A stretch of DNA of 55,673 bases from a virus. How positions within the stretch are numbered: the first letter of the stretch is position 1; each line of letters begins with the position of its first letter. Shown piece after piece: positions 1 through 55,673 of the stretch. Location: positions 1 to 55,673 of the IMG/VR virus record IMGVR_UViG_3300035698_021168. The stretch is one strand, 5' to 3'. The notes under the pieces were generated by a model. It ran no database searches. It saw only the letters and a list, made by a program, of their open reading frames with translations, and was not told the DNA's origin. The translations under genes and the position numbers were made by a program.

Positions 1-262
1 CAGGCCCAGCGACATAGATGCCTGCGTTTCGCACGCGGACGGTGAGCACACCGCCGGAGCCGTCCACGGTGAGCACCTCGGCAATGGCGGCGATCGTTGA
101 GGTGCCTCCCGAGAGCACGATCTCGTCGCCCGCCACATAGTCAGCACCGGCCGCAGCGACCGCGGTGATCGTCTGCAGCGAGATACCGATCGCGGCCTCG
201 CTGATTAGGTCAGCGAGCTCGTGAACCCCCGTCGCCACCGAACTGCCGTAGATCCACGCCAT
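1..262 (-). CDS. Small structural protein next to the tape measure, cut by the window end
   Basis: The ATG at 262 lies four bases after the tape measure stop codon. The frame is open to base 1. If the window is a closed circle it continues to a TGA at 55629-55627, giving 102 aa. From about residue 36 it carries a beta-rich motif (ADYVAGDEIVLSGG, then NAGIYV) that also occurs in the proteins at 7163-8029 and 8118-8915. Its end would overlap the start of the next tail gene (ATG at 15-13) in another frame. Position suggests a tail accessory protein. No family was recognised, so the function is not known. Confidence 0.6.
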   Translation of the reverse strand, partial: MAWIYGSSVATGVHELADLISEAAIGISLQTITAVAAAGADYVAGDEIVLSGGTSTIAAIAEVLTVDGSGGVLTVRVRNAGIYVAGP

Positions 263-265
263 CGA

Positions 266-3200
266 TCACACTCCCAGCGCCTGCCTGACCGCGCTCTTGT
301 TCCGCCGGATCACATTGACGATCTGGTCCTGCACGCCCGAGTCGTTCAGGGCCGAGGAAACCTCGTTCGGGTCCGTCACATTGACCACCGACACATTCAC
401 GACGGGCGGAGCAGCCTGACCGCCACCGAGGGCATCATTCGGAATGATGGTACCCGGACGGTCGGGGACGAACAGCTCGGGCCCGCGCTCGCCAACGGCG
501 AACACCTGGTCCGGGTTGACCGGGCCACCCTCGGCGCGGGCACCGCCGAACAGACCGGCGAGCAGGCCGCCAGCGCCACCGGCAGCACCGCCACCGCCCA
601 ACGCACCGAGCAGACCCGACAGCGCCTGCCGGGCCAACAGCCGCACCAGGTCGGCGAGGATCGAATCCACCAGCGCACCAAAGTCGGCCTCGCCGGTCGT
701 CACGAACGAAACCAGGGCGTCCTCCGCGCCACTAAACGCGTTCACGAGCGTCTTTTCAGCCTGGTCGCCAAAGTTATCGATCGTCTCACCGACGGAGATC
801 AGCCCGCGCTGGAAGCCGCCGGACACCGTCCTGTCCGCCTCGAGCGCCGCACGGGCGATGTTCCGCAGGCCCTCGGCGTACTCGTCCGCGTTGATGCGGC
901 CAGCGGAATACAGGGCGTTGAGGGCAGACTGCCGGGCCAGCAACTCCTCCTGCGGCCCGCGGATTTCGTCCAGCAACTGCGCCTGATCCTCGAGAGCCTG
1001 CAGGTTTTGCAGCCGCGCCTCGAACAGCAATAGCTCCTCCTGCGAGAGGGCGATGCCGTCGCGGGCGAGCTCGGCCTCGATCGCAGAGAGCCCGACGGCA
1101 ATCTCACGCTCCCGGCTAACCAGGCCCAACAGGCGAGCCTGCTCGATCAGGGCGAGGTTAATCTCCTCGATGGAACCGGCGCGCTGGGCGTCGAGCCCCG
1201 CCTGATTCCCGACCCCGGCCTCCAGGGGGGCCGCAGAGCCCCCGCCAGCCTCCGGGGCGACGCCAGCCGCCCGAGCACGCGCACGCTCCTCCGCACGGTC
1301 GAGCAAGCCCGTCACGCCGTCCTCGAGCCCCGTCTCATTGAACCCCTCAAAGAACGCCTCGCCGACGGCCTCGCCGAGCCGGGCTGCCGCGCCCTCGGAG
1401 GGATTCTTCAGGCGCTCGAGCAGCGGGTCGGCGTCGAGCCGAGCGAACTGTTCGGCAACATTCCCCGCGAACCCGTCGAACCCCTGGGCGGCCGCGTTCG
1501 AGATGAAGAACGCCGCGTTCTCGGCGAACACCTTCGCTTCGTCCAGATTCCCCGCCAGGGCCTGCCGTGAGGCCTCGGCCAGGTTCGTCAGGCCGACGCC
1601 CACCTGCCCCACGAACACCCCCAGGGCAGCACCCAGGGCGATGAAGAGGGCCTGGAGCCCACGCACGGACGCCTCGATGGCACGCACCAGCCCGTTTACA
1701 GCCCCAATCGCCAGGTCCTGCACCGCGGGACCCAGGCCGCGGAACAGCTCCACGGCGGCGAACACCGCCCCGCGGAACACACCAATGAACCGGTCGCCGA
1801 ACCGGGCCACCGCCACCAGGACCGAACCCAGCGAAACCTCGGTCTGACCGGCGAGCGGCTCGAGGAACCCCGGCAGGCCGCCGAACACCTTCTCGAACAC
1901 CGCGCCGATGTCGGCGATGATTTCGCGGATGAGCACGCCGGTCTCGGCGAACACATCGCCGAGCGTCGCAAAACCACCAGAGGTCACAAAGATCCGGTCC
2001 TGGAACTTGATCAGGGCACCCACCGCCAGGCCGATCACCACGGCGATCGCACCGATGCCCGTCCCGGCGATCGCCACCGAGAGCGACCGCAGCGAAGCGA
2101 TCAGCACGGGGATGGCGGCGATCAGGCGCGGGATCTGCGCAGCCGCCAGGCCCACCAGAGCGCCCGCCAGCAACTGGGCGTTATCGGCCGCGAAGCGAAA
2201 CGCCGTCGCGGCGATCCGGAACCCAGCCTCGAGAGCGTCGACCACGCCAGCCTGACCCAGGGCGAGCACCAGGGCCTCAACCGCCGACCGGGCCGCCAGG
2301 ATCGCACCGTTCAGGTTGTCGTCCATTACGGCCGCCAGGCGCTCGGCAGACCCCTCGGCGTTTTCCAGCTGCTCGGTGAACACGCGGAGCCGGGGCAGCG
2401 CCTGCGACAGCACCTCGAACGCGGGACCGCCGCGGTCGCCGAACACCTCCAGGGCCGTGCCGGTGTCGATGCCCGCGCCCGCCAGGGCTTCCAACGCGGC
2501 CTGCAGGCCCACCTGCGACACCTTCACCTTATCGGCCGTCAGACCGAGGTCCTCAAGGATCGTGATGGTTTTCTTGCTCGGGGATTCCAGCTCCGAGAGC
2601 ACGCGCCGCAGGCCCGTACCGGCCAGGCTTCCCTGCAGGCCCGCGTCGGACAGAGCACCGATCGCGGCCGTCGCCAGCTCCATGCTCACGCCCACGCCCG
2701 CGGCGATAGGGGCGACGAACTTCAGGCCCTCGCCGAGCTGCGCCACGGTAGTGTTGGAGGAATTTGCAGCCTTCGCCAACACATCGACGGCGCGGCCGGT
2801 CTCGTCGGCCTCGAGCCGGAACCCCCGCAGGACATTCGACGCGATGTCCGCGGCCGACCCGAGGTCCAACGCACCCGCCTGGGCCAGGGTCAGCGTTCCG
2901 CCGATGGATTTCAACTGCTCGTCAACCGTGAAACCGGCACGGGCCAGGAACACAAGGCCCTCGGCCGCCTGAGAGGCGGAGAACCGGGTGCTCGCACCGA
3001 GCTCCTCGGCAACATCCCGCAGGGCCGCGAACTGTTCCGCCGTTGCCTGGGTGATGCCGCGGACGGTCGCCAGCTGCTGCTCAAAGTCTGCAAGGGTCTT
3101 CACGACGGAGCGGAGGGACTGAATCGACGCGAACGCCAGCAGGGCCTTCTGCAGCAAGCCGAGACTCGACGATGACTTCTGGGCCTTTACACCGATCTGC

Positions 3201-3268
3201 TCAACCTGGAAGCCGACCTTCTGCGCCCCCCGCTCCTCGACGACGATGACAAACCGCTCAGTCGCCAT
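266..3268 (-). CDS. Tail tape measure protein (TP901-type)
   Basis: A 1000-aa protein. It sets siphophage tail length and is ejected with the DNA. The first 300 residues match the TP901 core (GASTRFSASQAAEGLVFLA, then LAKAANSSNTTVAQLGEGLK). Long hydrophobic and helical stretches fill the middle (about residues 330-600). The C-terminal part has the GGPVNPDQVFAVGERGPELF type motif common in tape measure tails. The start overlaps the stop of the preceding gene as TAATG. At roughly 1.5 angstrom per residue the tail would be about 150 nm long, which is an estimate from the family rule. The largest protein in the window. Confidence 0.95.
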   Translation of the reverse strand: MATERFVIVVEERGAQKVGFQVEQIGVKAQKSSSSLGLLQKALLAFASIQSLRSVVKTLADFEQQLATVRGITQATAEQFAALRDVAEELGASTRFSASQAAEGLVFLARAGFTVDEQLKSIGGTLTLAQAGALDLGSAADIASNVLRGFRLEADETGRAVDVLAKAANSSNTTVAQLGEGLKFVAPIAAGVGVSMELATAAIGALSDAGLQGSLAGTGLRRVLSELESPSKKTITILEDLGLTADKVKVSQVGLQAALEALAGAGIDTGTALEVFGDRGGPAFEVLSQALPRLRVFTEQLENAEGSAERLAAVMDDNLNGAILAARSAVEALVLALGQAGVVDALEAGFRIAATAFRFAADNAQLLAGALVGLAAAQIPRLIAAIPVLIASLRSLSVAIAGTGIGAIAVVIGLAVGALIKFQDRIFVTSGGFATLGDVFAETGVLIREIIADIGAVFEKVFGGLPGFLEPLAGQTEVSLGSVLVAVARFGDRFIGVFRGAVFAAVELFRGLGPAVQDLAIGAVNGLVRAIEASVRGLQALFIALGAALGVFVGQVGVGLTNLAEASRQALAGNLDEAKVFAENAAFFISNAAAQGFDGFAGNVAEQFARLDADPLLERLKNPSEGAAARLGEAVGEAFFEGFNETGLEDGVTGLLDRAEERARARAAGVAPEAGGGSAAPLEAGVGNQAGLDAQRAGSIEEINLALIEQARLLGLVSREREIAVGLSAIEAELARDGIALSQEELLLFEARLQNLQALEDQAQLLDEIRGPQEELLARQSALNALYSAGRINADEYAEGLRNIARAALEADRTVSGGFQRGLISVGETIDNFGDQAEKTLVNAFSGAEDALVSFVTTGEADFGALVDSILADLVRLLARQALSGLLGALGGGGAAGGAGGLLAGLFGGARAEGGPVNPDQVFAVGERGPELFVPDRPGTIIPNDALGGGQAAPPVVNVSVVNVTDPNEVSSALNDSGVQDQIVNVIRRNKSAVRQALGV

Positions 3269-3804
3269 TACGCCCCTCCGCTCAGGAACCGGCCGGTACC
3301 GGGATCACGCGCCGGGCCAGGCCTACGCGGCCCACCGGAACCGCTCGAGCCCGAGGGCCCACCCTCAGTCAGCACACGCACGCCACCGACGGCAGCGACA
3401 GCGGCGGCGACCGAGGAATCGATGAACCCGGCCGGGGCCTGCCTGCTCCACCCCTGGTTCAGCCGCTCAATGTACGGCAGATTATTTGCGATCGAGATCG
3501 CCTGGCCCGGCATTTGGCGGCCGATCACCGCCTGAGCCTGGCTGATCGCGGCCTGCGCGTTCGAAGTCTCCGACGCACCGAGCCCCTCCCCCGGCGCGTA
3601 CGCGGGGATGATGCCGTCGAGGGGCTCACCGATCGACACGCGCCAATTGGAGCGGGCAACGCCCTTATCGACCGGCGTCGAGAACACCAGGGCCTGGTCC
3701 ACCACCAGGGCAACCTTCCGCACGATGAATGACGCGCCGGTCGCCACCTCGGCACCACGCATGGTCATCCGCCGGGGAAACTGGCTGAACGGACGGCTGA
3801 CCAT
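3268..3804 (-). CDS. HK97 gp10-like tail completion/neck protein
   Basis: About 178 aa from the ATG at 3804, which has a GGAG eight bases upstream. An in-frame ATG at 3843 would add 13 residues and is the alternative start. The central part (VDQALVFSTPVDKGVARSNW, then NNLPYIERLNQG) matches the HK97 gp10/tail-completion pattern of a substrate-free structural protein joining tail and head. The C-terminal 40 residues are Gly/Pro/Ser/Arg-rich and probably disordered. It sits between the tail chaperones and the tape measure rather than next to the connector genes, which is a small departure from the usual order. Confidence 0.7.
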   Translation of the reverse strand: MVSRPFSQFPRRMTMRGAEVATGASFIVRKVALVVDQALVFSTPVDKGVARSNWRVSIGEPLDGIIPAYAPGEGLGASETSNAQAAISQAQAVIGRQMPGQAISIANNLPYIERLNQGWSRQAPAGFIDSSVAAAVAAVGGVRVLTEGGPSGSSGSGGPRRPGPARDPGTGRFLSGGA

Positions 3805-3851
3805 GCAAGGCGCTCCGAGCGGTGACGCGACGCGACGCCCCATTCTACTCG

Positions 3852-3882
3852 GAAAACGAACCGAGCCCCAAAAGGGGCCCGG
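3852..3882 (-). terminator. Intrinsic-terminator-like hairpin inside the tail operon
   Basis: On the minus strand a GC stem (CCGGGCCCC, loop TTTT, GGGGCTCGG, one mismatch) is followed by TTCGTTTT. It abuts the stop codon of the tail chaperone extension and precedes the gp10-like gene. It may attenuate transcription into the downstream tail genes. Confidence 0.5.
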
Positions 3883-4224
3883 TCACTTTCGGGCTTTTGA
3901 GCCCGCCCGGATCTTCTCGAAATTCAGGTACTCGAAGTCGAGCATGCGGATCAGGGTAGCGAAGTCGGGGTAGTCGTCGTCGTCGACGCCGGACGCCCGC
4001 GCGTAATCACGCACCGCCGTCCACGGGATCGGGCCAGGCCCCCACCCGTAGGACCGGCACGAACTCAGGTCCTGGTAGGCCTCGAACACCAGGTCGGAGC
4101 CGAGCGGGATCTCGGGCGCGTTCTGCGCCCACTCCGGGATTTCCATGCCCGCCTTCTGGAACCCCTCGAGCACGCTCGCCTCGTCCGGGTGCTCGAGCGA
4201 ATATCTCAGGAAGGCGCAGAGGGC
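3883..4224 (-). CDS. Tail assembly chaperone, frameshift extension (gpT-like)
   Basis: This frame has no good start of its own; the first usable start, GTG at 4173, lacks a clear ribosome site. It is open upstream through GKALCAFLRYSLEHPDEASV and joins the preceding gene exactly at a GGGAAAG slippery site. After a -1 shift it adds 113 residues to the first 134 of the upstream chaperone, giving a fusion of about 247 aa. The conserved core SSCRSYGWGPGPIPWTAV, followed by an Asp-rich stretch, is typical of the second chaperone half in siphophages. The fusion is expected to coat the tape measure during tail assembly. Confidence 0.8.
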   Translation of the reverse strand, partial: ALCAFLRYSLEHPDEASVLEGFQKAGMEIPEWAQNAPEIPLGSDLVFEAYQDLSSCRSYGWGPGPIPWTAVRDYARASGVDDDDYPDFATLIRMLDFEYLNFEKIRAGSKARK

Positions 4225-4625
4225 TTTCCCTCGTCGTCCAACGCCTCCCGCCGGAACGCATTCATGTCTTCAGAGAGCGACCGCAGGTCGGCGAACAGGT
4301 CAGGGAGGTCGGTCAGCAACTTCTCCGCGTTCGCCACGCTGAACGGGAAGTCGTTGCCGTCCCGGTCGACCACGCCCTCCCAGCCGATGATCACGCTGCG
4401 AGCGAACGCACGCGCGAGCAGGGCGTCGGCCTGGTCGGGGTCCATCGACCCGTTTGCGATCTGGCGGCGGAACGGCTGCGTGAGCTTCCGGACCGTTTCC
4501 TTGTACCTCTGGTTCGCACCGCCTGCACGGGCGAGCTTAAAGGTGCCTTTGCTGCCCATCGAAAACGAGACGCCTCCCTTTTCCAGGTCGGCGTCCGTTT
4601 CATAGGCGTCATAGATTCCAGCCAT
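4206..4625 (-). CDS. Tail assembly chaperone (gpG-like)
   Basis: A 139-aa protein starting at an ATG with GAAGGAG upstream. It lies between the tail tube and tape measure genes, the standard place for the lambda G/T pair. Length and helix-rich composition fit the first chaperone of the pair. Near its 3' end the zero-frame codons read G GGA AAG, a classic -1 slippery heptamer, so a fraction of ribosomes should make the longer fusion with the 3883-4224 frame. The identification rests on position, the slippery site and the extension rather than on strong sequence similarity. Confidence 0.85.
   Translation of the reverse strand: MAGIYDAYETDADLEKGGVSFSMGSKGTFKLARAGGANQRYKETVRKLTQPFRRQIANGSMDPDQADALLARAFARSVIIGWEGVVDRDGNDFPFSVANAEKLLTDLPDLFADLRSLSEDMNAFRREALDDEGKPSAPS
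4224..4230 (-). other. Programmed -1 ribosomal frameshift site GGGAAAG
   Basis: The minus-strand heptamer G GGA AAG is in the zero frame of the 4206-4625 gene. It is the same heptamer used by phage lambda G/T. A -1 slip continues as GCC CTC TGC GCC TTC CTG into a 113-codon open frame. Confidence 0.85.
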
Positions 4626-4676
4626 TCGATGCTCCTTCGCGTTTGCGGATTCGGGAGCATCGTACCCAGGCCGGGG

Positions 4677-6323
4677 TCATCCGGCAAGGTCAGGCAGGTA
4701 CCCCCAGAAAACCATAAGCAAAGTGTGGTCGAGGGCGCTGTTGATTTTCCGACCGGTCGCGGCCTGGGTTTCCACCGGCAGCGTGATCGGGGCGTTGGGC
4801 TCCACATTCGGGCGAGCGTTCCCGATCGATACCAGGGGGAGGTCGATGGTGATACCGGCGTTCGATTTCACCAGGTGCATGTCGAGCGTCGCGTCCTCGT
4901 TCTTGCGGACCGACGCCACCGACGCCACGGACTGGAAGTACGCGGTCGCGGAGCCGCCAACCTCGAACTGCCCGACGGTCACATCGAACCCACCCAGGAC
5001 CCCGATAGCCTTGTCGGGGGTGACATTGTTGTTGATGGTGATCGACAGCTCCTGCGCGAACCCAAAGAACGCGGAGGGGAAGGAATCGGCGAGGGCGACC
5101 GTCCCGATTCGCAAGCGCTTTACATCGCTCGAGGTGTTAAACGCGTCGGACTCCGTCAGCGACGGGGCGAGCACGCCCGTCCGCAGAGACTTGATCTTCG
5201 TCGTGCCACTGTCGTCGTTTTCGTTGTGCGTCTCGGAGTCGAGGGCCACGAACGCGAAGTCGAGCGTCGCCTTCTCGGCCGTCGGAATGTTGATCGTGAG
5301 CTCGTTCGGCACCGAGCCGACGGTGTACTCGGCCTGCCTGCCGATTTCGGTGTCGTCCGGCACGCCGAGCGTCCGCTCCAGCTGATAGGACCGACGCCGA
5401 ATCAAGGAGGGGTCCGATTCGTTCTTGACCACCGTGCCAAAGAACACGCGGATCGTTTTGGCGCTCCCGTTGTCGTCCACCGTCCCCCAGGACCGAACCG
5501 TCTTGTCCAGCGTGACCGAGGAACCGTCGGACGCCACCGAGCGGATGCGGGCGAACCCGCTCATGGCGGCGGTAGCGAAGGTCGTGGCGGCGCTGTCGCC
5601 ACCGATGAAAATCCACTCGCCAGGAACCAGCCCCTTCCCGGCGAACGCATCCGCGGCCGAGGTGAGAACGGGGAACTGGCTAGAACCCACATCGACAGAG
5701 AGGTCGCCAGAGGGGAACTCGAACCCGACAACCTGCAGGCGAGCCGACGCGGGCGGAGCAGCCTCGGCCGTGAGCGTCTCGGACACCTCGACGGCCGTGC
5801 CAGCGGTCACGCTGGCGACCGTCTTCAGGCCGTTGTTGGCAGCGACGGCGAAGCCGCTCGCTAGCACCAGGTGACCCACCACGAACACACTCAGCCCGGA
5901 CGCTGCGTCGTACTCGTCGTTTGCGCCGTCGACCGCGGTGATCGCAATGGTGGTCGGAGCGGCGAGCTCGGCACCAGCCGCGGTGAAGGTCCGCTCGCGG
6001 GAGAACCCGGCGGTGTCCGGCTTCTCGCGCGCGTTGGCGAACAGGAACCCCTGCATGAGGCGGAGCATGTTCTCCTGCGTGATGTCCTGGACGATGCCCG
6101 CGTTCGCGTCGAGGTCCGTCACCACGCCCTTACTGCGCTGCCGGGATGCGTTGATCGGGGACCGAGAGACGGTCGTCACCTCGCCACCGAAATCCGAGTA
6201 GGTGTTGGGCTCCAGGGGATACCACACCTGGTGAGCAAGGGTCGAGGGAACCACCTTCAGCGCGGCCTCCTCGAGGATTCGCAGCCCGGTGACATTTGAG
6301 TCGATCTTGTTCTTGAGCGGCAT
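4677..6323 (-). CDS. Major tail (tube) protein
   Basis: A 548-aa protein from an ATG, placed after the tail terminator and before the tail chaperones, where siphophages carry the tail tube gene. It is rich in Thr, Ser, Val and Ala with many short beta-strand-like stretches. The opening SNVTGLRILEEA and the block PTAEKATLDFAFVALDSE resemble tail tube proteins of GC-rich phages. At 548 residues it is longer than many tube proteins (150-350), suggesting an added domain, perhaps residues 130-270, which are the most repetitive. It would polymerise into the inner tail tube. Confidence 0.75.
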   Translation of the reverse strand: MPLKNKIDSNVTGLRILEEAALKVVPSTLAHQVWYPLEPNTYSDFGGEVTTVSRSPINASRQRSKGVVTDLDANAGIVQDITQENMLRLMQGFLFANAREKPDTAGFSRERTFTAAGAELAAPTTIAITAVDGANDEYDAASGLSVFVVGHLVLASGFAVAANNGLKTVASVTAGTAVEVSETLTAEAAPPASARLQVVGFEFPSGDLSVDVGSSQFPVLTSAADAFAGKGLVPGEWIFIGGDSAATTFATAAMSGFARIRSVASDGSSVTLDKTVRSWGTVDDNGSAKTIRVFFGTVVKNESDPSLIRRRSYQLERTLGVPDDTEIGRQAEYTVGSVPNELTINIPTAEKATLDFAFVALDSETHNENDDSGTTKIKSLRTGVLAPSLTESDAFNTSSDVKRLRIGTVALADSFPSAFFGFAQELSITINNNVTPDKAIGVLGGFDVTVGQFEVGGSATAYFQSVASVASVRKNEDATLDMHLVKSNAGITIDLPLVSIGNARPNVEPNAPITLPVETQAATGRKINSALDHTLLMVFWGYLPDLAG

Positions 6324-6335
6324 GCGGGCCTCCGG

Positions 6336-6782
6336 TCAGGTGGTGACGAATTCGTCGTATTCTACGCGAGCGGTCATCAGGGTATAGAACCACGGGCCTT
6401 CGGGCCCAAACCCGTTCGCTGTCGCCTCGAAGAACTGGCAGCCGCCAGCGGTTCGTTTGCCTTCCACGGACGCCAGTAAGGCGGCGGAGACTGCGTCGGC
6501 GGAGGTCAGCCCGTCGCCAGACGCCGTGAATATCTGCACGGTGAGCGTCGCGCCACGCACGAACCTCGACCGGCCGAGGTCGCCGGTCAGGCTGCGCTGT
6601 GCGGACGCGGCGTGCCGGAACAGCACGCGCATCCAGGGCAGCACCACCGGGTCGTCCAGGTCGGGCTTCCGCCCAGCCTTGTCGTCGTAGACGATTCGGG
6701 CCGCGGGGATACCGGCAGCGACGGCGGCGACCGTGATCAGGTCGAGCACTTGGTCCCGGGCTTCCGTTCGCGTCGCGGGCAC
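6336..6782 (-). CDS. Tail terminator-like protein
   Basis: A 148-aa protein with a GTG start at 6782. Its N-terminal helix (TRTEARDQVLDLITVAA) and the later block GATLTVQIFTASGDG fit the tail terminator (gpU/DUF4128-like) pattern, as does its length. The position immediately before the tail tube gene is the expected one. The protein would cap the growing tail at the head-proximal end and take part in joining. Assignment relies on length, pattern and gene order. Confidence 0.65.
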   Translation of the reverse strand: MPATRTEARDQVLDLITVAAVAAGIPAARIVYDDKAGRKPDLDDPVVLPWMRVLFRHAASAQRSLTGDLGRSRFVRGATLTVQIFTASGDGLTSADAVSAALLASVEGKRTAGGCQFFEATANGFGPEGPWFYTLMTARVEYDEFVTT

Positions 6783-6785
6783 GGC

Positions 6786-7166
6786 CTACCGCCTGACCTG
6801 GATGATGTGGGCGAGCACCAGGGCCGCCGGTTTGATCGTTGTCACACCGACCACGCGCCAGGACTGCCCGTCGATCTCGAGCCGCCGGGCCTGCGTGAGG
6901 TCCGCAGACACACCGGCCGGGGGCGAGGTCAACCCCATCTTGTCGCCACGCATGATCTCGACGCCGTCGATGTCCTCGTCCTTATAATCCACCAGGGCGA
7001 GGTCGATCGGCACGCGGGTATCACCGGCGGTGTCAGCGCCACGCCAGGGCTTTCCAGCGACCACCGCCTGGGACTGCCCGGGGAGCACGGCCACCTGCGG
7101 GGACCCAAATTTGTTGATCAAGCCCGCGGCGGTCCGGGCAATAGCCGAGTAGTCGAACCGGCTCAT
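6786..7166 (-). CDS. Head-tail stopper/connector protein
   Basis: A 126-aa protein. The ATG at 7166 overlaps the stop of the preceding gene (ATGA), implying translational coupling. Residues 50-85 (DYKDEDIDGVEIMRGDKMGL) and the ending SWRVVGVTTIKPAALVLAH resemble phage head-closure or connector proteins found between the adaptor and tail terminator genes. No enzyme motif is present. The connector role is inferred from order: capsid, adaptor, this gene, tail terminator, tube. Confidence 0.6.
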   Translation of the reverse strand: MSRFDYSAIARTAAGLINKFGSPQVAVLPGQSQAVVAGKPWRGADTAGDTRVPIDLALVDYKDEDIDGVEIMRGDKMGLTSPPAGVSADLTQARRLEIDGQSWRVVGVTTIKPAALVLAHIIQVRR

Positions 7167-8029
7167 GCTCGCACCAGCCGCCGATTACCGGCCTCAATGA
7201 GCTCGCGGACCCACATGTCGGCCGTCGGGTACTGCGGCAGCCAAATGCCAGAGACGAGCCCACCAGACATGGCAGAGCGGTCGCGGAGCAGGGACTGCAC
7301 CTCCGCGGCGCTCATGTAGGTGACGGATTCCTTGATCGGACCGACGCCAACAGCCTGCTGGCTGATAACCCCGGAAACCTGGGCCTGCCCGGTGACCACC
7401 GCACCGGCGGCCGACCAATCCTGAGACGGAGCCGGGCGCGGGGCGTCGGGGGCAAGCTCCTTCAATGCCTGGGCGCGGAGGGCGTACTCGGCCACGGCCA
7501 TCCGCAGCTTCCGCGGCAGGCCGTTGTAGGGCCACCCGGCGTCGTCGTTGGCCTCGAGACGCGGCCACTCAAGGGCCTGGATCTGAGCCATGCGACGCCC
7601 GCGGAACTCGACGCCGAACCTCTGGTCGATGTAATCCGTCGCCCGCACGATCGCAGACTCCGCGTCGGCGGTAGCGATCGCCAGGGAAAGCACAAGCGTG
7701 CAGCCCGTGCCGCCCGAGGGGGCGACAGTCGTCGCGGCGGGGAGCGTCGGCAGGACCGAATACTCGCCACCGGCCACGATCGCAAGGGCGACCACCTCGC
7801 CCGCACCACCGATCTGCGTGACCCGCACCGTTGCCGCAGCGACCGATGTGCCGCCCACCACGGTCAACACATCGGCCAGGGCGTAGCCCGAACCGGGCGC
7901 GGAGACAGAGGCGGAGACGATGTTGTCGGTCAGGCGGCCACGCTCCCTGTGGTGAGCACGGAAATACGCCACCGCAACATACGCGTTGGCGTTCTCGATG
8001 CTGCTGCCATCTTCGACGGTAAACGGCAC
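7163..8029 (-). CDS. Head-tail adaptor (DnaT_2-like) with an inserted beta module
   Basis: 288 aa from a GTG at 8029 with GGAG six bases upstream; a TTG at 8068 is in frame but sits inside a hairpin. Residues 1-37 (MPFTVEDGSSIENANAYVAV) and 119-180 (SAIVRATDYIDQRF, then QALEWPR) are the two halves of a connector domain common in siphophages and annotated in databases as DnaT-like. Between them, about residues 38-118 form a Gly/Val/Thr-rich segment (GSGYALADVLTVVGG) that the family normally lacks and that recurs in the neighbouring gene. It probably protrudes from the connector ring. Confidence 0.7.
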   Translation of the reverse strand: MPFTVEDGSSIENANAYVAVAYFRAHHRERGRLTDNIVSASVSAPGSGYALADVLTVVGGTSVAAATVRVTQIGGAGEVVALAIVAGGEYSVLPTLPAATTVAPSGGTGCTLVLSLAIATADAESAIVRATDYIDQRFGVEFRGRRMAQIQALEWPRLEANDDAGWPYNGLPRKLRMAVAEYALRAQALKELAPDAPRPAPSQDWSAAGAVVTGQAQVSGVISQQAVGVGPIKESVTYMSAAEVQSLLRDRSAMSGGLVSGIWLPQYPTADMWVRELIEAGNRRLVRA

Positions 8030-8040
8030 GGGGAGCTCCA

Positions 8041-8077
8041 AAGAAAGCGGGCGGCCCGGGGTGAACAAGGCCGCCCA
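8041..8077 (-). terminator. Terminator-like hairpin before the adaptor gene
   Basis: On the minus strand GGGCGGCC, a 12-base loop and GGCCGCCC are followed by GCTTTCTTT. It lies between the 8118-8915 gene and the GTG start at 8029, and could reduce transcription of tail genes relative to capsid genes. Confidence 0.6.
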
Positions 8078-8117
8078 GAGGTGAAACAGCCGGACAGGAC
8101 CGGCCCGGCTGAATCAG

Positions 8118-8915
8118 TCATCCGTTTGCAGCACGGACGAGCTGCGGGTAAACGGGCGACGCGACGAACTCCACGGTCAGCACCGCGGCAGCACTTCCCT
8201 CGTCGACAATCGCCTCCGTGTAGGTGGGCAGGGCAACGCCGTTCAACAGGTACTCGACGGTGACGGCGTCGTCGCCCTTGCCGTCGGCGATCGAGGAAAC
8301 AGTGAGCACCCGGGTCGTCGCGTTGAACCGGGCACCGTCGATGTCGCCCCTCGCGTTGAGCAGGCCCACCAGCGAAGCCGCAACATTCGCCAGCGTGTGC
8401 TGCTGCGAGGTCACCGTGCCGATGGTCAGGCCCGTGCCGCCGTCGGCCGTCGTTGTCGCCAGCGTGCCGGTCGGCAGCTCCCGGTACACGCCAGGGTCCA
8501 ACAGCGTGAGGCCCGTCACCGCACCGCTTGTGACAGCGGACACCGTGAATGTTGCGGCACGGGTGAAGGTGCCGCCCACCAGGGTGACTACATCGTCCAC
8601 CGTGTAGTCGGCACCGCCAGCGACCACCGCACCGCTCAGGACGGAGGGCCCCTGGGACCGGCTGAACACCGTGAAGGGCGTCACGCCATCGTTCACAGTG
8701 ACAGAGATCCCGAGCCCGTCGAGACTAGTCGCCGCGGGCGTGTCGGCCTCGATGTCGATGACGGTCGCGCCTGTCCAGGCCATCTTTGGGTCGGTGTCCC
8801 GCCACCCCTGCGCGAACGCGAGCGCCTGGGCCTCTGTGGCAGCGACCACGGTGAGCACGGTCGCGTTGTCGATTCGCGTCGTGCGGGACCCGGCGGTGAT
8901 CTGAAAAGCGGTCAT
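8118..8915 (-). CDS. Structural protein with a beta module, unknown role
   Basis: A 265-aa protein between the capsid and adaptor genes. Residues 96-167 (GADYTVDDVVTLVGG, then PGVYRELPTGTLATTTADGG) are a copy of the beta-rich module seen inside the adaptor and in the gene at 1-262. The flanking parts (NATVLTVVAATEAQALAFAQ; GARFNATTRVLTVSSIADGK) look like small beta domains. No signal peptide or membrane segment is visible. It could be a capsid decoration or head-fibre protein. That is a guess from position and composition only. Confidence 0.6.
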   Translation of the reverse strand: MTAFQITAGSRTTRIDNATVLTVVAATEAQALAFAQGWRDTDPKMAWTGATVIDIEADTPAATSLDGLGISVTVNDGVTPFTVFSRSQGPSVLSGAVVAGGADYTVDDVVTLVGGTFTRAATFTVSAVTSGAVTGLTLLDPGVYRELPTGTLATTTADGGTGLTIGTVTSQQHTLANVAASLVGLLNARGDIDGARFNATTRVLTVSSIADGKGDDAVTVEYLLNGVALPTYTEAIVDEGSAAAVLTVEFVASPVYPQLVRAANG

Positions 8916-8936
8916 GCGGTTCTCCAGGTGCGGGCA

Positions 8937-9575
8937 CTACCGATCGGCAGGCGGCGCGGTTTTCTGCTCGAGCGAAACCTCCCGATTGAACTCGGGCTCC
9001 ACGGCGACGATTTGCAGCCGGGTGACATTCGCAGCGGCGGCGTCGGCAACAGCCGCCACGGCGGGAAGCCCGTCGGCGGTCCAATGGGCGTCGTCCTCGG
9101 GGTCGAGGGACGCGAGAGCCGCCCGGATCTTCCCGGCGTGAAGCGAATCTACCGGGGAGGTCCGCCGGGTGTCCGGGTGTCGGTCCCCGTCGGGTAGTAC
9201 CCCCTGGTCCCATTCCCCGAGCCCAGCATCGACCGGGCGTCGAGCAGCGGGCGACGGGGCAACCCCTCCCCCAACCGGCTGAACCGGACCGAGAACTTCG
9301 TCTGGCGGGTTTTGCTCACCAGCGGACTGAACAGCACACTCGCCATCGTCGGCCTCCCTGGGTTTCGCGTGAAGCGCCTCGGCCGCGGCGAGCCCTTCGG
9401 AGCCCTCCGGGTACGCGGCGTAGGACCGCTCCAACAGACGGAGCACGGACGGCATGCGATCGGTCGGCGCGGTCACAGAGCAGACACCGTCGACGAACCC
9501 GTGATGGTTCAGCGTGACCGTCTGCCCCCTTCGGGGACCGGCGAGCACCAGGCGGACAGTGATCTGCGACGGCAT
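8937..9575 (-). CDS. Conserved phage head-region protein, unknown function
   Basis: 212 aa, ATG at 9575. The start (ITVRLVLAGPRRGQTVTLN) suggests a small beta domain, followed by a long Pro/Gly/Glu-rich region (residues 70-140) that is probably disordered. The C-terminal part holds LDPEDDAHWTADGLPAV, a motif seen in several phage head-region proteins (D-x-x-x-W-x-x-D-G-L-P). Located just downstream of the capsid gene. The function is not known. The linker between two compact ends suggests a tethering role, which is speculative. Confidence 0.55.
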   Translation of the reverse strand: MPSQITVRLVLAGPRRGQTVTLNHHGFVDGVCSVTAPTDRMPSVLRLLERSYAAYPEGSEGLAAAEALHAKPREADDGECAVQSAGEQNPPDEVLGPVQPVGGGVAPSPAARRPVDAGLGEWDQGVLPDGDRHPDTRRTSPVDSLHAGKIRAALASLDPEDDAHWTADGLPAVAAVADAAAANVTRLQIVAVEPEFNREVSLEQKTAPPADR

Positions 9576-9587
9576 GCGTGCTCCAGG

Positions 9588-9622
9588 CGGGAAACACCGG
9601 GCGAGGCTTCCACCTCGCCCGG
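9588..9622 (-). terminator. Strong hairpin just after the capsid gene
   Basis: A perfect 10-bp stem (CCGGGCGAGG, loop TGGAAG, CCTCGCCCGG) followed on the minus strand by TGTTTCC. It stands five bases past the capsid stop. It is likely a partial terminator or mRNA-stabilising hairpin that keeps capsid mRNA abundant. Confidence 0.6.
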
Positions 9623-9626
9623 GGTG

Positions 9627-10598
9627 TTAATTGGTGATGCCAGCCTTCGCGGCGAGCCCCTTCTCGGAGAACAGGGCCAGGCCACAATACCACTTCACGC
9701 GCCAGATGTGCATGTCCTGCGTCTCGGACTCGCCCACATCGACCACCTGCAGACCGGCCTCTTCCTGAGCGGTCAGACCGGCGATGCCGTGCTGCATGGA
9801 ACCGTCGTCGAGCGTTCCCGCGAGGATGGTGGTCGTGGTCGAGGCCGAGCCGGTCGTCAAGTCGATCGGCATGTAGTCGTTCCGGAAAATGCCCACATTT
9901 CGGTAGGCCGGAACCGTCGCGCCCGAGGGGAGCTGGATCACATCGTTGATGCTCGCACCACCCAGGCCGCGGAGCAGCGCGTTGTAGGACCGCAGCGTGC
10001 GCGAATGCATGGTGAAGTAATCCACCGTGCCGTCCTTGTCGGTCACCGTGTCGAGCAATTCGTCGAGGTGGCCGAACGCGAGGGCGTCGCCGTTCACGCC
10101 GACGGTCGGGATCGTTTGGCCCGAAGCGACAAGCGTGCGCAGGCCCTCGAAGGTGAAGTTGGTGCCGTCGCCGTTGACGAGCATGTCCTGGTACTTCCGG
10201 CCCGCGCTCTTGGACTTCGACGCGATCTGGATCGCGGTCTGGTCGTTGCCCTCGTTGGAGCGGGTCGCCTGAATCAGGCCGTTAACCTCGGCGTCACCGA
10301 GGATGGTCGTGAGGGCGCTGGTCACAAGCGTGAAGGTCGCGGCGTTCTTGGCGGCGAGCCGCTCGGTCGAATTCGTTCCAGACGCGGTCGCACCGATCAC
10401 GCCGTCGGCCGTTCCGACGCCGGTCGTGGCGACGGCCCCGAGCACATTCTCGCGGTTGTAGGCAAGGGCGTTGCCCGAGATACCCTGGAAGGGGAGCACC
10501 TCGTACATGCGGTTCACGGTGATGACATTCTCGATAACGCCCTGAACCAAAAGGTTCTGGGTCAGTTTCGCGGACTCTGCAAGGGTCACGGTCGGCAT
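9627..10598 (-). CDS. Major capsid protein (HK97 fold)
   Basis: A 323-aa protein with its own strong promoter about 110 bases upstream. The features of an HK97-type capsid without a delta domain are visible: an early ENVITVNRMYEVLPFQGI segment, the central MLVNGDGTNFTFEGLRTL, the YFTMHSRTLRSYNALLRGLG helix region, and the late VPAYRNVGIFRNDYMPID beta strand. The gene follows a scaffold gene, consistent with a free scaffold rather than a fused one. It assembles the icosahedral shell. No cross-link Lys/Asn pair can be judged from sequence alone. Confidence 0.9.
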   Translation of the reverse strand: MPTVTLAESAKLTQNLLVQGVIENVITVNRMYEVLPFQGISGNALAYNRENVLGAVATTGVGTADGVIGATASGTNSTERLAAKNAATFTLVTSALTTILGDAEVNGLIQATRSNEGNDQTAIQIASKSKSAGRKYQDMLVNGDGTNFTFEGLRTLVASGQTIPTVGVNGDALAFGHLDELLDTVTDKDGTVDYFTMHSRTLRSYNALLRGLGGASINDVIQLPSGATVPAYRNVGIFRNDYMPIDLTTGSASTTTTILAGTLDDGSMQHGIAGLTAQEEAGLQVVDVGESETQDMHIWRVKWYCGLALFSEKGLAAKAGITN

Positions 10599-10711
10599 GG
10601 CAAGCTCCGGGTGGGGAGGGTGTTGGGGCGAGGTTCAGTCAGGAACGCAAAGCCCGTTGGATCACCCTCCGGCGCTCACCGGGCGGCGTCACGCCAGCCC
10701 TATGTGCCGAA

Positions 10712-10742
10712 AGTATACCACACAAGGGGCCCGGCCTGTCAA
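10712..10742 (-). promoter_or_regulatory. Sigma70-like promoter of the capsid gene
   Basis: On the minus strand TTGACA (10742-10737), a 19-base spacer and TATACT (10717-10712). It is one of the strongest consensus promoters in the window and directs an extra capsid transcript with a leader of about 110 bases. Confidence 0.75.
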
Positions 10743-10785
10743 GCCGAGCCCCGCGGAACACCTGCACAATCGTCAACCGAGCGCG

Positions 10786-11631
10786 TCAGTAAGAACCGGC
10801 CGAGCGCCGGTCGGACCCACCGGCACGGGTCGCGCCACCCTTCACCAGGCCCTCGCTGATCTTTTGGGTGGAGGTCATCTCTTTGGCAGCGGGCCTCTGG
10901 GGGTTCGGACGCTGCGTCCGGCCGCCACCGCCAGACGGAGCGTCGGACGCGAAGAACCGGGCGAACCGGTCCTGCCCCTTCAACTCCGCCACCCGCTCCT
11001 TGATGGTCATGGGCTCCCCGGTCACGCCGGAGATCCGCACATCGCCAGCCTCGTCGACCACCCGCACCACCAGCTTCCCGTTTTCCTCCACCGGCCGGAG
11101 CGACGGCGTGACGAACGGCGCGAACAGGTCGGGGTCATCAACACCGGCGGCGACCGAGTCACGGGTCAGAGAGTCAGACACCAGGACCGAGTGAAGCTGA
11201 CCGTGAAGGGCCTTGATCCGGTCCTCGCGGGCGTCCACCTCGCGCTTGTGCGTCCCCATAAGGTCGTTCTTGAGCTTCTCGATCCGCTTCTCGATTTCCT
11301 CGGACTTCTTCCCCGTCGCCCCCTGGAGCTTCGTCTCCAGCTCCTCAATGCGGGCGTTCACGGCCTCGGCGATTTCAGCGGCGGAGCTTCCGAACGCCGC
11401 AAGCGGGGCGAGGTCCTCACCACGGGACGCGGCGGCGCGGCTCGCGTCGGTGCGGGCGGCCTTCAGCGCGTTGTTCAGCCGGGTCACGGCCGAGACAGCG
11501 GAGCTGACGCCAGGGTCGTCCGAGCGGAGGGAATACTTCCCGTCCCCGATGTCGGAGTACAGGCCACGGAAATCCTCCGGAACCTTCTCCAGAGAGTCAA
11601 CCGTCGTCATTTGGGCGAAGTCGAAAATCAC
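10786..11631 (-). CDS. Capsid scaffolding protein
   Basis: 281 aa from a GTG at 11631, with AGGAGG four bases upstream. The N-terminal VDSLEKVPEDFRGLYSDIGD block matches the KVPExxRGLY signature of phage scaffold proteins. Residues 85-160 are a long charged coiled coil (EELETKLQGATGKKSEEIEK onward). The C-terminal tail is Gly/Arg/Lys-rich, as in scaffolds that contact the capsid through a basic end. It sits between the minor head protein and the capsid gene, the normal place. It should fill the procapsid and leave before DNA packaging. Confidence 0.8.
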   Translation of the reverse strand: MIFDFAQMTTVDSLEKVPEDFRGLYSDIGDGKYSLRSDDPGVSSAVSAVTRLNNALKAARTDASRAAASRGEDLAPLAAFGSSAAEIAEAVNARIEELETKLQGATGKKSEEIEKRIEKLKNDLMGTHKREVDAREDRIKALHGQLHSVLVSDSLTRDSVAAGVDDPDLFAPFVTPSLRPVEENGKLVVRVVDEAGDVRISGVTGEPMTIKERVAELKGQDRFARFFASDAPSGGGGRTQRPNPQRPAAKEMTSTQKISEGLVKGGATRAGGSDRRSAGSY

Positions 11632-11682
11632 GAATCCTCCTGGGCGTCACGCCCGGCCACCCGCGTCACGCGGGGGGAAGTT

Positions 11683-12903
11683 TCAGAGCCCCGCCCGGCC
11701 GAACGCGCGTGCGTTGTCGCGGGCCAGCTCGAGCAGAGTGTACTGGCGACCGGTCGAATCCACGAACCTGTCCAGCGACAGACCGCCCTCGCGGAACAGT
11801 TTAGCCCGAGCAGGCCCGAGCACATCGGCCTGGAATGACGGGGGCTGCGTCCGGAGCCATGAGTTGTAGTCGGTCGCGGCAGGCGTGAACCCGATGTTTT
11901 CGTCGGCCCACCGCTTCCGCACCTCCTGGATAGGGCGGCCCGTTTTCCTCGCCTCCGCGCGGAAGTCGACCTCCCGTTTGTCGCGGGTCCGGGTATCCGA
12001 CACCGTCGGCCGCGTCCCCACGGCAGCGACACCATCGACCTGAGCGACCATGACCGACCTGCAGCCCGGGTGAGCAGGCGGCCGAGCGCCCAGGGGGTCG
12101 AGGGCCCTCGAGCCCTCGGGAAGCGTCCCGCCAGCCGTAGCGGGCGTCAGCGCCCCGTCCCGGGCCCGGCACACCGGGGAGGTCCGGCCGTCGAGCGTCG
12201 AGGTCCACCGCAGAGCACTGATGATGTCGGCGTTCTCGGACCATACTGACTCCCTCGCGGCGTTTGCTACGCCGTTGATGGCGGTGCGGACCACCGTCTC
12301 GGCGTTCCGGCGGTTCAGCGCCAGCACGCCGTCGCGGAACCCAGCCGAGCGGGTCCCGGCGACGCGGCGAACGATCTGGTCTAGGTTCTCCCCCTGAGAC
12401 AGGCCGAGCTGGATCGCCCGCGTCAGGCCACCCTGATCCGCAGACGCGAGGGAAGAATACCACTGCCCCAGGTTCGCGCCCGCGAACGGTTGCGTCGTCA
12501 CGATCGCCCGGAGCTGCGCGGGGGCGACGGTTGCCAGCTCCACGCTGAACGGCATGGCTTCCTGGAGCAGCCGCCCCTCGAACCCAGCCTCCATCGTGGC
12601 GAGCTTCCTGAGCGTCGGGGAGAGCTGCCCGCGCATGAGCGCGAACGCCTCGCGGCGGGCCAGCCGAACATCCTCGAGCAGGCGCTGCAGGCGTTCCGAG
12701 GTGTACTCGGTCGGGCGGGCACGGACCGAGCCCAGGCGGGCACGCAACTGCCGGACCAAATCACGGTCAGCCTCCTCGAGCAGGGCCACAATCCGGGCAA
12801 CCTCACCGGCAGTGAACCGCCGCAGCCCCACCTGGTGACGGAGGGCGGCGTCAAAGATTCTCTGGTTGGCGGTTGTGCCGGGTGTGGCGCGCGGGTCGGC
12901 CAA
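11683..12903 (-). CDS. Minor head/head morphogenesis protein (SPP1 gp7/Mu F-like)
   Basis: A 406-aa protein with a TTG start at 12903. The hallmark domain occupies residues 185-300: ETVVRTAINGVANAARE, ALRWTSTLDGRTSPVCRARD and PPAHPGCRSVMV with conserved His and Cys. The first 180 residues are mainly helical. The family is packaged with or near the portal and helps head morphogenesis, and some members are ejected with DNA. It lies directly after the portal gene, as expected. Confidence 0.9.
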   Translation of the reverse strand: MADPRATPGTTANQRIFDAALRHQVGLRRFTAGEVARIVALLEEADRDLVRQLRARLGSVRARPTEYTSERLQRLLEDVRLARREAFALMRGQLSPTLRKLATMEAGFEGRLLQEAMPFSVELATVAPAQLRAIVTTQPFAGANLGQWYSSLASADQGGLTRAIQLGLSQGENLDQIVRRVAGTRSAGFRDGVLALNRRNAETVVRTAINGVANAARESVWSENADIISALRWTSTLDGRTSPVCRARDGALTPATAGGTLPEGSRALDPLGARPPAHPGCRSVMVAQVDGVAAVGTRPTVSDTRTRDKREVDFRAEARKTGRPIQEVRKRWADENIGFTPAATDYNSWLRTQPPSFQADVLGPARAKLFREGGLSLDRFVDSTGRQYTLLELARDNARAFGRAGL

Positions 12904-12908
12904 AACGA

Positions 12909-14552
12909 TTACCCCCTCACGACCACGCCAGCGTCGGCGTTTGCACCATCGGCCTCGTCCGGGAAATCAGCGGCACGGGGGTCGTCCGGATCATCCGGAG
13001 CGTCCGGATCATCCCCACCGCCGGGGTCGATGTCGGTGAGGGCGGGGGCGTTCGTCACGAACTCCTCGCGCTCGGCCTCGAGCAGGGCCTCGTTTTCCTC
13101 CAGGTCGAACGCGGGGTCAAGCGCCCCGAACCGGCGGAGCTCCTGCAGGTACATCTCGCGGGCGAGGTCGCCGTTTCGGCGGGCCTGACCCACCTCCGCC
13201 AGGCCCTGGGGGCCGCCCGAATCGGGAGCAAGGTCGGTCTGCACGGCGACGGAGCCGACGGCGTCGGGGTCGATGTTTGCCCACAGCGCCGTGAAGTACA
13301 TCGCCATCGACAGGCTGTCGTTGAACCGCATGGCGGCGTCCTCGAGGTCGCTGACGCCACCAGCCTCGTCGAGCACGCGCTCGGTCGCGGTACCCGATGG
13401 CTTCTTCTTGAGGAAATCCGCCCCGTAGGACGCCATTTGATCCTCAAGGTCCTTCAAGTTATCGCGGCCCGCACCGATCGACGCGCCGGTGTGCTCAACG
13501 AAATACCACCGGCCAGCGGGGTCGGCGATGTTGAGCCAATTCTTCGGGCCCACCGTAATCTTCGTTTCGTCGACCACGCCACTCGACGCCAGCATCGGGA
13601 ACCGGGCGGTCGTGAGGATGTTCGTCTGGTCGGCGGTGGACTGCCAGTGAGCGATGTTCAGGTAGGCCAGGTCAGAGAGAGGCGGCGTCGCCAACAGCAT
13701 CGATTCCCGGTCGGCGTAGAACACCGCCAGCGTGATCTCGGGCACCTCGAGGAAGAACGCATCGGCCACGGGCCACCGTTTCGCGTCGTCCTCCTTTTGG
13801 CGGGTGTCCTCCTCGTAGATCACACAGAGCACGCGAGCGTCGCGGAACCCGACGGCGGCCGCACGCGACGCCACGCCGGGGTTTCCGCCCAACAGGTGCT
13901 CGTACCCCTCCGGCACGGCCACCGGGGTCCCGGCGTCGACAACGGTGAGCGACCGGATCTGGTTGACCACGCCCTGGGCGAAGCCAACGCGGCGGACTTC
14001 CTCCTCCCGGATCCGGACATGCGTGATAACCTCGCGGCCCTGACGCATCTCGGCAGACATGTCGATGATGTTCTCGGGGGGGATATGTACCCAATAGGGC
14101 CGGACGCCCTCCCGCAGGTCGTGAGCCCGCGTCCGGTTCGCCACCGCGGAGGTGCGGGGGTACTCGACCATGATCGCGGCGAACCCCTTCTGCAGGCCCT
14201 CCTTGAACCATTCGCGGGCGAACACATGCACGGCATTACCCTGCAGGTCGATGTCGTCCATCCACCCCAGGACCGCCGGGTTCGTGCTCTCGTCGATTTG
14301 CACCGGCTCGCTGAACACCCGCCCCACCAGGGCGAGCAGCGTGCGCTTGGTCTGGTTGAGCAGCACGGCCCGACCGAGCCGCTCCTCGTACGCCACCGGT
14401 GACTCGTTCTCGTGCCGGGGCAGGTACCGCTCCGACGCCCCACGCATGCGCGGCGTTCCACCGATGAGGTCAGACACGACCTCCCAACGCGGGAGCATGA
14501 TGTCGTAGGCCATGCATGTGGTCGCCGGGGATTCCGGGTTCTTCTCGGGCAC
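12909..14552 (-). CDS. Portal protein (DUF4055 type)
   Basis: A 547-aa protein from a GTG at 14552 with GGAGGTGA upstream. Family features include YLPRHENESPVAYEERLGRA near the start, NAVHVFAREWFKEGLQKGFA (residues about 105-125) and LAYLNIAHWQSTADQTNILT in the middle. It forms the twelve-fold ring at one capsid vertex through which DNA is packaged and released. The C-terminal 60 residues are acidic (GDDPDAPDDPDDPRAADFPD) and likely flexible. It follows the large terminase by three bases. Confidence 0.9.
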   Translation of the reverse strand: MPEKNPESPATTCMAYDIMLPRWEVVSDLIGGTPRMRGASERYLPRHENESPVAYEERLGRAVLLNQTKRTLLALVGRVFSEPVQIDESTNPAVLGWMDDIDLQGNAVHVFAREWFKEGLQKGFAAIMVEYPRTSAVANRTRAHDLREGVRPYWVHIPPENIIDMSAEMRQGREVITHVRIREEEVRRVGFAQGVVNQIRSLTVVDAGTPVAVPEGYEHLLGGNPGVASRAAAVGFRDARVLCVIYEEDTRQKEDDAKRWPVADAFFLEVPEITLAVFYADRESMLLATPPLSDLAYLNIAHWQSTADQTNILTTARFPMLASSGVVDETKITVGPKNWLNIADPAGRWYFVEHTGASIGAGRDNLKDLEDQMASYGADFLKKKPSGTATERVLDEAGGVSDLEDAAMRFNDSLSMAMYFTALWANIDPDAVGSVAVQTDLAPDSGGPQGLAEVGQARRNGDLAREMYLQELRRFGALDPAFDLEENEALLEAEREEFVTNAPALTDIDPGGGDDPDAPDDPDDPRAADFPDEADGANADAGVVVRG

Positions 14553-14555
14553 GGG

Positions 14556-16016
14556 TCACCTCCACGAACCGGACAGGGCCCCGGTTGCCTTACGGCGGAC
14601 ACGATAGCGTACTTCATCGCCGATGTGGTCCTCGGATTCGGTGTCCACATCGTCCTGATCCCTCTGCGAGCGGGGGAGCACGGGCAACTTTTCGCAGGCG
14701 TCGACGCACCGATCGCAGACAAAGATCCCGGGCTCCTCGCGGTACCCAGAGGCCGGAACCTGGGCAGCCATCATCCTCTTGCGGACCATTTCCCATCCCG
14801 CCTTCCGGCTCCCGGGCCCTTTGTCCGCAGGCAGGAACGAGCACCCCGCAGCCTGGAAGGTCAGGGCGACGGACGGCTGACCGGGCTCGGCGGCGAAGAT
14901 CTGCGAGTCGGCGGGCCCAGGCCGAACCAGGCCCCGCAGCCCGAGGTCAGCCTCCCGGTCGATGATGCCCTCGGCGATCTGCGACGCGGTCAGCCGCAGG
15001 CCCTCGTTGTCGTGGTTCGCGGACCCATACCACTCGGCGATCCGAACCAGGTCGCCGGGCACGGTACCGATCAGGCGGCCGCCCCACTCGAGCGGTTCGC
15101 CGTTGGACTCCGCCCACCAGCCGACGGAGAACGGTTTGCTCGACCCGTGGTCGTAGGACCGGTCGATCCGCCAGCCGCGGGGCATGGCGTGAGCGGGGAA
15201 GCTCGGGACCACATGCACCTCATAATCCCAAACATCGTCGAACATCCCCCCGGCCACGATGTCCCATGAACCGTCGCGCCACGCGCGGAGCTCCGCGGCG
15301 TTTTTGGCACCCATCAGGATCTGGGACTGATAGTCGGGGTCCTGCCGGAGCATCGCCTGGTTCTCGGCCAGATTCGACCGGATCGCCACGCGGGGCTTTT
15401 CGCCAGGGCGCTGGATCACGCGGCCGATCTTGCGGCCGCCGGGGCCCGTCGGAGCGAACCGCTTCTTCACCCAGTTGTGGCCCGGACCGGAGGGGTTGCA
15501 TGTCGAGCGGATCTTCCGGGGCACGCCGGGGTGCGACGAACGGCAACAGGTGATCATCCGGCGGTAGAGCACATCCAACGCCCAGGTGGTCAGCTCCTCG
15601 AAGCCGATCCACGGGTACTCATGCCCGTGATACTTCCAGTAGTCGGCGTCGCGCTCGAGCTGCCGGAGCAGGAGCACCTCGCCGGTAGCGAAATGCCACT
15701 CCGGGTTTGGGCTCGAGACAAACCGCGCGGTCGGGAACATTCGCGGGAACCATTTCTGCGTTTTGGCGATCACATCCTCGAGCTCCGGGTAAGTACGGCG
15801 GAACAGGATGCCGCGCCAGGCCGGACCGAACCCGGCGCTGTGACCGGGGAAGCGTCGCGGGCCCACATGCTGGGCGAAATCCATGATCAACCAGTCGGTC
15901 TTGCCGCCCCCGCGGTTGCCGTGAACCAGCGTCTCAAACACCTGCGAGGTGATCGCGTACACCTGAGCACCAGGCTGCGGCCGCCAGATGATCGGCGGCG
16001 TGCTGCTGCTACCCAC
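14556..16016 (-). CDS. terL: Terminase large subunit
   Basis: 486 aa from a GTG at 16016. The open frame extends to 16160, but that part overlaps the upstream gene and reads as low-complexity Arg/Ser/Pro, so the GTG overlapping the upstream stop is preferred. The Walker A motif GNRGGGKT is at residues 33-40 and a Walker B-like YPWIGFEEL follows. The nuclease half has acidic motifs around WRIDRSYDHGSSKPF and LVRPGPADSQI. It is the ATP-driven motor and headful nuclease. Its small subunit is about 4.4 kb upstream, beyond the repeat array. Confidence 0.9.
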   Translation of the reverse strand: MGSSSTPPIIWRPQPGAQVYAITSQVFETLVHGNRGGGKTDWLIMDFAQHVGPRRFPGHSAGFGPAWRGILFRRTYPELEDVIAKTQKWFPRMFPTARFVSSPNPEWHFATGEVLLLRQLERDADYWKYHGHEYPWIGFEELTTWALDVLYRRMITCCRSSHPGVPRKIRSTCNPSGPGHNWVKKRFAPTGPGGRKIGRVIQRPGEKPRVAIRSNLAENQAMLRQDPDYQSQILMGAKNAAELRAWRDGSWDIVAGGMFDDVWDYEVHVVPSFPAHAMPRGWRIDRSYDHGSSKPFSVGWWAESNGEPLEWGGRLIGTVPGDLVRIAEWYGSANHDNEGLRLTASQIAEGIIDREADLGLRGLVRPGPADSQIFAAEPGQPSVALTFQAAGCSFLPADKGPGSRKAGWEMVRKRMMAAQVPASGYREEPGIFVCDRCVDACEKLPVLPRSQRDQDDVDTESEDHIGDEVRYRVRRKATGALSGSWR

Positions 16017-16383
16017 GCAAGGCCCGACGGGGCAGGGACGACCCGTAGTCTCGCTCGAGGTCCCGGTTGAGCTCGCGGTAAGTCTCGACGGCCAGGCGGG
16101 CCATTTCCGACGGATCGAACCGGGACCCGACCGTCGCGGCCTGGTGCTCAGCGATCGCACCGGCGGTCACGGCGATCTCGCTCTCCACATTGTCGACGCG
16201 GCCCTCAACATCCCGGAACGAGATATTCTCGCACCAGTCGCGGCCCAGCAAGCGACGAACAGAGGCGTACACGCCGACCCGCCAAAACCAGGTCCCGTCG
16301 TCCCGCGCCTTGAGCTTGATGTCCACCAGGGGATCGGTCCTGTGGGCGGCGGCCGCGTCGATCTTCTTGGGCTTCGGGTCCAT
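16009..16383 (-). CDS. Unknown protein upstream of the large terminase
   Basis: 124 aa from an ATG at 16383. An in-frame ATG at 16413 is less likely because a -10-like TAGAAT sits just before 16383. Basic start (MDPKPKKIDAAAAH), a middle with Trp-rich DGTWFWRVGVYASVRRLLG, and a helical C-terminal half ending in ELNRDLERDYGSSLPRRALR. It overlaps the terminase start by eight bases. By position it could assist packaging, but a better small terminase candidate exists at 20448-21032. No family recognised. Confidence 0.65.
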   Translation of the reverse strand: MDPKPKKIDAAAAHRTDPLVDIKLKARDDGTWFWRVGVYASVRRLLGRDWCENISFRDVEGRVDNVESEIAVTAGAIAEHQAATVGSRFDPSEMARLAVETYRELNRDLERDYGSSLPRRALRG

Positions 16384-16390
16384 AGCCAAG

Positions 16391-16396
16391 ATTCTA
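16391..16396 (-). promoter_or_regulatory. -10-like TAGAAT immediately before an ATG
   Basis: TAGAAT lies seven bases before the ATG at 16383, so a transcript from here would be leaderless or nearly so. No convincing -35 is present. Confidence 0.35.
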
Positions 16397-16430
16397 CACC
16401 CGCGCATCCACAAGCCGGACGCGGCGACGG

Positions 16431-17030
16431 CTAGTCGGGGGCAGCCTGAGCCGCGGGGGATTCCGACCAGCTGTCACGCACAAAGACGCGAATCCGCGCC
16501 ATGACGATCTCGAGGAAGGTCGGCTGCAGAGAGTCGCGGAGGGCCTGGGCGTCGCGGGCCAGGACCACGAACTGCTCGAGCATGTCCTCGCGGCTAGGCG
16601 TGACGGTGAAGGTGAAGGGGACCATTGTGCCGTCGCCAGCGAAGGCGCTGGCCCAAACCTCGTAGGTTTCGCCAGGCCGAACCAGGAACCAGACGGTGTC
16701 GTCGCCGGGGTTGGGCTCCGCGATGTCCGCCAGGGGGATCGGCGTACCGCGGATCGGCCAGGCGTACGGGCGCGTGCCAGCGAACGCCGCGCCGCGGACG
16801 ATGAGCAGGCCGGGCTCCGGCCGGGTGACCACCGGCGGGACCGTGGAGCCGCGGGCGGCGGCGATGGCCTCGAACATCGGCCCGTAGAACGCCGGGGCGT
16901 TGTCGGGGTCGGGGACGCTGTCGTCGGCGGGCAGCGGGGGCACGGGCACCGAGCCGGACTGCGCCAGGCAGAGAGCAGGCAGGGCGAACAGGGCCAGGCA
17001 GGCCACGGTGAGGGGGCGGGGGCGCTTCAT
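16431..17030 (-). CDS. Exported protein with signal peptide, unknown function
   Basis: 199 aa, ATG at 17030 after GGAGACCCC. Residues 1-23 form a clear signal peptide (KRPRP, then TVACLALFALPALCLA, probable cut after the second LA before QSG). The mature part has Pro/Asp-rich stretches, a beta-rich centre (VWFLVRPGETYEVWASAFAG) and a helical end. The pattern recalls the exported protein at 29139-29774, which also has a beta half and a helical end. Finding a secreted protein directly before the packaging genes is unusual. It may act in the periplasm late in infection. Confidence 0.7.
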   Translation of the reverse strand: MKRPRPLTVACLALFALPALCLAQSGSVPVPPLPADDSVPDPDNAPAFYGPMFEAIAAARGSTVPPVVTRPEPGLLIVRGAAFAGTRPYAWPIRGTPIPLADIAEPNPGDDTVWFLVRPGETYEVWASAFAGDGTMVPFTFTVTPSREDMLEQFVVLARDAQALRDSLQPTFLEIVMARIRVFVRDSWSESPAAQAAPD

Positions 17031-17308
17031 GGGGTCTCCGGGGTTGAGGGGGACCTGAGAGGCAGGTCCGGTACATGGGTCACAAGCCGCAGCGGGTGCG
17101 TTTGCCTACCGCCGGAGCACCGCGGGCAGGACCACCGGCCCGCTCGCGTCCGCCAGCCGCGGTCGTACATGGGGCTCCAGGCAGCACGGAACCCCGACGC
17201 CGTGATGGTTTCGCGGTCCGAGCACCGCCCGCAGCACACCTCGAACACCACGGCGACGCGGCGCATGCGGCCAGCGGGGACCGAACCTTCATCCGTCCGT
17301 TCGATCAT
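17027..17308 (-). CDS. Small Cys-rich protein, possible zinc ribbon
   Basis: 93 aa from an ATG at 17308 inside the end of the upstream gene, with GAGGAG ten bases upstream. Two Cys pairs (FEVCCGRCSD near residue 22 and WSCPRCSGG near residue 60) could bind one zinc ion. Its stop overlaps the next start (ATGA). The C-terminal tail is Pro/Leu-rich. No family recognised. It belongs to the small-gene run between the repeat array and the terminase. Confidence 0.5.
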   Translation of the reverse strand: MIERTDEGSVPAGRMRRVAVVFEVCCGRCSDRETITASGFRAAWSPMYDRGWRTRAGRWSCPRCSGGRQTHPLRLVTHVPDLPLRSPSTPETP

Positions 17309-17663
17309 GGCGGAGACACTCCTCTTCGGGCACATCGCCGGGCCCCGGTTCGTCGCGGTCGAGGGCGTCGATCGCCCGGCCGATGGCGTCACTAGCGTAC
17401 ACCACCGCATACAACAGGCCGTCGGCCAGGCCTTCCTGCGCGGTAGCGGCGAGAGAGTCGATCGCGTCGTCGAACGCCTCGTGAACGATCTTCATGGCCT
17501 CCACCATCCCGACCGCCAGGCCGTACGGCCGTTCACAGAGGCCGAGGATGTGGATGGTCACTTCGTGAGCGTGCTCCCGGATTTTCTCGCACCGTTCCGC
17601 CCGCGTCAGGGTGCTGTCGTCCGCGGGGAACCCGCCCAGGGGGACGCCGTTGTTTTCGCCCAT
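17289..17663 (-). CDS. Small helical protein, unknown function
   Basis: 124 aa from an ATG at 17663 with AAAGGCGGA upstream; the frame is open further but without a ribosome site. Predicted mainly alpha-helical: THAERCEK-like start, then GMVEAMKIVHEAFDDAIDSL and LLYAVVYASDAIGRAIDALD. The acidic C-terminus (DEPGPGDVPEEECL) overlaps the next gene. No signal peptide or enzyme motif is visible. The helical repeats with small residues suggest oligomerisation. Confidence 0.6.
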   Translation of the reverse strand: MGENNGVPLGGFPADDSTLTRAERCEKIREHAHEVTIHILGLCERPYGLAVGMVEAMKIVHEAFDDAIDSLAATAQEGLADGLLYAVVYASDAIGRAIDALDRDEPGPGDVPEEECLRHDRTDG

Positions 17664-17691
17664 GCTTCCGCCTTTCCTCGTCGTTGATTCG

Positions 17692-17949
17692 TCAGCCGGG
17701 GACGAACAGCCCCACCGACGCCCTCGCCTCTTCGATGCGGGCCTCGGCCATCGCGGCGTACTCGGGGTTGAGCTCGCAGCCCAGGCTGCCCAGACAATCA
17801 CCGACCACGATCGAGCCGGTCACGATTCGTCCGATCGTTTCAGGCACCGGCACCGAGAGGGCGAGCCGGAGCCGGGGCAGGCCAGGCGGCGGACGCCAAT
17901 CTCCGTGCAGGGCCGACGCCGACCGTGGACTCGCCTCACCATTCGTCAC
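17692..17949 (-). CDS. Possible methyltransferase-tail fragment
   Basis: 85 aa from a GTG at 17949; the frame runs unbroken into the repeat array, but codons there are not protein-like. Residues 50-80 (LGCELNPEYAAMAEARIEEA) are the C-terminal signature of phage and bacterial amino-methyltransferases, yet the preceding motif I and the DPPY motif are missing. It is therefore probably a remnant or a reused tail. An ATG at 17942 in another frame has a better ribosome site (GGAGGTGA) and would encode a 40-aa Arg-rich peptide, so the true product is uncertain. Confidence 0.35.
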   Translation of the reverse strand: MTNGEASPRSASALHGDWRPPPGLPRLRLALSVPVPETIGRIVTGSIVVGDCLGSLGCELNPEYAAMAEARIEEARASVGLFVPG

Positions 17950-17981
17950 CTCCAGGGGCACCCGAGCACCGGCCGGGGTCG

Positions 17982-17998
17982 CGTATCCGAGTATACCC
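17982..17998 (-). promoter_or_regulatory. -10 and operator-like element at the edge of array 1
   Basis: On the minus strand TATACT (17995-17990) is followed directly by CGGATACGCG, whose complement CGCGTATCCG matches the core of the palindromic operator at 42133-42154. A -35 is not obvious. It would drive the 17949-16009 genes. Confidence 0.4.
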
Positions 17999-20447
17999 CG
18001 CGTCCGGCCGCGCGGCAGCGTCCGATCATGAAACTTGTGAGATTGTGGCAGGTCCCAATCACGGAAACTGGTGAGATTGGCACGGGTCGGTCTGTGACGG
18101 CGGCGGGCAGCGGGCGACCGGGGCCGGGGGCGATCGGCGGAGCGGTCCGCGGCCAGTGTGCGGGGCGCTGTGCGAGCACCGACCGCCCCCAGGGGCCGTG
18201 AAGGGCGATGGGCGAAACTGTGGCGGCGGATGGGCGGGCGGCGGGGCCGCAACTGGTGAAGGCGCTCCAGCGTCCGAGAACAAAACTGGTGAAGGCGCTC
18301 AAGCGTCCGAGAACAAAACTGGTGCGGGCGGTCTGCGTCCGATATGAAACATGTGTGACCGGTGTGTCCGGCGCTCGGGCGGGCGGCGGGGCCCAGGCGG
18401 AGCGTCCCCGAGACTCCCCGAGACTCCCGAACGGTCCGCAGCCGACGCCAGCGCCGGGGGGGAGCGTCCCCGAGACTCCCCCAGACTCCCCGAGACTCCC
18501 CGCACGGTCCCCAGCCCACGCCGGCACGCGGGTCCGATAAGTAAACTGGCGAAGATTGGCCGAGGTCCGGGAACAAAACTGGTGCGGGCCGGTCCGCGGA
18601 GATGTGCGGAACCCCAACCGCCCCCAGACGCCGTCAAGGCCACTGGAGCCGCTTGTGGCGACGGTCCGCAGGCAGATGGGCTTACCCCAGACGGCGCAGA
18701 CCCAACCGGCGTCGACAGGCGGCGACGCCCAGCGGCGACCGGCCGGTGACTGTCTGCGAGAGTGTGCCAGGCCCGAGCACCCAGGCCGAGCACCCAGGCC
18801 GAGGGCGAGCGGCCGGGCCCGCGGCGGGGCCAGCGCCCAGGCGGACGGCGTGAGGGCGTGAGGGCGTCCGTCCGATCACGAAACTGGTGAGATTGGCACG
18901 GGTCGGGGGTTTCCCCTGTGTCCGCAACTGTGTGCGGCAACTGTGCAGGGGGCGAGCGGGCACCAGGGGCCAGGAACGCCGCTCGTCCAAGCTGTGCGGC
19001 GGAACTGTGCGACCATCGCGCGGGTCCGATCACAAAACTGGTGAGCTTGGAGCGAGGTCCCAATCACGAAACTTGTCCGTGTTGGCGCTGGTCCCAATCA
19101 CGAAACTTGTCCAGCTTGGAGCAGGTCCCGATCACAAAACTGGTGAACCTCGTCCAGCGTCCGATCACGAAACTGGTGGCGCTCGGAACCGCGGGGGGTT
19201 GCCCTCGGTCCGCACCAGTGTGCGACGGAGGAACCGCCCTGAGAGCACGCCAGGGGCGATGGTCGGAAGTATGGGCCAGATGGTGGGCGTCCGAGAACCC
19301 AAAACTATGAAGATCGTCCGGGTCGACCCAGCCGGAACAGCCCCACCATGCCGGGCCATGCCGGGCCAGGCCGGGCCCAGTGTGCGAGCCCAGCGTGCGG
19401 GCGCAGGCCGAGCCGGGGCCAAGCCGGGGGCCGCCGGGGAGCAGACAGGACCCGCCGCAGGGCGCTCCGCGGGGCACCGGCACCGGCCAGGGGCGGGCAG
19501 CATCTATCCCGGACGGTCCGCGGCGAGATCGTGGCACGGGGGTTTCCCTGCGTCCGCCACCAGTGTGCGACGGAGCAACGGCCCTGGGAGCACGCCAGGG
19601 CCGCTCGTCGAGATTGTGCGGGGGACTGGTGCCGATCTATCGCCCGAGAACCGCGCCGGTCCACGCACCTGTCCACGCACCTGTCGCCCCGACGGCCAGC
19701 GGAGGGACGGCCAGGGGCGGGCGAGCGGCACCGAGCGCCCACGGGGCGAGCCCAGGGGCGGACGCCAGCAGGCGGAATCTATCGCGGCGGCGCTCCCCGA
19801 GTATCGTGGCACGGGGGTTGCCCTCGGTCCGGCGGACATGTGGGGCAGGCCCGCGGAGCATCAACCGCCACCAGAGGCCAGGAAGGGCGATCGTCAAAAC
19901 TATGGGCGGAACTGTGCGGAATACAGACCGAGAACCAGGGCCACTCCACGCACTGGTGCGGCCAGTCGTCAAGCCAAACCTGACAACTGCCCAGAGCCCG
20001 AGCGGCGGCGACGGCGGGGTAGGCAGGCGGAATCTATCCGGGCGGCGCTCCCGGAGTATCGTGGCACGGGGGTTGCCCTGCGTCCGCCGAACATGTGCGG
20101 GCAGTGTGCGACCGCCAAACCGCCCTGCGAGCCCAGGAACGCCACTGGTGGAAACTGTGCGGCGGAACTGTGGGAGCATGGCGAGCGTCCCAATCACGAA
20201 ACTTGTCCGTCTTGGCGCGGGTCCCAATCACCAAAACTCGTGAGCTTGGAACCAGGTCCCAATCACGAAACTTGGAAGATTGGAACGGCGGGGGGTTACC
20301 CTCGGTCTGCAACTATGTGCGAGAGTGTGCGACGGAGGAACCGCCCTGGGAGCGCAGGAACGCCACTGGGCGGAACTGTGGGGCGGAACTGTGGAAGATC
20401 GTCCGCGTCCTAGAACCAGAGCGTGAGCCCGGTCCGGCGGGCATCTA
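17999..20447. repeat. Repeat array 1, non-coding, about 2.4 kb
   Basis: No convincing gene on either strand. The region is a mosaic of short repeats. The best unit is about 34 bp on the plus strand, GGTCCCAATCACGAAACTTG followed by a variable spacer ending TTGG; five run in tandem at 19023, 19056, 19090, 19124 and 19158, and three more near 20190-20280. Other blocks recur: GGGGGTTGCCCT, then TCCGCAACTATGTGCG-type inverted repeats, GGCGGAACTGTG, and a roughly 50-bp block repeated near 19775 and 20030. The cores share AAACT or GAACT. Open frames exist but shift frame between repeat copies, which argues against coding. Confidence 0.8.
19023..19190 (+). repeat. Five tandem 33-34 bp units within array 1
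   Basis: Unit starts are 19023, 19056, 19090, 19124 and 19158. The constant part is GGTCC, then C/G, A/G ATCAC, G/A AAACT; the last 10-12 bases vary. The constant spacing suggests same-face protein binding about every three helical turns. Confidence 0.8.
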
Positions 20448-21032
20448 TCAGGCCCGGACCACGCCATGCCCACCGCCAGGGGCACGGCGACGCGGCCCGC
20501 GCTCGATAACCAGCGTCCCGTCCGCGGCGGCGACCGACGGACCGGAACCGCCAGGGGCGTGAGCACCAGCGTCTGCGGCCTCCCGAGCGGCCAGGTCCGA
20601 CGCCGCAGCACCGTCCTCGAGGGCCAACCATTCCGCCATGCTGCCGGGGGCAATCGGGATCGCCAGGACGCCCACCCCACCCTGCACCAGGGCGGCGGGG
20701 TCCATCTTGTCCCCGAACCGGCGGCGGGCCATCCGAGCAGCGGCCCACTTCAGGGCGTCAATCGCCACCGCGCCAGCCCGAGGGTCGATCTTTCCGGCAG
20801 CGACGGCCATGCCGATCTCGGCAACCCGCTCCCCGTAGGTGATGCCGCGGCCCTCGCAGGCGCGCGCGTAGTACTCCGAGAACGGATGCTCGGGGTCGGC
20901 AGCCCAGGCGAGCATGGTGGACTCTGCGGGCATCGCCGTATCCCTGCCGATCGACGCGAGGGATTCCCCCAGCATGATCCGCATGGCAACGGTCAGGGCG
21001 ACGGCCTCGGTATAGGCGGACGGGCGGCCCAC
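20448..21032 (-). CDS. terS: Terminase small subunit (Sf6/P22-like helical type)
   Basis: 194 aa from a GTG at 21032. Opening GRPSAYTEAVALTVAMRIML, then GESLASIGRDTAMPAESTML and ERVAEIGMAVAAGKIDPRAG are the DNA-binding helix-turn-helix and oligomerisation helices of this terminase family, ending with WAAARMARRRFGDK. The last 60 residues are low-complexity Ala/Gly. It recognises the phage DNA and regulates the large subunit. It is separated from terL by the non-coding array and five small genes, an unusual split, so the array could contain or influence the packaging site. Confidence 0.85.
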   Translation of the reverse strand: MGRPSAYTEAVALTVAMRIMLGESLASIGRDTAMPAESTMLAWAADPEHPFSEYYARACEGRGITYGERVAEIGMAVAAGKIDPRAGAVAIDALKWAAARMARRRFGDKMDPAALVQGGVGVLAIPIAPGSMAEWLALEDGAAASDLAAREAADAGAHAPGGSGPSVAAADGTLVIERGPRRRAPGGGHGVVRA

Positions 21033-21033
21033 C

Positions 21034-21111
21034 TCACCGATCCTCAGAGCCGGGGCAACGGCGGCGCAGGCGGCGACCCAGACAGAGCAAGGCCCAGCCC
21101 ACTAAGGCCAT
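21034..21111 (-). CDS. Possible 25-aa membrane peptide
   Basis: An ATG at 21111 gives MALVGWALLCLG followed by a basic end (RRLRRRCPGSEDR), stopping one base before the terS GTG. It would be a tiny single-span membrane peptide. The ribosome site is weak (GGGG nine bases upstream), so it could equally be leader sequence for terS. Confidence 0.25.
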   Translation of the reverse strand: MALVGWALLCLGRRLRRRCPGSEDR

Positions 21112-21131
21112 GATGACCCCGGGCTCGGCTA

Positions 21132-21824
21132 TCACGCAACAGCCCCGGCAGCGTCGACCGGATTGGGCTCGGGTAGGGCCTTCGGCGGTGCGGGCAGGGG
21201 GCCAAGCCAAAGCGCGCCCGCGGGCACCTGCGACACCGTCGCGTAGGACACAGTGTCCCCAGGCCCGAACCCGCACGCCCAGCCGGGGCAGAGCAGCGGG
21301 CCTCCCATCTTGGGCGACGGGCGGAGACGGACCACATCCGGTCCGAGGAAACCCACCTGGAGCAGGTAGAGCCCAGGACGCCGGGGGCAGGACTCTGTCC
21401 AGTCGAGCGGCCTGGTGACAGGGCGCGGCGGGGGCACGGTCGCGGCCACCGGCGACGGATCAGGGTCGCGGGCGGGGGCGCGGGCGGGAACCCGGCCAGC
21501 CAGGGGCACATAGTGAGCCGCCAGGTCCGTTATGACACCGTGCGCGGCGGTCTCCAGGGCCAACCATTCGGCGTGAGTGATCGTGAGGGTCGCGGTCACG
21601 CCCACCCGGCGGTCCTTCACCAGGCCGCAGGCCGCCATCATTTCCAACAGGTTCGACGCCCGTTTATAGCCGACCTTCAACCGGCGCTGCAGGACGGAGA
21701 GGGACGCGACGCCGGTGTCGAGCAGGACGCCGACCGCTTCTTCAAACATGGGGTCGCGTTTCGCGGCGGCGTAGGCGTTCACCTTATCGGCGTCGTCGGT
21801 TATCGGGGGCGCTTCAAGTGTCAC
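21132..21824 (-). CDS. FtsK-gamma-like winged-helix protein
   Basis: 230 aa from a GTG at 21824 with AAGGAGG upstream. Residues 23-70 (RDPMFEEAVGVLLDTGVASL, then SVLQRRLKVGYKRASNLLEM) match the gamma domain of the DNA translocase FtsK, a winged helix that reads polarised chromosomal octamers. There is no motor domain. The middle is Pro/Ala/Arg-rich (about 115-150) and the C-terminus is a Gly/Pro-rich domain with two Cys. It lies in one run with terS and a ParB-type fusion. A role in reading phage or host DNA sites is a reasonable inference. Confidence 0.75.
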   Translation of the reverse strand: MTLEAPPITDDADKVNAYAAAKRDPMFEEAVGVLLDTGVASLSVLQRRLKVGYKRASNLLEMMAACGLVKDRRVGVTATLTITHAEWLALETAAHGVITDLAAHYVPLAGRVPARAPARDPDPSPVAATVPPPRPVTRPLDWTESCPRRPGLYLLQVGFLGPDVVRLRPSPKMGGPLLCPGWACGFGPGDTVSYATVSQVPAGALWLGPLPAPPKALPEPNPVDAAGAVA

Positions 21825-21876
21825 GGTCAGCCTCCTTCGGCGACAGGAACCAGGGGGTAGGGGACGCGGGCACGGG

Positions 21877-22296
21877 TCACCGGACGGCGGCGGCGCGGAG
21901 GTGGTGGTTTCCGGTCACCGGCAGGTCGAGCTCAGCCTCCAGCGCCATGAGCAGGGCCTCGAGGTCCGTAGGGGCGGTGACCCAGAGAACCGGGAACTGC
22001 GCCGGGTGGTCATGGTCGTGCCGCGGGCGAGCGAAAACACTGATCACGCGGCCGGACGGCCCCTCGAGCAGGTGGGCGGTATCCCCTCGGGCGGCCCAGA
22101 GACGCCAGAGGAACCCGAGGGCGTGCCCGATGACCACCGCCGCGTCGGCGTCCTCGAGGTCGGGCCCGTCGAACACTCCGCACCCATCGTCGTCACAAAC
22201 ACCATGCTTCGGGTGGAGGAACAAACCGGGGAACGGCTGATCTTCGGGCATGGCGGCGAGGATCACGGCCAGGCGGGCCTGCAGGTTCTCGATCAA
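21877..22296 (-). CDS. Unknown protein coupled to the methyltransferase gene
   Basis: 139 aa with a TTG start at 22296 overlapping the stop of the upstream gene (TTGA). It contains a Cys/Asp-rich turn (KHGVCDDDGCGVFDGPDLED), an aromatic helix (GHALGFLWRLWAA) and a His/Asp patch (RPRHDHDHPAQFPVLWVTAP). No family recognised. The tight coupling suggests it works with, or is needed at the same level as, the ParB-methyltransferase. Confidence 0.55.
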   Translation of the reverse strand: MIENLQARLAVILAAMPEDQPFPGLFLHPKHGVCDDDGCGVFDGPDLEDADAAVVIGHALGFLWRLWAARGDTAHLLEGPSGRVISVFARPRHDHDHPAQFPVLWVTAPTDLEALLMALEAELDLPVTGNHHLRAAAVR

Positions 22297-23765
22297 CGGC
22301 CACCGCCCTTCTTACCCTTCGCGGGCTTCGGGGCGGGCTTCTTCGGCGGCGCGGGCTTCGGCGGCGGAGGGGGCGTGACCGGGTCGAGCGCCGGGCCAGC
22401 CTCCGGGGCGTCCGGAGCGGGGGACGGGTCGGCCTCGTGGGCAGCGGCGCGGGCGCGTTCGAACACCACCTCGGCGTATTCCTGCCGGGTCGCCTCGAGC
22501 ACGGCCCGATGCCCGGTGTAGGCCTGCCACCTCTGCACGATCACATCGACATAGCCCGGGTCGAGCTCCATCGCATGGCAGGACCGGCCGGTACGCTCGC
22601 AGGCAATCACCGTCGTGCCGGAGCCGCAGAATGGTTCGTAGACGGCCTGGCCCGGGCTCGAGTTGTTCCGCAGAGGGCGCTCCATGCACTCAACGGGTTT
22701 CTGCGTGCCGTGCCCGGTGTTGTTCTTCTGGTGGTCAATAAACCACACCGTGGACTGCTTCCGGTCGCCCTCCCAACTGCCAGCCTGCCCGTCGCGGACG
22801 GCGTAATGACCCAGGTCATGGTCACCCTCGTCCGCGTTGTCTTGGGCGGCGTCAGAGCCGCGGCGGGCATCGAACACCGGTTCGTGCTGGTGGTGATAGT
22901 GCCCACGCGAGATCGCAAACCGGTTCTTCACCCAGACAATCTGGGCCCGGATGTTGAACCCAGCGGCGGCCAGAGAGGCGGCGACGATGTGCGCCTTCGT
23001 GCCCGCATGCCAGACATAGGCCACCGCGCCGGGGAACAGCGCCCAGGCCTCACGCCAGTCGGCACGGTCGTCGTTGAGCACCACGCCCGTCGCCAGGGAC
23101 CCCTTGTCCGCCAGGCCGGACTGCTCGCGCCAGCCGGGCTCGTAGTCGACGCCGTAGGGCGGGTCGGTGACCATGATGTTCGGAGACACACCGGCCAGGC
23201 AGCGGTCGACATGGGCCGGAGAGGTGCAGTCACCGCACACCAGCCGGTGACGGCCGAGCAGCCAAACATCGCCGAGCACCGAGGTCGGGCGGGCGGGCTT
23301 CGGCGGGGCGTCGTCGGGATCGGTCAGGCCCTCGTTCCCCGGCGGGGCGAGCAGCCTCAACAGGTCCGCGTCGCTGAACCCGATCAGGGGCAGGTGATAC
23401 CCAGCCTCCTGGAGGGCGCGGAGCTCCGACGACAGGATGCTGGGGTCCCATCCGGCGTTTGCGGCCAGCTGGTTGTCGGCCAGGACATACGCGCGGACCT
23501 GGTCCTCGGTGAGGCCAGAGAGCGTGATGGTCGGCACGGCGTCGAGCCCGAGCATAACGGCGGCGCTACGGCGAGCGTGCCCGGCGACCATCATGCCGGA
23601 GTCGTCGATCAGGATCGGGTTCGTCCAGCCGAACTCCCGGATCGACGCGGCCACCTGAGCGATTTGCTCGTCGGTGTGCGTCCGGGCGTTCCGCTCATAC
23701 GGCCGGACATCCTCGATGTCGCGGTACACGATTTCCAGGCCTCGACCGGCCACGCCTTCTGCCAT
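22293..23765 (-). CDS. ParB-like domain fused to DNA amino-methyltransferase
   Basis: 490 aa, ATG at 23765 with GGAGGTG upstream. Residues 10-100 are a ParB/sulfiredoxin-like nuclease fold (NARTHTDEQIAQVAASIREF; MMVAGHARRSAAVMLG). Residues 165-420 are a beta-class amino-methyltransferase: DPPY at 201-204 before FCGSGTT at 379-385, then AMELDPGYVDVIVQRW. An acidic stretch at about 299-320 (DARRGSDAAQDNADEGDHDL) looks inserted into the usual HEP-YAVRDG segment. The last 60 residues are a Pro/Lys tail. It probably modifies phage DNA at N6-A or N4-C against host restriction. Confidence 0.9.
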   Translation of the reverse strand: MAEGVAGRGLEIVYRDIEDVRPYERNARTHTDEQIAQVAASIREFGWTNPILIDDSGMMVAGHARRSAAVMLGLDAVPTITLSGLTEDQVRAYVLADNQLAANAGWDPSILSSELRALQEAGYHLPLIGFSDADLLRLLAPPGNEGLTDPDDAPPKPARPTSVLGDVWLLGRHRLVCGDCTSPAHVDRCLAGVSPNIMVTDPPYGVDYEPGWREQSGLADKGSLATGVVLNDDRADWREAWALFPGAVAYVWHAGTKAHIVAASLAAAGFNIRAQIVWVKNRFAISRGHYHHQHEPVFDARRGSDAAQDNADEGDHDLGHYAVRDGQAGSWEGDRKQSTVWFIDHQKNNTGHGTQKPVECMERPLRNNSSPGQAVYEPFCGSGTTVIACERTGRSCHAMELDPGYVDVIVQRWQAYTGHRAVLEATRQEYAEVVFERARAAAHEADPSPAPDAPEAGPALDPVTPPPPPKPAPPKKPAPKPAKGKKGGGR

Positions 23766-23829
23766 ACCGCACCTCCGGGATCACCCCTGAGCAGCACCGA
23801 TCACCGGGGCCGCGCCGTGCGGCCAGAGT

Positions 23830-24291
23830 TTACCCGGGGATCGCATGCATAGTACTGAATTCAGCCGCGGTCACGAACTGCGAGCCGCGGCCGGACTTTG
23901 GATTGATCACGACGGGCCCGCGCAGATTTGCACACAGCACGCCACCCGAGACATTGAGCACCACGCGGACGATCGCATCCGCAGAGAGCTCCACGCCGTG
24001 GGCGAACGCGCCAGCACGCACCGCCTCGTCGGCCAGGGCCAACCGGCTGAAGCCTGGCTGAAACCTGTCGGGGTCACACACCACGAACGCGAGGGCGGGC
24101 GCATCGGCGGACTGCAGGAACTGCGGCCGCAGGCAGGTGTCCTCACCATCGGGGACCGAGAGCAGGAAGTAACGGGCCATGCCGGGGAACCCCACCAGCC
24201 CGTCCGAGAACTCGATCAGGTCCTGGGCCCGCACTTTCACCAGGCCGAACCTCGAGGTCGGGACGCTGACCGACGGAGCGGCCAGCCTCAA
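23830..24291 (-). CDS. fliW: FliW-like flagellar assembly factor
   Basis: 153 aa from a TTG at 24291 that overlaps the upstream stop (TTGA); 153 residues is the normal FliW length. Diagnostic segments are DLIEFSDGLVGFPGMARYFL (24-43), ALAFVVCDPDRF (66-77) and ANLRGPVVINPKSGRGSQFV (121-140). In bacteria FliW binds CsrA and flagellin, releasing CsrA from target mRNAs when flagellin is exported. A phage copy could retune host CsrA regulation or motility. No csrA was recognised in the window. It follows a 76-aa gene and the tRNA-like sequence. Confidence 0.9.
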   Translation of the reverse strand: MRLAAPSVSVPTSRFGLVKVRAQDLIEFSDGLVGFPGMARYFLLSVPDGEDTCLRPQFLQSADAPALAFVVCDPDRFQPGFSRLALADEAVRAGAFAHGVELSADAIVRVVLNVSGGVLCANLRGPVVINPKSGRGSQFVTAAEFSTMHAIPG

Positions 24292-24518
24292 GCGCCACCG
24301 CCAGCGGCGACGGGCGGGCCGTCCGCAGGGCGCTCGATGCGGTAACCGCTCCAGGGGCCGAGCGCCATCCACCGGCGGCCGCGGTCGCGGTCAACCCAAC
24401 AGCGGACCATCTCGCCAGAGATGCCGTCGAGGAACTCGATCGCGTACTCGGTCCGATCACGCTCCATCGGGCGGCCGCCGGAGAGAAGAAAGAACAGGCG
24501 GGCGAGCACTCGACGCAC
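24288..24518 (-). CDS. Small basic protein upstream of fliW
   Basis: 76 aa from a GTG at 24518 with GGAGG six bases upstream, a better choice than the ATG at 24467. Residues 2-16 (RRVLARLFFLLSGG) are hydrophobic and could touch the membrane. The rest (YAIEFLDGISGEMVRCWVDR, then GRRWMALGPWSGYRIERP) looks like a compact beta-rich domain. The stop overlaps the fliW TTG, so the two are translationally coupled. No family recognised. Confidence 0.55.
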   Translation of the reverse strand: MRRVLARLFFLLSGGRPMERDRTEYAIEFLDGISGEMVRCWVDRDRGRRWMALGPWSGYRIERPADGPPVAAGGGA

Positions 24519-24735
24519 GGCGAACCTCCAGGCGGGAACCAGGCGGGGGCCCGGCGAAGCCCCGCACCCGGCGGTCACGCCGAACGCGGGACGGCGCGCC
24601 AGCGGGTGCGAGCCGGAGCGCATGCCGACCCGCACGCGACGCATTCCACAGAGCGGCGGGGATCACCCCCACCGCCCAAATCACCGGCCAACGGAGGAAC
24701 CCGCAGGCCGGGAGCGCCTGGCAACGCACCAGGCG
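24519..24735. other. Spacer between the tRNA-like sequence and the fliW operon
   Basis: No supportable gene. It contains GC-rich inverted repeats (GCCTGG and CCAGGC near 24710-24730) and the ribosome site for the 24518 gene. No clear promoter was seen. Confidence 0.4.
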
Positions 24736-24757
24736 GTCGGAACGCCGTCAGGCGTTG
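24736..24757 (-). terminator. Hairpin after the tRNA-like sequence
   Basis: AACGCC, loop TGAC, GGCGTT a few bases after the 3' end of the tRNA-like sequence. There is no T tract. It may mark 3' processing or weak termination. Confidence 0.35.
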
Positions 24758-24760
24758 AAT

Positions 24761-24903
24761 GGAGAGGGCAGGAATCGAACCCGCTCCCCCGGCTTTCGCG
24801 CGCGAGGTTCACGGACGGAGCGACCGTCCGAGGGGCGGAGCGACCACCCGTTCAACATGGCACGCCATCGATGCGGGCGCTCTACCCAATGAGCTACCTC
24901 TCC
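24761..24903 (-). tRNA. tRNA-like sequence with about 70 extra bases, anticodon uncertain
   Basis: On the minus strand GGAGAGG opens and CCTCTCC closes a perfect 7-bp acceptor stem with A next. A D arm (GCTC, ATTGGGTA, GAGC) and a T arm (GCGGG, TTCGATT, CCTGC) are intact. The total is 143 bases, far above the usual 73-95. The anticodon arm is not clean: CCCGC-ATCGATG-GCGTG has one mismatch and would read CGA (Ser), while ATGTTGA before ACGGG would read GUU (Asn). The extra segment holds direct repeats of GGTCGCTCCG. It could be a tRNA with an insertion, a decayed tRNA, or a tRNA mimic. Confidence 0.5.
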
Positions 24904-25979
24904 ACGGTTGCGGGGCCAGGAAGCGACCCCGCGGCCACCACCTTACCCCCGAAAACGCGAGCGGTCAAGCCCAGGCCGAGCGGCGGCGGCGTTCCATGTG
25001 GAACATCCCGAGCATCGCGGCGGGCGGGGGTTTCCCTGTGTCCGCAACTATGTGCGGGGGAGTGTGCGGACGCGAACCGCCACCAGGGGCAGGGAACGCC
25101 ACTGGTCAAAACTGTGCGGGGGAGTGTGCGACCATCGCGCCGGTCCGATCACGAAACTGGTGGCGCTCGGACACGCGGGGGGTTGCCCTCGCCCCGGCGA
25201 GTGTGCGAGGGAGTGTGCGACCGTCGCGCCGGTCCAATCACGAACCTTGTCCATCTTGGCGCGGGTCCCAATCACGAAACTGGTGAGATTGGAACGGCGG
25301 GGGGGTTGCCCTCGGTCTGCGCATGTGTGCGAGCGTGTGCGGACGCCCAACCGCCTCCAGGGGCAGGGAACGCCGCTCGTGGAAACTGTGCGGCGGAACT
25401 ATGTGCCGGGTACGGCCCGAGAACCCGAGCGGTCGACGCACCTGTCGACGCACCTGTCCGCACGCGGGCGGGCCGACGGCGTGCCAGGCCGGGGCAAGGG
25501 CGAGCCCAGGCGGGGGGGCGACGGCGAGCCCGAGGGCGGGAACCAGGCGGGCCGCGGGCCAGGCGGGCGGAGCGATCTATCCTGGCGGGCGCTCCCCGGC
25601 GTCGTGCGTTGGGGCTTTGCCCGGCGTTGTGCATTGGGGCGTTGCCCTGTATCCGCCAACTTTGTGCGGGAGTGTGCATACGCGAACCGCCTACAGGGGC
25701 AGGCAGGGCCGCTCGGGGAAACTGTGCGGCGAGACTGTGCGAGCATCGCGCAGGTCCCGATCACGGAACTTGTCCATCTTGGCGCGGGTCCCAATCACGA
25801 AACTGGTGACGCTGGTGAGGGCGGGGGGTTGCCCTGTGTCCGCAACAGTGTGAGATAAGCCGACCGCCCTGAGAGGCCGCCAGGGCCGATCGGCGTAACT
25901 GTGGGGCCGAATGGTGGCAAACCGACGCGGGTCCGAGAAATAAGATCGGCCGCTTGGAACGGTGATCGGACCAGGCGTT
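24904..25979. repeat. Repeat array 2, non-coding, about 1.0 kb
   Basis: No supportable gene. It is built of the same blocks as array 1: GGGGGTTGCCCT, TCCGCAACTATGTGCG, AACCGCC then CAGGGGCAGGGAACGCC, GAAACTGTGCGGCGGAACT, and the unit GGTCCCAATCACGAAACTGG (near 25142, 25230, 25262, 25757 and 25789). A 13-bp tandem GTCGACGCACCT pair near 25432 has its partner (GTCCACGCACCT) near 19661 in array 1. The two arrays therefore look like duplicated or co-evolving regions. They flank the block holding terS, the FtsK-gamma protein, the ParB-methyltransferase, fliW and the tRNA-like sequence. Confidence 0.75.
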
Positions 25980-26621
25980 CTACCCGGCGAGGGGCGGGGC
26001 CTCGACGCCCCACCTCCGCCAGTGTTTCGCGCCCACGCGGAGGTCCCAACCGGCCAGGCCCTGGCAGCCGAACCCTCCCGGGCCGAACCCGACGCGGTCA
26101 ATGGCGATCTTGAACCCCGAGAGCACGGTCGATCCCTTCGGCGGGACCGGGTCCTCGGGGTTCACCGGCTGCCAGTAGGTCGCCACCAGGGCGGCGTCCT
26201 CCAGGGCGGCGAACACCCAGCCGCGGCCTTCCAGTATCGCTTTGGAGAGCGGGCCGCAGGTCCGGCACGCATACGCCAGGCAGGGGGCACACACCCACGG
26301 CTGCGCCAACAGCGTCATGGCGACACCGCCGACACTGCGCCGGTCCGGCCAGGACGGGCAGCACACCAGCGGGTCACGCGGCAGCCCCGAGCACACATGG
26401 CAGAGGCGGCCGTGCATCGATTCGCGGAGCCTCTGGTCGTCGTACCGCCCGAAGTCAGGCGCGTACCCGTCGGCCTCCCAAACGGTCATGAGGTCCGCCT
26501 GGGCCCAGACGGACGGAACCAGGGCCGAGCGCCCGCGGGGCGAGTCGGCCACCACCCAGGGGACCGGCAGGCCGCTCCTCTGCGGACGGTGCTCAAGGTG
26601 CGGGGGGACGAACACGCTCAA
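25980..26621 (-). CDS. Cys-rich putative zinc-binding protein
   Basis: 213 aa from a TTG at 26621 overlapping the upstream stop (TTGA). Residues 75-125 carry several Cys pairs (GRLCHVCSGLPRDPLVCCPS and WVCAPCLAYACRTCGPLS), likely binding two zinc ions. The C-terminal half (KGSTVLSGFKIAIDRVGFGP, then GWDLRVGAKHWRRWG) is Gly/Trp-rich. A nucleic-acid or protein-binding role is possible. The family is not recognised. It is the last gene before array 2. Confidence 0.6.
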   Translation of the reverse strand: MSVFVPPHLEHRPQRSGLPVPWVVADSPRGRSALVPSVWAQADLMTVWEADGYAPDFGRYDDQRLRESMHGRLCHVCSGLPRDPLVCCPSWPDRRSVGGVAMTLLAQPWVCAPCLAYACRTCGPLSKAILEGRGWVFAALEDAALVATYWQPVNPEDPVPPKGSTVLSGFKIAIDRVGFGPGGFGCQGLAGWDLRVGAKHWRRWGVEAPPLAG

Positions 26622-26881
26622 CGGGCCGAACCCGACGCGACCACCGGCAACATGGTGCAGTGAACATTCCGCACGCACACTTCCTCGCCGGTGAGGCGGA
26701 TGTTGTAATCCGTCACGGCGTGCGAGCACCCCTCGGTGATCTGCAGGGTCGCCCAGACTTCGTCCGAGCGGAGCACCACGCCGGTGAACGCACCCTTCCG
26801 GCGGTGACTGATCCGGTACTCGACGCCGTCGACAGGGGGACGGCCGTCCGGCGTGCAATGTTTCCAACCGTCAACAGCCAT
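26618..26881 (-). CDS. Small unknown protein
   Basis: 87 aa from an ATG at 26881, overlapping the end of the upstream regulator by 11 bases. The sequence is beta-rich and compact (DGVEYRISHRRKGAFTGVVL; EVWATLQITEGCSHAVTDYN), like small SH3-like or OB-like domains, with three Cys. It is coupled to the zinc-binding gene downstream. No family recognised. Confidence 0.6.
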   Translation of the reverse strand: MAVDGWKHCTPDGRPPVDGVEYRISHRRKGAFTGVVLRSDEVWATLQITEGCSHAVTDYNIRLTGEEVCVRNVHCTMLPVVASGSAR

Positions 26882-27275
26882 TTGTCGGTTCCTTATCGGG
26901 CGAGCGCCCAGGGGGGAGAAACAGGTCGGCAGGCGGAGCGATGTCGTCCATGCGGACGGCGGCCAGCCGAGGGACAGAGAGCCGGTACGCCTTCGTTTGG
27001 CGACCGGCACGGACCGAGGTTATCAGGCCGAGCTGCTCGAGCACGGCGAGCGAACGGGACACATTCACCTCCGACATTCCCGAGAGGTCCGAGTACTCGC
27101 GGGCGGTCACGGCCTCGCCCTCGAACGCCCAGACGAGCAGCAACATGAGCTTCTGGGACCCAGCCCCGACCGAGGTCTGCGACCGCCGCGGCCGGGCGGC
27201 GGCGACGGCCGCGAACACGGCGCTGGGCAGGCGGGTCATTTGGGCGGTGAGCGTCGGCACGCCCCAAATTACCAT
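26871..27275 (-). CDS. Winged-helix DNA-binding regulator
   Basis: 134 aa from an ATG at 27275; an ATG at 27290 would add five residues. Residues 45-105 (SQKLMLLLVWAFEGEAVTAR, SGMSEVNVSRSLAVLEQLGL, GRQTKAYRLSV) are a MarR/TrmB-like winged helix with a clear recognition helix. The C-terminus is Pro/Asp-rich. It starts right after a strong terminator, so it opens a separate short operon with the two small genes that follow. It could control the region between the lysis and packaging blocks. Confidence 0.65.
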   Translation of the reverse strand: MVIWGVPTLTAQMTRLPSAVFAAVAAARPRRSQTSVGAGSQKLMLLLVWAFEGEAVTAREYSDLSGMSEVNVSRSLAVLEQLGLITSVRAGRQTKAYRLSVPRLAAVRMDDIAPPADLFLPPGRSPDKEPTNGC

Positions 27276-27300
27276 CGAACACGCGAACATTCCAGGACAG

Positions 27301-27336
27301 AAAACGCCCCGGACCCCAAAAGACGGGCCCGGGGCG
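27301..27336 (-). terminator. Rho-independent terminator at the end of the lysis region
   Basis: On the minus strand GCCCCGG, a 16-base loop and CCGGGGC, then GTTTTC. It follows the 27373 gene and separates the 48.3-27.4 kb block from the next operon. Confidence 0.75.
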
Positions 27337-27372
27337 CACGGTAATCCATTATCGGACGCGGACACTAGGTTA

Positions 27373-27693
27373 TCAGACGGCGACGACCCGCAGCGCGGTC
27401 GCGGCGATCCGCAGCGCCGTCGCGGCCACCAGCAGGATCCGAGCGTCGACGGCGTCGGCCGATTCCACCGCGGAGCCCGCGGCCCGCAGGACCACGCTGT
27501 CGCGTTCGGCGAGCAGGGCCTGGTCGAACCCCGGCTCGCCCACCACCAGGGCCAGGTGATCGGCACGGGCGGCGGCGTAGGCGGCCACATCCTCGAGCTC
27601 GTCGACCACGCGCTGGCCGAGGGCGTCGGCCTGGGCCACGATCAGGGCGACGATGTCGTTTCCGATTTGCTGCAGGGATTCGTCACGATTCAT
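27373..27693 (-). CDS. Helical Ala/Val-rich protein, lysis region
   Basis: 106 aa, ATG at 27693. Almost entirely alpha-helical and amphipathic (DIVALIVAQADALGQRVVDE, then VDARILLVAATALRIAATAL). No signal peptide; the last 25 residues are hydrophobic and could be membrane-associated. As the last gene before the terminator in a membrane-protein cluster, a lysis accessory or antiholin-like role is possible but unproven. Confidence 0.55.
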   Translation of the reverse strand: MNRDESLQQIGNDIVALIVAQADALGQRVVDELEDVAAYAAARADHLALVVGEPGFDQALLAERDSVVLRAAGSAVESADAVDARILLVAATALRIAATALRVVAV

Positions 27694-27725
27694 TGGGGGG
27701 TAACCTCACTGTTGGGTGGAACGGA

Positions 27726-28166
27726 CTAGAACACCGGCGGAGCAGCCCGCAGCCTGTCCATCGCCACGCCAACCTCGAGCACGCGGTTTCTGAGGGACTC
27801 AGCGCCGAACGGGCCGATTTCACCACGCGCCTGCTTAGCGTTGATCCCGGCCAGGGCGAGGTCCCGCACCACGGCCCAACGCACCAGGCCCTCGGCGACC
27901 ATCCGAGCACGGTCGCCCGAGCGGACGGCCTCGAAGTACGCGTCGGCCGCCAGGGTCGCGTCCGGGCGGTCGGCGGCGGGCAGGGCGGCGACGCCCGCAC
28001 GCACATCGGACTCGAACCCGTCGGCGCTGAGCACCAGGGCGGGAACCAGAGCGAAGTCGCGGGCACGCTCACCCTGTCGGCACCCGGTGAGGGGGCATAC
28101 GGCGAGCATGAGCAGGGCCAGAGTCAGGGCCAGGCGGACGGCGGCGAACGGGGGAACACTTCGCAC
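27726..28166 (-). CDS. Putative lipoprotein
   Basis: 146 aa from a GTG at 28166 with AAAGGAGC four bases upstream. The N-terminal FAAVRLALTLALLMLAVCPL followed by TGC is a signal peptidase II lipobox, so the mature protein would be lipid-anchored at Cys. The mature part is helical and Ala-rich (PDATLAADAYFEAVRSGDRA). It lies next to the holin-like gene. A spanin-type or envelope-protective function is possible. Confidence 0.65.
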   Translation of the reverse strand: MRSVPPFAAVRLALTLALLMLAVCPLTGCRQGERARDFALVPALVLSADGFESDVRAGVAALPAADRPDATLAADAYFEAVRSGDRARMVAEGLVRWAVVRDLALAGINAKQARGEIGPFGAESLRNRVLEVGVAMDRLRAAPPVF

Positions 28167-28218
28167 GGTAGCTCCTTTGGGCACCAGGACGGGCCCGTCG
28201 GTGTGTTGAGCGTCGGGA

Positions 28219-28674
28219 TCAGGGACCGTCGGCGGGCTTCGCGTCGGCGGGCTTCGCGTCGGCGGGCTTCGCGTCGGCGAGCTTCGCGTCGGCGAGCTTC
28301 GCGTCGGCGAGCACCAGGGCGTCCGCCACTCTAGCGTCGGCGAGCACCTGGGCCTCCGCGATCTTGTGGTCATGGGAGCGGGAAGCGTCGGCATTGGCGC
28401 GGGCCTCGAACACCTTCGCGTCGGCGGCCAGGCGGGCCTCGAACACCCTGCCGTCCGCGGTGGCATACGCCCGATCGATCGACCCCTCGGTCGCAATGTA
28501 CCCGAGGGCGGCGAGGATCATGACCGCCAGGGCCGCGGCCTGCATGATCACATTTGACCATGCGTCACCCTGCTCCGGGGCGATCAACACGACCATACCC
28601 GCCACCTGTGCGGCGAGCGCCATAAGAAACTTTCGTGAGAGCAACCGTCGTCCGAGCGTACCGTCCTGGGCCAC
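28219..28674 (-). CDS. Holin-like membrane protein with a five-residue repeat tail
   Basis: 151 aa, ATG at 28674. Two membrane segments (FLMALAAQVAGMVVLIA; VIMQAAALAVMILAALGYIA) joined by a short loop match small phage holins. The C-terminal half is helical and charged, then ends in a run of (A/L)ADAK(P/L) units encoded by a 15-bp tandem repeat (28228-28312). Repeat copies are nearly identical at DNA level, so the number may vary between isolates. It should form the membrane lesion that times lysis. Confidence 0.65.
   Translation of the reverse strand: MAQDGTLGRRLLSRKFLMALAAQVAGMVVLIAPEQGDAWSNVIMQAAALAVMILAALGYIATEGSIDRAYATADGRVFEARLAADAKVFEARANADASRSHDHKIAEAQVLADARVADALVLADAKLADAKLADAKPADAKPADAKPADGP
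28228..28312. repeat. 15-bp tandem repeat in the holin-like gene
   Basis: Plus-strand unit CTTCGCGTCGGCGGG or CTTCGCGTCGGCGAG, five to six copies, in frame as ADAKP or ADAKL. Confidence 0.85.
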
Positions 28675-28731
28675 TGGTGGTCTCCTTACCGGAGATCATA
28701 CCACCAGCGGGCCCGGGGGTACTTACCAGGG

Positions 28732-28920
28732 TCAGCGACCCATCGTCCGGAGGATTTCGGCGGTCTCGGCGTTTCGGTCGTTGATGATGCCCAGGCCGGT
28801 CTCGCCAGCCGAGCCGCGGCTGAGGGCGCTAGCGGAGAGAGCCGCGGCAACAGCGGCACCGAGCAGGACACCGAGAAGGATCCAGACGCGGGCGGGGATG
28901 TAACGGGTGCGATTGATCAT
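28732..28920 (-). CDS. Small single-span membrane protein (inner-spanin-like?)
   Basis: 62 aa, ATG at 28920. Basic start (INRTRYIPAR) then one membrane helix (VWILLGVLLGAAVAAALSA), and a short polar tail. It begins inside the 3' part of the lipoprotein gene at 28829-29152 in a different frame. A membrane protein overlapping a lipoprotein gene is the arrangement of Rz/Rz1 spanins, although this tail is short for an inner spanin. Confidence 0.55.
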   Translation of the reverse strand: MINRTRYIPARVWILLGVLLGAAVAAALSASALSRGSAGETGLGIINDRNAETAEILRTMGR

Positions 28921-29152
28921 GGTGAGTACCTCCACAGATACTGTCCCATCGGTTCGGGAGCGGTGCCAGCCCAGGGGAGAGTGATCTCGTGACGAAATCC
29001 ACACCAGCCGCGCGAAACGGTACAGACGGTACCGGGGCGAGCCGCTCAGGCTGCGGCTGAGGGGGCTCGAGGGCGACAGCGCTGACGCACCCGCCCAGGC
29101 AGGCGGCGAACGCCAGGGCCGAGCACGCGGCGATAACGCTAGTCGGACGCAT
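28829..29152 (-). CDS. Putative lipoprotein (outer-spanin-like?)
   Basis: 107 aa, ATG at 29152 with GAGGA five bases upstream. Signal sequence SVIAACSALAFAACLG followed by GC forms a lipobox. The mature start is Pro-rich (LEPPQPQPERLAPVPSVP), as in outer-membrane spanin subunits. The last 30 residues are Cys/Arg/Pro-rich because they are read in the frame overlapping the next gene. The pair may fuse inner and outer membranes at lysis; this is inference from topology. Confidence 0.5.
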   Translation of the reverse strand: MRPTSVIAACSALAFAACLGGCVSAVALEPPQPQPERLAPVPSVPFRAAGVDFVTRSLSPGLAPLPNRWDSICGGTHHDQSHPLHPRPRLDPSRCPARCRCCRGSLR

Positions 29153-29774
29153 TGAGGTCCTCGAGGTTCATACGCGACAGGGCCTGCACCCACTCCGCGA
29201 ACGCGATGGGGGCCAGAGAGTCTCGGATGGCGACGCCAGCGGCGCGGGCGTTGGCAGACGCCACGGCCAGCCGGACGGATTCCTGCTCGTGCCGGACGGC
29301 CGCCACCAGCATGTCAACCCGGTCGGCCACCAGGGTGTGGGAGCTGAACACAGCATCGCCAGGGGCAGAGCCGTCCGCCGGGAAGTCGACCACGGCCACG
29401 GTGACTTCGTATGCCAGGCCCGGGTTGACGGACCACGCGAGCACCTGCCCGGCCTCGTAGGCCACGCCCATCGACGCCAGGTGAACGGGCACGCCCTCCA
29501 CCAGGGGGGCGAAGGGCTCGATGATCGCGTAGGTGCCACCCTCCACCACGATTCGGCCCGAGGTCGGCCGCGTCACGGCGACGCTGCCCGAGCCGGTGAG
29601 GGCCAGGGCGCTCGCCAGCACGGGCGGGTCGGACGCCTCACCGGCGAGCATCATGGCTGTCGGGCCGGGGACCGGTTCGCCCAGGCCGACCGTGCCGTCG
29701 TCGAGGGGCATGAACACCAGGGCGACAGAGCCGACGATGGCGGCGAGAGACGGAATGGCGGCGAGCAGACGCAT
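29139..29774 (-). CDS. Exported or membrane-anchored protein, unknown function
   Basis: 211 aa from an ATG at 29774. N-terminal hydrophobic segment (LLAAIPSLAAIVGSVALVF) is a signal anchor or signal peptide. The centre is beta-rich (GGTYAIIEPFAPLVEGVPVH; GLAYEVTVAVVDFPADG) and the end helical (ASANARAAGVAIRDSLAPIA). The layout resembles the exported protein at 16431-17030. Its stop overlaps the next lipoprotein start. It belongs to the envelope-directed gene run. Confidence 0.6.
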   Translation of the reverse strand: MRLLAAIPSLAAIVGSVALVFMPLDDGTVGLGEPVPGPTAMMLAGEASDPPVLASALALTGSGSVAVTRPTSGRIVVEGGTYAIIEPFAPLVEGVPVHLASMGVAYEAGQVLAWSVNPGLAYEVTVAVVDFPADGSAPGDAVFSSHTLVADRVDMLVAAVRHEQESVRLAVASANARAAGVAIRDSLAPIAFAEWVQALSRMNLEDLNASD

Positions 29775-29814
29775 GGGGTTCTCCTTCCGGCCGGGGCCGG
29801 TTCTGGGGGTTTTC

Positions 29815-30045
29815 CTACCACTTAACATAGTCGTTCGAGCCCCACCGCGTCAGGGTTTCCGCCATCCACTTCGACGCATCGGCCTTGTTCACATTCGACA
29901 CAAACTGCGCCACGCCCTGGCTGCCGAACGGGGCCAACAGGACGATGAACCCGGTGTGGGCCGGTACCCTGCGGCTGACTTCCCGAGCGATGGCCTGCAG
30001 GTGAATCCGGAGCTCGGGCTCGGTCATGGTGTCATATTTGTGCAT
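29815..30045 (-). CDS. Small conserved phage-type protein
   Basis: 76 aa from an ATG at 30045; the frame is open further but the extension is Pro-rich. The pattern ELRIHLQAIAREVSRRVPAH, then FIVLLAPFGSQGVAQFVSNV and a closing WMAETLTRWGSNDYVKW resembles a short phage protein family found near lysis or early genes. Two helices flank a beta strand. Function unknown. Confidence 0.6.
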   Translation of the reverse strand: MHKYDTMTEPELRIHLQAIAREVSRRVPAHTGFIVLLAPFGSQGVAQFVSNVNKADASKWMAETLTRWGSNDYVKW

Positions 30046-30132
30046 CGGCGGAGCCTCCTCGGTTGGGGGATTTGCGAGCGGCGGGGGAGCGGTCAACGCG
30101 ACGCCCCCAGGGACCACGGCGACAGACGGAGG

Positions 30133-30600
30133 TCACGGCGCGTCCTCCTCGGGCGCATCCCAACTCATCCGGACCGCCGGGTCGCGGCTCGAGCGACGCA
30201 TCGCCACCAGGACGCACGCCAGCCGTTCGATCGGCTGCTCGAGACAGACGGCGTCCTCGATGTCGGAGCACGCCCTCGCCTGGAGCCATGCCGCGACAGA
30301 GGCCAGGTGCAGGTGGAGCAGCTCATGTACGACGGTCTTCTCCATGTCGATCGGGTCCACGCTCGGCACCAGGTCGTTGGGGTCGAGCACGCGGATGGTT
30401 GCGCGCTGGCTTTTCAGCGTGTGATGGATGTCGCCGTAGGACGAACCGAGCGCGTACCCGCGGGCGATCTGGATGTCGATCGCCCAATGGTCGAGGGCCA
30501 GCCTCGCGGCCCACCACGCGCAGCACCTCACGGTTTCCTCTTCGGTCAGCCGGACGCCCGAGCGGCAAACATCCAACTGCGTGACGGGAATCCAGCTCAT
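30133..30600 (-). CDS. HExxH metallopeptidase-like protein
   Basis: 155 aa from an ATG at 30600, overlapping the upstream gene stop. KTVVHELLHLHLASV at about residues 88-102 holds an HExxH zinc motif (HELLH) in a helix. The preceding beta strand (ATIRVLDPNDLV) is typical of small metallopeptidase folds. No signal peptide, so a cytoplasmic target is likely. It lies between the methyltransferase and the lysis genes. It may not be the cell-wall enzyme, which was not recognised anywhere. Confidence 0.65.
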   Translation of the reverse strand: MSWIPVTQLDVCRSGVRLTEEETVRCCAWWAARLALDHWAIDIQIARGYALGSSYGDIHHTLKSQRATIRVLDPNDLVPSVDPIDMEKTVVHELLHLHLASVAAWLQARACSDIEDAVCLEQPIERLACVLVAMRRSSRDPAVRMSWDAPEEDAP

Positions 30601-31397
30601 GACTTCTCCCAGGGGACGGCCCAGCCGGGCCAGGATTTGACCGTGGGCTCCAACGCGACAGCACGCAACCGAGCAGTGATGGCCCTGCAGTACACTGCCG
30701 AACGCTCCACGGCGACGAACCGGCGGTGAAGCCGCAAGGCCTCGACGCCCATCGACCCCGACCCGGCGAAAGCGTCGAGCACCAGGTCCGACGGGTCGGA
30801 CCACCCGAGCACGATCCTCTGGAGCAGCTCCGGCGGGAGCTGCGACGGGTGCCATTTCACGCGGGCGGTGCTGGTCCCCTGGAGCCGCCGGATCTGCCAG
30901 ACGGTGCCGGGGATCCGCCCGGCCGGGTTCGCGCGCTTGTCGCCCATTTGCTGACGCACCGATTGGTGGCGGATCGCATCCAGGCGGCGCTCCACCCGCA
31001 ACGGGTCGTTCGTGTGAACCAGGACCATCCGCCAGTCGTGCGTCAGGTCGGTGTGCCGGTACACGGCGAACCGCTCGTGCCAGGCAATCGAGTAGAGCTC
31101 CGGGCCAATGATCGCCTCCATCAACCCAGAGAGCCAGCGGGCATGGCGCACGGGCACCACCCACCAGCATGTCCCGCCAGGCCGGAGCCAGGTGGCCTGG
31201 TGCCGCAACGCCCGAGAGCAGAGGTCGAAGTAATCCCCGCTCGAGAGCCGGTCCTTCCAGGCATCGCCGTCGTACTCAACGCCCTGGTTGTACGGGGGGT
31301 CGGCGAGGATCACGGCCGCCTTGCTCCCGGCCGCCAGGGCGGGGAGCGGTTGGGAGCAGGGGTTATCGTTGTAAGCGTACCGGACCACGGCGAACAT
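30597..31397 (-). CDS. DNA amino-methyltransferase
   Basis: 266 aa from an ATG at 31397; an ATG at 31457 in the end of the upstream gene is the alternative. Motif IV is ILADPPYNQGVEYDG near residue 30 and motif I is LDAFAGSGSMGVEALRLHRR near residue 215, the order of beta-class enzymes, followed by FVAVERSAVYCRAI. Between them GDKRANPAGRIPGTVWQI is typical of phage methyltransferases of the DNA methylase N-4/N-6 group. Likely protects phage DNA from host restriction. Confidence 0.85.
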   Translation of the reverse strand: MFAVVRYAYNDNPCSQPLPALAAGSKAAVILADPPYNQGVEYDGDAWKDRLSSGDYFDLCSRALRHQATWLRPGGTCWWVVPVRHARWLSGLMEAIIGPELYSIAWHERFAVYRHTDLTHDWRMVLVHTNDPLRVERRLDAIRHQSVRQQMGDKRANPAGRIPGTVWQIRRLQGTSTARVKWHPSQLPPELLQRIVLGWSDPSDLVLDAFAGSGSMGVEALRLHRRFVAVERSAVYCRAITARLRAVALEPTVKSWPGWAVPWEKS

Positions 31398-31413
31398 TCG
31401 CGCGTCGGTCTTT

Positions 31414-31818
31414 TCAGGGGGTATCTGCAACAGGGGCCTCCTTCGTGGGCTCGCCATCCCCGATCGCGGGCTCGGGCCAGGACTCGATCAACCGCCGGGT
31501 CTCGCGGACTTCATCGGCCCAGGCGGCGGGGAACTTCTCGAGCAGGGGCAGCGACGGAGCGTCCCGCATCTTCTCGCACCAGGCCCTGACGCGCTCGCTG
31601 CTGCCGACGGACCCCCGGGGCATCCAGCTGTAGCACACGGCCGCATACGCGGCCAGGATGCGGATGTTCGTGGCGTCGGCACGGCCCGCGGCCTCCATCA
31701 AATCGTTGGAATACACGGCGCTGAGGAACCCGCCAGGCGGCGTACCGGCGCAAGCGTACTGGATCATTGAGCAGCGCATGTGAGGGGGAATCAGCCGGGA
31801 ATCGATCGCGTCATACAT
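31414..31818 (-). CDS. Conserved phage protein, unknown function
   Basis: 134 aa from an ATG at 31818. The block IPPHMRCSMIQYACAGTPPG, then GGFLSAVYSNDLMEAAGRAD and YSWMPRGSVGSSERVRAWCE matches a small protein common in tailed phage early regions (HMR…G-T-P-P-G-G-F-L…S-N-D-L…P-x-G-S-x-G-S). Its role is unknown. It overlaps the preceding HEFRH gene by eight bases and precedes the methyltransferase. Confidence 0.7.
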   Translation of the reverse strand: MYDAIDSRLIPPHMRCSMIQYACAGTPPGGFLSAVYSNDLMEAAGRADATNIRILAAYAAVCYSWMPRGSVGSSERVRAWCEKMRDAPSLPLLEKFPAAWADEVRETRRLIESWPEPAIGDGEPTKEAPVADTP

Positions 31819-32395
31819 GTCGGTCCTTTCGTGAGGGGGACAGGGCGGCGCAAGCCGCGCGTGATTTGGCGAGCCCGGCCGGAACCGGCTGCTTTGCGGG
31901 CTCGATCGGGGAGCGGCCGGTGAGCACGCGGAACCGGCTGAGGCGGTCGACGGCCCAAAACTCTGCGTCGAGCTCGCCCAGGCGGCGGGGCCGCGCCTTC
32001 CCGTCCATCGCGGCCTTCGCCCGGCGAAACTGCCAGACATGGCGAAACTCATGGGCGGTCAGCGTCACCAGGTAGTCGACCGGGGACTCGATCGGCACGC
32101 CGGAGGGGAAGCGACGGTCAAACCACTTCAGGCCCTGACCGTGCCAACGCGCGGGGCAGTTTTCCGCGTTCCTCAGTTTCAGGATCACGGTGTACTCGGC
32201 CTGGGCGACGCCGAGCTTCGCGCACCGGATCCTGCTCTCCACGCCCCAACAGGCGTACCCAGAGTAGCGGCCGCTCCAGTCGGCCTTGTCGGCCAGGACC
32301 ACCAGGACGCCAGCGTCGCGGATCCCGGCCGCGCCGTGCTCCAGGTACGGGCGGAGAACATCCGTGGCGACGGCGCTGCGGTTGACGATCCTCAT
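31811..32395 (-). CDS. Second metallopeptidase-like protein (HEFRH)
   Basis: 194 aa, ATG at 32395. LVTLTAHEFRHVWQFRRAKA near residue 112 contains HExxH, and GELDAEFWAVDRL 25 residues later provides a downstream Glu, the layout of gluzincin-like metallopeptidases. The N-terminal half has no recognised domain. It resembles phage proteins annotated as putative metallopeptidases. No signal peptide. Activity is not proven. Confidence 0.6.
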   Translation of the reverse strand: MRIVNRSAVATDVLRPYLEHGAAGIRDAGVLVVLADKADWSGRYSGYACWGVESRIRCAKLGVAQAEYTVILKLRNAENCPARWHGQGLKWFDRRFPSGVPIESPVDYLVTLTAHEFRHVWQFRRAKAAMDGKARPRRLGELDAEFWAVDRLSRFRVLTGRSPIEPAKQPVPAGLAKSRAACAALSPSRKDRHV

Positions 32396-32784
32396 GACGC
32401 GCCCCCTTCCAGCCGATGGTTGAACCCGGTCACCTCGACCATCATGTCCAGGGCGGTCAGGCCGTCCTCCAGGTACATCGCGGCCCGTTTGTTCTCTTTG
32501 CTGATCAGGCCCCGCTCAATGCAGAACGCCAGGAACACATAGGCCATCGTGGTCCCGCGCGGCGTCCCGGTGACGCTGACGCCGAACGCCTCCTCGGCGA
32601 CGGCGAACCCGTCGAAGCCGCGGCCGTGCTCCGCCAGCCTCTCCACGGCGTGAGCGATGGCGTCCGCGTCCTTGAAGCCCACCGATTGCTCGTAGGGGTC
32701 ACCACTGCGGGGGACCACCGAGCGGCGGAGCCGTTTGTACCGCTCGTCCACCTCGAAGGTCACGCCGACGGCGTCGGGGCTCAA
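32392..32784 (-). CDS. Unknown protein
   Basis: 130 aa in an overlapping run with its neighbours (four-base overlaps at both ends). Opening SPDAVGVTFEVDERYKRLRR, then helical SVGFKDADAIAHAVERLAEH and AYVFLAFCIERGLISKENKR. No catalytic or membrane motif. It may act with the metallopeptidase-like protein encoded next to it; this is context only. Confidence 0.6.
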   Translation of the reverse strand: MSPDAVGVTFEVDERYKRLRRSVVPRSGDPYEQSVGFKDADAIAHAVERLAEHGRGFDGFAVAEEAFGVSVTGTPRGTTMAYVFLAFCIERGLISKENKRAAMYLEDGLTALDMMVEVTGFNHRLEGGAS

Positions 32785-33110
32785 GCTGCACCTGCCTGAC
32801 GCACGGCCTCGACGGCCGTCCAGCGGCCCCGGACCTTTCCGCGGCCGATGGTGATCACCATCCGGGCCGTGTAGGTGGTGCCAGCGTCGGGGCGCACGAC
32901 CGTCATGGTCGCGGCGACGCGGGTGCCGGAGAACACTCCGGTCGGGCTGAGCTTACCGCCACGGGCGTGAGGGCGGAGAACGCCGTGAGCAAACATGCTG
33001 TTCCGTGCGCACATCTGCTGGGCCATGTCGAGCACCCAATGCATTTCAAGCGGCAACAGGCCAGCCTTTTCCATTTGAGCCCGCAACAGATTCGTGTCCT
33101 TGTCAACCAT
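32781..33110 (-). CDS. Unknown protein, first gene after a promoter
   Basis: 109 aa, ATG at 33110 with AGGAGGTGACC upstream and a good promoter at 33127-33156. N-terminal helix (DTNLLRAQMEKAGLLPLEMH), then a beta-rich C-terminal half (TRVAATMTVVRPDAGTTYTA; RMVITIGRGKVRGRWTAVEA). No family recognised. It leads an operon of overlapping genes running to the lysis region. Confidence 0.65.
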   Translation of the reverse strand: MVDKDTNLLRAQMEKAGLLPLEMHWVLDMAQQMCARNSMFAHGVLRPHARGGKLSPTGVFSGTRVAATMTVVRPDAGTTYTARMVITIGRGKVRGRWTAVEAVRQAGAA

Positions 33111-33126
33111 TGGTCACCTCCTGCCC

Positions 33127-33156
33127 ATACTATCGCATACGAGAACAGGAACGCAA
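33127..33156 (-). promoter_or_regulatory. Promoter of the 33110-27373 operon
   Basis: TTGCGT (33156-33151), 18-base spacer, TAGTAT (33132-33127). The spacer ends in GTATGCGA, shared with the small-gene promoters. Confidence 0.65.
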
Positions 33157-33188
33157 GCCCAAACAGGCACATTATGCCAAGATGGTGG

Positions 33189-33629
33189 TTATCGGATCTG
33201 GTCAAACTCGCCGACCGCCAGCTCCATGCCGACCACGATCGTGGTAATCGGACCCGAGCGCCCGATCGGCACCACCCAGTCGATGCGGAACGGCCGTCCG
33301 GCGTTGATCACCCGATAGCCGACGATGTACGCCACCGCGCCGCGGGGCATGTGCCGGGCCAGGCGGGCGGGCAGGGCCGAGCAGATGCGAGCGGCCTCTG
33401 CCTCGCCACCGCGGGACTCCACCAGGTCGAACGGGCTCCGCCCGATCAGGTCGATCCACCAGGCGGACGCGGCGGCGGCGTCGAGCCCGAGCAGGGCGCT
33501 CGCCTCGCCAACCTGCTGGTCGAACATGACGCGGGCGACGGCCTCCGGGTCGTCCCCAAAGACGGACCATCCGCTCCACCAGAGCACGGACGCGGACTTC
33601 AGCAACGAAAACTCGATGTCGTTCATCAT
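33189..33629 (-). CDS. Unknown protein
   Basis: 146 aa, ATG at 33629 with AGGAGG upstream. Trp-rich start (SVLWWSGWSVFGDDPEAVAR), a helix with GEASALLGLDAAAASAWWID, and a beta-rich C-terminal half (GAVAYIVGYRVINAGRPFRI; PITTIVVGMELAVGEFDQI). No family recognised. The next promoter lies just downstream of its stop. Confidence 0.6.
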   Translation of the reverse strand: MMNDIEFSLLKSASVLWWSGWSVFGDDPEAVARVMFDQQVGEASALLGLDAAAASAWWIDLIGRSPFDLVESRGGEAEAARICSALPARLARHMPRGAVAYIVGYRVINAGRPFRIDWVVPIGRSGPITTIVVGMELAVGEFDQIR

Positions 33630-33729
33630 GGGAACCTCCTGCCTGGAGCTTCCAAAACGAAGGGGACGCCGGGAAGGTCACGCTGACCAATCCGGCGTCC
33701 CCTGGGAAGGTCTGTGCCGCCTGCGCCGC

Positions 33730-34605
33730 TTAGCAGGTCCGAGAATCGATGTAGATCTTGACATTCTCCGGGAAGTCGGCCCTGGCGAGCTCCTCGGCGA
33801 TGTGCTCGCGGGCAGCCCGAGCGGCCCGCTCAACCTCGCCCTCCAGCGGTTTGAGCGTGAACTTTCGGCCAGCGATGTCCAGATGCACGGCGCACTTCAC
33901 GCCGATCTCCAGGGGCTGCGCCACCGCGGCGAGCTGCTCGTACACCGAGGTCTTCAGCACCACCGTGTCGGGGATACCGCCAGCGACCCCGGCGAGCTCG
34001 GCCTCGACGGTCATGTCCACCGTTTCACGACCGTGGCCGACCTCCGACGCCCCCTGGCTGTTGGACTTAAACCTCAGTTTCTTGACGGTCGGGAGGAAGG
34101 TGTTCGGGAGCACGCGGTCGGGGTACACCGAGCGGAGAATCCAGTCGAGAGCCGTCTGGTCGATCCCCTTCAACCGGTGCTCGCGGAGGATCTCGAACGA
34201 TTCCAGCCGGGTCAGCCCGAGCGTGACAGAGTGAAGCCTGTCGCCCCGCTCGCGGAACAGAGCGGTCACACAGTTGTCGCCGACGAACACCCGGACGGCA
34301 TTACCGGCATCGACGCCGGGGTGATTCGTTCCGCCGTCGTCGAGGTCCGGCGCGGACGCCAGGTCACGAACCTGATCCACCAGGCCAGCGACCGTCAGCG
34401 CCCTGTACTTCCGAGGGGCAACCGTCGCCCCCACGATCTTCCCGTCGGCGCTGACCTGGTACTGCATGTCCAGGCTGTGCGGGTGGTGGAGCCATCCAGG
34501 CCGGGCAGCGGCCTGCACCAGGGCGGCGATCTGGTTCACCACACTGCTGTCCTCCCGCAAATCCGCCTGCCACTCTTTGCTCAAGCCGTTGTTGCTGCTG
34601 TTCAT
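33730..34605 (-). CDS. Conserved phage protein (DUF2303-like)
   Basis: 291 aa; ATG at 34605 overlaps the upstream stop (ATGA). The pattern VRVFVGDNCVTALFRERGDR, LRFKSNSQGASEVGHGRETV, PDTVVLKTSVYEQ and CAVHLDIAGRKFTLKPLEGE matches a family found in the recombination regions of siphophages, next to the same upstream partner. Role unknown; possibly DNA metabolism. The family name is given with caution. Confidence 0.6.
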   Translation of the reverse strand: MNSSNNGLSKEWQADLREDSSVVNQIAALVQAAARPGWLHHPHSLDMQYQVSADGKIVGATVAPRKYRALTVAGLVDQVRDLASAPDLDDGGTNHPGVDAGNAVRVFVGDNCVTALFRERGDRLHSVTLGLTRLESFEILREHRLKGIDQTALDWILRSVYPDRVLPNTFLPTVKKLRFKSNSQGASEVGHGRETVDMTVEAELAGVAGGIPDTVVLKTSVYEQLAAVAQPLEIGVKCAVHLDIAGRKFTLKPLEGEVERAARAAREHIAEELARADFPENVKIYIDSRTC

Positions 34606-34979
34606 TCTTCACCATACTCGAAGGGGGGGTCTTGGATTCCGTCCGCCGCTTGGTCGAGCGTTCCCTGGCGGACGGACTCAACCGATGCCGAGTTAAATAC
34701 GAGCATTCCCTGGGGCCGCACGCCCATAGCGATCGCCTTCGATCTGGACTTCGGCAGGGAAGTCGAAGCGACCACCTCGATGATCACCTCCGTGCAGACG
34801 GCCTCCTCGCCGACGAGCGGGACCACCTCGAAGCGCACGCCGACAGACCGAGACTCGGTCACGCCAGGGCGGTTCGCGCAGTCGTCCACCACGGACCGAA
34901 TGCACTTGTTGATCATCGCGGCCACCCGGCCGTCGTCGAGCTCGCCGATTTCCTGGATCTTGAAATGCTTAAGCGTCAT
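34602..34979 (-). CDS. Conserved phage protein, partner of the 33730 gene
   Basis: 125 aa from an ATG at 34979. GELDDGRVAAMINKCIRSVV, then DCANRPGVTESRSVGVRFEV and KAIAMGVRPQGMLVFNSASV match a small phage family usually encoded immediately before the preceding type of gene, as here. A single beta-rich domain. Function unknown, but the conserved pairing suggests a shared complex. Confidence 0.65.
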   Translation of the reverse strand: MTLKHFKIQEIGELDDGRVAAMINKCIRSVVDDCANRPGVTESRSVGVRFEVVPLVGEEAVCTEVIIEVVASTSLPKSRSKAIAMGVRPQGMLVFNSASVESVRQGTLDQAADGIQDPPFEYGEE

Positions 34980-35068
34980 GGCGGGGGGCTCCTTTGTGGT
35001 TTCGCATCCGAGGGTATGGGCACGCGGCACGATTGTCAAGCCGAGGGGCAGGGCCACCGTTTCCGGGG

Positions 35069-35725
35069 TCATTCAGCGGCGTCGGCGGCGTCGGCCTCGG
35101 CCTCGGTCCGGGGGACAAACGCGGTCAGCGACGCCCGGGCGTTCGCAACCGCCTCGACATACTCGCGGGCCAGCAAGGCGGGCTCCTGCGCGAGGGGGCC
35201 GAGCGTCATGCCCGCGGTGTGCTCGTCCCAACCGTCGAACCCCCACGCCCGAGCGCCCCGACGCGGCCAGGCCAGCAACTCGCTCGCCTCGACCGCAAGC
35301 ATCGCCCGGTCACAGAGCCGGACCAATTCCCAAACACCGTCGTCCTCGTCGATGCCGAACCCGAGCCGCCCGCGGACGAACCGCTCCACGCGGGCCTCGA
35401 ACGCACGGAACTCCGGGCCCAGGTGCTTCTTCACCGGGGCGGCGATGTCGCCAATGAACGCCTCGTGAGCGTCGTGGACTAGGACGCAACCGAGCAGCCG
35501 CGCCGCGTCCAGGCGGTCGAGGACGGTGTTGGTCTGCTTCAGCACCAGCGGGATCACGGCGGGCATCGCCAGGGAATGCTCAGCAACCGAGTAGAACCGG
35601 CGCGTGTGCCCGTTGTAGCGGGCCAGGTGGGCCAGGGACCACCCGATGTCGTGCAGCGGGAACCTGTTGGCCTCGAGGTCGTCGAAGTCGAACGCGGTAC
35701 CCGAGCGGAGCTGAATCCAGGCCAT
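35069..35725 (-). CDS. HD-domain phosphohydrolase (YfbR/nucleotidase-like)
   Basis: 218 aa from an ATG at 35725. RRFYSVAEHSLAMPAVIPLV and RLLGCVLVHDAHEAFIGDIA carry the H…HD…D metal-binding pattern (HD at about residues 83-84) of phage HD hydrolases related to 5'-deoxynucleotidases. It likely dephosphorylates nucleotides to adjust pools during replication. A promoter overlaps the end of the upstream gene. Confidence 0.8.
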   Translation of the reverse strand: MAWIQLRSGTAFDFDDLEANRFPLHDIGWSLAHLARYNGHTRRFYSVAEHSLAMPAVIPLVLKQTNTVLDRLDAARLLGCVLVHDAHEAFIGDIAAPVKKHLGPEFRAFEARVERFVRGRLGFGIDEDDGVWELVRLCDRAMLAVEASELLAWPRRGARAWGFDGWDEHTAGMTLGPLAQEPALLAREYVEAVANARASLTAFVPRTEAEADAADAAE

Positions 35726-35781
35726 TGCATCCTCCGATTCCGGGCCCAGGGCCCAACGCACGCGACGGACGCGGCAGGGTA

Positions 35782-35812
35782 GTACTGTCGGCAACGCAAA
35801 CACACAAGTCAA
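35782..35812 (-). promoter_or_regulatory. Promoter before the HD hydrolase gene
   Basis: TTGACT (35812-35807), 19-base spacer, CAGTAC (35787-35782), inside the end of the upstream gene. Confidence 0.5.
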
Positions 35813-36675
35813 GCCGGGCGGCGGCGACGGCCAGGCCGAGCACCGGGCAGCCTCCGCTCGGCGACGCACGCGAGCACCACGGCCGAGAGATATCGGACGG
35901 CGGTCTCCACGGTCCCAAAGTCGCGGCCGCGGGCGACGGCGTCGTCACACGCCAGCCGCACCAGGTCCTCGGCGGAGACAAACCGGCCACGGGCCGCCAT
36001 CGCCCGGCTGAACGCCGACCACTCCCGGCAGCGATGAACCGCCACCACCAGGCCCGAGAACGCCCTGTGGGCCATGCGGCACCGCGCCCAGGACACTGAC
36101 CGAGCCGAACCCAGCCATGCGGCGACCGACCGCCACCCGGCCTCCGAGAGGGCGGACGCGGCCCGCGGGCGCTGATACCGGGCGGGATCCACGCCCGCAG
36201 GCGTCCGGACGGGGTCCGCAGACTCACCACGGCGATCAGCCCCAGGGGGAGAGTTAAACTCTTGGGTCTCAGCATCTCCCCTGTGCGCGGCCAAATGCGC
36301 GGCCACCTTCGCCGTGCCACCGGCACGCACCACGGCCACCGCGGCACGCCCGAGGTCGGTCAGCACGCGCCAGGCGGTCCGGCAGCGACGGCGAACCTTC
36401 GTCGCCAGGCCCGCACCCTCGAGCTCGGCGAACCGGCGGCGGACCGTACGCTCGGAGCACTGCATGCGGTGAGCCAATGTCCGCACCTTGGCGCAGCACA
36501 CGCCCCGACGGCAGGCTTCCAGACCCGCCAGATGGAACATCAACCGGGCCGCAGAGCCGGAGAGCTCGTCGAGCACCTCGAGGGCACCGGCCAGGACGGC
36601 ACCGTCGAAGCCGGACAATACATGACCACCCGCCCCAGGGGCGGTCACAGCGGGGGAACCGTCTCTCATCCGCAC
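35809..36675 (-). CDS. Winged-helix protein, possible replication initiator
   Basis: 288 aa, ATG at 36675. Residues 42-95 (ARLMFHLAGLEACRRGVCCA, TLAHRMQCSERTVRRRFAEL, GLATKVRRR) are a helix-turn-helix of the type found in phage replication initiators and DnaD/RepA-like proteins. The rest is Arg/Ala-rich and helical. It begins next to a cluster of DnaA-like boxes (36838-36902), which is the best candidate origin. An alternative is a transcriptional regulator. Confidence 0.6.
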   Translation of the reverse strand: MRMRDGSPAVTAPGAGGHVLSGFDGAVLAGALEVLDELSGSAARLMFHLAGLEACRRGVCCAKVRTLAHRMQCSERTVRRRFAELEGAGLATKVRRRCRTAWRVLTDLGRAAVAVVRAGGTAKVAAHLAAHRGDAETQEFNSPPGADRRGESADPVRTPAGVDPARYQRPRAASALSEAGWRSVAAWLGSARSVSWARCRMAHRAFSGLVVAVHRCREWSAFSRAMAARGRFVSAEDLVRLACDDAVARGRDFGTVETAVRYLSAVVLACVAERRLPGARPGRRRRPA

Positions 36676-36837
36676 GCTTTCCCGCCGGTCGAACCGGCGT
36701 CAGGCCCTGGTTGAACCGAACGCGGAGAGCAAGCCGCGAACGGTTGAAGCGATTTTCACCTTCGCCTCAGCGCATGTTTTAGCGGACCTTCGGACCCATT
36801 GCCAGTTTCGCTAGCACGCGAATCCGCAACCGACAAC

Positions 36838-36902
36838 CTGTCCACGCCGATAACCGAGTTGTCCACAGCGCAGGGGGCCAATGTGCGTAACTTTGTGAAT
36901 AA
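36838..36902. other. DnaA-box cluster, candidate replication origin
   Basis: In 65 bases: TTGTCCACA (36859-36867) and TGTGAATAA (36894-36902, i.e. TTATTCACA on the minus strand) fit the bacterial DnaA box; CTGTCCACG (36838-36846) is a near match. It lies between the winged-helix gene and the resolvase gene in a 241-base non-coding stretch. The presence of host-type boxes suggests reliance on host DnaA. Confidence 0.5.
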
Positions 36903-36916
36903 CTGCGGGGGCAGCG

Positions 36917-37561
36917 TCAGCCGACGGAGGGCGAGGGCTTCCAGCGGGCCCCGAGCGGCCGCAGCCCACCGTCGCCGTCCGCCTCGAGCCCGGCGGGCGT
37001 CAGGCGTCCGGCCTTCGCGGCGGGCAGGTAGAGGGCGCAGCCGGAGTCGTCCTCTCGGCCATGATGCCACGCATACCAGGCGGCCAGGTGGATCGCATCG
37101 CCCCGGTCGCCACCGGCGTCGTCCTTGCCGTCGTAGGCCCCCACCCGGGCCAGGGACGCCAGCCGCCGGGCCTTCGGCACGCCATGATGCCCACCGAGCC
37201 GCGTCCAATGGTCCGACGCCACAGCGACCACCTCACAGCCCGGCGGGGCCAGCCGCCAGGACTCCGCCAGGACGATGCCGACAGCCGCGGCATACGCCCC
37301 ACTGGTGCTGAACTTCCGCCTTGCCCGGCCAGCCTGAGCCGTGCCGGGGATCTCGACCACCACGCGATGGACACGGCCCTCGAGGGCGGCGTACACGCGA
37401 GCGATCTCCCCGGCCAGGCAGCGGAGCCGCAGGTGAACGGGCCAGGTTTCCGGACGGCATATCAGCCCGGACGCCAGGGGGGCCAACTCACCCGAGAGCG
37501 GCAACAGCGCCCAGCCGGTGCCGGTCGAGCTCGGGTCCCATGCCAACACCGCCCGCGTCAC
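36917..37561 (-). CDS. RuvC-like Holliday junction resolvase
   Basis: 214 aa from a GTG at 37561 coupled to the upstream stop (GTGA). LAWDPSSTGTGWALL near the start gives the first catalytic Asp; HRVVVEIPGTAQAGR near residue 70 gives Glu; and DRGDAIHLAAWYAW near residue 155 gives the final Asp pair of the RNase H-like fold. It would resolve branched DNA before packaging and fits the RecT/exonuclease set in this region. Confidence 0.8.
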   Translation of the reverse strand: MTRAVLAWDPSSTGTGWALLPLSGELAPLASGLICRPETWPVHLRLRCLAGEIARVYAALEGRVHRVVVEIPGTAQAGRARRKFSTSGAYAAAVGIVLAESWRLAPPGCEVVAVASDHWTRLGGHHGVPKARRLASLARVGAYDGKDDAGGDRGDAIHLAAWYAWHHGREDDSGCALYLPAAKAGRLTPAGLEADGDGGLRPLGARWKPSPSVG

Positions 37562-37779
37562 CGGTTCGAAGCCTGCTGGCGGCCGAGCGACGCCAGGGCC
37601 TCATCGACGGCGGCGGGGTAAGCGCGCGACATGGGCTGCCCGAGCACGCGCCGCAGCGGCGGCGACACGCGGACCCAACAGGCCGAGCACACGGTCCGGC
37701 GGGCGATCTTGTACGCCCCGCACCCCGGACAGTCGGTTGATTTCAGAGAGGTGATCGCCTCCTGGATGGTCATGGACAC
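37558..37779 (-). CDS. Small zinc-ribbon protein
   Basis: 73 aa; the GTG at 37779 has GAGGAGG six bases upstream, and an ATG two codons later is also possible. STDCPGCGAYKIARRTVCSA then CW provides four Cys in C-x2-C…C-x2-C spacing, a zinc ribbon. It is coupled to the resolvase gene. Could be a DNA-binding accessory protein. The C-terminus is helical. Confidence 0.65.
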   Translation of the reverse strand: MSMTIQEAITSLKSTDCPGCGAYKIARRTVCSACWVRVSPPLRRVLGQPMSRAYPAAVDEALASLGRQQASNR

Positions 37780-37809
37780 GGGCAACCTCCTCGCGGGATA
37801 ATACCCGGA

Positions 37810-38265
37810 TCAGAGAGCACGCGGCGCTTCAAGCCCACCCCTGAGCGTGCGGCGACGGATCTCGGGCTCATAGAACCGGCACGCGGCGACCACGGACTCG
37901 GCCTGCTCCCGCGTCATGAGCGACATGTGGCACCGCGGCAGGGGGATCCCGGTCTGTTTCGCAAGCCATGCATAGGCGTAGCGGCGACGCATGATCCGCA
38001 GCGCCCAGATTGGGTCGAACGCTGCGTGAGCCGCACGGCGGGCGAGCAGCGTCTCGTGATCCTGCAAGGGCTTCCAGCCCCAGGACCGCATCCCGCAACA
38101 GTAATGGCGGACATTCACGCGGCCGTCGAACTCGCAGTCGCGGCGAAGGGCCTCGAGCCCGCACACGGGGCAGATGGGAGCGATGCGGCCGTTCGCCAGG
38201 GCCGCCAGCTGGCCGAGCGTCTCGGGGCACGCCATCCACCCAGGCCGCACCTCGGGCCCGCTCAC
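37810..38265 (-). CDS. Zinc-finger-containing phage protein (DUF3268-like)
   Basis: 151 aa. APICPVCGLEALRRDCEFDG and NVRHYCCGMRSWGWKP supply a Cys/His zinc-binding set. The second half (YAYAWLAKQTGIPLPRCHMS followed by LMTREQAESVV) matches the conserved end of a phage family where a zinc finger is followed by a short CH motif helix. Start overlaps the next gene. Likely nucleic-acid related. Exact function unknown. Confidence 0.65.
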   Translation of the reverse strand: MSGPEVRPGWMACPETLGQLAALANGRIAPICPVCGLEALRRDCEFDGRVNVRHYCCGMRSWGWKPLQDHETLLARRAAHAAFDPIWALRIMRRRYAYAWLAKQTGIPLPRCHMSLMTREQAESVVAACRFYEPEIRRRTLRGGLEAPRAL

Positions 38266-39143
38266 CTCGACGCCTCACGCGGCATCTCGCGGACCCGCAG
38301 GTCCGCAGGCCACTCGGACCAATCCCCACCATGCGAGTCGGCCAACCGCCCCTCGATAGACAGGCCGATGGGCCGAGCGCCAAGCTGTTTCACGAACGCG
38401 GCGACGCCATGCACGCGGCACGCGGCGACGCCCGCACGGAACGGTCCCATCGGTGTGGTCTGGGGGTTCTGCCCGAACTCGCCCCCAAAGATCGCCCAGG
38501 CCACCGGGCGCTGCACCACCTCACCGGCGGGGCCCTCTTCACGCGGGCCCAGGCAGAAATCCCAATCGGGAGCGCCCTCGAGCGGTTCGAAACTGATTCC
38601 ACGCACCACGCCGGGAGGGCCGATGTCCTTCAGGGCGCTCGCCCGCAGCATGGTCCGCCGACCGGTGACGCTGGTCATGGGCCAGAGGTTCATCGGCCAG
38701 GCAATGCCGCGCTCGAGCATCCACAGATAGAACTCCCGCATCCGCGTCGGGCGCTTCGACAGCCAAATCCACCGATGCCGTCTACCCATCGGCGAGCGGG
38801 CCACCTCGACCACCTCGCGGAGCAGGTAGTCGAAGCCGATGCCCGCAGAGAGAGCGTCGCCCATGTCAGACACGAACACCAGGCGCGGCAAGCCGTCCAA
38901 CCAGGGCTTACCCGGCCGGGGGTGCATTTGCAGCGGCGACCACTTCGCGGCCTTCGCCATTCGGCCAGGGAACTCTTCCGGCGTCTCGAACTTCCGCGCG
39001 TACCCCTTCGTCGGGCCATACCGCTCGTGGAGCACGCCCGCATAGCAGGTCCGCCGGTCGCGCGTCCAGAGCTCGCAGCCATCGCAACCCATTACGGGGT
39101 TCACCGTTGAATCGCACCACTGGATGGCGGTGTCTTTGCTCAC
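38262..39143 (-). CDS. Gp37/Gp68-type (DUF5131) phage protein
   Basis: 293 aa from a GTG at 39143. TAIQWCDSTVNPVMGCDGCE with several Cys, then RRTCYAGVLHERYG, LVFVSDMGDALSAGIGFDYL, WIWLSKRPTRMREFYLW and VAWAIFGGEFGQNPQ are hallmarks of the Gp37/Gp68 family. Three N-terminal Cys may coordinate metal, perhaps an iron-sulphur centre. The family is common in phages but poorly characterised. The gene is coupled to both neighbours. Confidence 0.85.
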   Translation of the reverse strand: MSKDTAIQWCDSTVNPVMGCDGCELWTRDRRTCYAGVLHERYGPTKGYARKFETPEEFPGRMAKAAKWSPLQMHPRPGKPWLDGLPRLVFVSDMGDALSAGIGFDYLLREVVEVARSPMGRRHRWIWLSKRPTRMREFYLWMLERGIAWPMNLWPMTSVTGRRTMLRASALKDIGPPGVVRGISFEPLEGAPDWDFCLGPREEGPAGEVVQRPVAWAIFGGEFGQNPQTTPMGPFRAGVAACRVHGVAAFVKQLGARPIGLSIEGRLADSHGGDWSEWPADLRVREMPREASR

Positions 39144-39652
39144 GGCGTAACACCCCGGGCCAGGCGGGATGGATAGGTCCGCTCAACGCGGTTCGCCAGC
39201 GCCATGAGAGCACGCCCGAGGTCGAGCATGCTGCTGCGGCGAGCGTCGTGATAACACTCCCAACACTTCACGACCTCGGCGGGGGACAGCCCGGCAAGGC
39301 CGCGCTCGAACACCACGCGATCCTCCCCCTGGCCGATCAGTATCGACCGGCAGCAAACCACGAACTCGCGGTAATGCACGGCGAGGAAATCCACCAGGCT
39401 TCCACCACAGAGCAGGGCTTCGACGGCCGCGTCGCCAGCGCCGGATTGGAACGCGCAGACAGAGCCGACCCCGAGGATCTCCTCGCCATCATCGCCGGTC
39501 CGCAGGATGCCCAGGCGGCCCGAGCCGGTGAATAGCAGGGCCAACGCGGCAAGCCGCTCGGTCCCGACGATCGTGTACGCGTCCGAGGGGGTGATAACCG
39601 ACCACTCGTACTTCGTCTCGTCGTCGAACACATGATCCGCAACATCCGCCAC
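39140..39652 (-). CDS. Unknown protein
   Basis: 170 aa from a GTG at 39652 with AAGGAGC upstream. Beta-rich start (KYEWSVITPSDAYTIVGTER), a middle rich in Gly/Ala, and a C-terminal helix with KCWECYHDARRSSMLDLGRA, where Cys and His could bind a metal. The stop overlaps the Gp37/Gp68-type gene. It is the first gene after a terminator. No family recognised. Confidence 0.6.
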   Translation of the reverse strand: MADVADHVFDDETKYEWSVITPSDAYTIVGTERLAALALLFTGSGRLGILRTGDDGEEILGVGSVCAFQSGAGDAAVEALLCGGSLVDFLAVHYREFVVCCRSILIGQGEDRVVFERGLAGLSPAEVVKCWECYHDARRSSMLDLGRALMALANRVERTYPSRLARGVTP

Positions 39653-39663
39653 CAGGCAGCTCC

Positions 39664-39697
39664 TTAAAATCCGCCCGCACCCTTCGGCGCGGGCGGA
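39664..39697 (-). terminator. Rho-independent terminator after recT
   Basis: Minus strand CCGCCCGC, loop GCCGAAGGGT, GCGGGCGG, then ATTTTAA. A clean 8-bp stem with a T run, 58 bases after the RecT stop. Confidence 0.75.
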
Positions 39698-39754
39698 CGG
39701 TCAATCCCTGACCTGCGAGGTTCAGGGGCTGCTCCCGTCGAACCTCGGCACGCC

Positions 39755-40648
39755 CTAGGCCTGCCCCTCCGTGCGAACGGGGGGCTTCGCAGCCCGAGCG
39801 TCAGCCGGTGCGGTCGGCGTCTGTTTCAATTTGGACTTCAGGCCGCCGACGCCGCGATCCGGAGCGGCCGCATCATTCGCCACCGGGGCCGCGGTGTTCT
39901 CGACCGGGATCCGGTCGTTGGGTATGTCCATCGCCTCCTCGGCCATATACAGGCCCCCGAGCACATCGGCGAACAGGTCGCGGCAGGCGAACGCACGCGC
40001 CCGCATTTTGAGCATCCTCCGCGGGTGCTGCTGCCAGGGCCCCTTCTTCCCCCAGAGCTGGGCCACCTTCGCGTCCTCGATCGTGTACCGCTCAACCACC
40101 ACCTCTTCACCACGGCGGATTTCACAGACGGACGCGAAATCCCCCGAGGGCCACTGCCCCTCGGTGTACTCGCGGAACCCCGTCATCTGCCCCGACGCCC
40201 GGATCATGCCGATCACCGCGTCGCCCCAGATGGAGGGCCGACCGTTGATGATCGCAATGCGCTGCACGGACTGCATCGGCTGCAGGCCAACCTCGAGCCC
40301 GTGCGCCATCGCAACGAACACGGCCTGCGGGTTCGCCAGGTCCCGGGGAGCAAGCCCGGACTCAAATACCATCTTCGATAGACGCCAGAGCCCCTCCATG
40401 TCGGTCGGCCGCAGGCCCCTCTCGGTCAGGCTGACCGGCGAAGCCTTCGCGGCCACCGGCGAGCGGTCCTCCTCCTTCCGGCGCGGCTCATCCACCGCCC
40501 GCACCAGGGCGGCGGCGACGGCGACGGGCGGATGATCCTCCTCGTTGTCGGCCGGAGGGTCGGCGTCAACCGCCGCGCCCTCGAGGGCAGCAACAAACTG
40601 CGGCACCACGGGCTCGGCCGCGGCCAGGGATAGTTGTTCATTCTGCAA
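39755..40648 (-). CDS. recT: RecT-family single-strand annealing protein
   Basis: 297 aa from a TTG at 40648 with GAGGAGGTG upstream, overlapping the exonuclease stop. The core (VFESGLAPRDLANPQAVFVA; GLQPMQSVQRIAIINGRPSI; HPRRMLKMRARAFACRDLFA) is RecT. The first 90 residues and the last 60 are low-complexity and probably disordered. It anneals complementary single strands made by the adjacent exonuclease, supporting recombination-dependent replication and circularisation. Confidence 0.9.
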   Translation of the reverse strand: MQNEQLSLAAAEPVVPQFVAALEGAAVDADPPADNEEDHPPVAVAAALVRAVDEPRRKEEDRSPVAAKASPVSLTERGLRPTDMEGLWRLSKMVFESGLAPRDLANPQAVFVAMAHGLEVGLQPMQSVQRIAIINGRPSIWGDAVIGMIRASGQMTGFREYTEGQWPSGDFASVCEIRRGEEVVVERYTIEDAKVAQLWGKKGPWQQHPRRMLKMRARAFACRDLFADVLGGLYMAEEAMDIPNDRIPVENTAAPVANDAAAPDRGVGGLKSKLKQTPTAPADARAAKPPVRTEGQA

Positions 40649-41678
40649 GGGACACCTCCTCAACCACCCCGGCGGGCGGCGGCGGCGGCGGCGGGAGCTC
40701 GCCGAACGCCCGAATCTGCTCGGCCTCACCCTTGCGGGCCTTCCTGACACGCGCGGTGCGCTGGGGGAAGGATCGCGTGCAGTCGTCGAGCACGGCCGGA
40801 TGGTCACTTTTCAGGCGGGCCTGGTCGAGCCGAGTCACCGAGCCGAGCGCGTAATCCAACACGCGGCCGTCGGGCAACAGCAACCGTTCCGCATGCTCCA
40901 GCCCCGCCAGGGCCTCATACTTCGCGGCCTCCTCCGTTTTGGCTAGCTCGATGCGTTGGGCGCGGAGCTCCTCCCAACGGGCGATCCGATCCGCCTGGTC
41001 GGCGTCGGTGAGCACGAACCCCGACCCCGCCACGCGGCGAATCCGCCTGACAGACTCGGGCGACGGCGTCGCGTCCGGCATGTTTCCGGCGTCGAGCGTC
41101 CGCCAGAAATCGCAGACGCGCTCGAAAACGATCGCTCCGATTTCCGCGTCGAAGGGCACGGTGTAGAGCCGGAACCCCATGCCGTTCCCGAGCAGGGCGG
41201 CGAGGTGCGCCACGCGGAGCCCCGAGCAGAGCATCTGCATGTGAACCTGAACCAGATAGTTTTGCGGCACCTGGTCGGTCCCGGCCTCGCCCCACTCCTC
41301 ACCGGCGAACATCGGGTTGTAGATCCCGGCGGTCTTGGCCTCGAGCACCGAGCCGTTCGCCAGGACGGCGTCGAGCGTCGAGCCGACACGCTTCTCGGCA
41401 GGGCTTCCCGTCCACACATCGCCGACGCGCCACTGGTTCGACGCGGCGACGGAGGTCCCGAGCTCCCGAGCACCCCACGCGATCACGGCGGCCTCGAGCG
41501 CATGCCCCGCCTCCGTCGCCAGATTACCCTCGAACGCATCGACGCGCTCCAGGACCGCCAGAGCCGCGTCGTACGCGTTCCGCCGCGGGTCGACGCCCAC
41601 GATCGCGGACACCATGCTCGCGGTCACGCGGCCGCGTCGCCGCTCCAAATAACTCAGGCCGTACTTTTCGTTTTCCAT
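40638..41678 (-). CDS. YqaJ-type viral exonuclease
   Basis: 346 aa from an ATG at 41678. GLSYLERRRGRVTASMVSAI opens the YqaJ domain. The catalytic set is visible: STLDAV (Asp), SVLEAKTAG (E-x-K) and QNYLVQVHMQMLCSG (Gln motif). The C-terminal third is a charged helix (ARWEELRAQRIELAKTEEAA) ending in seven prolines encoded by GGC repeats. It degrades one strand of double-stranded DNA for RecT. The gene has its own promoter at 41736-41764. Confidence 0.9.
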   Translation of the reverse strand: MENEKYGLSYLERRRGRVTASMVSAIVGVDPRRNAYDAALAVLERVDAFEGNLATEAGHALEAAVIAWGARELGTSVAASNQWRVGDVWTGSPAEKRVGSTLDAVLANGSVLEAKTAGIYNPMFAGEEWGEAGTDQVPQNYLVQVHMQMLCSGLRVAHLAALLGNGMGFRLYTVPFDAEIGAIVFERVCDFWRTLDAGNMPDATPSPESVRRIRRVAGSGFVLTDADQADRIARWEELRAQRIELAKTEEAAKYEALAGLEHAERLLLPDGRVLDYALGSVTRLDQARLKSDHPAVLDDCTRSFPQRTARVRKARKGEAEQIRAFGELPPPPPPPAGVVEEVSLAE

Positions 41679-41735
41679 TTTCCCGCCTCGCTTCGGGGTG
41701 TTGGCTAAGGCCCCGCCTGCGGCAGGACGCACCAC

Positions 41736-41764
41736 ACTGTACCCGCGAATACGCGAGTATGCAA
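41736..41764 (-). promoter_or_regulatory. Promoter of the exonuclease-recT genes with operator-like spacer
   Basis: TTGCAT (41764-41759), 17-base spacer, TACAGT (41741-41736). The spacer ACTCGCGTATTCGCGGG is an imperfect inverted repeat whose core CGCGTATTCG matches the operator at 42133-42154. Confidence 0.7.
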
Positions 41765-41796
41765 CCGGCACGGCGAGGATTCCCCGAGCGCCAACG

Positions 41797-42090
41797 CTAT
41801 CGGACCGCGTCGGCGGGCGTGACCGTCTGGGCCAGCCGCACCTCGAGCCCGACCGCCAGGAACATCTGCGCCAGGTTATTGGCCGAGGTTTCGGCCTCGC
41901 CCCCGAGGAACCGGTAGATCACCGCCTCCGATGACCCAGCCTGCAGGGCAAGCCAATACCGGGTTCTGCCCAGCTCGGCGAGCCGCATGTTCACGATTTC
42001 CCTGGGGTGCATCTTCCGCAGGTCGTAGGGGTTGCGCGGGACGGAGGGCTTCCGCACGCGGGGCTTGGGCTTCTTCGCACTTTTCGCCAA
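41797..42090 (-). CDS. Small HTH (Xre/Cro-like) regulator
   Basis: 97 aa from a TTG at 42090 with GGAGGTG four bases upstream; upstream in-frame codons cover the promoter. A basic N-terminus (KSAKKPKPRVRKPSVPRNPY) precedes a helix-turn-helix (NMRLAELGRTRYWLALQAGS; SEAVIYRFLGGEAETSANNL). Its promoter carries a perfect palindrome, suggesting autoregulation, and a related site lies in the exonuclease promoter. Probable early regulator of recombination genes. Confidence 0.75.
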   Translation of the reverse strand: MAKSAKKPKPRVRKPSVPRNPYDLRKMHPREIVNMRLAELGRTRYWLALQAGSSEAVIYRFLGGEAETSANNLAQMFLAVGLEVRLAQTVTPADAVR

Positions 42091-42125
42091 TCGACACCTC
42101 CGGTAAACCTCACGGCCTCCCGGCA

Positions 42126-42155
42126 AGCATACTGACCCCGGATACGCGGGGTCAA
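42126..42155 (-). promoter_or_regulatory. Promoter with palindromic operator, HTH gene
   Basis: TTGACC (42155-42150), 18-base spacer, TATGCT (42131-42126). The spacer is mostly filled by the perfect 22-bp palindrome TGACCCCG-N6-CGGGGTCA (42133-42154), so a bound repressor would block polymerase. Confidence 0.75.
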
Positions 42156-43048
42156 CGCGCGGCAGAGACATACCGCGTCAGAGCGTCACGCCAGACGCTG
42201 TCGCGGACCGATTTGAGCCGCACCAGGGCCAGGCTTCGGCGCGTGTCGTCGGACACATCCGGAGCGACCCAGGCCAGGTAGGCCGACATTGCAGGGGCGA
42301 GCACCGTGGCGATGAACCGGTCCTGATAACCGAGCGCCTGGCAATGCTCCGCCAGGAACATCTGACACTCCGACAACCAGAGCTCACCGGCGCAGCCAGA
42401 GACGACAGGCACGGTGATGCTCATTGAGGCGTCCTCCCCCTGGCGTTCGTGGGACCGGGACACCGAATCCGCCACTATCGTCTCAACCAGAGACTCCGGC
42501 ATCGACGGGTACAGCAAGAACAGCCGCAGCCGTCCGATCTTTGCACCGGCGACGCCGCACACCGCCTGCTGCAGCATGCCCCAGCGAACCGCCCAGATGG
42601 ACACGGCGTCGAGCGTCGTACCGCCAGCGACCACCAGGCTGAGCGACACCAGGCCATCGTCCGGCGGGCCATCGAGCTCGAACGCGCCGACGAACCCGCC
42701 GATCACGACGGCGAGCCGACGCTGCGACACCAGGGCCGCGGCGATTCGGCCCGGGCTCACTTCGGGGGGCAGGCGGTTCTCGGGCTCCAGCGCCTGCGGC
42801 CAGGCGGTCTCGCTAGGGCGCTCGAACAGCCAAGCGAACCCGCCGAGCAGGGCGAAGAACGGGCTCCCGGCCGCCAGGTAGCGCGGGCACAAATCCGGCG
42901 AGACGATCTCGAGGATCACCGGCGACACGGCCCTCCGCCAGACGCCAGAGGTCGACGGGCACCGACGCGAGGTCTGGTGGTCCGAGAGCAGGGCCGCCAG
43001 GTGACCGATTCCAGCGGACACCGAGGGAACTTCTTTAGCATTAATCAT
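42152..43048 (-). CDS. Thymidylate-synthase-like protein, probably inactive
   Basis: 298 aa from an ATG at 43048. VSPVILEIVSPDLCPRYLAA, GSPFFALLGGFAWLF, LVSLSLVVAGGTTLDAVSIW and GMLQQAVCGVAGAKIGRLRL line up with the fold pattern of phage ThyA-like enzymes (NPFFALAELLWMLAG-like, then the D-x-x-x-W and LL…G-x-x-x-G region). The usual catalytic PC segment before the central strand is absent, replaced by DDGLVS. It is therefore probably a binding or regulatory homologue. Assignment is by eye and tentative. Confidence 0.45.
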   Translation of the reverse strand: MINAKEVPSVSAGIGHLAALLSDHQTSRRCPSTSGVWRRAVSPVILEIVSPDLCPRYLAAGSPFFALLGGFAWLFERPSETAWPQALEPENRLPPEVSPGRIAAALVSQRRLAVVIGGFVGAFELDGPPDDGLVSLSLVVAGGTTLDAVSIWAVRWGMLQQAVCGVAGAKIGRLRLFLLYPSMPESLVETIVADSVSRSHERQGEDASMSITVPVVSGCAGELWLSECQMFLAEHCQALGYQDRFIATVLAPAMSAYLAWVAPDVSDDTRRSLALVRLKSVRDSVWRDALTRYVSAAR

Positions 43049-43301
43049 CGGCGTTGGTGGCCTTCGGCGAGGGGGGTGACACGGCCTCGAGGTCCGACCG
43101 GACCGCGAAGCGGACAAGCATGATCTCTAGGCCCATGAACGCGGCCATTTCGGCGACGATAGGCCTGTAGGACTCCATCCGCTCCATGTCCGCGCCGATG
43201 AACGGCGTCCCGCCGAACCCCGGCACGACCCCGCCGACCACGCCCTCGCCCCCGTCCTTCTCCTGCGCGACCCAGGCGTACAGGCAGTTGATCCTGGGCA
43301 T
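43041..43301 (-). CDS. Small conserved phage protein
   Basis: 86 aa; the start overlaps the upstream stop region (TAAATG). INCLYAWVAQEKDGGEGVVG followed by GFGGTPFIGADMERMESYRP and an ending with IMLVRFAV resembles a short phage family with a two-strand, one-helix layout found among early genes. Function unknown. Overlaps the thymidylate-synthase-like gene by eight bases. Confidence 0.6.
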   Translation of the reverse strand: MPRINCLYAWVAQEKDGGEGVVGGVVPGFGGTPFIGADMERMESYRPIVAEMAAFMGLEIMLVRFAVRSDLEAVSPPSPKATNADD

Positions 43302-43517
43302 TTAGGCGGCCGCCAATTCGTACCCGGCGCGGATCAGGCGGACGAAGTCGGCCGGGCACACCACCCAGTAGGCGCTGTCGTCACCGTTGACGATCATCCA
43401 ACCCTGCGAGCGGTTGGCGAAGCTCCGGGCCAGGCACTCGACGCTGAACGCGTACGGGCGGTTCTTCAGGCCGAGGATGTCGCGGGCATTGTTGGCGTTG
43501 GCGAGGGTGGTATTCAT
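43302..43517 (-). CDS. Small unknown protein, leaderless start
   Basis: 71 aa from an ATG at 43517. The promoter element GTATCCGAAACTAAGCGT abuts the ATG, leaving no room for a ribosome site, so translation is probably leaderless. ARDILGLKNRPYAFSVECLA, then GWMIVNGDDSAYWVVCPADF suggests a compact alpha-beta domain. Last member of the small-gene cassette; it runs into the replication operon. Confidence 0.55.
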   Translation of the reverse strand: MNTTLANANNARDILGLKNRPYAFSVECLARSFANRSQGWMIVNGDDSAYWVVCPADFVRLIRAGYELAAA

Positions 43518-43536
43518 ACGCTTAGTTTCGGATACG
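43518..43536 (-). promoter_or_regulatory. Cassette promoter copy 1 (leaderless)
   Basis: GTATCCGAAACTAAGCGT directly before the ATG at 43517. Confidence 0.5.
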
Positions 43537-43844
43537 GCAAGCGACCGGACCACCTCAAGCATCAAAGAATCTTCAATCAACCGAGCGCCCGGGTCCGGTA
43601 ACGCCCACCGCGGGCAGAATATGAGGCGCTATTCATCGGCCTCGAGCGCCGCGGCGAGCCCGGCCGGACCGGCGGACGCGGCAACCGTGAGCCGCGTCCG
43701 CCCTCCGCCAGGCCCCGACGCCCCGACGCCCCCCGCCAGGCCCCCGACGCCCCCCGACGCCCCGACGCGGCCCGGACGGGCCAGGCCCCGAGCTCCAGGC
43801 CCCGACGGGCGCGGCGGCCGTTCCGCCGCGCCCGAGCGAACGAA
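43537..43844. repeat. GC-rich spacer with CCCCGACGCC repeats
   Basis: No supportable gene. Between about 43720 and 43800 the plus strand repeats CCCCGACG and CCCCCCGCC many times, a low-complexity tract that could form a structured 3' end for the 43845 gene. Confidence 0.5.
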
Positions 43845-44111
43845 TCAGGCGTTCTTATCGTTCGCCCACTGCGTGCGGCAGTAGTCCCATACGGCACCGG
43901 GGATCATGTCACGCTGCCCGGTTTCGTTCTCCGACGCCCGAGCGAATGCGGCCGCGGGTCCCGAGCTGATCAGGCTGTCCGCGAACCAGGCCAGGACCAT
44001 CATCTCCTCGGCCCAGACCGCGCGGCCTTCCGCATCTTTTGAGGCCTTGTACTTGGCGAGGGCGGCGGTTTCGGCGGACAGGACGGTCTGGATGGCAATG
44101 GAGTTATTCAT
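43845..44111 (-). CDS. Small unknown protein, leaderless start
   Basis: 88 aa from an ATG at 44111. The promoter core GTATGCGAAACTAGGGGT ends at the ATG, so there is no leader. Helical: IAIQTVLSAETAALAKYKAS and EEMMVLAWFADSLISSGPAA. The motif TVLSAET near the start is shared with the 46343 gene, hinting at a related N-terminus. Function unknown; early anti-host roles are common for such genes. Confidence 0.6.
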   Translation of the reverse strand: MNNSIAIQTVLSAETAALAKYKASKDAEGRAVWAEEMMVLAWFADSLISSGPAAAFARASENETGQRDMIPGAVWDYCRTQWANDKNA

Positions 44112-44130
44112 ACCCCTAGTTTCGCATACA
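44112..44130 (-). promoter_or_regulatory. Cassette promoter copy 2 (leaderless)
   Basis: GTATGCGAAACTAGGGGT directly before the ATG at 44111. A GC hairpin lies just upstream. Confidence 0.6.
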
Positions 44131-44190
44131 CCCCGCCAGGCCGCCAGGCCGCAGGCAGAGATTCTGCCGGGCCTGGTTCGGTCTGTGACG
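44131..44190. repeat. Cassette hairpin element
   Basis: Minus strand CCAGGCCCGGCAGAATCTCT, then GCCTGCGGCCTGG: a long GC stem-loop shared in similar form with 44573-44628, 46723-46775, 47107-47165 and 47459-47512. It is preceded by the conserved CACAGACCGAAC. Confidence 0.7.
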
Positions 44191-44198
44191 GCGGCCGT

Positions 44199-44522
44199 TC
44201 AATCCTCGTCGTATTCCTCGGCGGGGATCCCGGCGAGCACGGCGGCCTGGGCCTCCGCGTCAAGGTGGAGCCCGGGGAAGTACACAATCAGCCCCTTTCC
44301 GAGGGCGTCGACGGAGGTCGAATCGTCGCCGAAACTTTCCTCGAACCCCAGCTTCTCGGCGAGCGACGCGACCCGGAGGTGCGAGTAGCGGATGCTCACG
44401 CCCAGGCAGGTCCGGCCGAACATTCCGCGGCCCGAGTAGTCGAGGTGCGGGGTCCCGCCAAATTCCTGCAGGGCCTCAAAGAACTCCACCAGCAAATCGA
44501 TCTGATCGGCGTTGATGTTCAC
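44199..44522 (-). CDS. Small acidic unknown protein
   Basis: 107 aa from a GTG at 44522 after GAAGGAGATACCC. Acidic throughout (ADQIDLLVEFFEALQEFGGT; EESFGDDSTSVDALGKGL; ending AEEYDED). Compact alpha-beta pattern. Strong negative charge is typical of phage proteins that mimic DNA or bind host regulators, but no family match was recognised. Confidence 0.6.
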   Translation of the reverse strand: MNINADQIDLLVEFFEALQEFGGTPHLDYSGRGMFGRTCLGVSIRYSHLRVASLAEKLGFEESFGDDSTSVDALGKGLIVYFPGLHLDAEAQAAVLAGIPAEEYDED

Positions 44523-44528
44523 GGGTAT

Positions 44529-44570
44529 CTCCTTCGCAGCACAATCGCTGCACCCCTAGATTCGGATACA
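44529..44570 (-). promoter_or_regulatory. Cassette promoter/leader copy 3
   Basis: GTATCCGAATCTAGGGGTGC, then the small inverted repeat GCAGCGATTGTGCTGC and the ribosome site GAAGGAG. Confidence 0.7.
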
Positions 44571-44638
44571 CACCGCCAGGCCGCCAGGCCGTAGGCAGAG
44601 ATTCTGCCAGGGCCCGGTCGGTCTGTGCGGCCTGCGGG

Positions 44639-44860
44639 TCAATCGGCGACGGAGCCCTCCAGGCGGGTCATGAGAGCGTCGACGGCGTCGATGCCGTGGC
44701 GCTTCTCAAATTCGGCGAGCAGGTACACGCGGACGGTCCGCTCCTCGGGCAGGTAGGCGTCCCAGGGCTTCTCCAGGGCGAGCAACAGGTCCTGGATCGC
44801 CCGGTCGGGCATCGACGAGCACGCAAGCCGGAGGGCGTTCTTGGCAGCGGTAGCATTCAT
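44639..44860 (-). CDS. Small helical unknown protein
   Basis: 73 aa, ATG at 44860 with GAGGAG upstream. Helical: TAAKNALRLACSSMPDRAIQ then DLLLALEKPWDAYLPEERTV and RVYLLAEFEKRHGIDAVDAL. No catalytic motif. Own leader (44868-44910), the most divergent copy in the cassette. Confidence 0.6.
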   Translation of the reverse strand: MNATAAKNALRLACSSMPDRAIQDLLLALEKPWDAYLPEERTVRVYLLAEFEKRHGIDAVDALMTRLEGSVAD

Positions 44861-44867
44861 CGCGGGT

Positions 44868-44910
44868 CTCCTCAAGGCCAGCACAATCGCTGGCACCCCA
44901 ATGTTCCGAT
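44868..44910 (-). promoter_or_regulatory. Cassette promoter/leader copy 4 (divergent)
   Basis: ATCGGAACATTGGGGTGC then CCAGCGATTGTGCTGG and GAGGAG. The inverted repeat arm is changed on both sides (C…G), which keeps the pairing. Confidence 0.55.
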
Positions 44911-44975
44911 CCGATCGGCACGGCCGCAAGCCGCGAGGGAACGAATCCCCCGCGGCCTGGTCCGTCTGTGCGGTC

Positions 44976-45335
44976 TTAGTTTTGGCGATCCATGATCGAC
45001 CATACCTGGATGGTCGCCCGGCCGGGCCCATTCAGGATCTGGAGCCGGAGGTCCTCGAACGCATCCCACGAAAATGCCTCGGTCCCGCGGATGACACACT
45101 GGAACCGTGAGCACCACCCGCCGGTTTGGCGATTCTGGCGGCCCTTAACCTCCTGCCACTCCATCCGCAAGCCGACGCCGGGCATGCCCGTCATGGCGAA
45201 CAGCGTCTGCTGGAGCTGCCGGATCTGGTCCGACCACTTCCGGGCCTGCTTCGGGCAGGCCGAGCAGATCGCGTCCGCCGCGCCAAAGTCAAAGTCCATC
45301 TCGAAGGCCAGCGTGCAATCCTTAGCGTTGCTCAT
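44976..45335 (-). CDS. Small unknown protein with Cys
   Basis: 119 aa, ATG at 45335 after CAGGAGGG. AADAICSACPKQARKWSDQI has a C-x2-C pair followed by a helix; the rest is beta-rich (GLRMEWQEVKGRQNRQTGGW; FQCVIRGTEAFSWDAFEDLR). Four Cys in total could bind metal. No family recognised. Confidence 0.6.
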   Translation of the reverse strand: MSNAKDCTLAFEMDFDFGAADAICSACPKQARKWSDQIRQLQQTLFAMTGMPGVGLRMEWQEVKGRQNRQTGGWCSRFQCVIRGTEAFSWDAFEDLRLQILNGPGRATIQVWSIMDRQN

Positions 45336-45340
45336 TTCAA

Positions 45341-45386
45341 TCCCTCCTGGGCAGCACAATCGCTGCGCCCATAGTTTCGGATACAC
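45341..45386 (-). promoter_or_regulatory. Cassette promoter/leader copy 5
   Basis: GTATCCGAAACTATGGGCGC then GCAGCGATTGTGCTGC and CAGGAGGG. Confidence 0.7.
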
Positions 45387-45408
45387 AAACACGCCCCGCC
45401 AGTCACTA

Positions 45409-45702
45409 CTAGGAATTTGTTTCGTTGATCGAGAACATCGGGGCGACCCATTCGGCCACGATCTCGGAGCCCGCCTGGCGGATCACGCGGACCGACAGGG
45501 GCATCCATACAACCATGCCGTCCTCCGCCATGCGGGCATTGCACCCGCCGGGCTTGCAGGACGCCATGTAGTGAGCGACCATCTTCTCGATGTTCGCGGG
45601 CGACGGGCGACCCATGTCCTTCGTGCTCCAGGTCATGGGCAGCACGGTGTTGGCACCAGTCGATTCGATGCGGAATGTGGGGGTTGACGAGCGGCTCATG
45701 GC
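45409..45702 (-). CDS. Small unknown protein
   Basis: 97 aa, ATG at 45702 after GGAGAACGCC. Beta-rich with two Cys (TPTFRIESTGANTVLPMTWS; ASCKPGGCNARMAEDGMVVW; VRVIRQAGSEIVAEWVAPMF). No family recognised. It follows an intrinsic terminator, so its expression depends on its own leader. Confidence 0.6.
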   Translation of the reverse strand, partial: AMSRSSTPTFRIESTGANTVLPMTWSTKDMGRPSPANIEKMVAHYMASCKPGGCNARMAEDGMVVWMPLSVRVIRQAGSEIVAEWVAPMFSINETNS

Positions 45703-45705
45703 GTT

Positions 45706-45751
45706 CTCCAGCGGGCAGCACAATCGCTGACACCAGTACTGTCGCATACGC
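45706..45751 (-). promoter_or_regulatory. Cassette promoter/leader copy 6
   Basis: GTATGCGACAGTACTGGTGT then CAGCGATTGTGCTG and GGAGAACGCC. Confidence 0.65.
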
Positions 45752-45752
45752 C

Positions 45753-45798
45753 AGAAATAAAGCGACCCCCAGGATGTGAAACATGCACCCTGGGGGTC
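45753..45798 (-). terminator. Rho-independent terminator within the cassette
   Basis: Minus strand GACCCCCAGG, a loop, CCTGGGGGTC, then GCTTTATTT. A perfect 10-bp stem. It ends transcription coming from the 46028-46672 genes. Confidence 0.8.
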
Positions 45799-46027
45799 CG
45801 TCTGTGCCGGAAGCACAGACAGGAGAAAGAGAGAGTCCGATATGTAAACCACCGGGTGGGCGAGGGGGGCCCTCCCGGCAGCGTCGTTCGTTCACCGCTC
45901 CAGGGGAGAGAGAACGCTAGGTCTTACCCGCCCAAAGCGCCCAGGGACACCATCCTACCAAAAGAATCGGGCCCGCGGGCGCGAACACCGGCACCAGGGC
46001 CGCGGACGCCCGGTTCTTTCGGACCCA

Positions 46028-46291
46028 CTAACTCGATTTATTGACGCCCCGCCTGGGGGCCGTGAGCGGCCCGTGTGCGACGCGGCCCGTCCGAGCGCCA
46101 GCACCAGGGGCAGGGCCGCCGGACGCGGACCGGCGAGCCCGGCGCGCGTCCGCGTCGTCGATCTGGGCCTGGAGCCGGGCTGCGATGTCCAGATACAGCC
46201 GGGCAAGAAACTCCGGACCGTTCCGCCTGGCGCTCACCGCCCGGCGCTGAAGGTCCGCTATTTGATCCTGAAGCGTTTCGGGCGTTTTCAA
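46028..46291 (-). CDS. Small helical protein
   Basis: 87 aa, ATG at 46291. Coiled-coil-like helix (ETLQDQIADLQRRAVSARRN, then LARLYLDIAARLQAQIDDAD) followed by a Gly/Ala/Pro-rich basic tail. It lies 50 bases after the 46343 gene and appears to be cotranscribed with it, since no leader copy precedes it. Confidence 0.55.
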   Translation of the reverse strand: MKTPETLQDQIADLQRRAVSARRNGPEFLARLYLDIAARLQAQIDDADARRARRSASGGPAPGAGARTGRVAHGPLTAPRRGVNKSS

Positions 46292-46342
46292 CGCGGGGTC
46301 CTCCAGGGCCGAGCGGCCGATCCCGCCCGGCCGGAGGATTAT

Positions 46343-46672
46343 TCACCGGCGACCGGCGGCGAGCGACAGGGCCTGGTTCCGGCCGACCACGCCGATGTAC
46401 CGGGCGTAGTCGTACCCTTCGGTCGAGACAACATACATCTTGCTCTCCACCGTGATCACAAAGTCCGAGATCCCTTCGCGCTGGGCCTCGGCCGCGGCCG
46501 CATGCAAGATCTCGAACAGGCCGCCCGCGAAGCCGGGCACGCGGACCGGGATGTCCCGCTCCTCGGCCTCGGAGAGCTCCACCAGGCCGAGCTCCCGTGC
46601 CTGGCAAGGCTTGCGGGCGAGCTTGTTCTGGGTTTCGGCGGACAGGACGGTCTTGGGGGCGTTGGTCGTCAT
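46343..46672 (-). CDS. Small unknown protein
   Basis: 109 aa, ATG at 46672 after GGAGAACGCC. Begins with TNAPKTVLSAETQNKLARKP, sharing TVLSAET with the 43845 gene. Then a helical centre (GGLFEILHAAAAEAQREGIS) and beta strand (DFVITVESKMYVVSTEGYDY). Could be an alpha-beta domain binding a host protein. No family recognised. Confidence 0.6.
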   Translation of the reverse strand: MTTNAPKTVLSAETQNKLARKPCQARELGLVELSEAEERDIPVRVPGFAGGLFEILHAAAAEAQREGISDFVITVESKMYVVSTEGYDYARYIGVVGRNQALSLAAGRR

Positions 46673-46675
46673 GGC

Positions 46676-46720
46676 GTTCTCCTGGGCAGCACACTCGCTG
46701 CACCCATAGTTTTGGATACA
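46676..46720 (-). promoter_or_regulatory. Cassette promoter/leader copy 7
   Basis: GTATCCAAAACTATGGGTGC then GCAGCGAGTGTGCTGC and GGAGAACGCC. Confidence 0.65.
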
Positions 46721-46790
46721 CACTGCCAGGCCGCCAGGCCGGAGGGAGAACGAATCTCACTCCGGCCGAGCGGCAGCCGTCACAATCGGA

Positions 46791-47057
46791 TCAATCGCAC
46801 ACCCTCCGGAGCACATCGAAGATCTCGTTGATTTCGGAATTTGAGGCGTTGGCGTCGCCACCCTTGCGGACGCCAAAGATTTCCTTCGCTATCAGCCGGG
46901 CGACCGAGAACACCTCGTCGTCGTTCATGGTGGGCAGCACGATCAGGTCGCTGCAGCTCGCCATTTCCACCTTCGCCCAGCCGTCGGGCTGCCGGGAGAT
47001 GGTTGCATGGCCCTGGCTGCCGAACCCGCCCTGGATTTTGATGCTGGTGACGATCAT
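46791..47057 (-). CDS. Small unknown protein
   Basis: 88 aa, ATG at 47057 after AAGGAGAACCGCG. Beta-rich start (IVTSIKIQGGFGSQGHATIS) then a polar helix (DDEVFSVARLIAKEIFGVRK) and a helical end (NSEINEIFDVLRRVCD). No family recognised. Confidence 0.6.
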   Translation of the reverse strand: MIVTSIKIQGGFGSQGHATISRQPDGWAKVEMASCSDLIVLPTMNDDEVFSVARLIAKEIFGVRKGGDANASNSEINEIFDVLRRVCD

Positions 47058-47061
47058 CGCG

Positions 47062-47106
47062 GTTCTCCTTCGCAGCACACTCGCTGCACCCCTAGTTTCG
47101 GATACA
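47062..47106 (-). promoter_or_regulatory. Cassette promoter/leader copy 8
   Basis: GTATCCGAAACTAGGGGTGC then GCAGCGAGTGTGCTGC and GAAGGAG. Confidence 0.7.
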
Positions 47107-47165
47107 CACTGCCAGGCCGCCAGGCCGCAGGCAGAGATTCTGCCTGGCCTGGTTCGGTCTGTGAG
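47107..47165. repeat. Cassette hairpin element, best copy
   Basis: Minus strand CCAGGCCAGGCAGAATC, then TCTGCCTGCGGCCTGG: inner AGGCAGA/TCTGCCT and outer CCAGGCC/GGCCTGG pair with a three-base loop. No T tract follows, so it may be an mRNA end-stabiliser or a protein-assisted terminator. Confidence 0.7.
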
Positions 47166-47194
47166 GGCGGCCGGTCCGGCCGCGGCCGAGCGGA

Positions 47195-47410
47195 TCAGCC
47201 GACCCAATGCAGCATGTGGTATTCGTCGCGGCGAACCTCGCCCAGGTCGATCAACGCACGGACCACCTTCTCGTAAGTACACAGGTCCGCAAACTCCATT
47301 ACCCGGTGGAACAGATTTCCGATGGGCACCGGGCCCGAGGATTGAAGCTCCAGACGGAGCGTCGCGGCGAGCGATTGGGCGCTGCAGGATTTCCAGGGTG
47401 TGGTCGTCAT
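47195..47410 (-). CDS. Small unknown protein
   Basis: 71 aa, ATG at 47410 after GGAGAACGCC. SLAATLRLELQSSGPVPIGN, then helix FADLCTYEKVVRALIDLGEV and RRDEYHMLHW: this resembles a short winged-helix core, possibly DNA-binding. No family recognised. Confidence 0.55.
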   Translation of the reverse strand: MTTTPWKSCSAQSLAATLRLELQSSGPVPIGNLFHRVMEFADLCTYEKVVRALIDLGEVRRDEYHMLHWVG

Positions 47411-47413
47411 GGC

Positions 47414-47458
47414 GTTCTCCTCGGCAGCACAATCGCTGCACCCCTAGTTTCGGATACA
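47414..47458 (-). promoter_or_regulatory. Cassette promoter/leader copy 9
   Basis: GTATCCGAAACTAGGGGTGC then GCAGCGATTGTGCTGC and GGAGAACGCC. Confidence 0.7.
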
Positions 47459-47521
47459 CAAGCCGCGGACGCCACCGCCAGGCCGGAGATTCCGGCCCGG
47501 CGGCGTCCGTCTGTGAGGGCG

Positions 47522-47908
47522 CTAGGCGTAGTCCTCCACTTCGAACGCCGTCATGGCAGCGTCGAAGCCCATCAGGTCTGCTTTTGGGACCATCCAATCG
47601 GGCAGGCAATCGATCCCGTTTCCGGCGACGAACCGCACCCAGAGGTGCGCGTCGGTGTTGGTGACCGTCCCGAACCGGATCTCGGCGTCGTCGAGGTCGA
47701 ACACCGCCTCCATTACCGCCAGGGCGGTGAGCGCCACCGACCCGCCCTCGCCGTCGCTGACTTCCACGGGGAGGAACCCGTGCCGTGCCATGTGGGCGAG
47801 CAGATTCCAGACGATCCGGCGCTCGAGCACCGCACGCGGCGAGAGCTTCTGCGTCACACCGGTTCGGTCCCGGTCGGTTTCCAGGGGCGGCGCGTTGAAT
47901 CCATGCAT
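47522..47908 (-). CDS. Unknown protein in the small-gene cassette
   Basis: 128 aa, ATG at 47908. VLERRIVWNLLAHMARHGFL, then beta-rich PVEVSDGEGGSVALTALAVM and FDLDDAEIRFGTVTNTDAHL with an acidic end. Acidic overall. It has no cassette leader of its own and probably shares the transcript of the 47995 gene. No family recognised. Confidence 0.6.
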   Translation of the reverse strand: MHGFNAPPLETDRDRTGVTQKLSPRAVLERRIVWNLLAHMARHGFLPVEVSDGEGGSVALTALAVMEAVFDLDDAEIRFGTVTNTDAHLWVRFVAGNGIDCLPDWMVPKADLMGFDAAMTAFEVEDYA

Positions 47909-47994
47909 GGCGTTCTCCGAGCGGCTCCCGCCGCGGGCCTGTTGGGGTATCGCATCAATCGGACCCCAGCCCGGTAGGGCGGGGGTGCGGGGGG

Positions 47995-48255
47995 TCAGGG
48001 ATGGCGATTGACTTTGACAAGCCCCTGCGACCGGAGCATTTCGTATTCGTCCCGAGCGGCGAGCGAAACACTCACGAAACCGTCCTCTCCTTTCGTGTTC
48101 TTCAGGCGGATCCCGAACACCTGATTCGTGGCGGTGGGGTACTGGAACCACACGACCGCCTCACCGTAGATGGTCCCGACGGGCTCGCCGGAGGGGGTAA
48201 CCACCAGGCCGGTGTCCGTGTCGATCTCGAAGCGTGAGGTGGTGCGGATGATCAT
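47995..48255 (-). CDS. Small beta-rich protein, first of the cassette
   Basis: 86 aa, ATG at 48255 after GAAGGAGATACCC. Mostly beta strands (RTTSRFEIDTDTGLVVTPSG; GEAVVWFQYPTATNQVFGIR) and a C-terminal helix. No family recognised. It is the promoter-proximal gene of the whole early block. Confidence 0.6.
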   Translation of the reverse strand: MIIRTTSRFEIDTDTGLVVTPSGEPVGTIYGEAVVWFQYPTATNQVFGIRLKNTKGEDGFVSVSLAARDEYEMLRSQGLVKVNRHP

Positions 48256-48257
48256 GG

Positions 48258-48303
48258 GTATCTCCTTCGCAGCACAATCGCTGCACCCCTAGATTCGGAT
48301 ACA
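48258..48303 (-). promoter_or_regulatory. Cassette promoter/leader copy 10
   Basis: GTATCCGAATCTAGGGGTGC then GCAGCGATTGTGCTGC and GAAGGAG. First copy in transcription order. Confidence 0.7.
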
Positions 48304-48396
48304 ACAACGCCCCACGCCAGTCACACGGACCGGCGAGGGGTGAGATTCGGTCGGTTTGCACCACCTGGGCAAGCCCGGCACCGATAACGGGACACA

Positions 48397-48963
48397 TTAC
48401 CGGACCGTGAACAGCACGCCACCGAACGGCCGGACCGACCCGTCGGCCGCCAGGGCGTTCCGAGCCGCGTCGCCGGAGCCCGGATGGACAGGCAGGGTGT
48501 CGACGGCGAGCACGCCAGCCGAGTCGCCCAGGAACATCCGCGTCGCCCAGCGGCGGCCCAGGCCAGCGTGAAGCACGCCCGTCGGCCCGTACCAATACGA
48601 GAACCCGGTCACCGGCCCGAGCTCGTCGTCGGCCGGGCAGGCCCACGGGTCGCCCGTCACGGCCCCGCCGTACACCGCATCCACGCCGGGGAACGGGGCG
48701 TCGAGGAACCGGGCGAGCTCCGACCACGGACCGGCGACGCCGTCGGCCACATCGGCATCCCGCCAGGCATAAGGCAGCATGCCGTCACCGGCGTCGAGAT
48801 ACATGGTCATCGCCTGGCCGATCGACCGGAGGTTCACCTGGCAGGCCACGCGACGCGCCGTGCCAACCGCGGCCGCCAGCGCGGGCGCGAGCAGGCCGAT
48901 CAACACAGCGACCACGCCGATGACCACCAGCAACTCGATGAGCGTGAACGCGCGGCGGTTCAT
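48397..48963 (-). CDS. Pseudopilin-like (DUF1559-type) protein
   Basis: 188 aa from an ATG at 48963 that overlaps the upstream stop (ATGA). Residues 2-16 (NRRAFTLIELLVVIG) are a class III prepilin signal, with Ala at -1 and Glu at +5 of the mature start, followed by one hydrophobic helix. VACQVNLRSIGQAMTMYLDA then GDGMLPY is the planctomycete DUF1559/type II pseudopilin pattern, and the end (FLGDSAG; ARNALAADGSVRPFGG) fits too. It needs host prepilin peptidase. A phage copy is unexpected. It lies after the tail genes. Confidence 0.9.
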   Translation of the reverse strand: MNRRAFTLIELLVVIGVVAVLIGLLAPALAAAVGTARRVACQVNLRSIGQAMTMYLDAGDGMLPYAWRDADVADGVAGPWSELARFLDAPFPGVDAVYGGAVTGDPWACPADDELGPVTGFSYWYGPTGVLHAGLGRRWATRMFLGDSAGVLAVDTLPVHPGSGDAARNALAADGSVRPFGGVLFTVR

Positions 48964-49601
48964 GGCAGGATCCCCCCGGGGCAGGTCGCGCAGGGGATCA
49001 CGCCGGGGTCCCGGCCGTCCTGCTGGGCGAGCTTGATGTGGGCCACCATACGCACCCCCTCGTCGGGATCCGACACGGCGAGCCGCTCCACGGTCGCGCG
49101 GATGTGGGGCACCAACAGCATGCCCGCCACGCCAGCGTTTCCAACGGCGGCCATCCGGGCGTGAGACTGAGGATGGGCCAGCAAGTCCACCACCTGCGCG
49201 TGCCAGGCCATGATCACCTCCGGGTCGATTTCCGCGCCCGCTTCGACCCGAGCGGCCAGCATGTCGATCATCGCCCGCAGGGTGTCCCACTCCTCGAACT
49301 CCGCCATCGTCATGGCGTCGCCCGCCACATCCCTCGCGGACCACGCCGAGAGCACCTCGAGCACGCGCTCGCGGTCCTCGGGCCGCCACTTCGCGGGGCG
49401 ACCGATGTCGTTAAACAGCCACACGATGTACTCGTCATGCCCGACCGACATGGGCGACCCCGGCAGCGACAGCTCCGAGACTTCCAGGCGGGGGATCAGG
49501 CGCTCGAGCTCGGTCTCCGCCGTCGCCAGACGCCAGCCCACGCCGACACCGACACCGAGCAGAGCACCGACGCCGACGATGATGACTGTTTGCCGTTTCA
49601 T
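48960..49601 (-). CDS. Membrane-anchored protein coupled to the pseudopilin
   Basis: 213 aa, ATG at 49601. A basic start and one membrane helix (VIIVGVGALLGVGVGVGWRL), then a helical domain outside the membrane. The last 50 residues (MLLVPHIRATVERLAVSDPD, EGVRMVAHIKLAQQDGRD) look like HEAT-type repeats; the end has a C-x2-C (PCATCPGG). Its stop overlaps the pseudopilin start, so they are made together. Perhaps an assembly partner. No family recognised. Confidence 0.6.
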   Translation of the reverse strand: MKRQTVIIVGVGALLGVGVGVGWRLATAETELERLIPRLEVSELSLPGSPMSVGHDEYIVWLFNDIGRPAKWRPEDRERVLEVLSAWSARDVAGDAMTMAEFEEWDTLRAMIDMLAARVEAGAEIDPEVIMAWHAQVVDLLAHPQSHARMAAVGNAGVAGMLLVPHIRATVERLAVSDPDEGVRMVAHIKLAQQDGRDPGVIPCATCPGGILP

Positions 49602-49658
49602 GAATCGATCTCCCAGAAGATCCGCCCGCCGCGATAAGCGGCGAGCGGCGTTGTTGAA

Positions 49659-49964
49659 TCACCAGAGGTCCACAATCACCTTCGAAATCGCCTCCTGGAA
49701 CCTCCGCAGGTTCGGCCGCCGCGGGAACTGATAGGTGTTGCAGAAATGCAGGCACCCGTTGAGCTCGTTCGCGGTGATGGTCTGGGCCGCCAGGGCGTCA
49801 CGGCAGCACCTAGCACATCCTGCGGGCCCGTTGACTTGAGGAAATCCGCAGTTGCCCGCGCCATAGCTCCAGCCCGGCGTAGTCGCCACGGCGGTAGCGG
49901 ACAAAGATCCGAGACAAAGCGCGGCCACGAGCGGCAGCACACGAACACGGGAACGGTTTGGCAC
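49659..49964 (-). CDS. Secreted Cys-rich small protein
   Basis: 101 aa from a GTG at 49964 with GAAGGAGG five bases upstream; an ATG at 49988 is a weaker start. Signal peptide VRVLPLVAALCLGSLSATAV then cut near ATT. The mature part has seven Cys close together (NCGFPQVNGPAGCARCCRDA and LNGCLHFCNTYQF), likely disulphide-bonded. Effector, receptor-masking or envelope role is possible. No family recognised. Confidence 0.65.
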   Translation of the reverse strand: MPNRSRVRVLPLVAALCLGSLSATAVATTPGWSYGAGNCGFPQVNGPAGCARCCRDALAAQTITANELNGCLHFCNTYQFPRRPNLRRFQEAISKVIVDLW

Positions 49965-50021
49965 GGGGGCCTCCTTCCAAAAGGACATGACGGCAGCGCC
50001 GCACACGCGGCACCCCCACAA

Positions 50022-50050
50022 TGTGTACCCGATTGGTCGCGGATCCGCAA
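50022..50050 (-). promoter_or_regulatory. Promoter candidate of the secreted/pseudopilin genes
   Basis: TTGCGG (50050-50045), 17-base spacer, TACACA (50027-50022). The -10 is weak but spacing is ideal, and it lies after the last tail gene. Confidence 0.45.
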
Positions 50051-50116
50051 CCCCCAGCCCCAGAAAATGCCTGATTATTTTCCGGAACGCCCCTGCAGGA
50101 CCCGCCAGGGCGGTAT

Positions 50117-50515
50117 CTAGGCCGACCACATGTGCCGCAGGCCCACCACCAGGGCCCCGACCGCACCGGTGAGGGCGACCATGAACACCGTCACGATACC
50201 CTTTGACTTGATCTGCTCAGAGGCCGCCCGCCACTCGCGCAGCCGAGCGAAATCCTTCTGCAGAGAGAGCGGGTCGCCGTGATCCACGCCCATACCAGAG
50301 AGCATTTCACCGACCGTGCGGCGGACGATTTGCTCCACCGCCGCATGGTTGAGCCCGTGCGGCGCGGCAGGGACGCCTTCGGCGATCGCCTCGCGGATCA
50401 GGGCCCTGAGCTCGCCCCGGCTCAGAATTACTTTGTCGTCGTCCACCGGCACCTCGCGGTTCTGTTGGGCTCGCCACGGGGCACGGTGCTGGGCGGGGAG
50501 AGTCCACCCGGTCAC
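50117..50515 (-). CDS. Small membrane protein at the end of the tail operon
   Basis: 132 aa; the GTG at 50515 overlaps the tail tip stop (GTGA). A helical, charged N-terminal part (VILSRGELRALIREAIAEGV; VEQIVRRTVGEMLSG) is followed by one C-terminal membrane helix (VTVFMVALTGAVGALVVGL). The layout matches small phage proteins (DUF6127-like) at the end of tail operons. Possible holin partner or membrane-channel role; unproven. Confidence 0.6.
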   Translation of the reverse strand: MTGWTLPAQHRAPWRAQQNREVPVDDDKVILSRGELRALIREAIAEGVPAAPHGLNHAAVEQIVRRTVGEMLSGMGVDHGDPLSLQKDFARLREWRAASEQIKSKGIVTVFMVALTGAVGALVVGLRHMWSA

Positions 50516-53352
50516 AGCACCAGAATAGCGTAAGCGTCCGCCGCAGATGATGGCGCATTAATGTTGAGGAATCTGAACTCCCCGGCGCTCGGCGAGCCCG
50601 TGCGGCGGAACTCCAAGTCGTCCGCGGCCGTCGCGGAGAATGTGCCCGTCGTCGCCGCGCCGGAGATCACCGACGCCCAGCCCCCCCCGTTTATCCGCAC
50701 CTCGACGGCACCGGCAGGCAGGGCGTCGCCGATCGACAGGTCATAGGTGCCGGTCGTTGGGGCAACGAACACCGGGCTCACCTCGTTGTTGGAGAGGGCC
50801 CCCAGATTCGCCAGCGAAGACAGGGCCGAGGTCGAATCCCAATCGAACACCAGGGGCACGGACGCGTTCAGCGTCACGGCGTTGATGGTGTGCCGGGCGA
50901 GCACCAGGCCCCGCAGCCTCGCAGGCACCACGCCGTCGGTCGCGGCGAGCACCCGATTCCTCGAGACGCCGATCGCCGTCGCGCTCCACGCCGTCTGGTA
51001 GAGCAAGGTGTTCGTCCCCTGGGGATCATTTCGGACCTCGAGCTGGTACTCGGTGGTGTTGGCAGCCGGGAAGTCTGGGGGCAGAGCCGCCTCGCTCGCC
51101 ACCTTCGCCCGCTCATCGCCCTGCCGGAAATCACGCCGCGTGAACGCCAACGGCGTGCCCAGGGCGTTGTTGCCGCCACCGGCGACGGCAGCGGCGGTGT
51201 CCAGGGACCGGGTGGCGTTGTACAGCGACACAGCGCCCGAGCGGGGGTCCACGGGCGGGTACGGCCGCAGCGCCCGCCGGTCGAGGGCCACAGAGGTGCC
51301 GGTCCCCGACGCGAACGCCAGCTCGCCCAGGGTTGACTCGCCAATCGGCCGGATGTTGACCGAGGTGTCGCCGGGGAAGGACGAATCCGTCAGGCCACCG
51401 GCGAGGTGAATGAACCACACGCGCGTGTCAGCCGCCACCGAGGTCGCCGACGGCACCGAGTCGAGCAGCCCCCGCACACAACCGGTCAGATTGATGGCGT
51501 TCCCGGCCGCGCTGGCGAACCCGGTAAAGGCAATGAACTCCGACCCCACCAGGCAGAGGTTCGACAGGCCAAGTCCGATATCCGCCGCAGTCGCGGCCTG
51601 GAGGGTGGCAAGGATTTCCCCCTTACTGTCGGGGTCGGCGTTGATCTGGATGGTGGCCGATAGCGCGTACGCCCCCGGCAGAGAGGTCGCCAGCTCACCC
51701 GCCAACAGGAACCCGCCGACACCACCGAGCACCACCTGCGTCGAGTTGTTCCGCAGAGACACGGTGACCGCGCCGTCGTTCTGGGAGCGGAACCCAGCCC
51801 ACACGCGGTCGCCCACGCCGGGCGACGCTGGGTCGCGCTGCACGAATGCAGCCGGAGCCTCGAACATGATCCGGTCGGCGGCCACGATGTCCACGATCTC
51901 GTTCGAGGGCGGCGTCCAGTCGCCAGCGCCGGGAGCGGCGAAGCTCGGCACCACGGCGGTGAACACATCCTGCACCAGGTCGAGCACGATCCGCCCAGAC
52001 TCGAGCTCTCCGAATGCCGCCCGCGTCACCCGCAGGGGCATGGAGGTCAGGCCGAGATTCGGGTCGGTCCACGCGATCACATCGCCGGGGTTCACCGAGC
52101 TGAACTCACGGTTCACCACTAACTTAACGCGGGCCAGAGGGTACGATGTCGTCCGCAGCTCACGCCAGGCGATCGCGGACGCCAGCGCCGAACTTTTCAC
52201 GCCGGGGAACCGCAGCTCGCTCTTGACGATTTGCCCGCCCTGGTTTCGGATGTTCGCCATGTCCTGGGCCTGGGCGTAGGTCACCTGATAGTCGCGGACG
52301 CGAGCGGCGAACTGCACCAGCACGATGTTGGTCGTTTCCTGCCAGGAACCACGCGAGTAGTCCGACACATCGATCACATTCCCGGGGTCGGCCAGCGGGA
52401 CATCGGCGAGCACATAGTCGAACCGCGCGAGCTTGCAGACCCACCGGCCCGTCGACCGGTTGAGATACACCACGCCGTCAATCTGGCGCTGGATTTCGTT
52501 GAGCAGCTGCACCGCCTCCGTCGCGGCGTCGATCATAAGAGACATTCCGTTGCCCTCGTTCGCCAGGGTCGTGGCGGCGGCGCTGAAGCTGGCGGTGTCG
52601 ATGTCCGCCGTTGGCAGGCCGAGCCCCCACTCGGTGTTCGTGAGGATTTCGTAGATCACGGACATTGGGTTGCAATCGTTCCCGGAGTTGATCGCGGCGA
52701 CCCCCGAGCTCAGCGACAGCGGATTCGGAATGCGCCGCGCCTCGACGGCCCAGGGTTTGATGGAGGTGCTCGTGCCCAGCATCATCCCCTCGAGCAGCAA
52801 ATAGAAGTTTCCGCGGTACGCTGGCGTCTGCCCACCCACCGTCTGGAACTGCGACAGATACGACGGCACCGTTTGCGACAGCGATCCAAGCCTCACCCGC
52901 ACGGTCCCGACGATGCCGCCCTGCCCCTGACTCTCACCGCCAAAGAACTCCGGCAAGTTGATGTCGATCGCGCCGTCGGCCGTCACCGATCCCGCCCAGA
53001 GCTCCTCCTCGGCAACCAGGATCCGGAGCAGGCTAGTCGCCGTTCCGCGGGCGAACACCATCTGCAGGCCGAGCCGGTAGCGGTACCCGGTGATGATGCG
53101 CTTTGACGAGAACAGGCCGGTCTTGATTTTCTCGGTGATGGCCTGCGGCCGGAGGTCGCCGGACCATACCACATTTGGGCCCGAGAGCAGGCAGGTGCCA
53201 AAGAAAATCGGCACCACACGCCCCTCCGTTGCCGTTGGGAACCCAAAGTCGCCCAGGTCAGACGGGCGTGCGTTCTCGATCCGCGGGGGCTTCTTGAGCA
53301 GCTCCGAGAGGATCAGGGTCACGACGAATAGCAGGATCTCGAAGAATGCCAC
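50512..53352 (-). CDS. Tail tip/central hub protein (host specificity)
   Basis: A 946-aa protein, one base after the preceding gene. The N-terminus has a hydrophobic segment (FFEILLFVVTLILSELL). TEGRVVPIFFGTCLLSGPNV is the start of the J-like tip domain; CNPMSVIYEILTNTEWGLGL and EIQRQIDGVVYLNRSTGRWV are characteristic hub motifs near residues 230-310. The second half is beta-rich with receptor-binding-like regions. It closes the tail tube and probably recognises the host. Other receptor-binding proteins were not seen. Confidence 0.85.
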   Translation of the reverse strand: MAFFEILLFVVTLILSELLKKPPRIENARPSDLGDFGFPTATEGRVVPIFFGTCLLSGPNVVWSGDLRPQAITEKIKTGLFSSKRIITGYRYRLGLQMVFARGTATSLLRILVAEEELWAGSVTADGAIDINLPEFFGGESQGQGGIVGTVRVRLGSLSQTVPSYLSQFQTVGGQTPAYRGNFYLLLEGMMLGTSTSIKPWAVEARRIPNPLSLSSGVAAINSGNDCNPMSVIYEILTNTEWGLGLPTADIDTASFSAAATTLANEGNGMSLMIDAATEAVQLLNEIQRQIDGVVYLNRSTGRWVCKLARFDYVLADVPLADPGNVIDVSDYSRGSWQETTNIVLVQFAARVRDYQVTYAQAQDMANIRNQGGQIVKSELRFPGVKSSALASAIAWRELRTTSYPLARVKLVVNREFSSVNPGDVIAWTDPNLGLTSMPLRVTRAAFGELESGRIVLDLVQDVFTAVVPSFAAPGAGDWTPPSNEIVDIVAADRIMFEAPAAFVQRDPASPGVGDRVWAGFRSQNDGAVTVSLRNNSTQVVLGGVGGFLLAGELATSLPGAYALSATIQINADPDSKGEILATLQAATAADIGLGLSNLCLVGSEFIAFTGFASAAGNAINLTGCVRGLLDSVPSATSVAADTRVWFIHLAGGLTDSSFPGDTSVNIRPIGESTLGELAFASGTGTSVALDRRALRPYPPVDPRSGAVSLYNATRSLDTAAAVAGGGNNALGTPLAFTRRDFRQGDERAKVASEAALPPDFPAANTTEYQLEVRNDPQGTNTLLYQTAWSATAIGVSRNRVLAATDGVVPARLRGLVLARHTINAVTLNASVPLVFDWDSTSALSSLANLGALSNNEVSPVFVAPTTGTYDLSIGDALPAGAVEVRINGGGWASVISGAATTGTFSATAADDLEFRRTGSPSAGEFRFLNINAPSSAADAYAILVL

Positions 53353-54168
53353 TCAAACCCCCTTGACGAATACATTTTCTCGCGGCACCCAGTTAAATCC
53401 GCCAAAGTTAATTCCGTTGCTGAACTTCGAGACACAAGTCTCCAGAGAGTGATCGCAACCGGCAAACACCTGCACCTCCTGCCCGGCAGCAACATCCGCG
53501 GGGAAGGGGAGCAACAGCGTCAGGATGTCGCCGACATGCGCGAGCACCAGGCGAAAATCCGTCGCGTTCGGGCTTTGCACAAACCCGCCCGTTGCCCAGC
53601 CGTCCGGACGGGACACCGACAGGTCGTTGATCGTGTAGGCGTCCCCGTCGATGCTGTTGATAGCGCCGATGTGCCGGAACCCGTTCTGCCCGACGGAGCA
53701 GCCGCCGTCGTACAGCACATGATTGCAGGTCCCCGAGAACACGAACCGGGGAACCGTCCTCGACAGGCCCGCGGTCACCGGCTGCGCGGAGATGATGGCG
53801 CGAAGCCCCTGGAGCGTGAACGCGACCGACCGAACCAGGCCCTTGAAGATGGTCACCGTCTGCGCGGTCGCGTCCGTCCGGTGGTACCGCAGGATCGTCA
53901 GCGACGCCACCTGCCCAGGCACGATGTTGATGTAGCGCCGCACGATCGGCGTCGACGCGGGCAGCTCGATGGTGATCACATCGCTCCCCTGCTCCGTGCC
54001 AGCCGACAAAGACGAGCGGCTGATTTCCAGCGGGGCGTAGGTGTCCCCGTCAACGGTCAGCGACGCCTCGGTGGTGTTGTACCGAAACACGGCGTTTCCG
54101 AGCCCGATCGCATAGAGCTCGATCGGGGCACCGCCACTGGCCGAGGATTCCTGGGCTGCGTATGTCAC
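53353..54168 (-). CDS. Tail protein, DUF2163/BR0599-type
   Basis: 271 aa; the start overlaps the upstream stop. EASLTVDGDTYAPLEISRSS and the beta-rich N-terminal half fit DUF2163. Residues 145-175 hold FSGTCNHVLYDGGCSVG, and the end CDHSLETCVSKFSNGINFGG then FNWVP is the BR0599 signature with conserved Cys and His. In gene-transfer-agent-like tails it lies between the distal tail protein and the peptidase/hub. Here no NlpC/P60 peptidase gene follows. Confidence 0.9.
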   Translation of the reverse strand: MTYAAQESSASGGAPIELYAIGLGNAVFRYNTTEASLTVDGDTYAPLEISRSSLSAGTEQGSDVITIELPASTPIVRRYINIVPGQVASLTILRYHRTDATAQTVTIFKGLVRSVAFTLQGLRAIISAQPVTAGLSRTVPRFVFSGTCNHVLYDGGCSVGQNGFRHIGAINSIDGDAYTINDLSVSRPDGWATGGFVQSPNATDFRLVLAHVGDILTLLLPFPADVAAGQEVQVFAGCDHSLETCVSKFSNGINFGGFNWVPRENVFVKGV

Positions 54169-55673
54169 ACCATCTCCTCACGCACGGGCAGCTGCACGGT
54201 CGCCTGCCCGGTCTCGTCAATGTGGACGATCTTGATTTCGTCGCGGTCAAGCCGGACCCGCTCGAGGAACTGGATGCTGACCACCTCGTCCGGCGTGATG
54301 TTTCGCGGGGCAGCCGCGTTCACGGTGAGCTGCTCGTCGGCAGCATCGATCTCCGCGGACGCCGTCACCTGGCGGTCGAGCACCGTGCCGTCCGACAGAC
54401 GCATCCGCAGGTATTTGTACCGGCCGCGCTGCAGGGCGTACTTCGAATAGCCAACATTCGCCACGGAGAGCGTGCTGGTGGCGTTCGTCCAGACAGCGGT
54501 GAGCCGCAGGTCCCGGTAGTATGTGGGCAACCAGAAGTGTGCCTGTCGCCCCCGCAGCGCGTAGAGCAGGCGGCGAAGCCGCCAGAGAGCCTCGCGTGAC
54601 TTCACGCTAACCTCGAACGAAAACGCCCTCTGGTTGTGCGGGACCACCGAGGTCTGCGAGAACTTCCCCGTCCCGTTGTCGAACACCTGCATCCGCCGGT
54701 CGAACGCCTCGCGGATCTGGCCCCCAGAGCCCAGGGGGATCGAGTCGACCACGATCTCGCCGTCGAGCACGCCACCCGACGCCACGAACGGCGTCGCGTC
54801 AGGGAAGGCGTCCAATACGGCGTTGTTCACCACGCGGAATGTGACGCGGCGAGAAGCAAGGTTCACCAGGCGGCGACCACCCTGAATCTCCGAACCGGCG
54901 GCGGCCGTCCGCATGGGCATGACCCGCGTCCCGACGGGGTAATCGAGGGCGATCGGCGAGCGGAATGTGATCGTCGTCGCCGTGAAGGATTCCACCTCGA
55001 GCGCGTCGAGCGTCCGCTCGTCCAACCAGACGACGCCCAGAGAGCCGACGCGGTAGTCGGCGAACGCCGTCGACCCAACCGTCACGGTGAGGTCACCGGC
55101 GGTCGCGGCCGCCGTCAGCCGGGTCGCCTCGGTCCACACGGGCACGCCAAAGACCCGGCTCTGCCACTCGAACATGAGGAAGTCAAGCCGGGAGAGGTCG
55201 TCGCCCTCCTCGAGCTCCAGCGACAGAGCAAACTCCTGCCGCGGGAACGATCGCAGCGACACGCGCTGCTCCGTCCCATTCTTGTGAACGAACACTTCGG
55301 TCAGGAACTTCAGCACCTCCGTCAGCGGGCGCTCGGGGGCGAAGCCAAACACCACCAGGCGGGTCGCGGTGAGCGGGAACAACAGGTCCTCGGCGTTGGT
55401 GCCGAACACCAGGACCGCGTCGACGGTCGGAGCGCCGGACGGCAACAGCTCGAGCGTGAGGAACAGGGACCTCTGCGGGCCGATCGATGTCGGCAGCGAA
55501 GGAAGGTCAATGATGTCGGTGCCTTCACCGGCCGGGTTCGTGAATGAGGTCACAGACCGAGCGACAAGCCGGTTCGCGTTGTAAATCTCAATGGGCTGCT
55601 GAACGGCCGTGAGCACATTGCCGAACTCACGAAAACGGGGGAGGATGTGGAGCAGCTCGAACCAGTAGTCGCC
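54165..55673 (-). CDS. Distal tail protein, start beyond the window end
   Basis: Open to base 55673. Inside the window the first start would be a GTG at 55616, but the frame is open upstream (GDYWFELLHILPRFREFGN). On a closed circle it starts at an ATG at 15-13 (MSLGLGDYWF…), giving about 507 aa. RLVARSVTSFTNPAG and a block KSREALWRLRRLLYALRGRQ, then AHFWLPTYYRDLRLTAVWTN are typical of phage distal-tail proteins. It forms the adaptor between the tube and tip. Confidence 0.75.
   Translation of the reverse strand, partial: GDYWFELLHILPRFREFGNVLTAVQQPIEIYNANRLVARSVTSFTNPAGEGTDIIDLPSLPTSIGPQRSLFLTLELLPSGAPTVDAVLVFGTNAEDLLFPLTATRLVVFGFAPERPLTEVLKFLTEVFVHKNGTEQRVSLRSFPRQEFALSLELEEGDDLSRLDFLMFEWQSRVFGVPVWTEATRLTAAATAGDLTVTVGSTAFADYRVGSLGVVWLDERTLDALEVESFTATTITFRSPIALDYPVGTRVMPMRTAAAGSEIQGGRRLVNLASRRVTFRVVNNAVLDAFPDATPFVASGGVLDGEIVVDSIPLGSGGQIREAFDRRMQVFDNGTGKFSQTSVVPHNQRAFSFEVSVKSREALWRLRRLLYALRGRQAHFWLPTYYRDLRLTAVWTNATSTLSVANVGYSKYALQRGRYKYLRMRLSDGTVLDRQVTASAEIDAADEQLTVNAAAPRNITPDEVVSIQFLERVRLDRDEIKIVHIDETGQATVQLPVREEMV

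Follow-up and report, generated by a model that had tools for sequence, protein, structure and literature searches.

A divergent FliW homologue in the variable slot of a siphophage genome as a candidate antagonist of host CsrA

CsrA is a global translation regulator. Its non-competitive antagonist FliW is itself titrated by flagellin (PMC6070490, PMC6529632). What could a FliW homologue do when it is encoded by a phage? The window analyzed here is a 55,673-nt viral contig (IMG/VR virus record IMGVR_UViG_3300035698_021168) in which a preliminary description, made from the sequence alone, had noticed a gene for a FliW-like protein and had suggested that the phage uses it to retune host CsrA or motility. 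The coordinates given for this gene were right and its strand had to be corrected: the motifs and the length of 153 aa that had been listed as characteristic of FliW are present in the minus-strand reading frame that starts at the TTG at 24291, and the plus-strand reading of the same stretch displays no FliW features. The coordinates of this and other features of the window are collected in Table 1.

A search with the FliW family profile, which had been proposed as a check, gave a strong match to PF02623 (E 9e-17, 61.4 bits against a cut-off of 25, covering profile positions 1-114 of 122), and the sequence also matched a solved FliW structure (PDB 5dmb, E 5e-8). Six NCBIfam FliW equivalogs were matched with E-values from 1e-14 to 1e-18, all under their strict equivalog cut-offs, the best score being 67.4 bits where 165 are required; the protein is thus divergent and does not belong to a named equivalog. 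No match was obtained in PHROG. Only in this frame does the codon usage of fliW agree with that of the phage's own genes (score 32.8, z 7.3); the scores of all remaining frames were negative. An AlphaFold model, calculated from an alignment with 16 planctomycete FliWs, had a mean pLDDT of 82.5 and a pTM of 0.79, and when it was compared with the PDB by Foldseek at E <= 0.001 only FliW entries were matched, with a TM-score of about 0.7; among predicted viral structures, nothing was found at the same threshold. These results clearly show that the product of 23830-24291 is a true, although divergent, member of the FliW family.

The phage protein retains 20 of 22 near-universal FliW positions, defined as those shared by 85% or more of 100 cellular FliWs drawn from many phyla, a set gathered in part by a pattern over NL..P..VIN so that those columns are favored; the two exceptions are W58F and Y81F. 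It also keeps 26 of 35 positions conserved within the Phycisphaerae; the N-terminal TSRFG and the NLRGPVVIN strand are retained as well. Compared with cellular FliWs, it has short insertions ahead of LQS and one of 5 aa near residue 95, its C-terminus is 10-15 aa shorter, and its acidity is below that of most of them. Absence of a significant profile match and a predicted loss of the CsrA-contact surface had been named beforehand as observations that would speak against the proposal; the profile match is strong and, at the level of residues conserved throughout the family, the protein is preserved.

Upstream of fliW lies the gene for a 76-aa orphan protein, p76, with a GGAGG Shine-Dalgarno sequence about 7 nt before its GTG start and a codon score that is positive in this frame only (z 4.4). 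The TGA of p76 overlaps the TTG of fliW (TTGA) and the fliW start lacks a good ribosome site of its own, so that the translational coupling of both genes asserted previously is plausible from these sequence features. That p76 might be a partner of FliW, as had also been suggested, finds no support: searches for relatives of p76 retrieved none that was recognizable, and nothing but the overlap of stop and start ties it to fliW. Planctomycete sequences that matched p76 weakly (E 0.001 to 0.1), many of them containing stops, were read as composition noise.

The genes around p76 and fliW are those of a tailed phage. Terminase, portal, capsid, connector and tail genes were recognized in this 55.7-kb genome, together with RecT-like and RecE-like proteins, two DNA methyltransferases and a 5'-deoxynucleotidase. 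The portal protein shares 43% identity with its counterpart in Pseudomonas phage M6, and the module comprising the terminase large subunit, portal, head and capsid genes is collinear with those of two related viral contigs, L141 and L143, a homology and gene order that place the phage among the YuA/M6-type siphophages. Tail genes occur at both contig ends, from which the genome is probably near-complete and circularly permuted; a search for a terminal repeat in the record found none.

Table 1. Position and assignment of features in the 55,673-nt window.
Feature	Position	Strand	Remarks
Portal protein, YuA/M6 type	12909..14552	minus	phrog_145
Terminase large subunit	14556..16160	minus	phrog_979, phrog_2; marks the record as a tailed phage
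Degenerate direct repeats, first block	18000-20400		apparently non-coding
Terminase small subunit (TerS)	20448..21032	minus	PF20901, phrog_1482
FtsK-gamma DNA-binding domain	21132-21824	minus	PF09397; no FtsK motor
ParB-like + N6/N4 DNA methyltransferase	22293..23765	minus	PF01555, E 2e-21; phrog_498, E 1e-135
fliW homologue	23830..24291	minus	153 aa; TTG start (24291), TAA stop (23830); Pfam, fold, codon usage
p76, orphan protein	24288..24518	minus	76 aa; GTG start (24518), stop overlaps fliW start
tRNA-like gene	24760-24903	minus	Rfam tRNA, 44 bits
Degenerate direct repeats, second block	24850-25860		apparently non-coding
DUF5131 protein	38262-39143	minus	PF07505, phrog_2045; function unassigned
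Prepilin-like protein	48397-48963	minus	near tail genes

As the preliminary description had stated, this fliW stands without csrA, of which there is no copy in the 55,673-nt window, and without flagellar genes, none of which was recognized among the genes scanned with profile libraries. The flagellar and csrA neighborhood expected of a FliW that antagonizes CsrA is absent, and the neighbors of fliW are phage genes. The gene for the ParB-like methyltransferase is located directly downstream; in the closest relative (L141, from a 57.6-kb contig, with 64% identity in the terminase and 75% in the capsid) a protein 65% identical to it is encoded at the matching place and anchors a variable slot. 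A survey of related phages for fliW at this site had been suggested, and when it was carried out the flanking gene order was shared by L141 whereas fliW was absent from it, other proteins being encoded between the methyltransferase gene and the next shared gene. These were excluded as hidden FliWs by profile comparison. Since the flanking order is shared while the contents differ, fliW is, as judged from these gene orders, accessory cargo in a variable slot. In L141, the gene adjoining the methyltransferase gene (6632-7237 of that contig) encodes a peptide deformylase (PF01327), another translation-related, host-like gene.

Searches for a second viral FliW were consistently negative. None was detected when 2.9 million IMG/VR contigs were scanned with the FliW protein or with three FliW alignments, an absence that is strong and not absolute, as these scans rest on short peptide patterns and may omit the window's own record. 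One pattern of this kind, NL[KQR][AG]P[IV]VIN, recovers cellular FliWs by the hundred. Profile searches of 77 related viral records revealed no other FliW, comparison of our own FliW profile with 107 related viral loci no further one, and in 45 related viral records no csrA scored over the cut-off. Two GenBank entries labeled 'Bacteriophage sp.' (MT836588.1 and MT836129.1) gave tblastn matches to FliW and were rejected as phage, since in both fliW and csrA are surrounded by genes for flagellar proteins, as in an operon of a bacterium. A FliW is also encoded on one large Priestia plasmid. The earlier remark that no established phage use of FliW is known agrees with these searches and with those of the literature, which yielded neither a prior report nor a second viral example.

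Among 84,980 species' genomes scanned, the best cellular relatives of the phage protein were those of planctomycetes, with the Phycisphaerae first, and a FliW match occurred in 228 of the 397 genomes of the class to which the top hit belongs, the best at 41-45% identity. In a phylogenetic tree, the phage FliW fell among the Planctomycetota with an SH-aLRT of 94, and no other branch was as long as its own (2.26); in AU tests its placement with other phyla was not rejected. A collinear relative of the phage structural module is present on a 36-kb contig in one genome of the top-hit class. The ParB-like methyltransferase was considered as a host marker and discarded, because it occurs so widely among Phycisphaerae genomes that it does not single out a host. 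Taken at the level of sequence comparison, a planctomycete is the likely host, and the gene probably descends from a cellular fliW and became an accessory gene of a siphophage that probably infects planctomycetes. The window also encodes a prepilin-like protein with an N-methylation motif above the cut-off, a weak GspG match and a weak, sub-cut-off match to DUF1559, a family that we take to be typical of planctomycetes.

From neighboring sequences, the gene order flgL-fliW-csrA-flagellin was read for the Phycisphaerae. A csrA was found at 21 planctomycete fliW loci, and in every one of them the CsrA encoded beside fliW has a C-terminal extension as well as R44, I51 and N55. Mutations in C. jejuni identified N55, V/I51 and the C-terminal region as determinants of FliW binding, and for N55 the same was shown in B. 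subtilis and Geobacter (PMC7829508, PMC13407953). As CsrA of the probable host clade possesses the residues contacted by FliW, the CsrA of the likely host should be recognized by a FliW. Phage-borne CsrA homologues that correlate with host CsrA have been documented (PMC8450108, PMC7366521), which establishes the Csr node as a target of phages.

Considering that the protein retains the core of the FliW family and that a binding-competent CsrA occurs in the probable host clade, we favor, with somewhat better than even confidence, the reading that the phage FliW binds host CsrA and releases CsrA targets, free of flagellin feedback. The earlier proposal that the phage retunes host CsrA is, in this form, the best reading of the fold, the family-wide residues retained and the contact residues in CsrA of the probable host clade. 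According to this model, p76 and FliW would be made together during infection, and FliW would bind non-competitively to the region of the C-terminal helix of host CsrA (I51, N55) and take CsrA off its GGA-containing target mRNAs. No csrA or flagellar gene occurs in the window, so the partner for flagellin feedback is not supplied by the phage; as the phage FliW would be made independently of flagellin, the normal feedback would be broken and CsrA would stay off. CsrA-repressed host mRNAs would be freed for translation, and phage mRNAs with GGAGG ribosome sites, which resemble CsrA sites, might be freed too. Against CsrA antagonism, the divergence of the protein, the changes at W58 and Y81, the insertions, the shorter C-terminus and the lower acidity might weaken the contact with CsrA or the repulsion of RNA, the host assignment is only probable, and fliW is carried by a single contig.

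An action on host flagellin instead of CsrA, in which the phage FliW would bind newly made flagellin, disturb its export or assembly and alter motility, appears unlikely, though it is the best placed of the alternatives. In cellular FliW, flagellin is bound by the N-terminal loop together with strands beta4-6 (PMC6070490), and the TSRFG and NLRGPVVIN segments persist in the phage protein; however, both are conserved family-wide and do not separate a flagellin function from a CsrA function. Flagellin binding normally serves the control of CsrA, which would be the wider lever for a phage, and no flagellin-like gene was recognized in the phage. Somewhat more doubtful still is the recruitment of the FliW fold to a role specific to the phage, such as an interaction with p76 or some other phage protein, at the cost of binding both CsrA and flagellin. 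The length of the branch in the tree, the insertions, the loss of W58, the shortened C-terminus and the overlap with an orphan gene would all suit such a history, but the near-universal positions retained do not, and a lone viral example in a slot exchanged between relatives points to recent capture over long domestication. The least probable alternative is that fliW is a functionless passenger, or an artefact of assembly in which cellular DNA was fused to a phage contig. In its favor, one viral record only carries the gene, and contig L011 (metagenome 3300023242), a 99.7% match to the window, breaks off at the stop codon of fliW. Against it, the identity to any FliW found (<=45%) is lower than fresh host DNA would show, neither flgL nor csrA accompanies the gene as a flank, its frame is intact, its codon use is phage-like, and phage genes lie on both sides.

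CsrA antagonism by the phage FliW can be compared with several known systems. The Phycisphaerae FliWs share with it the family, the fold, and the TSRFG, LAFVV.DP and NL.GP..IN motifs, whereas the phage copy stands alone, with its short insertions, F in place of W58 and truncated C-terminus. FliWs from Bacillus and Geobacillus (PDB 5dmb, 5jak and 2aj7) have the same fold (Foldseek E about 1e-8, probability 1.0) and core residues at 21-26% identity; their binding of CsrA and flagellin is characterized, whereas the phage FliW is known from its sequence and model. YuA/M6-like Pseudomonas siphophages resemble the present phage in the kind of structural module and in the portal (about 43% identity), but no FliW was found in the phage records searched and the host here is probably a planctomycete. 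Phage CsrA/RsmA homologues (PMC8450108, PMC7366521) are phage genes that would act on the same Csr node; they add CsrA, whereas the phage FliW, an unrelated protein, would remove CsrA activity and so act in the opposite direction. In the passages of PMC7366521 and PMC7829508 in which it is cited, the type III secretion chaperone CesT of enteropathogenic E. coli is likewise a protein antagonist of CsrA, although it is an unrelated, bacterial and not viral protein that competes at the RNA site.

In the literature searched, phages are known to add CsrA, and neither a phage FliW nor any other phage protein that removes CsrA activity was found. Whether the present protein is the first viral protein antagonist of CsrA, a mirror image of the csrA-carrying phages, we regard as evenly balanced. 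If so, viruses push the Csr node in both directions, and a natural, feedback-free FliW would be available for dissecting CsrA control in planctomycetes, a group for which no study of the FliW-CsrA system was found in the literature searched. CsrA controls the expression of CRISPR-Cas in some bacteria (PMC8450108).

Besides fliW, the window holds other features (Table 1). The gene with the FtsK-gamma domain adjoins that of the terminase small subunit, and a DUF5131 protein is encoded farther along. The TerS-to-fliW gene group is bracketed by the two long blocks of degenerate direct repeats; their units are spaced about 33-34 nt (GGTCCCAATCACGAAACTTGTCCATCTTGGCGC-like), with an additional 74-nt family, and the blocks might represent origin, partition or protein-binding arrays. 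Just upstream of p76-fliW, the tRNA-like gene has complete acceptor, D and T arms and is interrupted at the anticodon loop by about 73 extra nt, an insert far shorter than a group I intron; ARAGORN detects the gene only with introns allowed, and the matching slot in L141 holds an ordinary tRNA-Met.
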